59,624 nucleotides of DNA. Source: Planctomycetota bacterium. Lineage in GTDB: Bacteria; Planctomycetota; Planctomycetia; Planctomycetales; Planctomycetaceae. Made by a program: the position numbers and the translations under genes. Below, piece by piece: positions 1 to 59,624 of this stretch. How positions within the stretch are numbered: the stretch's first letter is position 1; every line of letters begins with the position of its first letter. The notes under the pieces are model-generated. The model made no database searches and was not told the DNA's origin. It saw only the letters and a program-made list of their open reading frames with translations. Where the stretch lies: NCBI GenBank assembly GCA_027618475.1, contig JAQCEJ010000026.1, positions 1-59,624 on the forward strand, written 5' to 3'.

Positions 1-313
1 CGACATGGACCAGGCCCTTACGGACCTGGCTATAGGAACGGCTAGCCCTTCGGGCCGGTCGACCACACCATTTAATGGATGCACCCGCATACAGCCGAGT
101 GCGCTGACTGAGAGAAGAGCGTGATCCCCTCCCAATTCAGCATGCCGGGCAGTGAGCCGTGGAAGGTTGATCGTTTCGATCCGTCGCTTTGAAATCAATT
201 CTGAAATCATTTCGCTGCACCATGCACCGGTGAGCAAAGACGCGGCGGTCACAGCCGTGGAACACGGATGTTCGGATCCCGACAACAGGACCATCCGGTC
301 GGAAAACTGCCGC
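1..313. other. Left-edge stretch without a recognised gene
   Basis: No convincing coding frame was seen. Two short inverted repeats lie close to the edge: CCAGG/CCTGG at 10-29, and GCCC-TTC-GGGC near 44-54. They could belong to a structured RNA or a terminator entering from the left, but no conserved tmRNA, RNase P, SRP or tRNA motif was recognised. The open frames here run antisense to, or overlap, the next gene and look like shadows. Confidence 0.3.
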
Positions 314-637
314 TTACCAACCGAGCGACATGTTCGTTTCGATCGCCCGCTGAGCTTCGTGCAGGTCGACGCCGGTGTCGAGCATGTAAAGGCGAATGGC
401 GTGAAGCTTGTCGCCATGTGCACGGGCGAGGCAGTCGCGGGCGGTGTCGCACGGTTCGACCGAACCGTCGAGTCCGAGCAGCCGTTTTGAAATCACCCAG
501 ATGTCGCGGGGACGTTTGGTGATTCTTACGATGTCTTCGTCGGGATAATGTTCTTTTGCCAGGGCCTGGGCTGTCGAATTCGAATCGGCCCACCCCACCA
601 TGATATGCGCGTTTGTTTCAATCTCGAAAAGAGGCAT
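314..637 (-). CDS. Small conserved hypothetical protein (107 aa)
   Basis: This is a 107-residue soluble protein of unknown function. The ATG at 637 is preferred because AGGATGAGGTG, a good ribosome site, lies 5-15 bases upstream; a TTG one codon earlier is less likely. There is no signal peptide or membrane segment. The N-terminal half (MPLFEIETNAHIMVGWAD) looks like a strand-rich start, followed by a mixed basic and acidic alpha/beta pattern. It is transcribed alone, about 500 bases downstream of prfC on the same strand. The coding pattern and ribosome site support a real gene, but no family was identified with certainty. Confidence 0.6.
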   Translation of the reverse strand: MPLFEIETNAHIMVGWADSNSTAQALAKEHYPDEDIVRITKRPRDIWVISKRLLGLDGSVEPCDTARDCLARAHGDKLHAIRLYMLDTGVDLHEAQRAIETNMSLGW

Positions 638-640
638 CAA

Positions 641-1136
641 TTCACCTCATCCTGAAAAAGTGGTTTGAGAATTAAGTTCCTGGTTTTGCAGAAAGACGGA
701 TGATACGGGAAAAATGTGAGACACAAATTTTTTCACCGCGACCCGTGTGAATTCCACAAAAATATTTGGTGAATCTCGGCTTCATTCCTGCGTTCGATGA
801 GTCGGTCTCGATCGAATGATTCGTACTTGCGAATTGAATTATAGTCGAACGGACCAAAAGCGGTCCAGAACGTCCGGGGAAAATTTCAGAACGATCAATA
901 AGTCGGTATGAATTCTAAAGGCCGCATCGTTTCCCGTCCGGAGACGACATAAACGTTCGATTTTAGCTGAAAACAGACCGTTCTAAGGGTTATGAAATGG
1001 TTTGGTCCGACAATCCAGCATCAATCTCCGAGCGACCCGATCGAAAAACCGTATCAATCGTCAAATCTTGACGTGTCGCAACAGGGTGATCATGATCACT
1101 CGAAAACGATCGACTGACGAAAGTAGAGGCAACCGG
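641..1136. other. Intergenic region between prfC and the 107-aa gene
   Basis: About 500 bases without a supported gene. A 61-codon minus-strand frame at 672-857 has no family resemblance and is probably chance. The region holds a 14-bp perfect palindrome at 1086-1099, just downstream of prfC. At 987-997 it also holds an 11-base match (GGGTTATGAAA) to the end of the 92-bp repeat family described below, possibly a decayed half copy. Confidence 0.4.
1086..1099. promoter_or_regulatory. 14-bp perfect palindrome downstream of prfC
   Basis: GTGATCATGATCAC is identical on both strands. It lies about 40 bases past the prfC stop codon and has no T-run, so it is not a typical Rho-independent terminator. 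It could be a protein-binding operator for something in the 641-1085 region, or chance. Confidence 0.25.
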
Positions 1137-2819
1137 CTAGGCTTTCGATCGCTGCTTCACTTCTGAAAACGTCAAACGTTCGTTCATTCCTTGACAATAC
1201 CGCAGCATGCCGTCGTACTCGAAGAGCACGATCGGATTGTCCTCGAGGTCGTAATACAAGCGGGCTTCGCTGGGAATTTTCAGCTCTGCCACATCGGCAG
1301 GATCGCCGGTCACCCAGCGGGCAATCGTCTGCGATAATGGTTGAATGACGGATTTGACTTTGTATTCCGACTCCAGCCGATATTGCACCACGTCGAACTG
1401 CAACTGACCCGCTGCGGCCAGGACAAATTCCTGTGATGAGTTACTCGCCCCGCGCAACAGTGAAATGGCACCTTCCTCTTCAAGCTGTCGCAATCCACGG
1501 TCAAATTGTTTTCGACGGCCGGTATCGTCGCACCGCAGTCTGGCAAAACATTCGAGTGGAAAATCCCATTCGCCGTCGAATTGCAGCGGCGTTCCCTCGT
1601 ACAATGTGTCACCCAACCGCAACTGGCCGGGAATCACCAGTCCGACGACATCCCCGGCATAGGCGACCTCCATCGTTTCTCTTTCACGGGCAAAGAGACG
1701 TTGCGATCGCTTCACGCGAATCTTTTCGCCGGTGCGGGCGTTGACGATCTCCATATCGCGGGCAAATGTCCCCGAACAGACTCGCATAAATGCCACCCGA
1801 TCGTGATGCCGCGGATCGAGATTCGCCTGAATCTTGAACACGACGCCCGAGAACTCGCGACGGGACGGCAATACGGAACCGGTCAGACTGTTACGCGGTC
1901 CGGGGGGGGGACTCAGCTCCAGAAACGCATCAAAAAACGGCTCGATGCCGAAGTTGTTTAACGCACTTCCGAAGAATACCGGCGTGATTTCGCCGGCGAG
2001 AAAGCGATCGCGATCAAACGGTTCTCCCGCTTCGTTCAGTAGTTCGATCTCGTCGCGCAGCCGAGCTGCACTCTCTTCCGAGAGCAATCCGTTGGCGGCC
2101 TCACTCAGCGAACTCTCGTCGACGGGTACCCGCAACGAGCCTCGCTGCGACGGACGAAAAACCATGACGCGATCGTTCGGACGGTCGTACACGCCGCGAA
2201 AATCGTAACCGTTTCCGATCGGCCAATTCAGCGGTACGGCGTGAATGCCAAGCACCGATTCGATATCGCTGAGGTTCTTCAGAGGGTCGCCGCCGGGACG
2301 GTCCATCTTATTGACAAACGTGAGAATCGGAATGCGGCGCTGCGAACAGATCTTGAAGAGTTTGCGGGTCTGAGATTCGATCCCTTTGACAGCGTCGATG
2401 ACCATGACGGCGCAGTCGGCCGCCGTCAGCGTGCGATAGGTATCGCTGCCAAAGTCCTGGTGGCCCGGCGTATCGAGCAAATTGAGTTGAGCGCCGCGAT
2501 AATCGAATGACAAGACCGTCGACGTGATCGAAATGCCGCGCTGTCGTTCGAGTTCCATCCAGTCGGACGTCACCGCCCGCTGAGATTTGCGTCCGCGAAC
2601 GGCCCCCGCTTCGGCGACCGAACCTGAATAGAGCAGCAGCTTTTCGGTTAACGTCGTTTTTCCCGCATCGGGGTGCGAAATAATGGCAAACGTGCGTCGA
2701 CGCTGTACTTCTCCGAGAATTCTGGCAGGGGAAATCAATTCGTCGGCTGCGGCGTCACCAACCGCATCGACGTCGCAAGCGGCGGGTTGATCTTCGTCTT
2801 GCACTTGTGGAATCGACAT
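1137..2819 (-). CDS. prfC: Peptide chain release factor 3 (translational GTPase)
   Basis: RF3 is a cytoplasmic GTPase that releases RF1 or RF2 from the ribosome after peptide release. The GTPase motifs are all visible, counted from the ATG at 2819: G1 SHPDAGKTT (48-56), G2 region with QRGISITS (93-100), G3 DTPGHQDF (116-123) and G4 NKMD (170-173). They are followed by translation-factor beta-barrel domains and the RF3-type C-terminal domain. The product is about 560 residues, slightly longer than the usual 530 because of an acidic N-terminal tail. The open frame extends upstream to 2960, but those 47 residues are rich in Pro, Ser and His and are not RF3-like, so the start at 2819 is preferred. 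Its ribosome site (GAGAAA) is weak. Divergent from the epimerase at 3246. Confidence 0.93.
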   Translation of the reverse strand: MSIPQVQDEDQPAACDVDAVGDAAADELISPARILGEVQRRRTFAIISHPDAGKTTLTEKLLLYSGSVAEAGAVRGRKSQRAVTSDWMELERQRGISITSTVLSFDYRGAQLNLLDTPGHQDFGSDTYRTLTAADCAVMVIDAVKGIESQTRKLFKICSQRRIPILTFVNKMDRPGGDPLKNLSDIESVLGIHAVPLNWPIGNGYDFRGVYDRPNDRVMVFRPSQRGSLRVPVDESSLSEAANGLLSEESAARLRDEIELLNEAGEPFDRDRFLAGEITPVFFGSALNNFGIEPFFDAFLELSPPPGPRNSLTGSVLPSRREFSGVVFKIQANLDPRHHDRVAFMRVCSGTFARDMEIVNARTGEKIRVKRSQRLFARERETMEVAYAGDVVGLVIPGQLRLGDTLYEGTPLQFDGEWDFPLECFARLRCDDTGRRKQFDRGLRQLEEEGAISLLRGASNSSQEFVLAAAGQLQFDVVQYRLESEYKVKSVIQPLSQTIARWVTGDPADVAELKIPSEARLYYDLEDNPIVLFEYDGMLRYCQGMNERLTFSEVKQRSKA

Positions 2820-3245
2820 AGTTTTTCTCGGTGTGAGATGGATAAGTTGCCGGCCAGGTGAAGATGACCGGCGTGAGATCAACCCGAAGGGGAGCGGGAA
2901 ACAATCGTCGTGGTGGAAATCAATCAGCGGGGGAGAATCAGCGAAGGTGGGGGATGACAAAACGGTTCATCGAACAAAAAATCGGTCGTGCTGCTAGAAC
3001 ACCATCAAGCGGTAGCCAACGTTAAAACCTGATTAAACAATGAGTTACGGAACAACAGCACATCGAGGCCCCTCTGGAGATCCGTATTATCTGGTGCGAT
3101 GTCGCCTACGTCAACGTCTTATCGGCTTTTCACGCTCGGTAATTACAATTTGGCAGTCGTCGTGACGATTTCAATCTCGTTCGAGTCAGCATATGATCAC
3201 AAAGGTCGTTTTATACTCATTTCGTCCTTTATTCCGGGTGTTTCG

Positions 3246-4124
3246 ATGATCGTCGTCACCGGTGCCGCAGGTCGATTGGGACGTGCCGTCGTACAACGGC
3301 TGCTCTCTCAAGGTTACGACGTCGTCGGAACGGACATCGTTCCTTTCGCTACATCACCTGTACGGTTTGAACAAGCCGATTTATGCGATCGTTCGGCCGT
3401 CGATCAACTCCTGCGTGGAGCCGAAGCGGTGATACATCTCGGGGCGATACCCGGACCTCGAAAACCGGCGGCGAATTCGACCGCTTCACCCTCGGTCACA
3501 TTCTCAGACGACCCCTTCGTCATATTCGAGAACAATGTCGCGAGCACGTTGAATGTGCTGATGCTGGCGGGTGAACACAAACTTCGCCGCGTGGTATTTT
3601 CATCGAGCGCCTTCGCCATGGGCTGGGCACACGACCCTCGGGCATTCGAACCTCTTTATTTGCCGCTGGATGAAGATCATCCTCCGATGCCGTTTGAACC
3701 TTATGGATTATCGAAACTCGTGGGGGAATGCATTGCCGGTATGGTCGCGAGAACCTCGACAACATCGGTCGTTTCGTTACGGTTTTCCAATGTCGTTCCG
3801 GTCGACCGGCAAGGGGAACTTCCCTGGCCGGCACCAACCCCCGAAAACCCGTTAACGCTGGTGATGTGGTCGTACGCCGACCCGCGCGACGTCGCCGAGG
3901 CACATGTCAAAGCACTGGAAGCAGACATAACCGGCCACGAAGCGTTTTTGATCGCTCAGCCCGTGACCCGTTTTCGTGAATCAACTCGTGAATTGATTCG
4001 CCTCAACTTCGGCAACCGGATCGAAATTCGTGGTGAACTTATCGGAAACGCCAGCATCATTAACTCCTCCAAGGCCGAACGCATGCTCGCATGGAAAGCG
4101 AAATACCGCTGGGATAACCGTTGA
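3246..4124 (+). CDS. NAD(P)-dependent epimerase/dehydratase (extended SDR)
   Basis: A 292-residue extended short-chain dehydrogenase of the NAD-dependent epimerase type. The N-terminal Rossmann fingerprint is MIVVTGAAGRLG (Gly6, Gly9 and Gly12). The catalytic pair Tyr153-x3-Lys157 (YGLSK) and the preceding Ser at 119-121 are intact. The C-terminal half is the shorter substrate domain. Substrate is not predictable; relatives act on sugar nucleotides or sugar acids such as uronate. The open frame begins at 3099, but the first 49 residues are not conserved-looking and the Rossmann strand begins directly at the ATG at 3246, so this start is chosen. It is convergent with the sugar-binding lipoprotein gene, leaving only five bases between the two stop codons. 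Confidence 0.85.
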   Translation: MIVVTGAAGRLGRAVVQRLLSQGYDVVGTDIVPFATSPVRFEQADLCDRSAVDQLLRGAEAVIHLGAIPGPRKPAANSTASPSVTFSDDPFVIFENNVASTLNVLMLAGEHKLRRVVFSSSAFAMGWAHDPRAFEPLYLPLDEDHPPMPFEPYGLSKLVGECIAGMVARTSTTSVVSLRFSNVVPVDRQGELPWPAPTPENPLTLVMWSYADPRDVAEAHVKALEADITGHEAFLIAQPVTRFRESTRELIRLNFGNRIEIRGELIGNASIINSSKAERMLAWKAKYRWDNR

Positions 4125-4129
4125 CCTGC

Positions 4130-5221
4130 TCAAAAACCGAAATCGTACTGGTCAATATTCTCTTTCGTAAATCGGATCGGATCGGAGAGAATGACGGTTT
4201 TTGAATCCTTAGAGCTGAAGACCAGCGGTCGATGTCCCGGATACTCCTGACCGGGTTCGATGGTCTTTCCCTGCACCATTGCAACGGCCAGACGAATGGT
4301 CAGATTCCCCAACTCGCGGGGATCCCACAGGTAGAAACTTTGTAGCACTCCCTCATCAATGTACGGTTTCATCTTGCCGGGGGTCGAATTTCCTGTGAGT
4401 GCGACCAGACCACTCTTGCCCGCCGACTTGATCGCTTCTGCGGCACCGGGAACGGAGTTCGAATCGAATGCTAGAATTCCCTTCAATTGGGGATGAGCGT
4501 TTAACAAGGTCTGCACGCGCTGGCGGGCCAGGTTTTCGTCTTCTTCGGTCACAACCGTGTTGACCAACGTCAGTCTGGGATATTTTTCCAGAGCCCGTGC
4601 TTCGGCAATGCGTCGCCACGAATTGAGGTTATGGGCGTCAAGGCTGGCAATCGCAATCGCCCATTCTCCTTCTTCGCCCATTTGAGCCGCCAGGTCTTCG
4701 ATCAACATATGTCCGAGCACTTCTTCGTCGACTTGTGTGATCATCAAATCGCGTCCGCTCTCTTCTGCGTCGCTGTCCCACGTCAGAAACTTGATGCCCG
4801 CATCATGAGCCTTCTGCACGAAACGCTTCATCGTCTTCGGCTGATTCGGAGCGACACAAATGGCATCAACCTTTTGACGAATCCAGGTATCGATAAATTT
4901 CGTCTGCTCCGATCCACTGTTCTCCGAAGGGCCGTCGTATATCAATTTGACCTTCACACCGTTTGCATTGAGGTCGGCGACCGCTTGCTCTGCACCAACG
5001 CGACACGCTTCGAAATAAGCAATCGTCGTGAGTTTGGGGAGCATGGCAATGACGATCTCGTCATTGCCGGAGGGTGCTTCGGCTGTTGTTCCAGACGACG
5101 ATCCGGCACCCGAGGACGATTTGTTGTCTGGTTCCGCCGATGACCCGCACCCGGCGATCCCCAGCGTACAACAAAGAATGAGGGCCATGCGCCTCGAAAT
5201 GATTGTAAATCGCCAGTTCAT
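4130..5221 (-). CDS. Sugar-type ABC transporter substrate-binding lipoprotein
   Basis: Periplasmic binding protein of the ribose/rhamnose/autoinducer-2 type (Peripla_BP_4 fold). From the ATG at 5221 there is a basic start, a hydrophobic stretch and a lipobox GIAGC with Cys25. A Gly/Ser-rich linker follows, then the two-lobe binding domain beginning IVIAMLPK. The segment AICVAPNQPK and the later TGNSTPGKM are typical of the family. An upstream start at 5371 would add 50 residues before the signal peptide and is not favoured; MALILCC (5188) is another option. No permease or ATPase gene lies near it, so it is an orphan. It follows phoB on the same strand after 171 bases and may have its own promoter. 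The ligand is unknown. Confidence 0.85.
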   Translation of the reverse strand: MNWRFTIISRRMALILCCTLGIAGCGSSAEPDNKSSSGAGSSSGTTAEAPSGNDEIVIAMLPKLTTIAYFEACRVGAEQAVADLNANGVKVKLIYDGPSENSGSEQTKFIDTWIRQKVDAICVAPNQPKTMKRFVQKAHDAGIKFLTWDSDAEESGRDLMITQVDEEVLGHMLIEDLAAQMGEEGEWAIAIASLDAHNLNSWRRIAEARALEKYPRLTLVNTVVTEEDENLARQRVQTLLNAHPQLKGILAFDSNSVPGAAEAIKSAGKSGLVALTGNSTPGKMKPYIDEGVLQSFYLWDPRELGNLTIRLAVAMVQGKTIEPGQEYPGHRPLVFSSKDSKTVILSDPIRFTKENIDQYDFGF

Positions 5222-5392
5222 AGAAGTGCTCGCATTCGGGAGAAGCCGTAGAACGGATATCTGGATAACAAATTTGTACCGGACCGGGCAAGCGATTCGC
5301 AAGGGGAGGGGGAGCAGAGAGTGGCGCGACGGGAAATGATCGAGGGGACTTGAGGACGCGGTGTCTCTCAATGCTCGGCGACATTTATCCCT

Positions 5393-6079
5393 TTATTCCG
5401 GTTTCAAGCGATAACCGATACCGCGAACGGTTTCGATGAGATGAGCGTTGTCACCGAGTTTGAACCGAAGAGCGCGAACGTGGACATCAATGGTCCGATC
5501 GAGGGCGTTGGCATCTTCTCCGCGGCTGCTGTCCATCAGTTCGTTTCGCGAAAAGGTGCGTCCGGGCTGTCGAGCAAGCGTCCACAGCAACTTGAACTCG
5601 GTCAACGTCAGCGCCACTTCCTTATTTTCGACCCGAACGACGTGGTTAATGCGGTCGATCTCCAGGTTGCGCAGGCTGATAATATCTTTCGAAGCCGTCT
5701 CGTGAACCTGCGGCTGCAATCTCGCCTTGATGCGGTGGATCAGCGGTTTGACCTTGAAGGGTTTGGTGACGTAATCATCGGCCCCCATATTGAACCCCAC
5801 GATCTCGTCAACCTCTTCGCTCCTTGCGGTCAACATAATGATCTTAATGTGCCGCGTGCGAGGATCGGCCCGTAACTGTTGACAGACCTGTAATCCGTCG
5901 ATGACCGGCAGCATCAAATCGAGAATAATCAGATGGGGAACGAGCGATTTGGCTTTTTGCAGCCCCTCTTGGCCATCCGAAGCCGTGACGACCTCAAAAC
6001 CTTCTTTCGTCAGGTTGTACGAAAGAATGTCGATCAGGGAGCGTTCGTCTTCGATGATGAGAATAGTCGATTTTGACAT
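5393..6079 (-). CDS. phoB: PhoB-type response regulator (OmpR family)
   Basis: A 228-residue two-component response regulator that activates or represses promoters when phosphorylated. The receiver domain (about 1-120) has the acidic pair DE at 11-12, phospho-acceptor Asp54 in LIILDLMLP, and Lys106 in TKPF. The C-terminal winged-helix DNA-binding domain (about 130-228) ends in the typical HLIETVRGIGYRL. It is called PhoB because it lies 20 bases downstream of phoU on the same strand, which implies one transcript. The partner histidine kinase phoR is not in the window. Other OmpR-family members look alike, so the specific phosphate role rests on the context. Confidence 0.88.
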   Translation of the reverse strand: MSKSTILIIEDERSLIDILSYNLTKEGFEVVTASDGQEGLQKAKSLVPHLIILDLMLPVIDGLQVCQQLRADPRTRHIKIIMLTARSEEVDEIVGFNMGADDYVTKPFKVKPLIHRIKARLQPQVHETASKDIISLRNLEIDRINHVVRVENKEVALTLTEFKLLWTLARQPGRTFSRNELMDSSRGEDANALDRTIDVHVRALRFKLGDNAHLIETVRGIGYRLKPE

Positions 6080-6099
6080 GGAAAAGTCTTCAGCCCTCG

Positions 6100-6762
6100 T
6101 TATGCGTGGATCTTCCGATGCCTGATGATTTCACCCTCGACCAGGTACACCACATCTTCGGCGATGTTCGTAGCGTGATCGGCAACTCTCTCGACATGCC
6201 GGGAGGCCGAGAACAGGTGAATGGCCGATTCGATCTGATGGGGTGATTCGTGCATCAGTTGTACGAGTTCGGCGATAATCTCGCGATTCAGTCGGTCGAC
6301 AATACTGTCGTGCGAACAAACGCTGCGGGCAATGCTTGTATCGAGTTCGACATACGAATCGATGCTTCGCTGCAACATCTGCAAAGCGTGTCGAACCATA
6401 GGATCAAAGCCGTCGGGGATTTGAATTTCGGGTTGGCCGATCAATCCGCACCCACGTTCGGCGATATGCACGCCCAGGTCGGCAACACGTTCGAGTTCGC
6501 CCGTAATTTTCATAACTGTAGCAATGCGACGGAGATCCATAGCGACGGGTTGATGGAGCGCCAGAATCTTCAGACATTCTTCTTCAATTCGAACATCGAA
6601 CTTGTCGATCTCGTCATCCTTTAGGGCAAGTTCATTTGCCAGCTGTTCGCTGGGATTTTTCAGACCGACCACCGCCCTGTGAATGACATCTTCCACCATC
6701 GCACACATCGAAAGGATGTCGTGCTGCAAAGAATCAAGATCACGAATCAAGTGGATTGACAT
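6100..6762 (-). CDS. phoU: Phosphate signalling complex protein PhoU
   Basis: A 220-residue all-helical PhoU protein made of two three-helix repeats (about 1-110 and 111-220). It links the Pst phosphate transporter to the PhoR kinase and holds the Pho response off when phosphate is plentiful. Family features visible are MSIHLIRDLDSL at the start, the metal-binding type acidic-helix patterns, and SRHVERVADHATNIAEDVVYLVEGE near the C-terminus. It is first in a phoU-phoB pair (20-base gap). A TATAAT-like element lies 66 bases upstream on the same strand. pstSCAB is not nearby. Confidence 0.92.
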   Translation of the reverse strand: MSIHLIRDLDSLQHDILSMCAMVEDVIHRAVVGLKNPSEQLANELALKDDEIDKFDVRIEEECLKILALHQPVAMDLRRIATVMKITGELERVADLGVHIAERGCGLIGQPEIQIPDGFDPMVRHALQMLQRSIDSYVELDTSIARSVCSHDSIVDRLNREIIAELVQLMHESPHQIESAIHLFSASRHVERVADHATNIAEDVVYLVEGEIIRHRKIHA

Positions 6763-7216
6763 ACTGTTTTTCTCGCTGAGGTTAGGTAAGCAACAACAAT
6801 GAAGATTCCTGTTGGTGAATTGTTAAGATTATATAAATGCAAGTATTGAAACGGTTAGCGTCCGGCACAAAATATGAGTCGTTCGCGAAAATGTGGGAAT
6901 CCGCATGGACGAAAACCGAATCCGACTGCCGAGGCGCGAAACCGTCTGCTTCATGCTCAACGAACAACCTGTTGAAAATTAGGGATGATCATTTTTTGTG
7001 TGTCATGGGGGGGCTTGTCCTCCCGTGTTTTTCCGATGCCTTACAACAACACTGCCGGACAAGCCGGCAGTGCCACCCATTTTCAAACGAGCTGCTCAGG
7101 ATGCACTAATTCCGTGTCGATCTGCCACATCCGATATCCTTATCTCTTCCCCCCTCCCAAACTTGAGAAATTTCGCAACCACTTTTGGGAAAATAAAAAA
7201 CTATGATTTTGGGGCT
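6763..7216. other. Divergent intergenic region phoU / atp operon
   Basis: This stretch separates phoU from the atp promoter. It holds a possible phoU minus-strand -10 element (TATAAT read on the minus strand, 6828-6833) without a clear -35, and a short hairpin element at 7050-7072. No Pho-box-like direct repeats were recognised. A 61-codon minus frame (6782-6967) has no signs of being coding. Confidence 0.35.
7050..7072. repeat. Short hairpin element, 9-bp stem and 5-base loop
   Basis: CACTGCCGG - ACAAG - CCGGCAGTG forms a perfect 9-bp stem. A sister element with the same outer bases and the same stem and loop sizes lies at 12828-12850, inside the atp operon. This suggests a small interspersed palindrome (REP-like) instead of a gene-specific terminator. 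No T-run follows. Confidence 0.55.
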
Positions 7217-7245
7217 TTGACATTGCTTGTGACTCTCAATACACT
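7217..7245 (+). promoter_or_regulatory. Near-consensus sigma-70-type promoter of the atp operon
   Basis: A -35 box TTGACA (7217-7222), a 17-base spacer and a -10 box TACACT (7240-7245) are seen directly. Transcription would start around 7252, giving a leader of about 210 bases before the first atp gene. No other promoter this close to consensus was noticed in the window. Confidence 0.6.
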
Positions 7246-7461
7246 GACGGGCCATGAAGCGATGGGAAACTGCGGAGAGGTTGTAGAATCGATCCTGAAC
7301 CGGTACTCATTTTCAGCGACTCGTCCCAACGGGTTGCGAGCCGGTTTTATTCAAACTCTACTTCATATCGGAACAGTCTCACTCGTTTCGTGCAATGGTC
7401 ATCGCCACGGATCGGCCGGATTGGAATTCATTTCTGGCTGATGAAGAGAGGAGTTTTGTTC

Positions 7462-7767
7462 ATGCCGACCCCTCGGCAGAATCAAAGGCCTCCCCTTGTC
7501 GTTGCGATGGAGTGGGTCACACAGTTGACCACCATCTCGCTGGAAATGTCGCTACCGGCAGCCGGCGGTTATTGGTTAGATACGAAATGGGGGACATCCC
7601 CCTGGTTAGTTATTGTCGGAGCGGTGCTCGGTTTTTACGTTGCCATGAAACACCTGATGGCACTCACAAAAACATCAAGCCAAACTCCGGGCCTGAAGCG
7701 GTTTGAACAGACCACACAACGCGATAAGACAACCCAACAGCCTAAAACGAACGACCGGAATGAATAG
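7462..7767 (+). CDS. AtpZ/AtpI-like small membrane protein, first gene of atp operon
   Basis: A 101-residue protein with two membrane helices (about residues 18-40 and 49-70). The pattern ISLEMSLPAAGGYWLDTKWGTSPWLVIVGAVLGF matches the small AtpZ-type ATP synthase accessory proteins ("ATPase gene 1" family) that help F0 assembly or carry divalent ions. The C-terminal tail is hydrophilic and rich in Lys, Thr and Gln. The start at ATG 7462 is chosen because AGAGAGGAG lies about 9 bases before it; an ATG at 7441 sits inside that ribosome site. Its stop overlaps the next gene's start by 8 bases (ATGAATAG), which implies translational coupling. Confidence 0.75.
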   Translation: MPTPRQNQRPPLVVAMEWVTQLTTISLEMSLPAAGGYWLDTKWGTSPWLVIVGAVLGFYVAMKHLMALTKTSSQTPGLKRFEQTTQRDKTTQQPKTNDRNE

Positions 7768-8221
7768 CCTGGCGACCAACTCCGATGCCATTCCTCAGAG
7801 TGAGGCCTCACAAGGTCTGAGTCGTGTCGTTCGGCAATGCCTGGTGCTCACGCTGGGAATCGCTTCCCTCTGGGTGGTGTTGTATTTCCCGGCATCACGC
7901 ATCGCCGGCTCTCGGGGAATCGAAGGACTGACTTACGCCGCTTTGTTGTGCTTGGCTCCCGGTTACATTGCACTCCTGCTGACGCATGTTATGGTTGCCG
8001 CCGGCTCACATGCCGGCAACGGAGCAATGTTATCGACGGCGTTGCGATTGATGGTTGTAGGAATCGCGGTTGTGTTGTTACAGTCGGCCCGTCCAGACTT
8101 ACGCTTCTGGCATTTTCACATCTGGGTGGTGGTGTTTTACGGAGCCGCGTTGGCTTTGGAAACGTGTTTTATCCTGAAAGGAGTCCGCCGCAGTCCGTCG
8201 ACGCCGCAGCAGAGTCATTAA
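7760..8221 (+). CDS. AtpI-like membrane protein of atp operon
   Basis: A 153-residue protein with four predicted membrane helices (about 25-45, 55-80, 90-107 and 117-140). The size, helix number and place directly before atpB fit the AtpI-like family, which helps c-ring assembly, although sequence identity to AtpI is weak by eye. The ATG at 7760 overlaps the stop codon of the previous gene; an open frame from 7703 is in the other gene's coding region. The tail is polar (RRSPSTPQQSH). Function is inferred from position. Confidence 0.7.
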   Translation: MNSLATNSDAIPQSEASQGLSRVVRQCLVLTLGIASLWVVLYFPASRIAGSRGIEGLTYAALLCLAPGYIALLLTHVMVAAGSHAGNGAMLSTALRLMVVGIAVVLLQSARPDLRFWHFHIWVVVFYGAALALETCFILKGVRRSPSTPQQSH

Positions 8222-8294
8222 AGAAGAGTCGTTAAAGAAACTGTTTGCGACCGGCGAGAATATCGGAGGGATGAAAGGGACAACGGGAGCCACT

Positions 8295-9257
8295 ATGGCT
8301 GCAGGACACGAAGACACATTTCATCACGTACGCGATTTTCCGTACTTCGAATTGCCTCAGGGAATTCATATTGATCTTCCCAATATCTTTGGCCTGCAGT
8401 TGTCGAAGTTTATGGTGTTGCAGGTCGTCGCCGGATTACTCACGCTATTGATTTTTAAGGGATTAGCCAAACGAGTGACCAGCGGCGAGCCGGCCACCGG
8501 TGCATGGTGGAATTTTTGGGAAATGCTGGCTCTGTTCGTTCGCGACGAAGTCGTACGACCTACGTTGGGAGCAGGTCACGAACATGGCGAGCATGGTCAC
8601 GACGAACATGGGCACGACGATAGTCACGATCATGATCATGGCGGACATGCCAACAGCCATGTCGGTGCCGGTGCGGCGCATGCCGTGTCTTATGAACCTC
8701 ATGGTGCCACACTCGATGCCGTAGCAGGCCACCCAGCCGATGCGTTTTTACCATACATCTGGTCGTGCTTTTTCTACGTTTTATTTTGCAATCTGCTTGG
8801 AGCCATTCCCTGGATGGGATCGGCAACAGGCAATTTGAATGTGACCGGAGCATTAGCCCTGATCACGTTTGCATACGTCATTTACTGCGGTTCGCAGGTT
8901 TCGGGTTTCGTGGGTTTTTGGAAATCGCTCGTTCCCGGCATGGATTTACCGGGGCCGCTAAAGATTGTACTGATCCCCATGATCTGGGCGATTGAACTGT
9001 TGGGACTATTCATTAAACATGGCGTGCTCGCCGTGCGACTTTTCGCGAATATTATGGCGGGACATACCGTGATCGCCGTGGTACTCGGTTTTATCGCCTT
9101 GTCGGCCCATTCGGGTTGGTGGTACGTGATCACACCTGCAAGCATTTTCGGGCAAGTTGCCATTGGAATGCTGGAATTGTTTGTCGCTTTCTTACAAGCG
9201 TATGTGTTTGCGTTTCTTGCGACGTTGTTTATTTCGGCGGCGGTCCATCCGCACTGA
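8295..9257 (+). CDS. atpB: F-type ATP synthase subunit a
   Basis: Subunit a forms the proton half-channels in F0. The C-terminal part is diagnostic: the essential arginine in LAVRLFANIMAGH, and the last helix FVAFLQAYVFAFLATLFISAA. The product is 320 residues from ATG 8295 (ribosome site CGGGAG, 5 bases); ATG 8271 would add 8 residues but its ribosome site abuts the codon. Odd feature: between the first and second membrane helices, at about residues 95-122, lies a very histidine- and acid-rich insert of 28 residues with 11 His. By E. coli topology this loop faces the cytoplasm. The gene is followed by a 200-base spacer with a hairpin before atpE. Confidence 0.95.
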   Translation: MAAGHEDTFHHVRDFPYFELPQGIHIDLPNIFGLQLSKFMVLQVVAGLLTLLIFKGLAKRVTSGEPATGAWWNFWEMLALFVRDEVVRPTLGAGHEHGEHGHDEHGHDDSHDHDHGGHANSHVGAGAAHAVSYEPHGATLDAVAGHPADAFLPYIWSCFFYVLFCNLLGAIPWMGSATGNLNVTGALALITFAYVIYCGSQVSGFVGFWKSLVPGMDLPGPLKIVLIPMIWAIELLGLFIKHGVLAVRLFANIMAGHTVIAVVLGFIALSAHSGWWYVITPASIFGQVAIGMLELFVAFLQAYVFAFLATLFISAAVHPH

Positions 9258-9278
9258 TGATCGATGGGATCTGATATT

Positions 9279-9299
9279 ACTGCCCAGCCGGGCAGTTTT
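9279..9299 (+). terminator. Intra-operon hairpin with short T-run between atpB and atpE
   Basis: ACTGCCC - AGCC - GGGCAGT forms a 7-bp stem (9279-9296) and runs into TTTT (9296-9299). The T-run is short, so it may attenuate transcription or mark an mRNA processing/stability site instead of stopping the operon. It may help set the high c-subunit ratio, but that is inference. Confidence 0.45.
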
Positions 9300-9447
9300 G
9301 AAGACGTGACGCCTTCGATGGGTCACAACAGATTGAGTTTGAGTACTTGTTATCGAATTGAGAGTTGTGTTTACAAATGCTGATGAATTGGTCCGCTCGG
9401 GCCGTCAGCTTGGGTATTGTTGATCGGGTTTCGTCACTGCAGAATGA

Positions 9448-9783
<336 letters not shown>

Positions 9784-9827
9784 TCGATATTTCGATTGTC
9801 GAACGTTACACGCCTCAGAGGAGACGG

Positions 9828-9920
9828 ATGCCTGACCGGAACGTTTATATGCGACGATGTCGACACGGCAGAATCGCATTTCGTACCGGCAGCGTTGCGA
9901 TCATAAATCTGCGGCGTTGA
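9828..9920 (+). CDS. Possible 30-residue leader or small ORF between atpE and atpF
   Basis: ATG at 9828 is preceded by AGAGGAGACGG, a stronger ribosome site than that of atpF. The frame of 30 codons ends with TGA at 9918-9920. The peptide is basic, with eight arginines and a mid-section TGSVAIINL, and matches no subunit I know. It sits in the 217-base spacer between atpE and atpF and could be a translated leader regulating atpF, or chance. Confidence 0.25.
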   Translation: MPDRNVYMRRCRHGRIAFRTGSVAIINLRR

Positions 9921-10000
9921 CGATCGGTCGCGTCAGGTTCATCGTTAGAACCTTTGCGCGGATGGCAGTTTCACTTGTCTTTAATGCAGGAACAGAAAAC

Positions 10001-10687
10001 ATGTTCCCACGATTCGCTCGTAGGAGCGGTCAGCGGACCGCACGTTTTTGTTGGGGAGGCCTGATCGCCTTAGGGATGATTCTGTCTCCTCTGCCGGGGG
10101 TCGGTGCGATGCCGGCTCATGCCTTCGAAACGCATCACGATGCGGGCGGCAGTGACGATCATCACGAGAAGGGAGAGGTGCCGCACGAAAGCGGTCCACC
10201 GCTTTCGTTTCAGACCGATCTCGCCTTATGGTCGTTCGTAACGTTTATCGTTTTTGTGTTTGTGTTAAAGACGTTTGCCTGGGGTCCGCTCTCGAGCGGT
10301 CTGTCGGCCCGTGAAACGCGAATTCGCAGTGACCTCGACGAAGCGGCCGCGGCCCGTCGGGAAGCGGAAAAGCTGTTGGCACAGCACTCGGCTCAAATCT
10401 CGAAGACCAAAGACGAGATCGCCGAAATGATTGCCGAAGCGCGGCGAGATGCCGATGCGCTCAAACAGGATATTCTGACCACGGCACAAAAAGATGCCGA
10501 GGCAACTCGTAATCGCGCCGTGGAAGAGATCAATCGAGCCCGCGATGCGGCGGTCAAGGAGTTATTCGACCACACGTCTCGCGCGGTGATCGATGCCACG
10601 GCACAGATTCTGGGCCGGGCTCTGAATGAAGCCGATCAGGATCGTCTGGTGGAAGAAGCTCTGTCTCAATTCGCGGAACGGAATTAA
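10001..10687 (+). CDS. atpF: F-type ATP synthase subunit b with N-terminal signal peptide
   Basis: Subunit b is the peripheral stalk that holds F1 to F0. From ATG 10001 (ribosome site CAGGAA) the product is 228 residues: a signal peptide (about 1-41, ending MPAHA), a His/Asp/Glu-rich exported segment (45-62), one membrane helix (about 73-92), then the long charged Ala-rich coiled coil (100-228) typical of b, with ATRNRAVEEINRARDAA. The usual b subunit is about 155-170 residues and lacks a cleavable signal. The frame continues upstream to 9857 but that part is not b-like. The stop is 5 bases before atpH, so translation is probably coupled. Confidence 0.9.
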   Translation: MFPRFARRSGQRTARFCWGGLIALGMILSPLPGVGAMPAHAFETHHDAGGSDDHHEKGEVPHESGPPLSFQTDLALWSFVTFIVFVFVLKTFAWGPLSSGLSARETRIRSDLDEAAAARREAEKLLAQHSAQISKTKDEIAEMIAEARRDADALKQDILTTAQKDAEATRNRAVEEINRARDAAVKELFDHTSRAVIDATAQILGRALNEADQDRLVEEALSQFAERN

Positions 10688-10692
10688 CGATC

Positions 10693-12814
<2,122 letters not shown>

Positions 12815-12827
12815 TTCGGAGGAGTGG

Positions 12828-12850
12828 CACTGGCGGCTCGCCCGCCAGTG
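12828..12850. repeat. Short hairpin element between atpA and atpG
   Basis: CACTGGCGG - CTCGC - CCGCCAGTG is a perfect 9-bp stem with a 5-base loop, 14 bases after the atpA stop. It has the same architecture and outer bases as the element at 7050-7072 and no T-run. It probably is a REP-like insertion, and may protect or process the mRNA. Confidence 0.55.
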
Positions 12851-12923
12851 GATTTCACGACAAGTAATTTTGTAAGCACAACGGAAACAATCGACGTCCA
12901 ACGATTGAAACGGTAAGCGTATC

Positions 12924-13805
12924 ATGGCCAAAACACGAGCCATTATCAAACGGCTGAAAGCTGTCAAGAACATCCGCAAAATCACGCGGACGATGGAATT
13001 GATTGCAACCGCCCGGTTCAAGAAAGCCATGGACCGTGCATCAGAGGCCGCCGCCTACACCCGCAAACTTTCAGAAATCGTCGCCGATCTGTCGCAAGCC
13101 GATATGACCCTGTCTCACCCGCTTTTGCAGGCACACGAGACCGAAAAGAATTGTGTCCTGCTGATTCTTACATCGAACCGCGGTCTGTGCGGCGGATACA
13201 ACAGCGGAATTTTAAAGCAAGCGGTGCAACGAATTCGCGAAGCGAAGGACGTCGATCAAAATCTTTCGCTCGAAGTTTCGGGAAAGCGTGGATTGAACTT
13301 CCTGCGATTTCAACAGTATGAATTCGAACGCAGCTTCTCTCATTTTGAAGACAAACCCCGCTTCGACGAAGTCGACGTGCTCGCAAGCCGTTATATCGAA
13401 CTATTCGTGAACGGAAAGATCGATCGACTCGATGTCGCATACATGCAATTTGATTCGGCGTCGAGACAACATCCGACGGTAGAGACGTTGTTGCCGATCG
13501 GCAAATTGATAACTGAATCGACCACCGAAACGACATCCACACGAAAAGTTGAATACGAGTTTCTCCCGTCGGCGGGGGAAATTCTGCAGGAATTGGTACC
13601 GACCTCGTTCAAGGCTCGCTTGTTTAAGTGTTTTCTCGATGCGGCCGTCAGCGAACAGATTTTCCGGCGTGTCGCGATGAAAGCCGCGACCGAAAATGCC
13701 AGCGAAATGGTGGGCGATCTGTCGCAGTTGTACAACCGCGCCCGTCAGTCGCAGATTACCTCGGAACTGGCAGAAATCATCGGCGGAGCCGCCGCACTCG
13801 AATAA
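12924..13805 (+). CDS. atpG: F-type ATP synthase subunit gamma
   Basis: Gamma is the central rotor shaft of F1. The 293-residue product has the diagnostic N-terminal helix (RLKAVKNIRKITRTMELIATARF), the SNRGLCGGYN motif of the central Rossmann-like part, and the C-terminal helix (ATENASEMVGDLSQLYNRARQ) that sits in the hexamer. It begins 109 bases after atpA, past the hairpin element, and ends 76 bases before atpD. The start is set by the conserved MAKTRAI beginning. Confidence 0.96.
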   Translation: MAKTRAIIKRLKAVKNIRKITRTMELIATARFKKAMDRASEAAAYTRKLSEIVADLSQADMTLSHPLLQAHETEKNCVLLILTSNRGLCGGYNSGILKQAVQRIREAKDVDQNLSLEVSGKRGLNFLRFQQYEFERSFSHFEDKPRFDEVDVLASRYIELFVNGKIDRLDVAYMQFDSASRQHPTVETLLPIGKLITESTTETTSTRKVEYEFLPSAGEILQELVPTSFKARLFKCFLDAAVSEQIFRRVAMKAATENASEMVGDLSQLYNRARQSQITSELAEIIGGAAALE

Positions 13806-13869
13806 TTATGTCATGCCGTTCGCTTCGCGCGGCGGCGATTTGCAAGATTCACAGATCAGCAGAAACTAA

Positions 13870-15339
<1,470 letters not shown>

Positions 15340-15406
15340 TCGCACGGCGTACGTCGCCTGAAGATATTTATATCCGTTTTCAAACCGTCCGTTCAGAAAC
15401 ACAGCC

Positions 15407-15802
15407 ATGGCCCAAGAACTACAACTGGTTGTCGTCACTCCCGAAACCACCGTACTCAACGAAACGGTCACCAGTCTTCGTTTTCCTCTGTACGATGGAA
15501 TGATCGGAGTGCTTCCCGGACGTACCCCGCTGGTCGGTCGACTCGGCTATGGCGAATTGACGTTTCGAACCGATAAGGAAGAACGCCGCTTCTACATCGA
15601 CGGAGGATTCGCACAGATCAAAGGGGCAACCGTCTCTCTGCTGACCGACCGGGCCATCCCCGCCGAGAAGATTTCGGTTGCCGACGCCGAGAACCAGCTA
15701 AATCAAGCCCGCGCAGTTGTCGCCAAGACCGATGCTGAAGCTGAGCAGAAAGATCGCGACCAGGTTCGGGCTCGGCGTATGATCTCCATGTCCCGCTCTT
15801 GA
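15407..15802 (+). CDS. atpC: F-type ATP synthase subunit epsilon
   Basis: Epsilon couples and inhibits F1 rotation. The 131-residue product has the N-terminal beta-sandwich (LQLVVVTPETTVLNETV, PLYDGMIGVLPGRTPLVGRLGYGELTF) followed by a C-terminal helical hairpin (about 85-131) that begins AEKISVADAENQLNQARAVV. It is the last gene of the operon. No clear terminator was found directly behind it; transcripts may continue into the 15803-16163 region. Confidence 0.94.
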   Translation: MAQELQLVVVTPETTVLNETVTSLRFPLYDGMIGVLPGRTPLVGRLGYGELTFRTDKEERRFYIDGGFAQIKGATVSLLTDRAIPAEKISVADAENQLNQARAVVAKTDAEAEQKDRDQVRARRMISMSRS

Positions 15803-16163
15803 TCCTGATCGATCGACATCATGTGCGCTAAGTCCCAAGAGTCCTGTTGTCATATTCATTTCAGGAATCTTGAAATTCAGAGATCCCGCTGAATTGGCGT
15901 CGCCGCCGTTAAAGTCTTCCAACTTCCCCTGTCTTCAACGAATCAGACAGGCATCAGCGGGCAGATTTTGCCGAAGCGTTATAAGTGACATGGCCATTAG
16001 GGCGCAAAATCTGCGGCTTGTTCGCTCGCTCGCTATCTCGATCGGTTTCTCTTGATTCTCCACAATCAAACGACCGAACTAGAGAGTGTGTCCAAGTCAT
16101 TTCTTCACGCACGTGGGGCAAGACCGTTCCACGCCGTTTCCAACACGAGGTTGATATTCGCCC
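15803..16163. other. Intergenic region after the atp operon
   Basis: About 360 bases without a supported gene. One 6-bp inverted repeat (CCTGTC/GACAGG, near 15930-15953) could be a weak terminator. The open frames here look like chance. No tRNA or recognised RNA motif was seen. Confidence 0.35.
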
Positions 16164-17147
16164 ATGCATGGGAACTATCCGTCTGTCTCCGCTGCACCAA
16201 TAATGGTCGGCGATGAAAACATTATAGCACAGGCCGAAACGACTCCGTTTTTCCTCGAAGTCAATCGCGGTCGCACCGTGTTCCGCCGACGACCGATTAC
16301 CAATAAATCGTTCCTCATCGGATCGGGAGAGCATTGCGATCTGCAATTGGGAGGTCAGGAGATCCCCCTCTTGTTCGCGATGATTCAGGTTGACGGCGAA
16401 GAATTGAAAATTCGCTCACTCGAAACCGAGCCTGGGTTGAAAGTCAATGGTCGAGTCGTCACATCGGCCGCTCTTGCCGATGGCGATCATATCGAAATCG
16501 GCTCGTTCGAATTTGTCGCCCGCAAACAGGAAGTCCCCGACCCGGCCATGCCGTCGGCATATGCCCGTCGTCAAGAGACTTCCAGCCACGAACACGGAAG
16601 CGATCTGTCGGAACTCTCCGCTGCCGATCTGCTCGACCGTCTCGAAAACGACCTCAACATGGTTGAAGATTTCGAGCGGGGAGAACGACAGGGATGGGCT
16701 GCCTTGATGGAGCGTGTCGAACGCCGCAAGGATACTATGCGGACATCCGACTCGCGGATTCGCCGCCAGAAGCTTGCCCGCCCCGCACGTCAGCGTCTGA
16801 ATTCGGTTGACGAACTCAACATCGATGAAATGTTCGAGACGTTACATCGGCGGGAAAACCGCACCAGCACGAAATCCAACGTTCGCGCCGGCCTCGAAAC
16901 CGACTATATGCTGCAGATCGAACAGATCGTCAACGAACTCGGCCAGGTGACCAGTGATCTTGAAGAACGCTCTGATCAAATGAGCCAGCGCGATCTTCAG
17001 TACCTCGAAGCCGCATCGACGATCATGGAATCGCAGCAGAAGCTCGCCGAGCAGTTACAGTCGCTGATCGAATACGTTGATCAGTCGACCGAAAAACAAG
17101 ACAAGAAGGTCGAGCCGTTTGAAACACCGCGACGCGCCATTGCGTAA
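16164..17147 (+). CDS. FHA-domain protein with helical C-terminus
   Basis: A 327-residue cytoplasmic protein. The N-terminal FHA-like domain (about 30-120) has RRPITNKSFLIGSGEHCDLQL, LFAMIQVDGEELKIRSLE and the closing VNGRVVTSAALADGDHIEIGSFEF. FHA domains bind phosphothreonine, but the usual Ser-x-x-His after the Arg-equivalent is changed here (the position reads PLLFAMI), so phosphopeptide binding is uncertain. The C-terminal half (150-310) is charged and helical, with probable coiled coil at 245-305 (IVNELGQVTSDLEERSDQM). The start may be ATG 16164 or ATG 16203; neither has a strong ribosome site. Followed by a strong terminator. No partner kinase or phosphatase is adjacent. Confidence 0.75.
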   Translation: MHGNYPSVSAAPIMVGDENIIAQAETTPFFLEVNRGRTVFRRRPITNKSFLIGSGEHCDLQLGGQEIPLLFAMIQVDGEELKIRSLETEPGLKVNGRVVTSAALADGDHIEIGSFEFVARKQEVPDPAMPSAYARRQETSSHEHGSDLSELSAADLLDRLENDLNMVEDFERGERQGWAALMERVERRKDTMRTSDSRIRRQKLARPARQRLNSVDELNIDEMFETLHRRENRTSTKSNVRAGLETDYMLQIEQIVNELGQVTSDLEERSDQMSQRDLQYLEAASTIMESQQKLAEQLQSLIEYVDQSTEKQDKKVEPFETPRRAIA

Positions 17148-17180
17148 GCTGGCTTAACGAACTCGATTGTTTATTCTCCC

Positions 17181-17221
17181 AAAAGAAACATCCCGGCGAA
17201 ATTCGTCGGGATGTTTCTTTT
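17181..17221. terminator. Strong bidirectional terminator hairpin
   Basis: A stem of about 20 bp: the arm at 17181-17200 (AAAAGAAACATCCCGGCGAA) pairs with 17202-17221, with one G-T pair. It ends in CTTTT on the plus strand, and the A-rich left arm gives a T-run on the minus strand. It closes the FHA gene and could also serve the opposing cysE. Confidence 0.85.
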
Positions 17222-17240
17222 GATATGAGCTAATCCCTGC

Positions 17241-17331
17241 TACAGGCCGTTTCATAACGCTCTGGGTGCCGGTTTTTTCAGGGCCAATGGACGATCATTC
17301 CGTCGCCAATCGGCATATGAAACCAGTGCTA
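17241..17331 (+). repeat. 92-bp interspersed repeat, copy A
   Basis: One of four related copies in the window. It starts TACAGGCCGTTTCATAAC and ends GCATATGAAACCAGTGCTA. The ends are imperfect inverted repeats (TTTCATAAC against ...TATGAAA). It lies between the convergent FHA and cysE genes, after the terminator. A further half end (TTCATAACCCG) lies at 17351-17361. Confidence 0.75.
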
Positions 17332-17378
17332 CGCATCGTAGTTCACGGGGTTCATAACCCGTTTACTTGCTCGGGACG

Positions 17379-18314
17379 TTACGAGGCTTCGCGAAACCTC
17401 AGCGACGGGCGGTCGATCGTCACGACGGTGTTGGGAGCGATGCTTTTCGTCAGCGAGACGCTGGCACCGACAATCGAGTTGGCACCGATGACCGTTTCAC
17501 CGCCGAGGACCGTGGCGTTCGCGTAGATGACGACATTCTCTTCGATCGTCGGATGTCGCTTTGCGCCCCGGATCAAGTTCCCTTGCGTATCCTTTGCGAA
17601 GCTGAGAGCCCCCAGTGTTACCCCTTGATACAGCTTCACGTTCTGAGCGATATCGCAAGTTTCGCCGATCACGACACCGGTGCCGTGATCGATAAAGAAT
17701 CCGGGACCGATCCGGGCACCGGGATGAATGTCGATCCCGGTCAGCGAATGGGCCCATTCGGTTAACATGCGGGGAATCAGTGGCACATGCAGTTGAAACA
17801 ATTGATGCGCAAGACGATACGTTGTGATCGCTTCCAGCCCCGGGTAGCAGAAAATGATTTCATCAAAACTCTTGGCGGCCGGATCCCCGGCAAACGCCAA
17901 TTGCACATCCGATGCCAGCAGTTGGCGCACGTGCGGAATCGTTTCCAGAAAATTGAGCGTGATGTCCTGAGCCTGTTCTTCGAAGTCCTCGATGCAGCGA
18001 TCCGCCGCAGATGTTCCATGCGTCAGAAAATAATCGTGACGCAGCGAGCGGGCGATCTGCTCGGTGAGCTTGTCGTGTAATCCGTCGATCAGATTTCCCA
18101 CATGATAACCGACGTTACCCAGATGCAGACTCTGTCGGCGGCGATACCCGGGGAAAATAATCTCTTTAAGATCGACGGCGATTTCAATCACGGCCTCGGT
18201 GCTCGGTAACGGGCAATGGCCAAGATGATGGATAATACCCAGCAACTGGTACGATTCGAGAATGCGATCGGTCAATTCAGGAAGGCGTTCTTTACGGCGA
18301 AAATCGGTAGCCAT
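17379..18314 (-). CDS. cysE: Serine O-acetyltransferase
   Basis: Serine acetyltransferase makes O-acetylserine for cysteine synthesis. The C-terminal left-handed beta-helix of hexapeptide repeats is clear, including [15 protein letters not shown] and the substrate histidines in [19 protein letters not shown]. The N-terminal helical domain is long (about 170 residues). The 311-residue length and the segment [23 protein letters not shown] match the longer EpsC/CysE type seen in many non-enteric bacteria. The ATG at 18314 is chosen because CTGGAG lies 6 bases upstream; the frame is open to 18368. No cysK is adjacent; the partner would be elsewhere. Confidence 0.92.
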
Positions 18315-18840
18315 AATTGCTCCAGATGGTGTCGGCTCGTGATCAGTGACGGCGGTGGGCGACGTCAACTCGCTGAGACTGTCGGCTTCAAGGGGACGTT
18401 CATCGAGTAAACGTGGGGCGAGCCTGATGCAAGAGCGTGGAAAAACGGTATCGGAAAAACAATGAGATAATCAAACGGGCGAAGGGAGGTCCGGCTATGC
18501 CGGACAACTACAGGAGCACAAGGCGCTGATAATGGCTTTCGCTCCGTTGGGCCAAAAATGATTATCCTCGTTCATCGATTTCACGATCAGTCCGCTTTCG
18601 TTCTCTGTTCCGAACGCACACCACACTGCAGTAACAGCGTCAACTTTACCAATTATTTACATCGATGCGTTCGATTTCCAAGTGTCAAAATGCCCTGCAG
18701 CAGCGTATCTTGCCAAATCCTTCGTACCCAAATCGGGCATCCAGGCAGAGGCATCATTGACATCGGACGGCATTTCACCGCAAGTTGAGCGATTCTGACG
18801 ATCTGGAAATCTGATTCCGTTGATACAACGGAATCAGCCC
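18315..18840. other. Intergenic region between cysE and the 1483-aa gene
   Basis: About 525 bases with no supported gene. At 18489-18505 there is a 7-bp stem with a 3-base loop (GTCCGGC-TAT-GCCGGAC), followed by AACTACAGGAGCACAAGG. This looks like another small interspersed palindrome. The remaining frames are shadows or chance. Confidence 0.4.
18489..18505. repeat. Small palindrome GTCCGGC-TAT-GCCGGAC
   Basis: Perfect 7-bp stem with a 3-base loop, lying upstream of cysE. It has no T-run. It is of the same general type as the GC-rich hairpins at 7050 and 12828 but not the same sequence. Confidence 0.4.
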
Positions 18841-21800
18841 TCAATCTTTACCATCCCCCATCGAAAGCGGGGAAAAGCCGAGATGCTCGTGGTTTTTTCC
18901 CTGGTTGAGAACCCACGATCTCAAAATCTGATAGCCGGGGTCATCGGGCTGATACCGGCGGCCCCCCTGATGTCCATCTTCTTTACCGGTCTGGACGTTC
19001 AGTGGTTTTCGCAGGAGTTTACTTTTTTCGATCTCCTTCAGGTCGATACGCCCTTGAAGCAGGCGGTAATTCTCCAGGATCTGACCGACCGGCAAGTAAC
19101 CGACATCGTCGGGATTGTGCAGCGTCAAAGGGGGAACCCGCCCCGGCACGCCGTGACAGGCAAAACAACTTCGCTGATCCGATCGCAACACGCGATTCAT
19201 CTCGGGCGAAACGTAATCGCGAAAGTATTCGAAGTCTTGTACAAACTCAGCCGGCAATTCAACCTTTCCCTCAGCGGACACGGCAAATCGCGGCGGGTTC
19301 TCCTGTTTCACAGCGTGTTCGAGATCTTTCAAGAAGTTTTCGCGTCCGGTCGAGAGGACATTATTCGCCATCTTCACGACTTCCTCGCGCGTTTCAAATT
19401 TGACCAGCGCATCAAGAGCATTGAGCACTTCAGGATTTCGCCGTAGTGCTGTCGCCTGGGCCTGGCGGACGGCGAGTTCGCGATTCTCGGCATGAGCCGT
19501 TTCCGAGAGTTGTTCGATGAAGAACAGCAGTACGCGCGAACGAAGTTCTTCCAGTGGATCGATCGGCGGGGCTTGTCCCGCTTCGAGCTTGACCTCGGGA
19601 AGCATCGTTTTATAGGTCAAGATCCATTCCACACTGGGCAACCAGAAACGGACCTGCAACGGATTTTGAAACTCATCGGGAACCCGTTCGATCGCCGAAT
19701 CGATCCGCAAATCGGGATTGTTACCGACCGCATCACCCAGACCTCGAATGAGATACCACGCCGATTCCATTTCACGTTCGCGTTTGGCTTTCTCCGCGGG
19801 ATCTTCGAGACTCGCAATCTCATCGACCGACACGTAGTCGGTCATCGCCGGGACAAGATAAGTGAATATTTCACGCTGCTGTTCGACGGTCTCTGGAATC
19901 ACCCATTTCACGCGTGAAAAAAGTTTGAGAACCGGATCGGAGAGTTGCGGTCGACGCGCCGGCTCGGCAGCACCACGTTCGATCTGCTTGAGCAACGGTT
20001 CAAGCAATTCCGGCACGGCGACGAGTTGAGCCGATCGCGGATCGGAGACGCTGCTAGCGGCGATCGGCCGCAAATCTTCGGGCCCGTTGAGCGAATAGTC
20101 GATGAGCGTCTGCTGTAACTCGCGATGCGGAATGTTCGCAGCCCCTTCCAATGCCGATTGCAGCAATGTGGCATCAGCCGAATCGCTCGAACCGAGCGAC
20201 TTCAAATAGGCGAGAATTGCCGAACCGAACAGTTCGCCTTGTCCCGGCGTGACGTATCCCATCTGCCCTGGTCCTCCGTCTCCTCCCGCCGTGTTGTAGA
20301 ACGTAGCGGCGGAGGCAACGACCCGACGAACGATGCGACGGTGCGTGTCAGGATCAGTGCTTTGTGTCTTTTCCCTCTCGGCGTTGAGGTCAGCAAACAA
20401 CGATTTGAGTTCCGGATACTGATGATCTCCGCTGCCGTTGGCGCGGTGTCCGTTGGCGATAAACAACGCGTGAGACTGGTAGCGCATCGCATTTTCGACG
20501 AGTACATTCGGTTCGGGCCGACGGTACAATGTGACCCATGCCGCGTTGATCGCCGGTCGAATGGACGGGTTCCAGATCCACCAGTTCCACGCGGCACGCA
20601 TCGACCATGCTCGAACGGCCGGATGGGGATCGTCATTGATCCCCTGCGATAACCACTCGCCAACGATTGCCATATCGATCGTGCTCTGCGGCATCTCGGT
20701 ATCAACCCGCATCAGCAGCGACTTCGCAGCCGATTCGCGAACATAATCATCTTCCGACTTCAGGGCGGTCGACACGGCATCCCAACCGCGATCGTCAATC
20801 AGCGTTTGCCGCAGCCCCCATTGGGCGGACTCACGCACGATTTTAGTCTTGTCCCCCAATCCCTCGATTAGCGGTTTTATCCCTTCGTCGCTGGGAAGAC
20901 TGCCGAGCGTCATCATTGCATAGAATCGAACGAGTGGGCTCGAGTGTTTCGATGCCATGACCGCAATATCAAGCAGCGCCGGTTCTTCGATCATCGATAG
21001 TTCGCGGATTTTTCGTAATGTGTCAATCAGTTCCGATTGTGATTCTGGAGGGTCGTCGTCGAAATGATATCGCCCCCGTTCATACGTCGGCGGGTCAACC
21101 GGATATAATCGCGACAACGCATGCATTGCATAACTCGTCGAGACAAACCCTGTCTGCGACGCCGCATTCCAGTAACCGGTCGGATGTTGCATTTTTAAAA
21201 GCGCCGTCACCCCCTTTGAAACGGTGGGATCTTCCGGTCCAAAACCTGAGGCCTGAAAGGCCAGCAACGCCATAGCCGTCGGTGACGGATCGGCGGCGTT
21301 GGGAACGGTCACTTTCCATGTCTTGCCGTCGTCGTTCGACTGACCAGGGTTAAATCCCCAACTCCCATCCTCCTGTTGAATATCACGTAATCGATTCAAA
21401 TCGACTGCCAGCTGATTTTGAATGCGCTGCTGGAGTGCGATGGCCTCTTCGGATGACGTTTTATGACCTTCGTACGGCACGCGATTCGTTTCTTCCGGTG
21501 CGTCAGTTTCCTTTTGAGCCATCCTCTCGGCCTCGACGGGATATTCCTGGGGAAAATATCGATTAAAAAACTCCACACGGTGACCGAGGTCGTCGCAGAA
21601 TTTCACGTCGATGTCGAGCATCTTGCGGGCCTTGTCTTCCAGCGCGCGAAAGTATTTCGGATCGCCGGTTGCCTGCCACGCCTCAAACAGAATTTCGCCG
21701 GCATAATTGAAGACGACCCCCTGACCGACATTAGCACCTGGTCCGGCGGCGTTGATGCCTCCGGGGTCACCCGACTGCAACACGAAATTCGCTGCACGAA

Positions 21801-23292
21801 TGGCCTGAGTACTATGCAGCTTTCGCGGTTTCCTGAAACGCTCGATCGAGACGACGGCGTGACCGGCAACACGCGTTCCCGCAGGTCCATCCCCCAAATC
21901 GAGCGGTGCCAGACTGGTATTGTTTGCGGCATCAATCAAAACGTTCGTCGGCCGCATTGATTGATAACAGATATTCGTCAGTTCTCGCAGCAATTGAGCG
22001 TTCTGCACGCGATAACCTTGACTCAAGGGTATCGCCGGTCCCCACACTCCCGATTGCGTGTGACAGCTCATACACATTGTGCCGAGCAAATTGCCCGTAT
22101 CGCGGATGCGACGTTCGACGGCACCCCCGCGTGGGCGATTCATCAGCCACGAATCGACCTGTCCGACGTGATCGTACAATGCGTGGCGTACGGCCTGATG
22201 AGGATCGTCAAACGGAGCAGGGCGGACAATGCGCAGTTCGAGATCGTAGCCGGGGGCATTCGCCTCCACTCGGAGAAAATAGACTTTCCCCGGGTGCAGT
22301 TGTCTATTGATGGCGATGCGATACTGTTCATTTTGCTGATGCACTCGCTCATTCGGATTTTTCCCCTCTTCGTACTCGATCGTAAGGGGCAACAACTCAC
22401 CGGGCGTGACGGTCGCTTTGTCGGCATCGAGCATATAGCAGCGCACCTGAGCGACGACGAGTTGATCTGGAATCGATAGGCACGCCGAGAGTAACCTGGG
22501 TTCGGTGCCGTTGAATTCCAGCCGGAACCAGTCGTCGCCGCTCTTGCCGAATCGGCCGTTGTCGAAGTATTCGATGTCATCGGCACCGCCAACGATGTGC
22601 AAGACTTGATCGTCGTCGGTGACTTTTAGTGCAATCGGCTGAGCTTGTTCCGGCGTATCATTCGGCTCGGCTTCGATGAACATACCCGCTTCGGCTTCGC
22701 CGGTGGTATCGACCTTTTTGACTGAAACCGACAACCACGGAAACACATTTCTGTTCCAATCGACCAATGATGGCGAGCGGGCCATCTGTGGTGCCATCCC
22801 TGCATCACGCCAACGTTCTCCTGAGAAGAGTTGCGTTTCCTCGATGTAAGGAGTGAGTGTCAACCGATACTTACCGCTGACTGGTGCGCGATAGATCACA
22901 TAGGTGTCGCCGTCGAGCGCATGCAGAATCTTTGACCAATTGGGAGTCGGAGCCGTAGAGATCCCCAAGGCATCGATCGGTCGTCCCGCACCGGGTCCGT
23001 CTGCTGGCGCACGGGGAATCAACTCGGGAGTCGGAGTCTCGACAAGTTCCCATTTCCCTAACATTCGTCCATTTTCAGGAAGCTTGCTGGGGCTGTCGAT
23101 ACGAATTGAGATTTCAACCACTTCACCTGTGGTTAGCTTAACCTCATGGGAAATCATCCCGCTGTTTCCCGCAACGAATGTTGCAACCCCGTTTGATTCC
23201 GTTACTTCTTCAGCTGCCGACAAACTCCTTGAATCTTTGCAGCATAGTAACGCAAGTCCAATCCAACAGATGAACGAGAAATAACGTTTCAT
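18841..23292 (-). CDS. Giant exported protein with PPC-like, haem-binding and HEAT segments
   Basis: A 1483-residue exported protein typical of planctomycetes. The layout is: signal peptide (1-26); a beta domain; a PPC-like segment with EPNDTPEQAQPI and GDDWFRLEF (about 210-350); a CxxCH haem site CMSCH (Cys407); an alpha/alpha-toroid-like region with MALLAFQASGFG and HPTGYWNAASQTGFVSTSYAMHALSRLYP (about 670-740); HEAT-like repeats (about 770-920); a long helical stretch; and a C-terminal haem site CFACHGVPG (Cys1376). A second covalent haem near the C-terminus suggests electron transfer in the periplasm; substrate is unknown. Start ATG 23292 has AAGGAAAG about 7 bases upstream. No partner gene is adjacent. 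Confidence in domain edges is moderate. Confidence 0.8.
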   Translation of the reverse strand: MKRYFSFICWIGLALLCCKDSRSLSAAEEVTESNGVATFVAGNSGMISHEVKLTTGEVVEISIRIDSPSKLPENGRMLGKWELVETPTPELIPRAPADGPGAGRPIDALGISTAPTPNWSKILHALDGDTYVIYRAPVSGKYRLTLTPYIEETQLFSGERWRDAGMAPQMARSPSLVDWNRNVFPWLSVSVKKVDTTGEAEAGMFIEAEPNDTPEQAQPIALKVTDDDQVLHIVGGADDIEYFDNGRFGKSGDDWFRLEFNGTEPRLLSACLSIPDQLVVAQVRCYMLDADKATVTPGELLPLTIEYEEGKNPNERVHQQNEQYRIAINRQLHPGKVYFLRVEANAPGYDLELRIVRPAPFDDPHQAVRHALYDHVGQVDSWLMNRPRGGAVERRIRDTGNLLGTMCMSCHTQSGVWGPAIPLSQGYRVQNAQLLRELTNICYQSMRPTNVLIDAANNTSLAPLDLGDGPAGTRVAGHAVVSIERFRKPRKLHSTQAIRAANFVLQSGDPGGINAAGPGANVGQGVVFNYAGEILFEAWQATGDPKYFRALEDKARKMLDIDVKFCDDLGHRVEFFNRYFPQEYPVEAERMAQKETDAPEETNRVPYEGHKTSSEEAIALQQRIQNQLAVDLNRLRDIQQEDGSWGFNPGQSNDDGKTWKVTVPNAADPSPTAMALLAFQASGFGPEDPTVSKGVTALLKMQHPTGYWNAASQTGFVSTSYAMHALSRLYPVDPPTYERGRYHFDDDPPESQSELIDTLRKIRELSMIEEPALLDIAVMASKHSSPLVRFYAMMTLGSLPSDEGIKPLIEGLGDKTKIVRESAQWGLRQTLIDDRGWDAVSTALKSEDDYVRESAAKSLLMRVDTEMPQSTIDMAIVGEWLSQGINDDPHPAVRAWSMRAAWNWWIWNPSIRPAINAAWVTLYRRPEPNVLVENAMRYQSHALFIANGHRANGSGDHQYPELKSLFADLNAEREKTQSTDPDTHRRIVRRVVASAATFYNTAGGDGGPGQMGYVTPGQGELFGSAILAYLKSLGSSDSADATLLQSALEGAANIPHRELQQTLIDYSLNGPEDLRPIAASSVSDPRSAQLVAVPELLEPLLKQIERGAAEPARRPQLSDPVLKLFSRVKWVIPETVEQQREIFTYLVPAMTDYVSVDEIASLEDPAEKAKREREMESAWYLIRGLGDAVGNNPDLRIDSAIERVPDEFQNPLQVRFWLPSVEWILTYKTMLPEVKLEAGQAPPIDPLEELRSRVLLFFIEQLSETAHAENRELAVRQAQATALRRNPEVLNALDALVKFETREEVVKMANNVLSTGRENFLKDLEHAVKQENPPRFAVSAEGKVELPAEFVQDFEYFRDYVSPEMNRVLRSDQRSCFACHGVPGRVPPLTLHNPDDVGYLPVGQILENYRLLQGRIDLKEIEKSKLLRKPLNVQTGKEDGHQGGRRYQPDDPGYQILRSWVLNQGKNHEHLGFSPLSMGDGKD

Positions 23293-23313
23293 CGTGATCT
23301 TTCCTTACATTGC

Positions 23314-23329
23314 AGGAATTTCAATTCCT
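23314..23329. promoter_or_regulatory. Palindrome just upstream of the giant protein's ribosome site
   Basis: AGGAATT-TC-AATTCCT is a perfect 7-bp inverted repeat with a 2-base centre, 22 bases upstream of the ATG at 23292 and next to its ribosome site. It may be an operator or an mRNA hairpin that affects translation. Confidence 0.3.
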
Positions 23330-23540
23330 ATTTGTATTGTGGGCTATGCCTCTCGAATCGAAGAAATCTAATTTTGCGTTCCTCTATCCACAAACGCAAG
23401 TGATTATTCATGTTGTGACTCGTAAAATATATCCGTCGACAACAAAACGACGTCAATCACATCACCTGAAATGGCCGATAAATAGATAGTTAAACCGGTT
23501 TCAAATCACACGTTACCTTCAGTTGTCTTAACCTGGCGCT

Positions 23541-24485
23541 ATGACGGACTCGACGCGTTCTGAATTGATCAAGTCGCATGAGACGCTTTCGCTGCTCATG
23601 ATTCGTTCTCGAACCGTTCCTATGGCCGCGGTGATCGAACTGTTGGAACAACTTCACGATGAGACCACGCAGCACGATTCGCTGGAGTATTGGGTCACAA
23701 CAGTTTCGTCATCCGATCGAATTTTCGAACGTTCGCTCGCGACCGCCGCATTGACCAGTTGGATGTTCCACCACCAACCGATGCCACTCATGAACTGGCA
23801 GGATGTTGCCATTGCAGCAGCGTTCATGGATCTGGGTTACTTCGCCTTGACGCAGCCCGATCGGCGCCAACCATCGGCCACTGTCGACATCCCCCATATC
23901 AATCAGACTCATGCCGACGTTGGTGCCGCGTTGATTTCCTCGGTGACCGGCATTCCCAGTTCGGTTCGCCAAATGATCCGCCATCATCATGAGCGCCTCG
24001 ATGGCACAGGGTATCCACACAAATTGACCTCAACCGACCTGCACCTATCCGATCGTTTGCTTGCCGTCGCGGCACAAACCATTGCCGGCCTGAGCGGCGG
24101 GACGGGACAACACTTCGTGCACAATCTTAATGTTGTCGCCAATCAACTCGTCACCGAAACACGCGCCGGTGCCTGGGATCTGACGTTCGTAGAGCCGGTG
24201 CTCAACGCCTTGGCGATCGTCGCAAATCCGACATTGTCTTCTAAATTGTACGTGCCCGAGCAGCGCTATCGAATTGATGGACGAACCAATATCCCCTCGG
24301 CCCCGCACCAGTCGTTGAGCCTTCGTCAAGAAATTCAAACGGTCGATTCTCTCTGTGATGAACGCAATACGAATCCTCTGCATCTGAATGGACCACACTT
24401 CCGTCTCAGCGAACAGTCATACGTCAAAAAGCCTCTCGCGGTCCCCGCGTTCTCCCAACACCGAGAGGATCCGCCGAGCCGATGA
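23541..24485 (+). CDS. Degenerate HD-GYP-type protein
   Basis: A 314-residue soluble protein resembling HD-GYP phosphodiesterases, which cleave cyclic di-GMP. The second half of the motif is intact: His124 in QTHADVGAALI, then HHHERLDGTGYP at 148-159. The first half is not: the HDIGK metal motif reads MDLGY (96-100), so the first metal His and the Lys are missing. Catalysis is therefore doubtful, and it may act as a nucleotide-binding or scaffold protein. The C-terminal 90 residues are polar and unassigned. It overlaps the CPBP protease gene by four bases (ATGA), so the two are co-translated. A half-end resembling the 92-bp repeat family precedes it near 23493-23512. Confidence 0.75.
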   Translation: MTDSTRSELIKSHETLSLLMIRSRTVPMAAVIELLEQLHDETTQHDSLEYWVTTVSSSDRIFERSLATAALTSWMFHHQPMPLMNWQDVAIAAAFMDLGYFALTQPDRRQPSATVDIPHINQTHADVGAALISSVTGIPSSVRQMIRHHHERLDGTGYPHKLTSTDLHLSDRLLAVAAQTIAGLSGGTGQHFVHNLNVVANQLVTETRAGAWDLTFVEPVLNALAIVANPTLSSKLYVPEQRYRIDGRTNIPSAPHQSLSLRQEIQTVDSLCDERNTNPLHLNGPHFRLSEQSYVKKPLAVPAFSQHREDPPSR

Positions 24486-25276
24486 GTACCGTTCTTCCCA
24501 CGAAATCTCGCTCGAAATCTTTCGCCGGCTCGCGGGCAGACGTTTTTCTGGATGAATACTGGGCGATTTCGCGTCGTCCGTGGCCCTCGTTGTTGTTCCT
24601 GATTCCGCTGTTAATCGCCTACGAGGTCGGCATCTGGCGAGCCGGCGCACGTCAAGCAGAAACATTACGCAACGGTGCCGACGCCTGGCTACGCGGGCTG
24701 TTGTCACACTTCCGTCTGGAAGAATTCTGGTTGTTGCCGGCATTTATCGTGCTCGGTCTGCTCGTTTGGCATTTTTCGAATCAGGACAAATGGAAAGTTT
24801 CCCCGAGTACATTTGCCGGAATGCTTGCCGAGAGCTTGTTGTTCGCGTTTTTTCTGATTCTCTGCGGCCAGATACTCGTGTTTATCTTTCAGAAGATCAG
24901 CGGAACCGATCCGGTTCTGACGTCGATTCCTCAGATGATGATCCCGTCCCGCGCCAATCGAATCGTGAGTTACATCGGTGCCGGAATCTACGAAGAAACG
25001 CTATTTCGGCTGTGCCTGATCCCTCTTTGTTACGGAATGCTTAACAGCGTTTTTCGTTCGCACCGAGTGGCAATTGTGGGTGCGATCCTCATCAGCAGCT
25101 CGGTTTTCATGGGAGCGCATTACCTTTCCGGCGCGGAGCAGCTCACTGGCTTCAATGCCATGTTCCGATTGTTTGCGGGAATGTATTTTTCGGTGCTCTT
25201 CCTCTATCGCGGATTTGGGATTACCGTAGGCTGCCACGCCGTGTACGATGTGATCGTCGGCGTCTTGTGGTGGTGA
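24482..25276 (+). CDS. CPBP-family intramembrane metalloprotease
   Basis: A 264-residue multi-pass membrane protein of the CPBP (CAAX protease and bacteriocin-processing) family. The family motifs are visible: EETLFR (motif 1, ExxxR type), FMGAH (motif 2, FxxxH) and HAVYD (motif 3, HxxxD/N), all of which lie in membrane helices and bind zinc. About seven hydrophobic segments are present. It is translationally coupled to the preceding degenerate HD-GYP gene (ATGA overlap), so the HD protein may act with it. The substrate is unknown. Confidence 0.88.
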   Translation: MSTVLPTKSRSKSFAGSRADVFLDEYWAISRRPWPSLLFLIPLLIAYEVGIWRAGARQAETLRNGADAWLRGLLSHFRLEEFWLLPAFIVLGLLVWHFSNQDKWKVSPSTFAGMLAESLLFAFFLILCGQILVFIFQKISGTDPVLTSIPQMMIPSRANRIVSYIGAGIYEETLFRLCLIPLCYGMLNSVFRSHRVAIVGAILISSSVFMGAHYLSGAEQLTGFNAMFRLFAGMYFSVLFLYRGFGITVGCHAVYDVIVGVLWW

Positions 25277-25403
25277 CGATCCCCAGAATCGAAACGTATG
25301 GAATGGAGTCGATTCCGAGTCTGTTCCGCACATCCAGATTCAGTCTTGTCTCCCATCAACGACGTGTGAACCTTAAGTGACATCACGTTGACGGAGTGGG
25401 TAT

Positions 25404-26663
25404 ATGATGTTGTCCCTGCGACGGTTCTCCCTGTTCCTATTGTGCCAGATTCTCGTCATCTGGTGGGTGATTCCGCAAGCGGATTCGTGGGGGGCCGACT
25501 GGTCCGAGTGGCGCGGCCCGACAAGAGACGGACAGATCCCAACCGACTGGCTTCCCGAAAAATGGCCGATAGAATTAAAACCGTTATGGCAGGTTAAAGT
25601 CGGCATCGGTCATTCTTCCCCCATCGTCGTCGGCGAGACGGTGTACCTTCAGAGCCGCTTCGGCGAAAACGAAGTGCTGCAGGCATACTCGCTCAAGACG
25701 GGAGAGTGGAAATGGGAGCAAGGGTATTCTGCGCCATACAAAGTTCACCCCGCCGCCGAAGGACACGGAGCCGGCCCTAAGTCGACACCGTGGGCCGATG
25801 AAACATCAATCGTTACGGTCGGTATCGGTGGAAATGTCACCTGCTGGGATGTGAAGAGCCAAAAGCTCCGCTGGCAAAAGGATTTTACCGGTTCGTTTTC
25901 TCAGACATCCCCCTTGTATGGAACCGCGGCTTCCCCCATCGTTCATGATAATGCCGTCATAGTCTCGCTGGGAGGACACGATGAAGGTGCAACCTACGCG
26001 TTCTATCTCCGAAGCGGCGACGTCAAATGGAACAGCCTGAATGACGGCCCCGCTTATGCCTCGCCGGTACTCGCCGAAATCGATGGAACAAATCAGCTTC
26101 TCACTCAGACCCAAAAGCATCTGGTGGGGCTGAGCCCTGACGACGGCAAGTTACTCTGGTCGCGTCCGTTTTCAACACCGTACGATCAAAACTCCATCAC
26201 GCCCATCACCATTGATAATCAGGTTCTACTTGCGGGAACACGGCAGCGAACGTCTCTCGTCGCGATCACGAAACAGGCGGGGCGCTGGCATGATATTACG
26301 AAATGGAGCAACGAGGAAATTCCGCTCTATATGAGCACGCCGGTCACCTACAAACAACGATTGTTTGGCTTTTCGGAACGCCAGAAAGGACATTTATTCT
26401 GCGCCGATGTCTCGTCCGGAAATGTCTATTGGAGCACCGACGGCCGCATGGGGGATAACGCGTCATTGTTCGTCTCGCGCGACCACGTTGTGATGGTGAC
26501 GACCGACGGATTATTACACGTCTATCGCGCGCAGTCGAAAAACGTAGAAGAGCTTCATCGATATCAGATCACCACGCAGCCGGTCTGGGCCAGCCCTGCG
26601 TTTGCTCCGGGAATGGTCGTCGTGAAAGACGTCGATACGCTCTCGGCCTGGAGCATTGAGTAA
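25404..26663 (+). CDS. Exported PQQ-like beta-propeller protein
   Basis: A 419-residue exported protein. It has a signal peptide (about 1-30, ending QADSWGA), then a beta-propeller of the PQQ-dehydrogenase-like type, with repeated blades such as VTCWDVKSQKLRWQKDF, VYWSTDGRMGDN and LLTQTQKHLVGLSPDDGKLLWSRPF. No PQQ-binding metal site was recognised, so it is probably a structural or binding propeller. The ribosome site GGAG precedes the ATG pair at 25404/25407. It is common in planctomycetes, with unknown role. Its 3' end faces repeat copy B and the opposing 167-aa gene. Confidence 0.82.
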   Translation: MMLSLRRFSLFLLCQILVIWWVIPQADSWGADWSEWRGPTRDGQIPTDWLPEKWPIELKPLWQVKVGIGHSSPIVVGETVYLQSRFGENEVLQAYSLKTGEWKWEQGYSAPYKVHPAAEGHGAGPKSTPWADETSIVTVGIGGNVTCWDVKSQKLRWQKDFTGSFSQTSPLYGTAASPIVHDNAVIVSLGGHDEGATYAFYLRSGDVKWNSLNDGPAYASPVLAEIDGTNQLLTQTQKHLVGLSPDDGKLLWSRPFSTPYDQNSITPITIDNQVLLAGTRQRTSLVAITKQAGRWHDITKWSNEEIPLYMSTPVTYKQRLFGFSERQKGHLFCADVSSGNVYWSTDGRMGDNASLFVSRDHVVMVTTDGLLHVYRAQSKNVEELHRYQITTQPVWASPAFAPGMVVVKDVDTLSAWSIE

Positions 26664-26684
26664 TCCCAACGGGTGATGTGTCGC

Positions 26685-26776
26685 TACAAGCAGTTTCATA
26701 ACTCTCTGGACTTCGGGTATTTCAGGACCATTTGAACGACTTTTCGGTCGCCAACCGGGTTATGAAACCAGTTCTA
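26685..26776 (+). repeat. 92-bp interspersed repeat, copy B
   Basis: The copy runs from TACAAGCAGTTTCATAAC to GGTTATGAAACCAGTTCTA. It fills the gap between the convergent PQQ-like and 167-aa genes. The final CTA is also the stop codon (TAG on the minus strand) of the 167-aa gene, so the repeat supplies that gene's end. Confidence 0.8.
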
Positions 26777-27277
26777 ATACCCGAGCTTCAACTGCAATAA
26801 GTCTTCGGCGGAATGTGCATCATCCGTGAAAAAGGCTTCTTGTAGTTTTGTGACGGGATCGTCTTCCCGAGGTATCGCTTCGCCATCCCCAATATCCGGT
26901 AACACGGACTGCGCCATCGAGAGCTCAGGCGAATACGGCAGCACGCTGAATAGGGGATGCCATGAATGATCGAATAACGGATACCGCAATCGATCGTAAT
27001 ACCATTGCCTCCACGTGTATAATCCCCCGGCGGGGTACGGCCCCGCATACAGACTCGGAGAATTGAGCACTCGTTGCTGGCGATGATAAGGGTTTTCGCG
27101 ATCCATCAACCACGAGTACGGATACGACCAGTAAAATCGACCGACCGTTCCATATCGATACGGACGAACGTACCAGGGCACGGGACGAAGGTAGGCACGA
27201 CGCCGCTCCCCACCTAGAACGACAAACGCCTGTAACAGCAACAATATAATTGCCAACACGCGAAACTTCATCAACAT
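26774..27277 (-). CDS. Small exported Tyr/Arg/Pro-rich protein
   Basis: A 167-residue protein with an N-terminal hydrophobic signal (MLMKFRVLAIILLLLQAFVVLGG) followed by a region very rich in Tyr, Trp, Arg and Pro (for example RPVPWYVRPYRYGTVGRFYWSYPYSW). The C-terminal third is acidic. No family was recognised. The stop codon comes from repeat copy B. The ATG at 27277 follows AGGGGAA on the minus strand. An exported role at the cell surface is possible but unsupported. Confidence 0.6.
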   Translation of the reverse strand: MLMKFRVLAIILLLLQAFVVLGGERRRAYLRPVPWYVRPYRYGTVGRFYWSYPYSWLMDRENPYHRQQRVLNSPSLYAGPYPAGGLYTWRQWYYDRLRYPLFDHSWHPLFSVLPYSPELSMAQSVLPDIGDGEAIPREDDPVTKLQEAFFTDDAHSAEDLLQLKLGY

Positions 27278-27413
27278 TCCCCTCGGTCATTTATCAACGG
27301 CAACATTTGGCACTGCCGTGTCCTCATCGAACCGATACGGCCCGTTCATTGTCGTCGCATTCGCCCGGGGAAAGTCGAACACGACACGAAACAATTGTCG
27401 TTGAATAGAACTT

Positions 27414-27959
27414 TCAACCGATTTCAAACAGCGATTGTGTTTTCACAACCGCCGTATTCTCGGGAAACGTATGATACGTGTGAACCAGAAAACCGCCATA
27501 TACCGGTTCTGCGTTCACGACACTGATCGCACCGGGCATAAATCGATGCACCGGCGGAAAATGATACGCGAGCTGAGATTTTCGCGAATCGGCCAATAGT
27601 TCTTCATTCACGTGCAAAAAAATGTCTTGATCGAGTTGCTCAACCTGAAAACTAACCTGGTACTTCAATCCGCTGAGGACATCGACTGTTTCGTTTCGCT
27701 GTCCTCGAAGCCGTCGTTCTAGACAATGAAAATGGTGCGGTAGCGGCTGCGTTTCGGTTGCTGTCATTTCCGTAAGGACTTGATTGCCGTATCGAAACGT
27801 AACGAGATGACCGACGTCGCAGATTCTGAGATCCGCCGACCATTGGTTCGTCACAATTTTTTTAGTCACGAACGTGCGAAATAATTCGGGATGCACAGGT
27901 CGCCGATACACGTGAAAAACCAGATCGGCGACACTCGCTCGGGCGGATGGAATTGTCAT
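27414..27959 (-). CDS. DUF2617-like conserved protein
   Basis: A cytoplasmic protein of 181 residues from the ATG at 27959 (CAGGG 9 bases upstream); ATG 27965 is an alternative and the frame is open to 28190, where the added residues look non-coding. The start ASVADLVFHVYRRPVHPELF resembles the DUF2617 family seen in planctomycetes and actinobacteria, whose function is unknown. The rest is a strand-rich pattern with HLVTFRYGNQVLTEM and VQVEQLDQDIFLHVNEELL-type segments. There are no catalytic motifs that I can name. The assignment is by eye and should be regarded as moderate. It stands alone on the minus strand. Confidence 0.65.
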   Translation of the reverse strand: MTIPSARASVADLVFHVYRRPVHPELFRTFVTKKIVTNQWSADLRICDVGHLVTFRYGNQVLTEMTATETQPLPHHFHCLERRLRGQRNETVDVLSGLKYQVSFQVEQLDQDIFLHVNEELLADSRKSQLAYHFPPVHRFMPGAISVVNAEPVYGGFLVHTYHTFPENTAVVKTQSLFEIG

Positions 27960-28235
27960 GAGCATTTGCCCTGAAACACGATCGACAACGGCGGCAGAAC
28001 AGCCAAGGCTGGTCATCTCGCCGATTACGAAGCATTCTGAAAAATAAAAACAACAATGATCCCCCGATTGTAACCCGATCGCGCGAGGAATGAAAAGTAC
28101 CGAAATCCACAATCTTCGCGGAAGATTTTTCCCGGCATTTTTTTCTTGCAATTCGTCACGCGAGAGGGTAGGGGATCCCTTCAACAACAAGCCCTTGAGC
28201 GACGCCGTGTCATGTCACTCGCCCCACGAAACTTA

Positions 28236-29585
28236 TTATGGCCCGGTCACTTGGACCGACAACCCTTCGAAGGTGTTATCGACCAGTTTGATATCCCGTG
28301 TTTCTTTTCCCACGCGAATACCAACCCTCTGCATGGGATCGCGCGTTTCTTTGATCACATTTTCTGCAATAATGACCGATTCGGTCTCCCCTTGAATATC
28401 AACGGCGATACCGGACTCGGGGCCGCTGTTGACGATTCGGTTCTTCTCCAACCGGTTGCGATGCGGAGCAAATGCTTTGCCGCGTTCGGGGCGGAACAGC
28501 ACGCCGACCTCGCCGCTATTAATGATATCGTTCTCTCGAATGAGATTGTTGGTATCACGATGACCGATCGATACACCGTATTTATTTCCGTCGGCAATGT
28601 TGTTCTCGGCGAGGCCGTATTTCACACCCCAGCAGAAAAAGATACCGATGTTATTTCGTTCGAGTGTGTTGCCGCGAATCAGCGGACGTTGAGAACCCGA
28701 GCCGGGATGGAGGCCAAGATCGGCGTTATCATGTGAGTGGCAATTCTCGACGACGACGTCATGACAAATCTGCCAACTGATGCCGTCCCCGTTGTAATTT
28801 CGCGCCGTCACTTCTCGCATATTGATGCGCCGGCAATCCTGCAGAAAAATGCACCCCGCATAATTGCCGTCAAGATGCTCATTTTCATTGCGGTTGCCAT
28901 CGAGCGCCACGTTCTCGATGACTACGTTCTCGATCTCCTCACCGGTGAGCAACGGAAATAAAGCATTTGCTGTTGAATTTCCCATCTGCCAGTAGTTTTC
29001 TCGCAATGGCTTGTCCAGCTTGAATCGTTTTCCCGATCGCGCCACCAATGTCCGCTTAAGATACTGCATCGACCCGTTGTGCGGGTTTTTCGTGATCAGA
29101 CAGACGCCGTCACCGAGTTTGAAGCCTTTGTCGTCTTCCAGTGTTACTTCCTGATCATACCAGTCAGAGTCGACGGCGAGTTTCGTCGTGTGTGACGGTT
29201 CTTTGATAAGTATCGAGTCGAGTCCGCTACCGAGAATCCGTACGCCCGATTTAAGGAAGACCGAGTTCCGCAGTTTGTATGTTCCCGGAAGTATCTTGAC
29301 TGTCCCTCCCCCAAAGCCGGAAACGTAGTCGATAGCCGCTTGAATGACGCGCTCGCTTGCGCCGACAAGATCGCCCTGTTTCGGGCTGACGGTCATCGTC
29401 AACCGTTCTTCCCAGTCGGGTTCGACGGCGTCATCACCGGAAGTGGCTCGCGGTTCGAGCACGGGGGGGCGTTCGTCATTTTCACTTCGTTCCGCTCCGC
29501 GTGTATACTGGCTCCAGCCATAGAGTGAGAATGCAGCGGCAGCTGTACCCATGAAACCCCGGCGATTAAAGGACGGACGAGACAT
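28236..29585 (-). CDS. Tat-exported right-handed beta-helix protein
   Basis: A 449-residue protein with a twin-arginine signal (SFNRRGFMGTAAAAFSLYG) and a long parallel beta-helix of the pectate-lyase-like/NosD type. Several turns with N-containing ladders are seen: VENVALDGNRNENEHLDGN, NYNGDGISWQICHDVVVENC and GLHPGSGSQRPLIRGNTLERN. The early segment (AAIDYVSGFGGGTVKILPGTYKL) resembles the head of the pectate lyase superfamily. Such proteins bind or cut polysaccharides; no catalytic residues were assigned. ATG 29585 is supported by AAGGAGC 6 bases upstream; the frame's open extension to 29720 is not used. Divergent from the ceramidase-like gene. Confidence 0.85.
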   Translation of the reverse strand: MSRPSFNRRGFMGTAAAAFSLYGWSQYTRGAERSENDERPPVLEPRATSGDDAVEPDWEERLTMTVSPKQGDLVGASERVIQAAIDYVSGFGGGTVKILPGTYKLRNSVFLKSGVRILGSGLDSILIKEPSHTTKLAVDSDWYDQEVTLEDDKGFKLGDGVCLITKNPHNGSMQYLKRTLVARSGKRFKLDKPLRENYWQMGNSTANALFPLLTGEEIENVVIENVALDGNRNENEHLDGNYAGCIFLQDCRRINMREVTARNYNGDGISWQICHDVVVENCHSHDNADLGLHPGSGSQRPLIRGNTLERNNIGIFFCWGVKYGLAENNIADGNKYGVSIGHRDTNNLIRENDIINSGEVGVLFRPERGKAFAPHRNRLEKNRIVNSGPESGIAVDIQGETESVIIAENVIKETRDPMQRVGIRVGKETRDIKLVDNTFEGLSVQVTGP

Positions 29586-29744
29586 ATTCTGCTCCTTATT
29601 CCCATGCGGTTGAATCGAAACGGTTGTTCTGTATGACGCAGTGAGCTGAGTGACTATTACTACCAGATCGATATTGTTTATCATAACTTCATAATGGAAC
29701 AACCTGTACCGACAAGACATCGAACATCAAGGATTTTCTCGACA

Positions 29745-31148
29745 ATGACATTTCTTAACCATCGACACTCTTCTTTTCTTCGCTCAATAACTCAGATCGT
29801 TACCGGGGCATTGCTATTTGTTGCTGTTGTTTCTTCCGCCAAGGCACAAGACGAAAAACCAGAATGGAAAGCCGGATCGGCCGCCGTGGTCATTACGCCC
29901 GAGGAACCAACCTGGATGGCAGGTTATGCCTCGCGCGACAAACCCGCGGAAGGAAAGTTTCACGATCTTTATGCCAAGGCGCTGGTTCTGGAAGATCTCC
30001 ACGGTACGCGGATGGCCATGATCACGCTTGACCTCATCGGTGTCCCCCGCTCGGTACGGGAAAACGTCGAGCAGCGCGTGGAACAAGAATATCATCTCGC
30101 TCCGGCGTCGTTGTTAATAAACGCCTCACATACGCACAGCGGACCCGAATTGCGATCGCGGTATCTGCTGGTGAAGCGACACGACGCGAAATGGGCGGCT
30201 CTCGCAGATCAATACGCCAACGACCTCGAAGACAAACTCGTTGCACTCATCGGCACAGCGATCGAAAAACTGGCACCGGCAAATCTGTTCTATTCTCATG
30301 CCCGCGCCGGCATCTCCATGAATCGCCGACTTCCCACACCCGGGGGAGTCACGAACAGCCCGTATCCCGATGGACCGGTCGATCAGGATGTCCCTGTGCT
30401 CATCGTCGAATCGCCCGATAAAGAACTCAAAACTGTCGTTTTTGGTTACGCCTGTCACAATACCGTTCTCGGTCTCTACTATTACTGCGGTGATTACGCC
30501 GGCTATGCCCAGGAATACCTCGAGGCCGAGCATCCCGGTACGATCGCCATGTTCATGATGGGCTGCGGCGGCGATCAGAATCCGTACCCGCGCAGCACGA
30601 AGGAATGGGCCGAACGACATGGCCGCGCTCTGGCGAATGCCACCGAAGCGGCCATTATCGCTCACCGAACAGTCGTGCATGGTCCACTGAAGAGCGCCTA
30701 CGATTACGCCGATCTGGAGTTTGCTCCCCCGGCGAGCCGCGAACAACTTGAACAGGACAAGGAAAGCACCAACATTTACGTAAAACTTCACGCCGAGACG
30801 CTGCTCGATGAATTAGCGACATCGGGATCGATCAACACACACTATTCGTATCCCGTGCAGGTGATCAAACTCGGTTCCGAGATCTTGATGATCGCACTCG
30901 CAGGCGAAGTCGTCGTCGATTATTCACTGGAGCTCAAACGGCGATTCGGCAATACGAATGTCTGGGTTGCCGGCTATTCGAACGACGTGTTCGGTTACGT
31001 TCCCAGCCTTCGCGTCCTGCGAGAGGGAGGTTACGAAGGAGGGGGTGCGATGCTCTATACGTCACTTCCCGGCCCCTTCACCGAAACTGTGGAAGAACGC
31101 ATTTACGAAAAAATCGACGAACTCGTGCAAGAGGTCAGTACCCGGTAG
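29745..31148 (+). CDS. Neutral ceramidase-fold exported protein, nucleophile changed
   Basis: A 467-residue exported protein with a signal peptide (about 1-33) and the N-terminal domain of neutral/alkaline non-lysosomal ceramidases. The start AGSAAVVITPEEPTWMAGYASR and the zinc-site motif NASHTHSGPE match this family. However, at the site of the catalytic serine (GDxSPN) the sequence is GGDQNPYP, so the usual nucleophile Ser is Asn279. This variant is expected to lack classical ceramidase activity, although it could be another amidohydrolase. The start is uncertain: ATG 29745 is preferred because the signal peptide begins there, but neither ATG has a strong ribosome site. It is convergent with the SDR gene, leaving ten bases. 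Confidence 0.85.
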   Translation: MTFLNHRHSSFLRSITQIVTGALLFVAVVSSAKAQDEKPEWKAGSAAVVITPEEPTWMAGYASRDKPAEGKFHDLYAKALVLEDLHGTRMAMITLDLIGVPRSVRENVEQRVEQEYHLAPASLLINASHTHSGPELRSRYLLVKRHDAKWAALADQYANDLEDKLVALIGTAIEKLAPANLFYSHARAGISMNRRLPTPGGVTNSPYPDGPVDQDVPVLIVESPDKELKTVVFGYACHNTVLGLYYYCGDYAGYAQEYLEAEHPGTIAMFMMGCGGDQNPYPRSTKEWAERHGRALANATEAAIIAHRTVVHGPLKSAYDYADLEFAPPASREQLEQDKESTNIYVKLHAETLLDELATSGSINTHYSYPVQVIKLGSEILMIALAGEVVVDYSLELKRRFGNTNVWVAGYSNDVFGYVPSLRVLREGGYEGGGAMLYTSLPGPFTETVEERIYEKIDELVQEVSTR

Positions 31149-31158
31149 CTCGTACGAT

Positions 31159-31929
31159 TCAGAAGACCCGCGCCATCGTGCCACCGTCGACGACGATGTG
31201 TGATCCCGTGATGTAACTGCCGGCGTTGCTCGCCAGAAGCAATGCAGTGCCGGCGAGTTCGCGCGGCTCTCCCCAACGGCCGAGGGCCGTTCGTTTCGCG
31301 AATGCTTCCTTCTGTTCCGTCGTCAACACGCTTCCTGGAAGGTCTGTCAAGAATGGCCCGGGACAAATGCAGTTCGAGGTGATACCGAATGGACCGAGAT
31401 CGATCGCTTCCGCCCGGCACATTCCGATGAGTGCGGCCTTGGTCCCCGAATAGGCATTGCGTCCCTCTTTCGAACCCAATGCCATGATCGATGAAATATG
31501 AATGATCCGACCCCAGCGGCGTTCCTTCATCTGCGGCACGAGGGCTCGAGCGAGTGCCATACAGGAACTGAAGTTTAATTCGAGAATGCGGTCCCAGTTC
31601 TCGTCGGAAATCTTGTCGGTGAGTTCCGGCACATTCGACCCGGCATTGTTGACAAGAATATCAATCGCTCCGAATGCGGCCACCGCTTCGTTTGCAAGTC
31701 GGCTCGACTCGGACCGTTGGCTCAAATCGGCGACGATGGTTTTCACCTTTGCCGACGTCCCCTCGGCGATTTCCTTCGCCGCTGCCGCCAATTCACCTTC
31801 GTGTCGGCTGACGATCACGAGATTGGCTCCCGCCTCGGCGAAGCCGCGAGCCATTGCCAGACCGAGCCCTTTGCTGCCACCGGTGACAAGTGCCGTCCGT
31901 CCCGATAAATCGAAAATCGTATTTTTCAT
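31159..31929 (-). CDS. Short-chain dehydrogenase/reductase
   Basis: A classical SDR of 256 residues. The cofactor motif TGGSKGLG, the NNAG motif (VNNAGSNVP), catalytic Ser in HISSIMALG, and Tyr-x3-Lys in AYSGTKAAL are all present. The C-terminal end (HIVVDGGTMARVF) is typical of gluconate 5-dehydrogenase or 3-oxoacyl-ACP reductase-like enzymes. Substrate is not predictable; a sugar-acid role is possible because an isomerase-like TIM-barrel gene is next door. The ATG at 31929 is supported by AAGGAAA; the frame is open to 31980. Confidence 0.9.
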   Translation of the reverse strand: MKNTIFDLSGRTALVTGGSKGLGLAMARGFAEAGANLVIVSRHEGELAAAAKEIAEGTSAKVKTIVADLSQRSESSRLANEAVAAFGAIDILVNNAGSNVPELTDKISDENWDRILELNFSSCMALARALVPQMKERRWGRIIHISSIMALGSKEGRNAYSGTKAALIGMCRAEAIDLGPFGITSNCICPGPFLTDLPGSVLTTEQKEAFAKRTALGRWGEPRELAGTALLLASNAGSYITGSHIVVDGGTMARVF

Positions 31930-32145
31930 GATGGTTTCCTTAGGTTGAAGTGTCGTGAATGATGCGTCGTATTGTGGCACGATTTTCGGAGGAAGGAAAG
32001 TATAACGATTGAATTCAACGACTCTGCATACTGTTTCGGGAAGACTCAGACTGGCGTGGCATTGCAGAGTTACGTTATCCTAGAAACAAACTGAGACCGG
32101 TCTGCCGGCTTCATCATTCATCTTTTAATTCAACGAGGTAACGAC

Positions 32146-33057
32146 ATGGCACCCTCTTCGCGCAGACAATTCATTCGAAACAGTCTGGCAATTGGCGGTT
32201 CGGCATTTTTGGGGCCACACCTCATGCCTGGCATTCAACAGATGACGTCGATTGCCGCCGATGATATCCCAGGTTCGAAGATGAAATATGGACTGGTGAC
32301 ATACCTCTGGGGACAGGACTGGGATTTACCCACCCTTATTGCCAACTGTGAAGCCTCCGGCGTATTGGGGGTTGAACTCCGCACGACACATGCCCATGGC
32401 GTAGAACTGTCGCTGACCGCCCAAGAGCGAAAGGATGTCAAGAAACGCTTTGACGACAGCAGCGTTACAAACGTCGGCATTGGAAGCAACGAACGTTACG
32501 ACAGTCCCGACTCTGCTGTACTTGAAAAGGCGATCGAGACGACCAAAGACTTTCTCATTCTGAGTCACGACATCGGTACCTCCGGCGTCAAAGTTAAACC
32601 CGACCGCTTTTACGAAGACGTTCCCCGCGAAAAAACGATCGCACAGATCGGTGCCTCGCTGAATACACTTGGAAAATTTGCCGCAGAACTCGGCCAGGAA
32701 GTTCGGCTCGAAGTACACGGCCAGGCCGCGGCTCCCCCCGTCATCAGACAGATCATCGATATCGCCGATCATCCGCACGTGAAAGTCTGCTGGAACTCGA
32801 ATCCGACTGATCTCGAAGGAGAAGGGCTCGAGTTCAACTTCAACATTCTGAAAGATGATTTCGGTGCGACATGTCACGTCCATCAGTTTGATGACAAGAG
32901 TTACCCGTATGCTGAACTGATGAAGCTGCTGGTAGCGATGGATTACGACGGCTGGCTGCTCCTCGAAGCGGGTGACGCTCCCGAAGACCGCATTGCGGGG
33001 CTAAAGCATCAGCTGGCGTTGTTCCACGAACTTCGCAAGCAGGCGCAATCGTCGTAA
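32146..33057 (+). CDS. Tat-exported sugar phosphate isomerase/epimerase-like TIM barrel
   Basis: A 303-residue protein with a twin-arginine signal (SSRRQFIRNSLAIGG) and an AP-endonuclease-2-type TIM barrel (about 45-300). Metal-site candidates are Glu in VRLEVHGQ and, near the C-terminus, LLLEAGD and the His in CHVHQFDDKSYP. Exported members of this family are frequent in planctomycetes and act on sugars or sugar derivatives; the exact substrate is not visible. The upstream sequence has AACGAGGTAACGAC before the ATG. It is transcribed away from the SDR gene (divergent). Confidence 0.83.
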   Translation: MAPSSRRQFIRNSLAIGGSAFLGPHLMPGIQQMTSIAADDIPGSKMKYGLVTYLWGQDWDLPTLIANCEASGVLGVELRTTHAHGVELSLTAQERKDVKKRFDDSSVTNVGIGSNERYDSPDSAVLEKAIETTKDFLILSHDIGTSGVKVKPDRFYEDVPREKTIAQIGASLNTLGKFAAELGQEVRLEVHGQAAAPPVIRQIIDIADHPHVKVCWNSNPTDLEGEGLEFNFNILKDDFGATCHVHQFDDKSYPYAELMKLLVAMDYDGWLLLEAGDAPEDRIAGLKHQLALFHELRKQAQSS

Positions 33058-33237
33058 CAGATCGTGAAATGCGAACCTGTAACCTGTTTGTCGGCACAAC
33101 TCGCGCTTGCCAGCACTGCCGTTATCATGACCATCGCGCTTTTCTTCTCGTGCTGCAAACGATAAAGTGTGCATCGACGTTACATTTTTCTGCGAGATTA
33201 TCACTTTTACGAACTGTTGAATTGCGAGTGAGAGCCC

Positions 33238-35271
33238 ATGATCGTCAGTTGGAACTGGTTAAAGGAATATATCAATTTCACCGAAGAGGTGGCGACGGTC
33301 ACCGATCGGCTGACGATGTCGGGACTGAATCTCGAAGAGTTTCACGACGTGGGAAAAGATGTTGCCATCGATTTGGAAGTGACCAGCAACCGCGCCGATT
33401 GCCTCGGGCATCTTGGTATCGCCCGCGAAATGAGTGCACTGTTCGGTCGGCCGCTTAATAAACCGACGGCGCAACCGCAGGAATTGGGGAGCGACGTCTC
33501 CGGTCTCGCGTCGGTCTCAATCGAATGTCCTGATCTTAGTCCTCGATATATCGCCCGCGTGATCAAAGGGGTCAAGGTCGGACCGAGCCCGGCATGGCTC
33601 GTCGAACGACTCGAGACCGTCGGTTTGCCTTCGATTAACAACATCGTCGACATCACCAATTATGTCCTGATGGAATGCGGTCAGCCGTTACACGCGTTTG
33701 ACTACGATAAAATAGAAGACCATCGCATCATCGTTCGCCGGGCCAAATCCGGGGAGAAGATCATGGCGATCAATCAGAAGGAGTATATGCTTGACGACAC
33801 CATGTGTGTCATCGCCGATGCGAACAGGCCGGTTGCGATCGGCGGGGTCATGGGAGGTCTCGACACCGAGATCGGGGCCGGTACGGTGAACGTGTTGATC
33901 GAAGCAGCGGAGTTCACCCCGCTCTCGATTCGTAGCACGGCCCGCAAACTCAATTTACACAGCGATTCGTCGTATCGGTTCGAGCGAGGCGTTGATCCTG
34001 CCGGAGTCGATTGGGCGAGCCGGCGCTGCTGTGACCTCATTCTCCAAGTCGCCGGAGGTGAGTTGTGCAAAGGTTCGGTCTCGATGGGGCGAACGGAAAA
34101 CGACGCCCAGCAGCGCAACCCAATCACGCTCCGTTTCGACCAGTTAAAACGGGTACTCGGTATTGAAGTCCCCACCGATAGCGTGCTTCATATTCTTCAG
34201 GCACTCGGAGCAGTGCAACATGGCCCCGTTGCTCACGAACGAGTCGAATTTCTGCCTCCAACCTGGCGTCGCGACCTGACGCGAGAGATCGATCTGATCG
34301 AAGAGGTGGCTCGCATTTACGGTTATCATCACATTCCCGAAGACGTCGATGTGCCGTTGACGACTTCCAGCCGTCCCTTGCGTGATCGAGTGCTCGATCG
34401 AGTCCGTCATGTGTTAACGGCCGCCGGAGCCTTTGAGGCGGTAACGTTAACATTTATCAGCGCCGATCAGGTGAAGTTATTCACTCCCCGAGGGGATGTC
34501 CCCGTGCTGTCGGTCGAACATTCATCGCGACGGCATGAAAACGTCCTGCGGCCGACGCTTATTCCCAGTTTACTGCAATGCCTGCGCGATAATCAGCGTC
34601 AGGGGTCGCATGGGGTGCAACTCTTCGAAACTGCCCGTGTGTATCTCTCGGCCGATCGTCGTCAGCCCGAACATCAAACGGAACCCTTTATGCTCGGCCT
34701 GGTCAGCGGCAGATCGTTCAATGAAGTGAAAGGAATTCTGACGGCTGTCGTGCAGTCCGTAAATCGCAACAAGGCCATTGACGTTCGCCCGAGTTCGATT
34801 CCACAATTTGCATCCGAGAGAGGGGCGGAACTCTTCATCGACGGAACGGTGTGGGGCTGGCTGGGTGAATTGTCTCGAGAGACGTCGTCAAAGGTCGATT
34901 TAAAAGATGTCGTGACAGTCGCTGAGGTCGATTTCTCGCTTCTCGAAGCCATTTCTGAACTCCATCCGACGTACATTCCACTCGTGACGTTCCCCAGCAT
35001 TTCACGGGATCTGAACTTCATACTCGACCCCGAAGTGACTTGGGAGCAATTATCGAAGACGGTCTCCTCTGCGGCAGGTCCGTTCCGAGAGTCGGTCACT
35101 TTTGGCGGGCAGTACCGTGGACCACAGATCCCCGCAGGGAAGAAATCGTACGTCGTAAATATCACGTACCGCTCGGCCGATCGCACGCTGACGAGCGATG
35201 AAATCGACTCGGCTCAAGGAGCGGTCGTTTCCGCCTGCACGCAGCAGTTGGGAGCCGAACTCCGGGCGTGA
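33238..35271 (+). CDS. pheT: Phenylalanine-tRNA ligase beta subunit, short form
   Basis: The beta subunit of PheRS, 677 residues. It begins MIVSWNWLKEYI and after about 35 residues goes straight to VTSNRADCLGHLGIAREM. The usual OB-fold tRNA-binding domain (about 110 residues) that sits in between is absent, so it is about 120 residues shorter than the common 790-800. The B3/B4 editing part, the B5 domain (RFDQLKRVLGI) and the C-terminal FDX-ACB anticodon-binding domain (TFPSISRDLNFIL) are present. The ATG at 33238 follows GAGTGAGAG. pheS is not adjacent, unlike the usual pheST order. A short palindrome (35277-35292) separates it from the next gene. Confidence 0.93.
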   Translation: MIVSWNWLKEYINFTEEVATVTDRLTMSGLNLEEFHDVGKDVAIDLEVTSNRADCLGHLGIAREMSALFGRPLNKPTAQPQELGSDVSGLASVSIECPDLSPRYIARVIKGVKVGPSPAWLVERLETVGLPSINNIVDITNYVLMECGQPLHAFDYDKIEDHRIIVRRAKSGEKIMAINQKEYMLDDTMCVIADANRPVAIGGVMGGLDTEIGAGTVNVLIEAAEFTPLSIRSTARKLNLHSDSSYRFERGVDPAGVDWASRRCCDLILQVAGGELCKGSVSMGRTENDAQQRNPITLRFDQLKRVLGIEVPTDSVLHILQALGAVQHGPVAHERVEFLPPTWRRDLTREIDLIEEVARIYGYHHIPEDVDVPLTTSSRPLRDRVLDRVRHVLTAAGAFEAVTLTFISADQVKLFTPRGDVPVLSVEHSSRRHENVLRPTLIPSLLQCLRDNQRQGSHGVQLFETARVYLSADRRQPEHQTEPFMLGLVSGRSFNEVKGILTAVVQSVNRNKAIDVRPSSIPQFASERGAELFIDGTVWGWLGELSRETSSKVDLKDVVTVAEVDFSLLEAISELHPTYIPLVTFPSISRDLNFILDPEVTWEQLSKTVSSAAGPFRESVTFGGQYRGPQIPAGKKSYVVNITYRSADRTLTSDEIDSAQGAVVSACTQQLGAELRA

Positions 35272-35276
35272 CATCG

Positions 35277-35292
35277 AATCACAATTGTGATT
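35277..35292. terminator. 16-bp palindrome between convergent genes
   Basis: AATCACAATTGTGATT is a perfect palindrome in the 19-base gap between the stop codons of pheT and the spermidine-synthase fusion gene, overlapping the latter's stop by two bases. It may be a compact bidirectional terminator or an operator-like site, although no T-run follows on the plus strand. Confidence 0.35.
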
Positions 35293-38200
35293 ACTCGGTC
35301 GTCTTTTCTTCCGGTGTGCGTCCTTCGTTGGCAAGGAACAGTTCCAGTTCCTGCTTTGCCTTTTCGGCCAGAGGGTGATTGACATCCGCATACACACGCT
35401 CTCGATAGGCCAGGAACCACTCGTCCCATAACACGTGGGGTTCGAATGCCAGGAGTGAAGAGACGGCTCGGTCGGCTGTAAGAAATCGCGAGACGTTGAC
35501 CGCCATTCGCTTGCGATCATCGTCATAGGCCCGCGCGGCAAACGGCTCGCTTAATGCATTCAGAATTCGTTCGCCTGCCGTCGGTTGCCATTCGACCAAA
35601 TCATCCGCCAGTTCGATCGCCGGGGAAATGATCATCGACATACCCCACGGGTCGGTTTTCAGGTTTTCAAGCAGGCGTTCGAGGGCTTGAACGGCGGCGG
35701 CCGAACGTTCCTGCTGCCAATGCCAGAGGACGAGTAAACTAAGAGCTTCATTCGGTCGACTCGCTTCGAGTGCGCGTAGGACCGGTTCGGCATCATTATG
35801 GTTGAGGGCCACTTTGACATGGGCAAGAAATACCAACTCAAGGAGCGATTGAGGATCCATCTTGTTGGGCCATAACTTCCAGGCCTTTTCATACCTCTCC
35901 AGGTTTCGCTCATTCCAGGAGACATTATACTGCGACAAATAATGGTACAATGCGCGGTACTGTTTTGATTGCTTTTGCATCACCACACCGTCAGCAGGAA
36001 CTTCATGTCCCAGTAATGTATAGCCGAGCATTCGTTCGAGTTCGACCTGATTCCAATCGACGTCGATGACACCCGGCCGACGCTGTTCGCCGTTCTCCCA
36101 TGCCGTCCGTCGCAAGTCGTCGATTCGAAATGCGGTTTGCTTCCCGACCGTTCGTGCGAAACCATATTCGATTTCATTCAGATCGTCGGTATTGATTGTC
36201 CCCAGTCTGGCGAACTCTTCGACCGATCGATTTCCGGCGACATAGTGGGCAAGTACCGATTCGACGGTCTGTGCGTGCCAGGCGATCATGATTGCCGACC
36301 GTAGGTTCTCTTCGGTGTCAATTCTTTGACGAAGGTGACTGGCTGAAAGGTCAGGGGAAATGTCTCCGCAGACGAACAGTAAGTCACGTGTCTGTGTCTG
36401 CCAGACTTCGACATGGTTAAAGACCGATTTCAGCGTTTTGCAAATCACTGCAACGGTTTCGGTATCGATCTCGTAACCTTGCACCCATTGCAACAGCAAA
36501 CCACCGGGACGCAATCGCGACTGTGCGGCGCGATAAAATTCGGTGGTAAACAAATTCGAAACTCCGGCGCGATACGGATTCGAGGGTTCGGAGGCGATCA
36601 CATCGTATGTTTCTTCCGTTGTCAGCAGAACTTCACGGGCGTCGTTATAGATGCGGTGAACTCGTGGATTATCGAGAACGTGTTGATTCACCGGTCCGCA
36701 CAGCCGCGCCATCTCATCGACGGCCCGTTCGAGTTCGACGACATCAAGTCGCTTCAGATTTGACGCCGCCGCAAGCCATCCGGCGGATTCGCCGGTTCCC
36801 AGTCCGATGACCATCGCTTGCTCGGCGTCGGGTTTCAGAATCGTTCCCATCACACCAAGCATGATCTGAGTACCGGAATCTTCCAACGCGTTGCCATCCG
36901 ACTTGCCGTTAACAATAAACGAATAACTGCTGCTGACGACGATACCGACTCCCGATTCGAGGCCGTCGCTTTGAGAGAAGACCCGTCTGCGTTGCATGTT
37001 GGTCCAGCTCTTCAATTGGTTTTTCGATGTTCCGGGGAGCCGAAATCTTCCCGCGCCAATTGCACTGTGTCGCCAAACAGCAGTCGGACCGGGGTATGAC
37101 AGCAGCCAACTCACGAGGATTACTATCGTTGCTAAACTGCCAATCGCGAGGATACGTGGCCGACGTTTCCAGTGAAGGATACCGGCCCCAAGCCCCCAGA
37201 CCGATAACAAGGCAACCACTGTTTTCCAAGTCCCCGTCGCCGAGAGATGAGGAAGGAGAATGAATCCCCCAGCGAGCGATCCGGCAATCGCGCCAATGGT
37301 ATTGGCGGCGTAAATCCATCCGATTTGCCTTCCGAGATGACTGCGGCCTCGCCCCATCAGCGACACTAGAATTGGAAATTGTACTCCGCTGACGATCGCC
37401 GCGGGAAAGACCACGATCCCGGTAACCGCCATCCAACTGAGCACCAGCGATGAAAACTGCTGGTCAAGGCGGCCTCGCCAGATCGCTATCTGAACGGCGA
37501 TTTCGTCCCCCCACACAAACGGAACAAGCAAACAGATGGCTTCCAGCAAGCACGTGAATGAAAAATGCCCTAATGAAGGAGCACGCGTGCGAAACCACAA
37601 TGGATAAATCAACCCACCGCAGCCAATTCCGGCCAGTGCCGTCGCCAGAATGATTCCAAAAGTATAGGTCGTCCCCCCCAATATTGGCCCCAGCATTCGG
37701 AACCATACAAGCTCCATCACGAAAAACGCAAAACCAACACAGGCTGCAGACGTGAGCAGGAATTGCACGGATATTGGCTCATCATGCAAACGCCTCGTCG
37801 AAAGGGAGGAAATGTCTTCATCAATCAGGGGTGATGCCCCGTTGGCATCGACATCGCCTGAACAGTGAACTGCTGACGAAATGGTCGCTCGACGCAACTG
37901 ACAATAAGACCAGACGGACGCCCAGAGTGCGATCAAGAGATTCACGCCGCAGGCCATCCACAACGTTTGTCGCATCCCCCAATGTTCGAGCAACCAGAAC
38001 GTGCTCACCATCGTACCGCATACCGCCCCTAACGTATTCCAACCGTAGATCCAACCGACGTGTCGCCGTGTACTGTCCCCCGCAGCAGTAATCGCTCTTG
38101 CTGCGGCGGGAAGCGTTCCCCCCATTAAAAATGTCGGTACGAACAGGACAACGGTGGAAAGTATTAACCGATACAGCGTCGCACTCACGACACCAAGAGT

Positions 38201-38539
38201 TGTCTGTCCGCCGCTGGCAATGTAGATACCGCGAACAAATTCGATCAACCAGGGACTTAATGCGACACTGACTGCAATTGCCGCTTCGAGAAGTCCGTAC
38301 AATAACAGCGGCGAACGATAACGATCGGTCCATGATCCGATGACGGCATTACCCAGCCCCAGTCCCCCCATAAAAATCGCCAGAACTGCGGCGACCGCAG
38401 GGGACGATCCCCCAAATACCAGCCGGAATTCGCGAAACCAGACGGTCTGATAAATGAGCGCACATGCCCCCGATAAAAAGAGCAACGCTCCCAGATGAAC
38501 CGCCCACATCCAATCGCGCCAAGCCAGCTTCACAATCAT
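35291..38539 (-). CDS. Membrane transporter-like / spermidine synthase fusion protein
   Basis: A very long protein (about 1082 residues). The N-terminal half (1-520) has at least a dozen hydrophobic segments, such as LHLGALLFLSGACALIYQTVWFREF-type starts and LAIFMGGLGLGNAVIG. The spermidine synthase-like domain follows (about 590-740), with the aminopropyl-donor binding AMVIGLGTGESAGWLA, VVELERAVDEMARL and EPSNPYRAGVSNLFTTEFY. The C-terminal 340 residues are helical, possibly TPR-like. Such fused proteins are common in planctomycetes and other environmental phyla; whether they make polyamines is not shown. The ATG at 38539 abuts a GAGAAGG; a TTG at 38557 is an alternative. Confidence 0.85.
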   Translation of the reverse strand: MIVKLAWRDWMWAVHLGALLFLSGACALIYQTVWFREFRLVFGGSSPAVAAVLAIFMGGLGLGNAVIGSWTDRYRSPLLLYGLLEAAIAVSVALSPWLIEFVRGIYIASGGQTTLGVVSATLYRLILSTVVLFVPTFLMGGTLPAAARAITAAGDSTRRHVGWIYGWNTLGAVCGTMVSTFWLLEHWGMRQTLWMACGVNLLIALWASVWSYCQLRRATISSAVHCSGDVDANGASPLIDEDISSLSTRRLHDEPISVQFLLTSAACVGFAFFVMELVWFRMLGPILGGTTYTFGIILATALAGIGCGGLIYPLWFRTRAPSLGHFSFTCLLEAICLLVPFVWGDEIAVQIAIWRGRLDQQFSSLVLSWMAVTGIVVFPAAIVSGVQFPILVSLMGRGRSHLGRQIGWIYAANTIGAIAGSLAGGFILLPHLSATGTWKTVVALLSVWGLGAGILHWKRRPRILAIGSLATIVILVSWLLSYPGPTAVWRHSAIGAGRFRLPGTSKNQLKSWTNMQRRRVFSQSDGLESGVGIVVSSSYSFIVNGKSDGNALEDSGTQIMLGVMGTILKPDAEQAMVIGLGTGESAGWLAAASNLKRLDVVELERAVDEMARLCGPVNQHVLDNPRVHRIYNDAREVLLTTEETYDVIASEPSNPYRAGVSNLFTTEFYRAAQSRLRPGGLLLQWVQGYEIDTETVAVICKTLKSVFNHVEVWQTQTRDLLFVCGDISPDLSASHLRQRIDTEENLRSAIMIAWHAQTVESVLAHYVAGNRSVEEFARLGTINTDDLNEIEYGFARTVGKQTAFRIDDLRRTAWENGEQRRPGVIDVDWNQVELERMLGYTLLGHEVPADGVVMQKQSKQYRALYHYLSQYNVSWNERNLERYEKAWKLWPNKMDPQSLLELVFLAHVKVALNHNDAEPVLRALEASRPNEALSLLVLWHWQQERSAAAVQALERLLENLKTDPWGMSMIISPAIELADDLVEWQPTAGERILNALSEPFAARAYDDDRKRMAVNVSRFLTADRAVSSLLAFEPHVLWDEWFLAYRERVYADVNHPLAEKAKQELELFLANEGRTPEEKTTE

Positions 38540-38678
38540 CCTTCTCGGTAATGACAAACTTCACGCCGCATCGGCGACTGGACTTTATCCGCCTGCTCAT
38601 AGAATGTATTGTATTCAAAACATCAGCCAACGACACCAAGCTGACCGCCGACATGTGACCCCAGTTTAACGGAAACCG

Positions 38679-39833
38679 ATGGAAACGTCTCTTCACGATA
38701 ATCTTCCCATTGCATCTCAAGGAGCGTCATCGCTGGATTCCCGGTCGGCGGAAGTTCCATTTCCGACCTTCATGAGGAAGATTCCACCGCTCCAATATGG
38801 ATCGTTGTCACTGAAAACCCGCTTTTTGCTGGCACCGCTCGCAGGGTACACCAATCTTCCGTTTCGACGTATCGTTCGCGAATTGGGAGGCGTGGGACTG
38901 GCAACCACCGACCTGGTCAACGCTCGTGGGCTGCTGACAGAAAACCCCGGTTCGACATTTCTAATTTCGACCGCTCCGGACGATTCACCCCTCTCTGTGC
39001 AGATATTCGGAAATGAACCCTCAGTCATGGCCGAAGCGGCACAATATCTCGAAGCTCGCGGATATGCGTCAATCGACATTAACATGGGATGCCCTGTCGA
39101 TCGCATTACCAAAGGAGGGGCCGGAGCAAGCATGATGTGCCGCGTCGATCAAACGATCGGACTCGTACAATGCGTCGTCGAAGCGGTTCGCATCCCTGTC
39201 ACTGTCAAGATGCGACTTGGCTGGGATGAAACGCAACTGACGGCTCCCCGGTTCGCTCGTGAGTTCGAACAGGTCGGTGTCGCAGCGATTACCATCCACG
39301 GCCGCACACGTGCACAAGGGTTTTCAGGAACCGTCGACCGTGACGGCATTCGTCAAGTCGTCGCCGCTGTCGATCGCATCCCTGTCATCGGCAATGGCGA
39401 TATTCGCAGCATCGCCGATGCCGAGCGAATGTTTCGCGAAACCGGCTGCCAGGGGATTGCCATCGGGCGTGGCGCGCTGGCCAACCCGTGGTTTTTTCGG
39501 CAATTGTCCGAATGGGAAACCACAGGGACGGTCACACCTCCCGGTGGATTCGACGATCGACTCTCGCTGCTGCATCGGCAGTTTCTCCATCTCGAAGAAC
39601 TGCTTGGCGCACATAAGGCCGTCAGTTCGTTCCGCAAGATGGGACACTGGTACCTGAAATCGATGCGGGTCCGCTCGGCCTTACGCCATCAATTTCAAAT
39701 GTCAAAAACCAAACCCGAGCTGCTCGCTTCTCTCGAGATGATTCGACAGACGGGCCCGGCACAGGGAGATCGTCATGGAACACTCGATGACATGCACATT
39801 CCAGTCCCGGCCGGTCCCAACGAACGATGGTGA
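38679..39833 (+). CDS. dusB: tRNA-dihydrouridine synthase
   Basis: A 384-residue flavoprotein that reduces uridine in tRNA to dihydrouridine. It has the FMN TIM-barrel start TRFLLAPLAGYTNLPFRRIVRELG, the signature NMGCPVDRITKGGAGASMM, TVKMRLGWDE, ITIHGRTRAQGFSG and the GIAIGRGALANPWFFRQL FMN-phosphate region. The closest named group by eye is DusB. The N-terminal 30 residues are extra; ATG 38772 is an alternative start. It is convergent with the CNNM/CorC gene, leaving only six bases. Confidence 0.9.
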   Translation: METSLHDNLPIASQGASSLDSRSAEVPFPTFMRKIPPLQYGSLSLKTRFLLAPLAGYTNLPFRRIVRELGGVGLATTDLVNARGLLTENPGSTFLISTAPDDSPLSVQIFGNEPSVMAEAAQYLEARGYASIDINMGCPVDRITKGGAGASMMCRVDQTIGLVQCVVEAVRIPVTVKMRLGWDETQLTAPRFAREFEQVGVAAITIHGRTRAQGFSGTVDRDGIRQVVAAVDRIPVIGNGDIRSIADAERMFRETGCQGIAIGRGALANPWFFRQLSEWETTGTVTPPGGFDDRLSLLHRQFLHLEELLGAHKAVSSFRKMGHWYLKSMRVRSALRHQFQMSKTKPELLASLEMIRQTGPAQGDRHGTLDDMHIPVPAGPNERW

Positions 39834-39839
39834 CGCACT

Positions 39840-41177
39840 CTAAATCTCGTCTTGTTCGCTCGCTGCCAGAGCTTTATCGACTTCGATGCGCAGTTTGTCG
39901 ACCTTGCGTTTATCGGCTTCAAGGACGGTAAAGCGGAGAGTGTTCCAGACCACCTTTTCACCAGGGGTCGGTACGCGTCCGACACGCGCCGTCACAAAAC
40001 CGCCCAGCGTGTCGAAGTCGTCGTTGTCGGGGAGGTCGTAGTCGTAACGGTCGTTGAGATCGTCGATGCGAACGCGAGCATCGACTTCTATAACATCCGG
40101 ACCGATTTCGACGATCTGGCTGGGTTCGTCAACTTCATCGTATTCATCGCCGATTTCGCCGACAATTTCTTCGAGAATATCTTCCAGAGTGACCAATCCC
40201 GCGACGCCGCCATATTCATCAAGGACGATCGCAAGATGGATATACTCCCGCTTCATCGTTTCGAGCAGTTTATCAATCGGTGTCGTCTCAGGGACATAAA
40301 ACGGTTCGCGGACGATCTCTTTTAAAAGCGGCCTTACCGCCGTGTCGTCATCATTGTCTTGCGCCCGGTCACATTCGTGTAACGTCTTGAGCAAATCCTT
40401 TGTGTACAGGATGCCGATGATATCGTCCGTTGACTGTCCGATCACAGGTACACGTGAATGAGCAGCATCGATGAATAAACGACGGGCCTCCTCCAACGGC
40501 GTCTGCTCGGGAATGCAGAACATGTCGGTGCGCGGTGTCATGATCGTTGCCACATCGTGTTCGCCGAGGTCCATGACGCGGTGAATCATCGAGCGAGCTT
40601 CCGATTCGAGTACCCCTTCAGTATGCCCCTCGTCAATCACCGTTCGGATTTCTTCATCGAGGCTCTCGGCGTCATTGTCTTTGGGTTCCTCAAGACCGAC
40701 GAGACGATGCAAAACCGTATCGACGTAACGGCTGGTAGAAAGGACGCCTCCCAGAAGCCATGTGAGAAGATTCAATGCAGGCCAAAGGCGAAAAATAAGA
40801 CTTTCACCACCGATACGAGCCAATGTCCACGGCCCGATCACCCAGACGGCCGAACAGAAACAAGCAAAACCGACAACACGAATGATCGTCGTCATGACGG
40901 GGCTTACGGTGTCCGCCGCGACGACGTGCGCCCGTGAGATGCGCTCAAGTATGATCATGCTCGCGGCAGAAATGCTCACCACGAACAAAATCTCGCAGAT
41001 GAGCAATGCCTCATCAGATCGTCGCAGAATTTGACTAAATCGGTCTTTACGGTTGCGCGCAGTGCTGATTTCTTCGAGGCGGCTATACGAAAACCCTCTC
41101 AGGCTATAGCAGATCCACGACAGCAGAAAACCGATCGACGATAATACCGCTGCACTCCACAGCAGCCCATTCGTCAT
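39840..41177 (-). CDS. HlyC/CorC-family CNNM transporter (CBS domains)
   Basis: A 445-residue membrane protein. Residues 1-150 hold four hydrophobic segments in a CNNM/DUF21-type domain, about 200-320 hold two CBS domains (VPVIGQSTDDIIGILYTKDLL, LAIVLDEYGGVAGLVTLEDILEEIVGEIGDEYDE), and the last 80 residues are the CorC_HlyC domain. Such proteins are implicated in magnesium or divalent cation export. The ATG at 41177 is supported by AAGGA 7 bases upstream. It is last in the minus-strand group phoH, pgpH-like, ybeY, corC. Confidence 0.9.
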   Translation of the reverse strand: MTNGLLWSAAVLSSIGFLLSWICYSLRGFSYSRLEEISTARNRKDRFSQILRRSDEALLICEILFVVSISAASMIILERISRAHVVAADTVSPVMTTIIRVVGFACFCSAVWVIGPWTLARIGGESLIFRLWPALNLLTWLLGGVLSTSRYVDTVLHRLVGLEEPKDNDAESLDEEIRTVIDEGHTEGVLESEARSMIHRVMDLGEHDVATIMTPRTDMFCIPEQTPLEEARRLFIDAAHSRVPVIGQSTDDIIGILYTKDLLKTLHECDRAQDNDDDTAVRPLLKEIVREPFYVPETTPIDKLLETMKREYIHLAIVLDEYGGVAGLVTLEDILEEIVGEIGDEYDEVDEPSQIVEIGPDVIEVDARVRIDDLNDRYDYDLPDNDDFDTLGGFVTARVGRVPTPGEKVVWNTLRFTVLEADKRKVDKLRIEVDKALAASEQDEI

Positions 41178-41291
41178 CACCAGATCCTTAGATTGCAAAT
41201 AAACGAACACGACAACCGAGCATCATCACACATGAGAAACCTTGCCCCGAATTGAAACTCCGCCATAGTCAGCATCAGCCCAAACGGACTC

Positions 41292-41828
41292 TTACGAAGA
41301 TATACCCGGCGTTCCAGAAGCATCGGTCATTGTGGACTCGTGCGGTGATATATTCCAGCGTTGAAGCACTTCTCGTTCGCGCGAGCGCATGACTTCTCGT
41401 TCACCGTCGGACTGATCGTCGTATCCGCAGAGATGCAGCAGACCGTGTACGATATAAAGCACGAGTTCGTCGTGCGCTGTCCAGCCATATTTTACTGCGG
41501 TTTCGATTGCCATTTCAGCACTGACGATTAATTCACCGTCGATTTTCTTGCCAAATCCACGCGGACGGTTCTCAGCAGCGTTGTTTTCGTCGTTTGGAAA
41601 CTCAACATCGAGCAAGAAACTCAAAACGTCGGTCGGATAATCGTGGCAAAGGTACCGTTGATTCAGATCCCAGATCGTTTCATTATCGACGATCGCCACG
41701 CTGATATCGGCGGCTGCAACCTGTTCATCAGAGAGAGCCTGATGCAGGATTTTCTCGATGTCGGATGAATGCACGGTCAAATACGTCTGCTGATCGGAGA
41801 TGTCGATACTATAGCTATCGGATGTCAT
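41292..41828 (-). CDS. ybeY: rRNA maturation RNase YbeY
   Basis: A 178-residue endoribonuclease-like zinc protein needed for 16S rRNA 3' maturation and ribosome quality control. The motif HGLLHLCGYDD is present; the first two metal His residues are there, but the third ligand is Asp (canonical is His). Some YbeY families carry this exchange, so activity is likely retained. The segment YLCHDYPTDVLSFL is typical. The ATG at 41828 is preferred; the frame is open to 41882. It lies in its usual position, between the HD hydrolase and the CorC gene. Confidence 0.9.
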   Translation of the reverse strand: MTSDSYSIDISDQQTYLTVHSSDIEKILHQALSDEQVAAADISVAIVDNETIWDLNQRYLCHDYPTDVLSFLLDVEFPNDENNAAENRPRGFGKKIDGELIVSAEMAIETAVKYGWTAHDELVLYIVHGLLHLCGYDDQSDGEREVMRSREREVLQRWNISPHESTMTDASGTPGISS

Positions 41829-41919
41829 ATCGTTTCTTGTTTGATGACTTGGTGTAATCGGCGTGTATAAAAGGGACGTCATTGTACCATCCCCACTTAC
41901 TCATTCCTCAATGCTCGTT

Positions 41920-44244
41920 TCAGGCCGTCTTCTGCTCGGGATATTTAATGCGCCCATGATAAATTCCAATGAGCGTTTTGGTTAACGATTCTTCAATCAT
42001 ATGAATTTCACTGAGCGTCAAAGAACATTCTTCGAACTGACCGTCGAGCAGGCGTTTCATTGTAATATCATGAACCAGGTTTTCAATTCGCCGCGGGGCC
42101 GGATCGCTGAGCGTTCGGCTGGCACTTTCAACGGCATCAGCCAGCATCAAAACGCCCGCTTCTCGACTTTGAGGTTTCGGTCCCGGATAGCGGAACGACG
42201 ACTCTTCGACCGGTCCGAATCGATCGGGCTGCTGATCGGCCTGCTTGTTCGCTTCGTGATAGAAGTATTCGACCAATGTCGTGCCATGATGTTGTTCGAT
42301 AAAGTCGATCAACCGTTCTGGAAGATCATATTGTCGGGCGAGATTCGCCCCATCTTTGACGTGTCCGATGATGATCAATGTGCTCATCGCCGGGGCCAGA
42401 TGTTCGTGACGACTTCCTGCTCCGGTCGCCATATTCTCGATGAAATAATGAGGTTTGAGCATCTTACCGATGTCGTGAAAATACGCGGCCACACGCACGA
42501 GAAGCCCATTCGCGCCAATGCGGTCGGCGGCCATTTCACCGATTGAAGCGACCGTCATCGAATGATTGTATGTTCCCGGTGCGCGGCGAACGAGTTCCTG
42601 CAATAAGGGATGGGAAACCGTGCTGATTTCCAAAAGACTGATGTCGGTCACCACGCCGAATGCCGATTCGATAAACGGTAAGCTGCCGGCGACGAGATAT
42701 CCGGCCGCCAGACAAAGGGCTGCTCCGCGCGAACTCTGCCACAGAAGCGTACGATCCGAAAAGATTTCTGCCAGCGTCTGACTTTCAACGGCACCGATCC
42801 CGCTGGAAACGGCGAAATACACGACTCCTGTCCAGAAACCAATCTTGATGATCGACGATCGCGACGAAATCCGCGATAGCGACAAGACCGCCGAACCGGC
42901 AACGCTCATCAGCACCACCAGTTCACCCAGATCCATCCGCGTGGAGAGCGTGAGAATAAGCGCCAAAGTAAACGCCGCTACCATCGCGAAAACCTGATCG
43001 TAGACGATGGTCAGCACCATCACGAGAACCAGGTATGGAACCACTTCAGCACGCCAAGGGTCGAATGATAACCAACGTGCTGCACCGATCGTGATCAGCA
43101 TCGCCGACAGATACAACGTAAGACGCAGCGTACTATGAAACAAATGAGATTGATTATGATACAAGTGATAACCGTTCATCACACCGAGCACGAGAAACAT
43201 TAATGTGACGAGTGCAACGCGTAAATATCGCTGATAGAGCGGAATCTGATCTTCTGTCTCACGATATTCGAGATTGAGTAATTCGAGTATGTTTTCGTCG
43301 ATAATTCGACCCGGCGCGACGAGAATCGTCCCGGCTTCGAACACGTCGAGCACGTCCCCGACGTTTTCGCGTGCTTCACGACGTGCGGTCATCGTCGCGG
43401 CGGCATCGTATTTTAATGTGCTTGGCTCACGACTGAGCAACCAGCTGACCAGTTGCGGACGGAGTTCTAACAAATCGGGATACGACAACCATGTTTGCCC
43501 CAGACTGCCGTTGTCACGCAACTGTTCGACGAGCTGAATTTCGCGGGCGATTCCCGTCCAGGCATTTGCCGGATTCTTGAGCCCGGCGACTTTCACCGGG
43601 TCGGTCGGTTTGATCTGGTTATTCGAGAGTTCATTAAAATCGGCGATTCCGGCTTTCGTCAGCGGAGCGATGAACTTTTCAAAACTCGAAATGAGATTAG
43701 CAATCGCCTCATCCGAGACCCCCTGAGGATTGGTCACCGAGGCCTTCAGTTTATCCCAAACCAGTTGAATATCCTTGGCCTGAGGCTCTTGAGCGCCGGG
43801 GGCCTGACGGTCGTCTTTGCTCAGACCAAAGGCGCTACGATTGCTGATCGAAAGCTCATTGGGACTCTGGGCGCGAGACACTTCGCGCAAACTGTCTTCA
43901 AATTCAGTCGGAAGCCTGGCGAGCAACGAGGGGTCATGCTGAAAAATGAAGGCAACTTCCTTTTCCTTTTCAGCCTTCAACCGCTGCGTTTCAAACTGAT
44001 TCACCCGTCGAAACGTTGTCTTGGAGACGATGCCGTGCGGCGGATGATCGCCGAGTCTGTACATGAACGGACTCTTCCAGGCATCGACGGCAATCAGCAT
44101 CAGCGCCAGCGCAACGATGCAGGTGGCCAGTCGCAAGATCACGCTTTCATCGCGAAAGGTATCACCCAGCCGTTGGCGAAACGTCGGTGCAGCCTTAAGG
44201 GTGACCGTGCGTGTGGACTTCTGTTTTTTGGGGAACAAAGACAT
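41920..44244 (-). CDS. 7TM-HD family phosphohydrolase, PgpH-like
   Basis: A 774-residue membrane protein. After a short cytoplasmic start comes one membrane helix (about 43-60), a large extracytoplasmic domain of the 7TMR-HDED type (60-330), about seven membrane segments (340-540) and a C-terminal HD domain. The HD motif HDIGKMLKPHYF begins at His590, followed by HEHLAPAMS, GHVKDG and the EQHHGTTLVEYFY region. PgpH-type members hydrolyse cyclic di-AMP. It is between phoH and ybeY (17-base gap to phoH), a very conserved arrangement. Confidence 0.88.
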   Translation of the reverse strand: MSLFPKKQKSTRTVTLKAAPTFRQRLGDTFRDESVILRLATCIVALALMLIAVDAWKSPFMYRLGDHPPHGIVSKTTFRRVNQFETQRLKAEKEKEVAFIFQHDPSLLARLPTEFEDSLREVSRAQSPNELSISNRSAFGLSKDDRQAPGAQEPQAKDIQLVWDKLKASVTNPQGVSDEAIANLISSFEKFIAPLTKAGIADFNELSNNQIKPTDPVKVAGLKNPANAWTGIAREIQLVEQLRDNGSLGQTWLSYPDLLELRPQLVSWLLSREPSTLKYDAAATMTARREARENVGDVLDVFEAGTILVAPGRIIDENILELLNLEYRETEDQIPLYQRYLRVALVTLMFLVLGVMNGYHLYHNQSHLFHSTLRLTLYLSAMLITIGAARWLSFDPWRAEVVPYLVLVMVLTIVYDQVFAMVAAFTLALILTLSTRMDLGELVVLMSVAGSAVLSLSRISSRSSIIKIGFWTGVVYFAVSSGIGAVESQTLAEIFSDRTLLWQSSRGAALCLAAGYLVAGSLPFIESAFGVVTDISLLEISTVSHPLLQELVRRAPGTYNHSMTVASIGEMAADRIGANGLLVRVAAYFHDIGKMLKPHYFIENMATGAGSRHEHLAPAMSTLIIIGHVKDGANLARQYDLPERLIDFIEQHHGTTLVEYFYHEANKQADQQPDRFGPVEESSFRYPGPKPQSREAGVLMLADAVESASRTLSDPAPRRIENLVHDITMKRLLDGQFEECSLTLSEIHMIEESLTKTLIGIYHGRIKYPEQKTA

Positions 44245-44261
44245 GGCGCTTTCGGACCGAA

Positions 44262-45260
44262 TTATTTTGCGGTCGGACGGCTTCCCTTCGACGTGGAAGA
44301 AACCTGATGTTCATCGTCGTAGGCTTTGACGATGTCTGCCACAAGCCGATGACGAACGATGTCTTTCGTCGTCAGGTTGACGATGCCCACGCCTTCGATT
44401 TTTTTCAGGCGCGCGACGACATCCGTCAGTCCGCACACGACGTGACTGGGAAGATCGATTTGAGTTGTGTCTCCCGTAACCACGATGCGGGAGTCGACTC
44501 CCATTCGGGTCAGGAACATTTTCATCTGCGTCACGGTTGTATTCTGGGCTTCGTCGAGAATGATGAACGTATTGTTGAGCGTGCGTCCGCGCATAAATGC
44601 AAGAGGAACGATCTCAATGACGTCGTTTTCCAAGTATCGTTTGACCTGCTCGAAGCTAAGAATATCATTCAATGCATCGAGCAGAGGACGCAGGTAAGGA
44701 TTGACTTTCGAGAGCATATCTCCCGGCAGAAAGCCGAGCTTTTCTCCGGCCTCGACGGCCGGCCGAACGAGCACGATTTTCTTCACTTGTTCCTGCCGCA
44801 GGGCATTGACGGCCATAGCGACGGCGAGATACGTCTTGCCGCTGCCGGCAGGGCCCGTGCAGATCACCAATTCGTGATCGCGAATGGATTGCACATACTG
44901 CGATTGCCCATTGGTACGAGGGCGTACCACCTTCGTATTTTGATAAAGATGAATGGCTGCCGGATACGGTCCGGTCGAACCTGCTTCCCCCTTACCGTTG
45001 TCGCCTTGCCCTGTTCCGAGTACCCGATGCAATTCGCTCTCCTCAAGATACCCCTTTTTGTGAAGGATTTGGCGGAGTTCGTCGAGCACCTGCAGCCCGC
45101 GCTTGATGTTGCCGTGTTCGCCGTGAAGGCGGATTTCGTCGTTGCGAATGACGATCTCAACGCCGATGGCATCGCGGACTTGTCGCAGATATTGATCTTT
45201 CGCACCAAAGAGCGATCGAATCTCATCCGCATCGGTAAATGATATGCTGGCTTCGGACAT
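44262..45260 (-). CDS. phoH: PhoH-family ATPase
   Basis: A 332-residue ATPase, likely involved in RNA metabolism. The N-terminal part (1-110) has the KH-like segment FGAKDQYLRQVRDAIGVEIVI, and the P-loop GPAGSGKT lies at 136-143. The Walker B (NNTFIILDEAQN), sensor MKMFLTRMGVDSRIVVTGDTTQ and C-terminal KDIVRHRLVADIVKAY complete the family pattern. The frame is open to 45416 but upstream residues are non-conserved; ATG 45260 is preferred and ATG 45281 is an alternative. The 92-bp repeat copy C begins 29 bases upstream and may lie in the leader or promoter. Confidence 0.92.
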   Translation of the reverse strand: MSEASISFTDADEIRSLFGAKDQYLRQVRDAIGVEIVIRNDEIRLHGEHGNIKRGLQVLDELRQILHKKGYLEESELHRVLGTGQGDNGKGEAGSTGPYPAAIHLYQNTKVVRPRTNGQSQYVQSIRDHELVICTGPAGSGKTYLAVAMAVNALRQEQVKKIVLVRPAVEAGEKLGFLPGDMLSKVNPYLRPLLDALNDILSFEQVKRYLENDVIEIVPLAFMRGRTLNNTFIILDEAQNTTVTQMKMFLTRMGVDSRIVVTGDTTQIDLPSHVVCGLTDVVARLKKIEGVGIVNLTTKDIVRHRLVADIVKAYDDEHQVSSTSKGSRPTAK

Positions 45261-45289
45261 ATTTTGGCGACGCAGGGTCATCCGTCTAA

Positions 45290-45381
45290 TACAAGCCGTT
45301 TCGTAACCCGCTGAATGGCGACATTTTTTCGGAATCGTTTGAACATTTATTCCGTCACCAACGGGATTTGAAAACCAGTTT
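45290..45381 (+). repeat. 92-bp interspersed repeat, copy C (more diverged)
   Basis: It runs from TACAAGCCGTTTCGTAAC to GGGATTTGAAAACCAGTT. It is the most diverged copy, with several substitutions in the inverted ends. It lies directly upstream of phoH, where a promoter for the phoH-pgpH-ybeY-corC group is expected. Confidence 0.65.
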
Positions 45382-45661
45382 GAGTTAATTTTACTCGCAA
45401 TGAGAATGGCACACAAAACTCAAGAGCGACATCTCATATTTATTGACGTCATTGTTACTGAGATGCCGATCTCCGGTATTTCTAACGTCTGTGTCATTCG
45501 GGTTTTGAGCATCGTTCTTACGATATGTTATTCTACTTCTGAAATCCGGCATTAGAAAGGAGCTGAATCAGGAAATGAGAAAATTTCACAACATGCGCTC
45601 TCGAAATCCAGGACAACCACCTCAACCGCGAATTCCCCCTAACTTACCAACTGGGTTTGCT
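45382..45661. other. Intergenic region phoH / ocd with promoter-like site
   Basis: About 280 bases. It contains a plus-strand promoter-like pair, TTGAGC with TTATTC 17 bases later (about 45505-45533), and a strong ribosome site (GAAAGGAG) before ATG 45575. That ATG opens a 129-codon frame which is antisense to the 3' part of the following gene. I do not call that frame a gene. Confidence 0.35.
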
Positions 45662-46972
45662 TTACGATTCACCAAGCTCGGCAACAAGTACCCGCAAAAA
45701 CGGTTCAACGTCCGTGACCAACCCCACCGTCTGAAACGAACCCCGGTCAGCCAGTTTCGTGACGGTTGCCGGGTTGATGTCGACGCAAACGACCTTGACC
45801 GATGCCGGCAGCAGATTGCCAACCGCAATGGAATGAAGTGTTGTGGCGATCATCAGACAGAACGTAACTCCTTGAACCAGTTCTCGCATCTTCCGCTGCG
45901 CTTCGATGACGTCCGTCACAACGTCAGGGAGCGGACCGTCATCTCGAATGCTTCCTGCGAGTAAGTAGGGAGTATTGCGTTTGATGCACTCATACATAAT
46001 CCCCGACGTTAGCAAGCCCTCGTCGACAACATTTCGAATTCCGCCGTGACGACGAACACGATTGACGGTTCGCAGATGATGTTCATGCCCTTCTTCAGTC
46101 GAACCGCCATGTTCCATCGAAATGCCGAGGCTCGTACCATACCACGACTGCTCGATATCATGTGTTGCCAGAGCATTCCCGGCGAACAAGACGTCGACAA
46201 ATCCCCGACGAATGAGCTGACTGAAAAGTTCGCTGCTGCCGGTGTGAACGACCGCCGGTCCGGCCACCACGAGAATCTTTCCGTTACCATCGCGAGAACG
46301 TCGCATATGCCCGGCGATTTCACGGACCGTCACCCCTTTCGGCTTTTCGCTGGAAACCGTACTGTTCATAAAGCTGAAGGCGTCATGTCCTTCGGACTTT
46401 CGTTCGAGGGGAAAAACCCGCGTCCCCAGGCGACCGACGACGATCCAGTCACCTCGTTTGACGTCGGTCATCGGAAGACACGCCGCGGTGTTCGTATCGA
46501 GATCAACCTTGAGGCCACAATCCATTTCCTGCAGATGGACCGGCAACCAATGACCGTTGAGCCGGATTTCCGTTTCCTGATTGGTGGTGCAGTAAAATCC
46601 TTCGGGGAAGGCCCCGTCGAGATCAGCCGGAACAAGTTCGCAATCCTGCTGATGCACGGGCATGGCACCATGCTGGCCGACACGCGTTAGTATCTGTTCC
46701 AACAGATCGGTGTTATCGGCACCAACCTGTAATCGGACATAACTCGGATCGTGTCGGCGCGAGCCAACCTTGATTTCGCGAATCTCGAATGTTCCCCCCA
46801 GCGAGGTAATCTCGTCGAGAATTTTGGGGAAAATCAGGCTGTCAATGACGTGCCCCTGCAGTTCAACCTCTTCGGTCAGATGCGACGAATGTTCGCCTTT
46901 TCGTTCGCCGGCTCCCGAAGTCGCCTTCATCTTCAAGGGATCCGGAGTATGGTCAGGTCCATTTCCATTCAT
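45662..46972 (-). CDS. Stand-alone LOR/SDH (TIGR00300)-type protein, likely ornithine cyclodeaminase
   Basis: A 436-residue protein. The N-terminal part (about 30-130) is the LOR/SDH N-terminal type (VELQGHVIDSLIFPKILDEI), and the C-terminal 300 residues form an NAD-binding fold with VVAGPAVVHTGSSELFSQLI, LFAGNALATHDIEQSWYGTSLG and VCVDINPATVTKLADRGS. It resembles the archaeal ornithine cyclodeaminase and the C-terminal half of cyanobacterial AgrE/ArgZ, and converts ornithine to proline plus ammonia by analogy. The ATG at 46972 has GGAGGG 7 bases upstream. Here it lacks the arginine-dihydrolase-type N-terminal domain. No arginine or proline genes are adjacent. Confidence 0.82.
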   Translation of the reverse strand: MNGNGPDHTPDPLKMKATSGAGERKGEHSSHLTEEVELQGHVIDSLIFPKILDEITSLGGTFEIREIKVGSRRHDPSYVRLQVGADNTDLLEQILTRVGQHGAMPVHQQDCELVPADLDGAFPEGFYCTTNQETEIRLNGHWLPVHLQEMDCGLKVDLDTNTAACLPMTDVKRGDWIVVGRLGTRVFPLERKSEGHDAFSFMNSTVSSEKPKGVTVREIAGHMRRSRDGNGKILVVAGPAVVHTGSSELFSQLIRRGFVDVLFAGNALATHDIEQSWYGTSLGISMEHGGSTEEGHEHHLRTVNRVRRHGGIRNVVDEGLLTSGIMYECIKRNTPYLLAGSIRDDGPLPDVVTDVIEAQRKMRELVQGVTFCLMIATTLHSIAVGNLLPASVKVVCVDINPATVTKLADRGSFQTVGLVTDVEPFLRVLVAELGES

Positions 46973-47052
46973 CGTTTAGTCCCTCCGTGTCGCGATTGCC
47001 GGTTTTCAGGCGTGACGCCGTCCCTCCGGTTCACTCGTCATCGACCCATCAT

Positions 47053-48087
47053 TCACTCCCGATCAGGCTTAACGGAATGCACTCCCTCAACGTCCCCTAT
47101 CATATCGTCCGGAGCGCGACGGCTCCAATACCAGGCAAGAATCGTCGCTGTCAACATGCAACCGAACGTGTAGGTCGCGGTCGGAATGGCAACCGCCGGG
47201 GTCTCGGGAAAGATTTTGAGCGCGAGCACTGTTCCCACGCCGGCGTTCTGCATGCCGACTTCGATCGTCAGTGCCCGTCGCATTTTTTCTGGAAGACGAA
47301 TCAGCCGGGCCGCGTTGTATCCCGTCAGATATCCAATCACGTTGACCGAAAATAATGCCAACAAGGTGATCGTATGGATCTTTGCGATTTCATTGCGATT
47401 CAATGCCACGACGACCGCAATGATCCACAATATGACCACGTTGGCGACCGTCGGTGCCGTCGTCGTCGCCAGATGTTCGAAGCGCTTAGAAAAACGACAT
47501 ATCGTAAATCCCGCGACAACCGGCAAGACAACTTCTCGCAGCAGTTGCAGCGCGACTTTCAACGGCTCGACCGGTAATTCCGCCCCGAGCAACAGCCATA
47601 AACCAAAAGGAACGACTACAGGCGAGAGCAACGTCGCCGACGTCGTCAGGCTGACGGAATAACTGACATTGCCGCGCGCGGTCATCGTCAATACATTCGA
47701 TGCCATGGCACCGGGGACCACACCGACGATGATGATGCCGATGCGATCGGTCGTGTCGACCTCAAACAAGTGCGCCATAACGTAGGCGAGCGCCGGCATC
47801 GCGAGGTATTGCACGCCTGTTCCGAACAATACGGTGGGCCAGCGACGCACAACCTGCCGCATTTCGTCCGGTGGCAGGAGGCATCCCACGCAGAACATCG
47901 TCAAACCGATGAGATACGACAGATAGGGTGTGCTGGCGACGAATGGGCTTTCCATCCCGGTCGTCCCATCGGGCCACATCAGCGCGATGAGCGAACTCAA
48001 CACAAGCCAGAGGATCAAATATCGCTGCAGCATGGCCATGTTGTAGAGAGTTGAATGCCGTGCGACAAGAGTCAACACCCCGATCAA
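47053..48087 (-). CDS. Bile acid:sodium symporter (BASS) family transporter
   Basis: A membrane protein with about nine or ten hydrophobic segments and the BASS patterns GLTMFCVGCLL, VGVVPGAMASNVLTMTARGNVS and EVGMQNAGVGTVLALKIF, the last with the conserved sodium-site Asn/Gly. Substrate is unknown; bacterial members move organic anions. The start is uncertain. TTG 48087 is favoured because AAAGGAG lies 6 bases upstream; ATG 48039 (the first in-membrane-domain ATG) and ATG 48126 are alternatives. It is divergent from the ubiD-ubiE-ubiX group. Confidence 0.88.
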   Translation of the reverse strand: MIGVLTLVARHSTLYNMAMLQRYLILWLVLSSLIALMWPDGTTGMESPFVASTPYLSYLIGLTMFCVGCLLPPDEMRQVVRRWPTVLFGTGVQYLAMPALAYVMAHLFEVDTTDRIGIIIVGVVPGAMASNVLTMTARGNVSYSVSLTTSATLLSPVVVPFGLWLLLGAELPVEPLKVALQLLREVVLPVVAGFTICRFSKRFEHLATTTAPTVANVVILWIIAVVVALNRNEIAKIHTITLLALFSVNVIGYLTGYNAARLIRLPEKMRRALTIEVGMQNAGVGTVLALKIFPETPAVAIPTATYTFGCMLTATILAWYWSRRAPDDMIGDVEGVHSVKPDRE

Positions 48088-48228
48088 AAATATCTCCTTT
48101 GAGTAATAACAGGGAGAGGATTCCATTCAGGAGCGCTTTCGATTCAACGTTCGTCTCGTTACGATCTGGATGAATTTGCGGTTCATGAGTGACCAAGCCG
48201 ACAATGTTCACCCTTGAGGAATGGTTTC

Positions 48229-49707
48229 GTGAGTACGACGTGGGATCATCTGGCCGATTTTCTCGCCTGGTTACAGGACCAGGGTGATCTCGTCCGTATT
48301 TCGGCTGAGGTCGATCCCGTATTCGAGCTTACGGAAGTCACGGAACGCCTATGCCGAGCCGACGATGGGGGCCCGGCCATCGTCTTCGAAAGTGTCCGCG
48401 GATCGAATATGCCGATCGTTACCAATCTGCTCGGAGCGGAGCGACGATTGCGACGTGTCTTGCGGGCCGAATCGTTCGATGCAGCAGGCCAACGGCTGAT
48501 TGGACGATTGTCGCCTGAACCACCCCGAAGTTGGTGGGATATGACTCGCTGGTTGCCCCATTGGTCGGAGATACTGCGTACGCAACCGGTCACAGTCCGC
48601 TCGGCTGCGTGCCAGCATGTCGTCCATATCGGTCGCGATTGCAATTTGACCCGGCTCCCCATTCCTCATTTTTGGCCGCAGGAATCAGGTCGATCGATTA
48701 CGTCCGGTCAGGTTTGTTTTCTTCATCCCGAGACACATCAGCGACAGTTGTGTACAACGTCGCTGGAAGTATTGTCGGAAGACCGTCTTAGAGTTTTTTG
48801 GCCGAGATCGCACTGCGGGAACCGAAGTGCCATCGAATACCGTCATCGGCACGAACAGATGCCCGTCGCCGTCGTTTTGGGGGGCGATCCGCTTTTGAAC
48901 TATTTGTCGGCCGCCCCGTTGCCGAACGGAATCGACCCTTACGTCTGCGCGGGGTACTTGCGAGGACGCTCGCTGGAACTGGTGAAATGCCGCACACATA
49001 GTCTTGAGGTTCCCGCTGGTGCCGAGATTATTCTCGAAGGCTTTCTGGAGGCTGGAGAAACCCCGTCGTCGGACGATATGCACAGTGGTTTTCTCGTCAA
49101 TGAAACCGGTTCGGTCAATCCACCGATGTCGTTTCCGACTCTGCATATCTCCGCAGTGACGCAACGGTCCAATCCGTTTTTCCCGGTGACGGTCCACGGC
49201 GGCATGGGACACGAAGACTACTGGATCGGCAAAGCGAATGAACGAATTGTACTGCCGTTCGCAAGTTTGTTTTTACCGGAAATCCTCGATTGGCATTTTC
49301 CGCGTACAGGACATTTTCGCCAGTTCTTGTTCGTGAAAATTCGCAACGATTTTCCCGATCAGGCCCATAAAGTAATGCAGGGGATCTGGAGTTTATTTCC
49401 AACGGTCCATGCCAAGTTCATCGTCGTCGTCGATGAACTTGTCGACATTCACGATGAAGGAATGGTTTGGGAAACCGTCGGCTCGATGGTGAACCCTCGA
49501 CGTGATACGATGATCGTCGACGGCCCACTCGATGAGTGGGATCATGCCGTGTCGGTATTGGGAGTCGGACAAAAAATGGGGATCGATGCGACTCGGCGGT
49601 GGAAATCCGCAGGGCAAACCGTACCGATTCCGCCGCGGACGGAAATGAACGCTCAGATCGTACAACAGGTCACGGAACGCTGGACGGAGTTTTGGGGGAA
49701 TCGGTAA
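48229..49707 (+). CDS. ubiD: UbiD-family decarboxylase
   Basis: A 492-residue prenylated-FMN-dependent decarboxylase. Family features include RLCRADDGGPAIVFESV, LPIPHFWPQESGRSITSG, TVHGGMGHEDYWIGKANE and IVVVDELVDIHDEGMVWET. It starts at GTG 48229 with GAGGAA 9 bases upstream; the upstream TTG is less likely. UbiE (5-base gap) and UbiX follow, and UbiX supplies prenyl-FMN. In menaquinone-using bacteria with the futalosine route, UbiD-like proteins decarboxylate the prenylated naphthoate; this is an inference because no mqn genes are in the window. Confidence 0.92.
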   Translation: MSTTWDHLADFLAWLQDQGDLVRISAEVDPVFELTEVTERLCRADDGGPAIVFESVRGSNMPIVTNLLGAERRLRRVLRAESFDAAGQRLIGRLSPEPPRSWWDMTRWLPHWSEILRTQPVTVRSAACQHVVHIGRDCNLTRLPIPHFWPQESGRSITSGQVCFLHPETHQRQLCTTSLEVLSEDRLRVFWPRSHCGNRSAIEYRHRHEQMPVAVVLGGDPLLNYLSAAPLPNGIDPYVCAGYLRGRSLELVKCRTHSLEVPAGAEIILEGFLEAGETPSSDDMHSGFLVNETGSVNPPMSFPTLHISAVTQRSNPFFPVTVHGGMGHEDYWIGKANERIVLPFASLFLPEILDWHFPRTGHFRQFLFVKIRNDFPDQAHKVMQGIWSLFPTVHAKFIVVVDELVDIHDEGMVWETVGSMVNPRRDTMIVDGPLDEWDHAVSVLGVGQKMGIDATRRWKSAGQTVPIPPRTEMNAQIVQQVTERWTEFWGNR

Positions 49708-49711
49708 CAGC

Positions 49712-50458
49712 ATGACTGAAGGTCAGGTCGACAAGTCAGAAACGCGCATCCGGAGAATGTTTGGTGAAATCTCGCCGCGATACGACTTCCTGAATCATTT
49801 TCTCTCCGGAGGGGTCGACTATTACTGGCGCTGGCGGACCGTGCGAACCGTCCCGCCGGTGATGACGCAACCGATTCTCGATGTCTGCACCGGAACAGGG
49901 GATCTCGCGCTCGCCTACTGGAATGCGGCGGGACGAAAAATACCGGTCATCGGCAGCGATTTCACGCATGAAATGCTTGTCATTGCCTGCGACAAAGCAT
50001 CCTCGATGCGATCACGGGACGCGAATGAAAAAGCACCCGTCCATTTTTTCGAAGCGGATACACAGCAACTCCCTTTCCGAGACGATACCTATCAGATCGT
50101 CTCAGTGGCGTTCGGATTACGAAACGTCACCAATACACGCAAGGGGTTGAACGAGATGTTTCGCGTCTGCTGTCCGCAAGGTCACGTCGCAATACTCGAA
50201 TTTTCGATGCCGACCAACCTATTCATCCGTGGGATGTATCGCTTCTATTTTCGATATATTCTGCCCCGTATCGGTCAATTATTAGCCAGGAATCAATCGT
50301 CGGCATACAATTATCTACCGCAGTCCGTCAGTGAATTTCCTCAGGGAGAAGCCCTTGCCGAACTCTTGCGTCAAGCCGGTTTCGTCGAGGTTCAATGGAA
50401 ACCGCTGACGTTCGGAATTGCCACATTGTATTTCGGTCGCAAGCCATCCACGATATGA
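49712..50458 (+). CDS. ubiE: Demethylmenaquinone methyltransferase (UbiE/MenG)
   Basis: A 248-residue SAM-dependent methyltransferase of class I. It has the start RIRRMFGEISPRYDFLNHFLSGG, the SAM motif DVCTGTGDLALA, and FGLRNVTNTRKGLNEMFRVC; the last is the UbiE/COQ5 signature. It methylates the quinone ring in the last step of menaquinone or ubiquinone synthesis. It starts 5 bases after ubiD, so the genes are in one operon. Confidence 0.94.
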   Translation: MTEGQVDKSETRIRRMFGEISPRYDFLNHFLSGGVDYYWRWRTVRTVPPVMTQPILDVCTGTGDLALAYWNAAGRKIPVIGSDFTHEMLVIACDKASSMRSRDANEKAPVHFFEADTQQLPFRDDTYQIVSVAFGLRNVTNTRKGLNEMFRVCCPQGHVAILEFSMPTNLFIRGMYRFYFRYILPRIGQLLARNQSSAYNYLPQSVSEFPQGEALAELLRQAGFVEVQWKPLTFGIATLYFGRKPSTI

Positions 50459-50529
50459 AATCCATCGCGATGCGAGATCGAGTGAATACCAGAGGAAATC
50501 GCTTGACTTATCGATAACAGGAACCATTC

Positions 50530-51222
50530 ATGAAAAACTTCGTCCTTGCCATCACCGGAGCGAGTGGTTCGGTCTATGCCGTGCGGCTGCTCGATGTGCT
50601 GTTGTACGCCGGATATCACGTCCAACTTACAATCAGTCCGGCGGGAGCACAGGTTCTGAAGCATGAACTCGGTTTGAATGTCGATTTGAATGCTTTCGCA
50701 TCCCATCAGATTCTCCCTGACGACAGCGAAGTGTCGGAGGACAGCGTTCTCAGCAGGTTGAGGCGGCCCCATCCCCAATCCGAACATGTCGTCAGTTCGG
50801 TCCTTTCCGAATCCGAAACGAATGTCGGCAAGTTAACCTATCATCATTACCAGGATTTCTCAGCCGGAATCGCCAGTGGCTCGTTTCTGACGGCCGGAAT
50901 GGTCATCTGTCCTTGCTCGATGGGTACGCTGGGTAGCCTGGCAAACGGGATGTCGCAGAATTTGATTCATCGCGCCGCTGACGTTCATTTAAAGGAACGC
51001 CGCAAGTTGATCGTCGTGCCGCGTGAGACGCCACTCAGCAGTATTCAGCTCGAGAACATGAAGCGTCTCTCCGACAACGGCGTCATCGTGCTCCCCGCGA
51101 TGCCGGGGTTTTATCATAATCCGCTCAGTCTGCACGACCTTGTCGATTTCGTTGTAGCCCGCATCTGTGATCAACTGGGGATCAAACACGAAATGACCAA
51201 GCGCTGGGGAAACGATTTGTAA
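50530..51222 (+). CDS. ubiX: UbiX-family flavin prenyltransferase
   Basis: A 230-residue enzyme that prenylates FMN for UbiD. The FMN motif ITGASGSVYAVRLLDVLL and the C-terminal VICPCSMGTLGSLANGMSQNLIHRAADV and VVPRETPLSSIQLENM are canonical. A 35-45-residue insert (about residues 68-110, polar with SEVSEDSVLSRLRRPHPQSE) makes it longer than the usual 190-200. It follows ubiE by 71 bases. An AT-rich hairpin repeat starts at its stop codon. Confidence 0.92.
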   Translation: MKNFVLAITGASGSVYAVRLLDVLLYAGYHVQLTISPAGAQVLKHELGLNVDLNAFASHQILPDDSEVSEDSVLSRLRRPHPQSEHVVSSVLSESETNVGKLTYHHYQDFSAGIASGSFLTAGMVICPCSMGTLGSLANGMSQNLIHRAADVHLKERRKLIVVPRETPLSSIQLENMKRLSDNGVIVLPAMPGFYHNPLSLHDLVDFVVARICDQLGIKHEMTKRWGNDL

Positions 51223-51319
51223 TGGATAATTGACAATGGGAAATGGATAATGAAAGAGTGAAATGCGTTCTTCCATTGTCCATTGTCAACTATCCATTAT
51301 CAATTATCAATTATTCATT
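51221..51319. repeat. AT-rich inverted-repeat element at ubiX end
   Basis: AATGGATAATTGACAATGG (51221-51239) pairs with a near-perfect inverse at 51280-51298 (18 of 19), with more ATGGATAATG/CATTGTCC and AATTATCAATTATTC copies between and beside. It sits between ubiX and the convergent Gfo/Idh gene; the latter's last codons and stop lie inside it. It may be a bidirectional terminator or a mobile palindrome. Confidence 0.65.
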
Positions 51320-52323
51320 GTCGACTCGCCGTTGAGAACGATTGCTTGCCGGGTTTCGTAGCTGCGACGTGCGGCTTCGACCATATACAAGCTGCGACAA
51401 ATGTCCCCCAGGTCGGCGACGGGAATCAGACCTCCGACGACCCGCCGGCAAAATAAGTCGAACATCACTTCCAGTTCGGTCCGTTCAGACTGGAGGCATT
51501 CAGTGACCGGACTGCTATTCGTCTGCCAGACGATCGTGACGGGATCGATGATCGTTGCTCGTCCCTGTTCGCATCGTATTTCGATTCGAACAGGTTCGGC
51601 CGTTTTAACTTTCGATTCTTCCGACGGTTCGACGCCGGAATTCACGAAGGTCAATTCAGCAACCGGAGGGGATGCCGTGAACGTTCGCTGGTGGAACACG
51701 ATCTCGATTGTCGATGTCCATTCGCTCCCGCCTTGTTCCATCGCCGTCACATGCCGAAGTTGGGCCGGGCGTGCCCGCATGACATAACGGCACCAGTCCA
51801 TCAGGTTCATCAACAGATCGTTGTCGATATCCCCATGCGGGGTTTCATCGGAAATCTGCCGTGAAGAAGCAAGCTGAATTGAAATATGCTGAGCTTTTCC
51901 GAGTTGCGTCGCCATCAATTCATGCAATCGCGAAGTAGCGGGGGTATATCGCCTGCCGAGTTCGGGAATAACGGTTAACCCTTGAGATTGCACGGTCGCG
52001 TACAGCGCTTGCCAATCGGCAAGCGGCGCCTGAATCGAACCACCAAGAAAAATTGGCTTGCCGTAACTGAGTGCCGCCTGCAATGGATAAATTCCATGCC
52101 AGGCCGGGTCAATCCAAAGAACGGCCTGAATATCCGATCGCTCCATCAGCGAGCGAACTCCCTGAACCACGTTGGCCCCTAATTCCGACGCGATCTGCTC
52201 GGCACGATTGGTCACGCAATTGTAAACGGCGCGTACACTGATCCTCTGTCGCAATGCCTTAAGCACAGGACCGTAACGATCATCCCAATGGGCTCCGAGC
52301 CCCAGAATTCCCGTATGAATCAT
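51307..52323 (-). CDS. Gfo/Idh/MocA-like oxidoreductase
   Basis: A 338-residue protein, from the ATG at 52323. The N-terminal Rossmann fold starts IHTGILGLGAHWDDRYGPVL, followed by the conserved dinucleotide-binding SYGKPIFLGGS region where the GKP may be the catalytic Lys-Pro. The C-terminal part is alpha/beta of the GFO_IDH_MocA type. The GxGxxG is replaced by GLGAHWD, so cofactor affinity is uncertain. The stop codon and last residues (TMNN) come from the AT-rich element. The open frame extends to 52389, but the ATG at 52323 starts at the Rossmann strand. Substrate unknown. Confidence 0.8.
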   Translation of the reverse strand: MIHTGILGLGAHWDDRYGPVLKALRQRISVRAVYNCVTNRAEQIASELGANVVQGVRSLMERSDIQAVLWIDPAWHGIYPLQAALSYGKPIFLGGSIQAPLADWQALYATVQSQGLTVIPELGRRYTPATSRLHELMATQLGKAQHISIQLASSRQISDETPHGDIDNDLLMNLMDWCRYVMRARPAQLRHVTAMEQGGSEWTSTIEIVFHQRTFTASPPVAELTFVNSGVEPSEESKVKTAEPVRIEIRCEQGRATIIDPVTIVWQTNSSPVTECLQSERTELEVMFDLFCRRVVGGLIPVADLGDICRSLYMVEAARRSYETRQAIVLNGESTMNN

Positions 52324-52389
52324 CAATCTGGTTTCGCAATAACTCCGAAAGCAGCGTCTGAGACCGCCAACGACGTGACTTTGCATCAA

Positions 52390-52613
52390 GCGGATTCATC
52401 TTATCCGATTTTTTCATGTTCTCAACTCGATTTTCTCAATTCTGAAATTTTGGCTGTAGAATGAAAATCTTCGGATCAAAAGCGTAACAAGATGGGGGGG
52501 TATGAGATTTCCAAACTGCGCAGGAATGAATAATAAGCCAGTGCCATACGATCGAACGCATCGTGCTCATTGGGCGTAACATCGTCTACACGAGCACTCA
52601 GCATTGGCGACTC
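52390..52613. other. Intergenic region with possible decayed coding remnant
   Basis: About 225 bases. A minus-strand frame (52476-52658) contains NEHDAFDRMALAYYSFLRSLEIS-like sequence, but it starts in repeat copy D and is only about 60 residues. It may be a decayed gene or chance. I call no gene here. Confidence 0.3.
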
Positions 52614-52705
52614 TAGAACTGGTTTCATAACCCGGTTGGCGACTGAAGAATCGTCCAAATTGTCCGGAATTATCCGCCGTCCAGAGGGTTATGAAACTGC
52701 TTGTA
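52614..52705 (-). repeat. 92-bp interspersed repeat, copy D (inverted)
   Basis: In reverse orientation it reads TACAAGCAGTTTCATAACCCTCTGG ... GGGTTATGAAACCAGTTCTA and closely matches copy B at both ends. It lies between the Gfo/Idh gene and the 103-aa gene. Confidence 0.8.
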
Positions 52706-52801
52706 GACATCTGCGAAAACAATCCCGATTCGCCGTGGGGATAAGCAGTTCCGTTTCAGCGGAGCTGGGGATGCGACAACCAAACCCAGACATGTCATCG
52801 C

Positions 52802-52833
52802 TCAGCAGGAACGACTCACGCGTGAGCTGCTGA
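52802..52833. promoter_or_regulatory. Nested palindrome downstream of the 103-aa gene
   Basis: TCAGCAG ... CTGCTGA surrounds the perfect 12-bp palindrome CTCACGCGTGAG (52815-52826). It lies about 56 bases past the stop of the minus-strand 103-aa gene. It has no T-run; a protein-binding or mRNA 3'-structure role is possible. Confidence 0.35.
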
Positions 52834-52888
52834 AATCACCAGAAATCTGACCACGGGATGGTACATCAACCTTGGACTCAGGGATGTT

Positions 52889-53200
52889 TCAGTCATCCAG
52901 ACGCTGGCGAAGTTCATCTCTTTCGCGTCGGGTGACTTCCAGGTCGAACATCAGGTACTTGATATCCAGGCGGAGTTGCGACAAGGCCTCTTGTACAAGC
53001 GTGAGAATTCGACGACGTCGTTTTACCGAATCGACCACACGGGTATAGAGTACCTGCATCTCATCTTGATGAGGCGAAGGAAGCTGACTGATCTGATGAC
53101 CGAGATCGATCATTTCACGAGAGAGCTCGTCAGGTCCGTCATCAGGTATACGCGATTTTGTCTGCATGGCGTCTGTTGCTCGTCTGAAGTTGAATGGCAC
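52889..53200 (-). CDS. Small conserved helical protein (103 aa)
   Basis: A mostly helical, charged protein with no membrane segment. The central part (VLYTRVVDSVKRRRRILTLVQEALSQLRLDIKYLMFDLEVTRRERDEL) is a likely coiled coil or DNA/RNA-binding helix. It looks like a short family seen in planctomycetes, but I cannot name it. The start may be ATG 53200 or ATG 53167; neither has a good ribosome site. Function unknown. Confidence 0.6.
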   Translation of the reverse strand: MPFNFRRATDAMQTKSRIPDDGPDELSREMIDLGHQISQLPSPHQDEMQVLYTRVVDSVKRRRRILTLVQEALSQLRLDIKYLMFDLEVTRRERDELRQRLDD

Positions 53201-53625
53201 GAGATGTCTCTTTCATCTACAGATTGTGTGCCAGTTGCAGACAAACTTCAAGCCATTGTCGTAACACACTACTGCCACACATGTTACAAAACACACCCCA
53301 CTTATCCCACGGTGGCCGGTTATTGTAAAGGTTGTACGTCTCGTCTTGGCCAAAAATTCAAAATCTCATACATTACCGGATTTATGCATCTCCTGGGGCG
53401 TCGTCGTCTCCATTCAGAATCGGAACAACGCCTCTTGACCTCAACGCATTTCACCCGTTCACTTTTCAAATGCGAACCGCCGAATTTCTAATTTCCATGA
53501 GCGGATATAACGATTGTGCACATTCCGAAGCGGTTAAGCCCCTGGGTGAGCGTTCTCTCCCCAGGCAATATGGCAGCACAACGCTCAAGTGTGTGCTCAG
53601 AACATGGAATATTTCACGGGGCTGC
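53201..53625. other. Intergenic region before the 1008-aa gene
   Basis: About 425 bases. The plus frame that reads through to the next gene begins at 53332, but its first 98 residues lack family signs and the signal peptide starts at 53626. This stretch probably holds divergent promoters for the 103-aa gene and the large protein. No RNA motif was seen. Confidence 0.35.
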
Positions 53626-56600
53626 ATGATTCGTCGGATCGCCACGTTACTGTGTTCATTATTCCTGATCACTGTCGGCGCCATATCCCCGGCCAACGCC
53701 GCCGAATGGTCGAATGACTTCGAGTCGAGCGATACGACCTGGACCGTCATTCATTCGGGAACGCGATCAAGATCTCTTGCTCATCAGCGTGTGGCCGATT
53801 TCGCACATTCGGGACAGGGGAGCGAATCATTTCAATTTCAGGTGAACAGTGAATCGACGATCATTCGCCTCGAACACGCTCTCCCTGATGCCGCCGTCAT
53901 TGATGAACTCACGACTTCGGTCTGGGTGAATTCGACACGAAATGGCGCGGTCATGAAAATTCGTGTTGTCTTTCCTCATCAGATTAACCCAAAAACGTCA
54001 AAACCGGCTTTCGTGTTCATACAAGGTTCGCGATATGAATCTGAAGGTCGCTGGCAGAAACTCGAATGCCGCGCTGAAGAAAAAAAGATTCATGATCAGA
54101 TCGTCCTCATGCGGTCACAGTTTCCGGTGAAAGACCTGCGAGACGCCTATGTCGACAAGATGATTATTGAGATCCCGATGGAGTCGGGTACAGCAAACTT
54201 TGCTATCGACGATGCCTCGTTCGGACCAATCGTCTCCCCTCGCGTCGTCGCCCCGGCGTTCGTTTCCGACGACTCGGCTAGTTCCACGAAAAAGCGAGTG
54301 AAGCTTCGACTTGGCCATTTGCAAGTCGATGGGAGACCGTTTTTTCCCATCATGACGCCATATCACGGTGAAGCTCCGAGAGATTTGCATGATTTAGGAG
54401 TAAACGTCGTCTGGATTCCTGATTACCAAGACAACGACTTGATCGACCAACTCCGTGATTTTGACCTGTGGTCAACGGCCGTTCCACCACAGTCAAAATC
54501 GGCCGAGGGACACGGGCTCGATGCACAATTCGCATCCCTCGTCCCTTTCTCACGTAAGACCGAAGCGATTGCCTTCTGGATGCTGGGCTCAAAGATCACT
54601 CCCGATATGCATAAGAACATCCTGACCTGGGCTGAACAGGTACGGACAGCCGATCGCAAATTCGACCGTCCACTGATGGGAGACGTACAAGGATCCGAAC
54701 GGGTCAGTTCAAGAAATATTTCACTGCTTGGAACCAGCCGACCGGTTATCCAGACGACATTCCCGCTTCGCGACTATCGCGATTGGCTCAAAGAAAGCCG
54801 AAACCTGGCAATTCCGGGGAGTTTCGTCTGGACCTGGATTCCGACCGAACCCTACCCAGCATTAGCCTCATTGAGGAATCCTGCTCGTCAACAGCCTCTG
54901 TACCACGAACCCGAACAATTGCGTCTGCAACTTTTTGCGGCGCTCGCGGCAGGCTGCCAGGGGATTGGTTACTGGTCGACGACTCCGCTCAATGATGACG
55001 ACCCCCTGGCGGTCGAACGTCGTCTCGCCATCAGTCAACTCAACGACGAGTTGCAGTTGCTGGGTCCGATTCTGGCAACAGCGAACTTAAAAGAGCAGAT
55101 TCCATTTTCGATTAACGGAGAACCCCCGCCGCAATTCGCCAACGTCAAAGTGCTGTCGCTTCAGGGAAGGAAGGAATACGATCCGAACGCCCCCGTCGGC
55201 CTGACGCAACCTCGACAGACCGACAGACGGCAAACATCGAGTATGAAACAGCGAACATCGCGCACACCCGACGATATGGTTTTCGAAGCTGCATTTTTTC
55301 GTAGTCCCTATGGTGGGTTGATTCTGCCGATCTGCTATCAGGAGCACGCTCAATTCGTTCCCGGCGCGATGACGGTACGAGATGTCCGAATTCTCGTTTC
55401 GGACGTCGAAGATACCGCGTCGGCATACGAGATTACGCCGACACGAATTCGTTATGTTCCTAAAGATCGCGTCGCAGGGGGAGTCGAACTGAAATTAAGT
55501 ACCCTCGATATGACGACGGCAATCCTTCTGACATCGGACCAGAAAATAAAAAAGGCCTTTCAATCCCGAATTCGCGACCTGAATTCACAATATGCACAAA
55601 CAACCGTTGAACTTGCGCGTGCGAAATTCAAGCGGACGGCTGCGATCGATTCCCAGCTCACATCACTGGGTGCCGCGCTTCCCGATGCGTTTATCCAGTT
55701 ATCTCAGGTTGGAAATCTGCTCCGGGACGCTGACCAGGCTCTCGAACGTCAGGAATTTTCATCGGCTTGTGACAAGGCATCGAGTGCCATGCAGTATTTA
55801 CGAATCCTGCAGCGTGCGCATTGGGAAGCAGCCACGCGGCGTTTTCCTTCACCCGCTTCGAGCCCGCATACACTCTGTTTTCAGACTTTGCCCGATCATT
55901 GGAAGATGCTGAAGCAGGTCGCCAATGAGGCCGAAGCCCCGATGGAAAATCGACTCCCCACAGGAAACTTCGAGGATTTCGACCAGATGATCGTCGCCGG
56001 CTGGCGGCGACACGAACAAATGACCGGAGAAACCGTCGCCTCGACGGCGCAACTCGTCTCGATCGCCCATCAAGGCGAATTCAGCCTGCGGCTCGCTTCG
56101 GTTCTGCGTCCAAAAACCGAAAAGCCTTATTCGTTACGTCAGCAGCGCATCGACGTCCATAGCCCGCCCGTCACCGTTCGGCCAGGGAATCTGATACAGG
56201 TCAGCGGTTGGGTTCGTATTCGAACCCCGGTGTCGGCCAATCTCGATGGCGTTATGGTCTACGACAATTTACTCGGTCTGGACGGAGGCCTGCGCTGGAA
56301 ATCAACTGGCGAATCCTCTCCCTCGCCAGTTCGAAAATCCGAGACCCATGGTATTCAACTTACAGCGACCTCCAACGAATCCCTTCCAGAAACGATGGCG
56401 CCCGATTCATGGCAGCGATTCGAAATCCTCCGCGAAGTAAACGTCGAGCGAGATTATGTCTTAACGCTTTCGCTGGGAGGGCTGGGTGACGTCCTGTTCG
56501 ACGACGTGCAGATTCACGTGTACGAATTCGGCAACGAAACACTGGTAAATGAGGACCAGCAAGTTCAGGAGCCGTCTCTTCCCGAAGTTGAGCCATTCTC

Positions 56601-56652
56601 TCCGATTAATATCGATCTGCTCAAGAAGCTGAACGTATTGCCGTTTCCATAG
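53626..56652 (+). CDS. Large exported glycosidase-like protein (1008 aa)
   Basis: From ATG 53626 the product has a signal peptide (MIRRIATLLCSLFLITVGAISPANA|A), a beta-rich galactose-binding-like domain (30-200), then a TIM-barrel-like region (about 220-480) that begins LRLGHLQVDGRPFFPIMTPYHGEAP and contains VVWIPDYQDND, FWMLGSKIT and FAALAAGCQGIGYWSTTPL. A helical region (650-750) and another carbohydrate-binding-like beta domain (810-990) follow. It resembles planctomycete glycoside hydrolase-like proteins; active-site acids are not assigned. A hairpin (56652-56673) follows the stop. Confidence 0.75.
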   Translation: MIRRIATLLCSLFLITVGAISPANAAEWSNDFESSDTTWTVIHSGTRSRSLAHQRVADFAHSGQGSESFQFQVNSESTIIRLEHALPDAAVIDELTTSVWVNSTRNGAVMKIRVVFPHQINPKTSKPAFVFIQGSRYESEGRWQKLECRAEEKKIHDQIVLMRSQFPVKDLRDAYVDKMIIEIPMESGTANFAIDDASFGPIVSPRVVAPAFVSDDSASSTKKRVKLRLGHLQVDGRPFFPIMTPYHGEAPRDLHDLGVNVVWIPDYQDNDLIDQLRDFDLWSTAVPPQSKSAEGHGLDAQFASLVPFSRKTEAIAFWMLGSKITPDMHKNILTWAEQVRTADRKFDRPLMGDVQGSERVSSRNISLLGTSRPVIQTTFPLRDYRDWLKESRNLAIPGSFVWTWIPTEPYPALASLRNPARQQPLYHEPEQLRLQLFAALAAGCQGIGYWSTTPLNDDDPLAVERRLAISQLNDELQLLGPILATANLKEQIPFSINGEPPPQFANVKVLSLQGRKEYDPNAPVGLTQPRQTDRRQTSSMKQRTSRTPDDMVFEAAFFRSPYGGLILPICYQEHAQFVPGAMTVRDVRILVSDVEDTASAYEITPTRIRYVPKDRVAGGVELKLSTLDMTTAILLTSDQKIKKAFQSRIRDLNSQYAQTTVELARAKFKRTAAIDSQLTSLGAALPDAFIQLSQVGNLLRDADQALERQEFSSACDKASSAMQYLRILQRAHWEAATRRFPSPASSPHTLCFQTLPDHWKMLKQVANEAEAPMENRLPTGNFEDFDQMIVAGWRRHEQMTGETVASTAQLVSIAHQGEFSLRLASVLRPKTEKPYSLRQQRIDVHSPPVTVRPGNLIQVSGWVRIRTPVSANLDGVMVYDNLLGLDGGLRWKSTGESSPSPVRKSETHGIQLTATSNESLPETMAPDSWQRFEILREVNVERDYVLTLSLGGLGDVLFDDVQIHVYEFGNETLVNEDQQVQEPSLPEVEPFSPINIDLLKKLNVLPFP

Positions 56653-56673
56653 GCAAGTCGCAATTGACTTGCC
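56652..56673 (+). terminator. Hairpin at the stop of the 1008-aa gene
   Basis: GGCAAGTC - GCAATT - GACTTGCC is a perfect 8-bp stem starting at the last base of the stop codon. The T-run is absent, so it is a weak or Rho-type end at best, but it may stabilise the mRNA. Confidence 0.4.
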
Positions 56674-56962
56674 TCGGATATTAAGCCACTCGCACGAAAG
56701 ATCATCGTGATCACCTTCAAACCGTGCCTTGCGTTCGCGTAACCACCTCACAGATCGGCTTGCGGGCTGAATCAATATCATCGGACCGACCTTTCAGAGT
56801 CCGGAAAAATCTACGGTTGAGCAATCCGTTTCGAACGGATCGGCTACCTTCTTTCGCTATGTCGATGGCAGCATTGGACAGAATCCACGGCGTGCGATAA
56901 TCTACCGAATATCAAAGCTGGTAAACCATCGACATCGATCTCCATGCAGAAGGAATGCACTC
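56674..56962. other. Intergenic region before the aldolase gene
   Basis: About 290 bases between the large exported protein and fbaA. No gene, tRNA or clear promoter was recognised. The open frames here are antisense shadows. Confidence 0.35.
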
Positions 56963-57994
56963 ATGCCCATCGCCACGACTCAGCAATATGGCGCTATGCT
57001 TGACGCCGCGCAGAAAAATAATTACGCCTACCCGGCGATTAATATTTCATCGCTTTCGACAATTAATGGTGCGTTAAAAGGCCTCGCTGATAAAAAATCG
57101 GACGGCATCCTGCAGGTATCCACGGGTGCCGGTGAATTCGCGTCCGGACTCAACGTCAAGAAAATGGTCGTGGGGGCGATCGTACTCGCCGAGGCTATTC
57201 ATCGCCTCGCAGCAGAATACGATGTGCTCATTGCCCTGCATACGGACCATTGTCAGCCCGAAAAAGCCGATAAATTTCTCAAACCATTGATCGAGGAAAC
57301 CACACGACGTCGGGCCGCCGGTCAGCCGAATCTGTTTCATTCCCACATGCTTGATGCGTCTGATCTGCCGCTCAAGGAAAATATGGGGTTGTCGCAAGAG
57401 TACCTGAAACTCTGCGCAAAAAACGAAATCATTCTTGAAGTCGAGGCAGGGGTCGTCGGCGGAGAAGAAGATGGTATCAACCGCGAAGGCGTTGCATCTG
57501 ACCGGCTCTACACCACACCGGAAGACATGGTCTACGTCTACGAGTCGCTCAACGGACTTGGGCGTTACATGTTTGCCGCGACGTTTGGCAACGTTCATGG
57601 CAGTTACAAACCGGGTGCCGTCAAATTGCGACCCGACATCCTGAAACAGGGTCAGGAGGCGGTAATGGCGAAATTCGGCAAAGAGGCCGAGTTCGATCTC
57701 GTTTTCCACGGCGGGTCGGGAACACCGGTGAAAGAAATCCGCGAAACGCTGGCGTATGGTGTGGTGAAGATGAACATCGACACCGACACCCAGTATGCGT
57801 TTACCCGTCCCATCGCCGATCATATGTTTAAAAATTACGATGGCATTCTCAAGATCGATGGTGAAGTCGGCAATAAGAAAGCCTACGACCCGCGCGGGTA
57901 TCTCAAGAAAGGGGAAGAAGCGGTCGCAAAACGACTGGGCGAAGCCTGCGACGATTTGCTGTCGACCGGTAAGTCGATCTGCGGCAAAGTGTAA
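56963..57994 (+). CDS. fbaA: Class II fructose-bisphosphate aldolase
   Basis: A 343-residue zinc-dependent class II aldolase of glycolysis and gluconeogenesis. The start YAYPAINISSLSTINGAL, the zinc-site HTDHCQPEKAD, the EVEAGVVGGEEDG active-site region, and the C-terminal VFHGGSGTPVKEIRE and VKMNIDTDTQYAF are intact. The size (343) matches the long class IIA type of E. coli FbaA. The ATG at 56963 has AGAAGGA about 9 bases upstream. It is convergent with the lipoprotein gene. Confidence 0.95.
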   Translation: MPIATTQQYGAMLDAAQKNNYAYPAINISSLSTINGALKGLADKKSDGILQVSTGAGEFASGLNVKKMVVGAIVLAEAIHRLAAEYDVLIALHTDHCQPEKADKFLKPLIEETTRRRAAGQPNLFHSHMLDASDLPLKENMGLSQEYLKLCAKNEIILEVEAGVVGGEEDGINREGVASDRLYTTPEDMVYVYESLNGLGRYMFAATFGNVHGSYKPGAVKLRPDILKQGQEAVMAKFGKEAEFDLVFHGGSGTPVKEIRETLAYGVVKMNIDTDTQYAFTRPIADHMFKNYDGILKIDGEVGNKKAYDPRGYLKKGEEAVAKRLGEACDDLLSTGKSICGKV

Positions 57995-58035
57995 CCCGCG
58001 GTAGCCCGGTTATTGCTTATTATGCACCGTTTGCA

Positions 58036-58941
58036 TTACTCCGCGACTTGCCGTTGCGGAAGCGGATCGGTTTTCGTCATCCCGGCGAGTCGGATGATGA
58101 TCAGGCGTTGTTTTTCGCCGACGCCTCCCAATTCGTAGGGAGAGCAAAACATGAACCGTCCCAGCGATTCTTCGTCATCTCCCTGTGCCGCGAGAATGAC
58201 CATCTCGCCGACGTTTAACGTCGTCACAATTTTATAGTCGTACAACGCTTCGACTTTTTGTCCCGAGCGATACATCCAACCGGTCGCCGAAGCCCAACTC
58301 GATGGCGAAGTCGCTACCCGCAAAGTATCTTTGCCGTAATGAATTTCGGGCATGATTTCGAGACTTGCCCAGCCTTCCAGTCGACGTTCGGCTTTAATAC
58401 GGAGCACACCTCTCGCCTGCTCGTATTCGTGTTTTTCTTCTCCTTTTTTGGTTTCGATCTTTACGACCGAGTCCTGCTGCATTTCGCCTGTCTGTATTTC
58501 CGACTCTGCCCCCGAACGCAAAACGAGTTTGCGTCCGAACAGCTTATTCTCGTCATGCTGATAGAGCTGTTGTGCCACGGGACTTTTCAGATTCATCAAC
58601 TGCTCGAGTGCCCGTGGCGGTGTCGTGCTGACATAACCAATCCGCAAACCGTTTCGACGGAGCATCGACCTCAAATCGGAATCGAGGCTTCCGATCTGAT
58701 CAATATTTTGCCACAACAATGAACCAATTAACGGGTCTCCGGCCGGCCTCTCGATGAAAACGACTTGAATCTCCATGGCATCGTCCGACGTCGGTATCGG
58801 AGGAAGTGGATTATTGACTTCGGTCGGCCAAGTCGTTGAATGTTCCCAGAGCCGGCATCCCATGACATACACGATCAGCCAGCAGGCTCCCAATATGATG
58901 AGAGTCGAGCGATGACCTCGAATGTGGCGGAGAATCGTCAT
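58036..58941 (-). CDS. Probable lipoprotein, planctomycete type
   Basis: A protein of about 301 residues from the ATG at 58941. The N-terminal part has a basic start, a hydrophobic helix (STLIILGACWLIVYVMGC) and a lipobox-like VMGC, so it may be a lipoprotein. The rest is a mixed alpha/beta domain with no known motif (for example IDQIGSLDSDLRSMLRRNGLRIGY and RLEGWASLEIMPEI). An open frame reaches 59082, but the ribosome site is unclear either way. Function unknown. Confidence 0.6.
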   Translation of the reverse strand: MTILRHIRGHRSTLIILGACWLIVYVMGCRLWEHSTTWPTEVNNPLPPIPTSDDAMEIQVVFIERPAGDPLIGSLLWQNIDQIGSLDSDLRSMLRRNGLRIGYVSTTPPRALEQLMNLKSPVAQQLYQHDENKLFGRKLVLRSGAESEIQTGEMQQDSVVKIETKKGEEKHEYEQARGVLRIKAERRLEGWASLEIMPEIHYGKDTLRVATSPSSWASATGWMYRSGQKVEALYDYKIVTTLNVGEMVILAAQGDDEESLGRFMFCSPYELGGVGEKQRLIIIRLAGMTKTDPLPQRQVAE

Positions 58942-59249
58942 GTAACCGCGGCAGGGGTGAAGGAACGATACGCGAGTGAGGCAGACTCCAGTCGAAGTCT
59001 GATTACGGCGGAAAAGAGATGTGGAATTGAATGGTATAGACGGAGGGGGGCGGAGTGTATCCAACAACTCCAATTGCGTCAATCACTTTATTGCAGTCGA
59101 AGATGATCGCTGCTCACCTGTCGATGAACTTCCAATTGCCATCCCTGACGGTTGGCGGTATCATGCCGTTTTCACAGACTGCCGGAACCACAACCACTGT
59201 TTACAAAAGCACTTAAGCCTCACCCACCCCCGATTTGACAGATGGACGC
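58942..59249. other. Divergent intergenic region lipoprotein / ispF
   Basis: About 310 bases between the divergent lipoprotein and ispF genes. Promoters for both are expected, but I see no near-consensus pair. Nothing else was recognised. Confidence 0.35.
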
Positions 59250-59624
59250 ATGAGTTTTCCTTCCGAGCCACGTGAATCGTTACGCGAATTTCGCATCGGA
59301 TCAGGTCACGATACGCATCGCTTCGGTAGCAAAAAACCGTTAATTCTGGGGGGCGTTACCATTCCCCATGATCACGGGCTTGTCGGTCATAGCGACGCCG
59401 ATGTCCTGTTGCATGCGATTACCGATGCGCTGCTCGGGGCGTGCGGACTCGGCGACATTGGCGAATGGTTTCCGGATACCGATCCTCAGTGGAAGGGAAT
59501 CGACTCGGCCCGGCTTCTCGAATCGGCTTGCCGTGAAGTCAAAAAACGGGGTTGGCAGATTGCGAATCTGGACTGTACGATCCATGCCGAACGCCCTAAA
59601 CTTTCCCCCGTGAAACCGGCCATT
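59250..59624 (+). CDS. ispF: 2-C-methyl-D-erythritol 2,4-cyclodiphosphate synthase, 5' part
   Basis: The gene runs off the right edge; 125 codons are present. IspF makes MEcPP in the MEP isoprenoid pathway. The start [22 protein letters not shown] has metal ligands Asp21 and His23, and the third ligand His55 lies in [18 protein letters not shown]. The pattern [19 protein letters not shown] and [13 protein letters not shown] is also typical. The ATG at 59250 follows GATGGACGC, a weak ribosome site. This gene feeds isoprenoid chains for quinone tails, in line with ubiX/ubiE nearby. Confidence 0.95.

Follow-up and report, generated by a model that had tools for sequence, protein, structure and literature searches.

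Two reports form the closest background to the feature described here, a histidine-rich insert in subunit a (AtpB) of a planctomycete ATP synthase. In one, the histidine-rich tail of ATP6 from the ice worm Mesenchytraeus solifugus was placed in the E. coli enzyme and led to more ATP synthesis (Dunkley, Shain and Klein 2025, cited in PMC12796488). The other concerns Pseudomonas aeruginosa, in which the cytoplasmic channel of the enzyme is capped by a metal, probably zinc, held by four residues of subunit a (aGlu182, aHis186, aAsp287 and aHis289). Mutants of the cytoplasmic mouth or of single ligands lost 25-45% of synthesis with little effect on hydrolysis, and aGlu207Ala lost more than 70%; the authors caution that the alanine changes may directly disturb proton movement (PMC12796488). 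The two reports tie histidine-rich additions on the proton-release side to synthesis. None of the open papers among the matches listed in our literature search dealt with a histidine-rich loop in bacterial AtpB or with planctomycete subunit a.

The atpB locus and its histidine-rich insert

The window (the whole stretch of 59,624 nucleotides analysed here, contig JAQCEJ010000026.1 of a Planctomycetota bacterium) holds an atpB gene at 8295-9257 on the forward strand, encoding a subunit a of 320 residues. Its identity is given by profile searches (161.9 bits against PF00119 with a cut-off of 33.9, and 120.6 bits against TIGR01131 of NCBIfam with a cut-off of 102.6), and it is the only PF00119 match in the genome of the window. 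The mechanical open reading frame begins at 8271; in an alignment, 18 relatives begin at the second methionine, at 8295, which is most likely the start. R248, the conserved arginine of the helix that faces the c-ring, is invariant in 19/19 aligned proteins, as are His 318 and His 320 of the C-terminal HPH (9246-9254, forward strand), and an arginine in the R248 stretch is present in every AtpB row of the loop survey across phyla. Downstream lie matches to PF00137 (subunit c), PF00430 (subunit b) and OSCP (delta), making this an atp operon. The first is atpE (9460-9783, forward strand), with the ion-site motif ALIEG found by motif scan, and the second is atpF (10001-10687, forward strand), for which the start codon was our choice. 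The AtpE N-terminus has a signal-peptide-like stretch ahead of its first helix. Between an AtpI-like gene (PF09527) and atpB there is also a membrane-like open reading frame of 172 residues (7703-8221, forward strand), for which searches of Pfam and NCBIfam at E 0.1 gave no match.

The insert covers residues 93-145 (53 residues; 8571-8729, forward strand), as delimited by alignment with short-loop relatives, and contains 13 histidines and no lysine, arginine or cysteine. Its densest part, residues 94-122 (8574-8660, forward strand), is GHEHGEHGHDEHGHDDSHDHDHGGHANSH, 29 residues with 11 histidines and 8 aspartates or glutamates. When the 320-residue protein was shuffled 20,000 times, the richest window of 28 residues held 10 histidines at most (mean 5.2), and 11 were never reached. 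Ahead of the insert stands an amphipathic helix (model residues 70-91; 8502-8567, forward strand) with the conserved pattern WNFWE..A...RD.VVR, and on its C-terminal side a conserved H-P-A-D leads into a membrane helix (model residues 147-169; 8733-8801, forward strand). From the amphipathic helix to that membrane helix, counted from T to L, there are 63 residues where ordinary subunits a have 9-13. The original prediction had placed a patch of 11 histidines and 8 acids at 8571-8670, between the first and second membrane helices. The composition is as it described, the span is the first part of 8571-8729, and the patch does not follow directly on the first membrane helix (model residues 38-63), as the amphipathic helix intervenes. 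A sequencing or frame error was ruled out as the source of the insert, which relatives also have. A second histidine-rich frame found in the window scan (reverse strand, offset 50762, 10 histidines) is antisense to atpB and an artefact.

The best PDB matches of AtpB, by sequence and by fold, are subunits a of ATP synthases; in a VIA-align structure comparison subunits a scored Z 4 to 6, mixed with unrelated proteins of Z up to 7.1. The monomer model, built with 19 sequences, reached a mean pLDDT of 56.9 and a pTM of 0.44, with residues 94-145 below 50 and the rest moderate. A model this weak speaks for disorder of the insert and yields no geometry, and the insert is accordingly described here as predicted to be disordered. 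In solved subunits a, the connection at the insert site is on the cytoplasmic side. Basic residues are concentrated ahead of the insert (in 71 long-loop rows, a mean of 6.3 lysines and arginines between the first membrane helix and the insert, and 1.6 inside it). Together with the homology to solved subunits a, this places the insert probably on the inner, cytoplasmic face of the membrane, in agreement with the side originally proposed.

Distribution of loops and tails

Throughout the survey a loop was called long at 25 residues or more and a segment histidine-rich at four or more histidines in 28 residues. Outside the phylum the site is short: the loop has 9-11 residues in 30/30 Pseudomonadota rows (the best 30 of 60 matched genomes), 10-11 in 31/31 Chloroflexota rows and 11 or fewer in 13/13 Spirochaetota rows, one of them an incomplete sequence. 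The statement that model bacteria have no such patch thus holds in all of the rows examined from these three phyla. Histidine-rich C-terminal tails occur in 13/31 Chloroflexota rows (12/30 genomes, one protein being present in two loci), and the solved subunit a of Chloroflexus aurantiacus (9itj) has a GHDEEHA-like end; there were none in the 30 Pseudomonadota rows or in the 13 Spirochaetota rows (one incomplete). Sampling was uneven, covering four bacterial phyla and two single genomes, and 5/120, 11/119 and 27/294 genomes in the three samples gave no AtpB match.

Within Planctomycetota, 259 distinct AtpB cores divide into 79 with long loops, 17 with histidine-rich C-terminal tails and 163 with neither, and every one of the 79 long loops is histidine-rich. 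This tally counts distinct cores, whereas in the 204-row tree and the cross-phylum loop survey several loci are the same gene twice. Loop and tail were never found in one protein (0/259); the totals predict about five such cases (79 x 17 / 259), and an independent-pairs test on the tree gave a median p of 1, so that mutual exclusion of the two is not claimed here. Across the survey, short-loop proteins with a histidine-rich tail, for example LEHHDEHGHDDAHHHGNEHAHA, resembling the one reported from the ice worm, include L020/L170, L145, L159, L027, L071, L331, L336, L343, L362 and others. As an internal control, of the 39 C-terminal tails of at least 14 residues, 22 are not histidine-rich, and 18 of those 22 are in genomes of the window's family that hold a second AtpB. 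This second AtpB, of another type and with a tail that is not histidine-rich, was seen in L030-L032, L034-L038, L041, L043-L048, L053, L054 and L056.

When 204 AtpB cores were placed in a tree for which the insert was left out, 59 distinct AtpB of the window's family (f1) fell together (SH-aLRT 95), and the insert is present in all 59. A separate group near this clade comprises 10 distinct short-loop AtpB of the same family. These 10, together with the short loops of most other families, rule out the idea that all planctomycetes have the loop. Other long histidine-rich loops were found in five f23 genomes and one f10 genome, and in a sample of the class they appeared in 14/66 rows (f67, f68, f93, f94, f96, f98 and f99), the other 52 rows having 10-11 residues. 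Counting gains and losses together, the loop changed 3 times on the best 204-row tree and 11 times on the best 270-row tree, and the tail 10 and 11 times, respectively; both trees come from quick searches, many of their branches are weak, and gain is not separable from loss. One locus, L283, was left out of tree building as too short. The 204-row tree alone, in which outgroup rows and second-copy AtpB were limited in number, pointed to three loop origins, and the class sample added more scattered gains or losses. A single origin of the loop is therefore unsupported by the best trees, weak as many of their branches are.

Histidines are also found at other positions. The loop between helices 3 and 4, on the opposite side, has four or more histidines in 0/268 Planctomycetota rows, where it is short, and in 3/31 Chloroflexota rows (2 proteins). 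One Chloroflexota locus, L171, has an AtpB frame of 467 residues with a very long histidine- and glutamate-rich helix 3-4 loop, on the opposite side by homology, and a His/Asp tail. Several AtpB have histidines ahead of the first membrane helix (upstream frames included). AtpF of the window has a signal-peptide-like start and 5 histidines in the 23 residues ahead of its membrane helix (10127-10195, forward strand); in the 30 residues ahead of that helix the median is 3 histidines for 70 long-loop loci and 0 for 167 loci with neither feature, and the histidine-rich AtpF segment is also present in short-loop members of the window's family. A confinement of the histidines to the cytoplasmic side is not claimed here, in view of the Chloroflexota helix 3-4 loops, the AtpB histidines ahead of the first membrane helix and the AtpF segment.

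Across the genome of the window, H-x-H-x-H written as a degenerate DNA pattern matched 28 times (8 times when reversed), and several of the 20 places inspected are in short or implausible frames. Credible other histidine-rich genes encode a ZIP zinc transporter (PF02535, L294), a protein with two histidine-rich stretches and no Pfam match, and a small histidine-rich protein; one further protein resembles DUF1573 in our reading. From these counts and genes, histidine-rich stretches in this genome are uncommon and partly metal-linked. The peptide HDEHGHDD, sought outside AtpB, led to frames in L021, L023, L025 and L026, which are presumably zinc-type binding proteins. In L024, a Bradyrhizobium frame (2812-4932) that resembles NuoL in our reading, another proton-moving membrane protein, carries a comparable His/Asp-rich loop close to its beginning.

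Retention of the histidines and readings of the loop

Among 57 distinct loops of the window's family, length (edges included) ranges from 29 to 82 residues and histidine number from 5 to 19; the commonest start is TIGDGHHGH, and all 57 have an H-x-[AGEDS]-D-like end. Across 11 non-overlapping pairs of close relatives, histidine columns (n=115) showed 66 identical codons, 35 synonymous and 14 changed, and other loop columns (n=206) showed 93, 64 and 49; plain alignment scoring gave 64, 33 and 22 for the histidine columns (n=119). Alignment of low-complexity segments readily pairs histidine with histidine, a bias that is covered by a shuffle control: histidine was kept in 101/115 columns (88%), compared with 58% (49-70%) when one loop of each pair was shuffled. 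The original prediction had named, as the outcome that would count against it, an insert variable in length and with no histidine conservation among close relatives. Length does vary, but histidine is kept well above the shuffles, and most changes in its codons are synonymous. The loop is thus a lineage-conserved, His/Asp-rich segment in which the histidines are retained even as its length changes.

Repetitive, low-complexity segments of variable length can be read as neutral growth by replication slippage, tolerated here in an exposed loop, and a faint repeat of 15 bases (2.2 copies, the one repeat in the loop DNA) is consistent with that. The codons argue against it. Loop histidines are written in mixed codons (363 CAC and 316 CAT), and only 1/9 of the neighbours of a histidine codon are synonymous, so that neutral changes should be mostly nonsynonymous, yet most of the changes observed in histidine columns (35/49) are synonymous. 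Nor would slippage account for a loop in the whole of the window's clade or for a composition common to scattered lineages, and this neutral origin is disfavoured and, in our judgment, very improbable. A role in contact or assembly, with the loop serving the peripheral stalk (subunit b) or F1 as a flexible link or docking site and its histidines incidental to soluble disorder, gains something from the adjoining amphipathic helix and from the conservation of both loop ends; in the structure of the Bacillus PS3 enzyme subunit b touches helices 1-4 of subunit a (PMC6377231). It would, however, leave the histidine-richness of all long loops unexplained, and ordinary enzymes assemble with 9-13 residues at this site, which makes such a role distinctly unlikely as the main explanation.

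Two chemical readings fare better. The loop may bind a transition metal (Zn, Ni, Co or Cu), either storing or sensing it at the membrane or shaping or gating the proton exit. The spacing of the histidines favours this: HxH is enriched over shuffled loops (3.6 vs 2.2 per loop), as is HxxH, and HH is depleted (1.5 vs 2.3). Further points in favour are the zinc-type frames reached through HDEHGHDD, the ZIP transporter among the histidine-rich places of the genome and the metal cap reported from P. aeruginosa, although that site is built from other residues. Against metal stand the lack of a fixed motif or spacing through the loop and the lack of cysteine, and we regard metal binding as somewhat unlikely, if a serious competitor. 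The best reading, held tentatively, is that a disordered His/Asp brush accepts protons as they emerge from the channel into the cytoplasm. With its imidazole and carboxylate groups the loop would form a dense, mobile brush in the cytoplasm, where it would receive protons from the exit half-channel at the c-ring, to be handed on to the bulk or the membrane surface. This hand-off would make turnover easier in the direction of synthesis; per complex, 13 histidines would be added near the stator.

Proton acceptance is preferred to metal binding in part because length and spacing drift while histidine density is kept, as in a buffer; a histidine number that varies from loop to loop, along with the spacing, is easier to reconcile with a buffer than with a single fixed site. 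The composition agrees, with acids common, lysine and arginine rare (mean 1.6 per loop) and cysteine absent from 63 distinct loops, as do the presence of the loop in all 59 clade members and the histidine-richness of all 79 long loops. The effects on synthesis reported for the ice-worm tail and for the P. aeruginosa mouth mutants are further points in favour. The preference also draws on the c-ring. Glutamate followed by serine or threonine (ES/ET) at the ion site marks Na+ types; AtpE of the window has E-G (ALIEG) and lacks ES/ET. Across the survey, the motif is E-G or E-A, never ES/ET, in each of the 82 long-loop loci scored, compared with ES/ET in 24/222 short-loop or tail loci (rows that are related, with 18 loci giving no motif), and the long-loop c-ring motif is as expected of H+ types. 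Counting against proton acceptance are the HxH and HH statistics, which fit metal ligands at least as well, the many thriving relatives with neither loop nor tail (163/259), and the histidines on the other side in some AtpB and ahead of the AtpF helix. The two readings are compatible with each other, sequence does not decide between them, and the loop may tune proton or metal handling where protons leave the enzyme.

A wider proposal, which could well be wrong and is put forward with some doubt, is that of a recurrent "histidine brush": subunit a would have repeatedly gained a disordered His/Asp segment on the proton-release side, a general means of tuning proton release or metal gating at Fo. 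Such a segment could be gained in two ways, as a wider loop ahead of the second membrane hairpin or as a C-terminal tail, and both sites would, as we infer, face the cytoplasm. If this is true, two positions on what appears to be one face, each reached repeatedly, would imply that cytoplasmic proton acceptance is a selectable limit on the ATP synthase. Whether cytoplasmic proton release limits the enzyme is hard to test. The planctomycetes offer a natural series (long histidine loop, histidine tail or neither), some of it inside one family, and this makes the question addressable by swapping or deleting one segment in a laboratory host.

Comparison with known systems

The insert is a known kind of feature at a new position, and an unexpectedly recurrent one. 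With ordinary bacterial subunits a, AtpB of the window shares the fold family, the operon, the conserved arginine region and the C-terminal core, and differs in the 63 residues that it has at a site where they have 9-13. Its histidine runs, alternating with Asp, Glu and Gly, resemble those in loops of proteins that transport or bind zinc (the L294 ZIP protein is one); AtpB, in contrast, is a subunit of a proton channel. The P. aeruginosa cap likewise consists of histidine and acidic residues that subunit a contributes where protons are released, and it is tied to synthesis and not to hydrolysis. It is, however, one site of four ligands, and the planctomycete feature is a disordered loop with 13 histidines elsewhere in the chain. 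The ice-worm ATP6 is also a case of a histidine-rich addition to subunit a, but there a mitochondrial gene encodes it as a C-terminal tail, whereas the planctomycete addition is an internal loop in a bacterial protein. AtpB of the window has no histidine-rich tail of the ice-worm kind (it ends in ISAAVHPH); such tails are present in other Planctomycetota and in Chloroflexota. The loop survey thereby sets two isolated reports, on the ice-worm tail and on the P. aeruginosa cap, within a pattern that extends more widely among bacteria.
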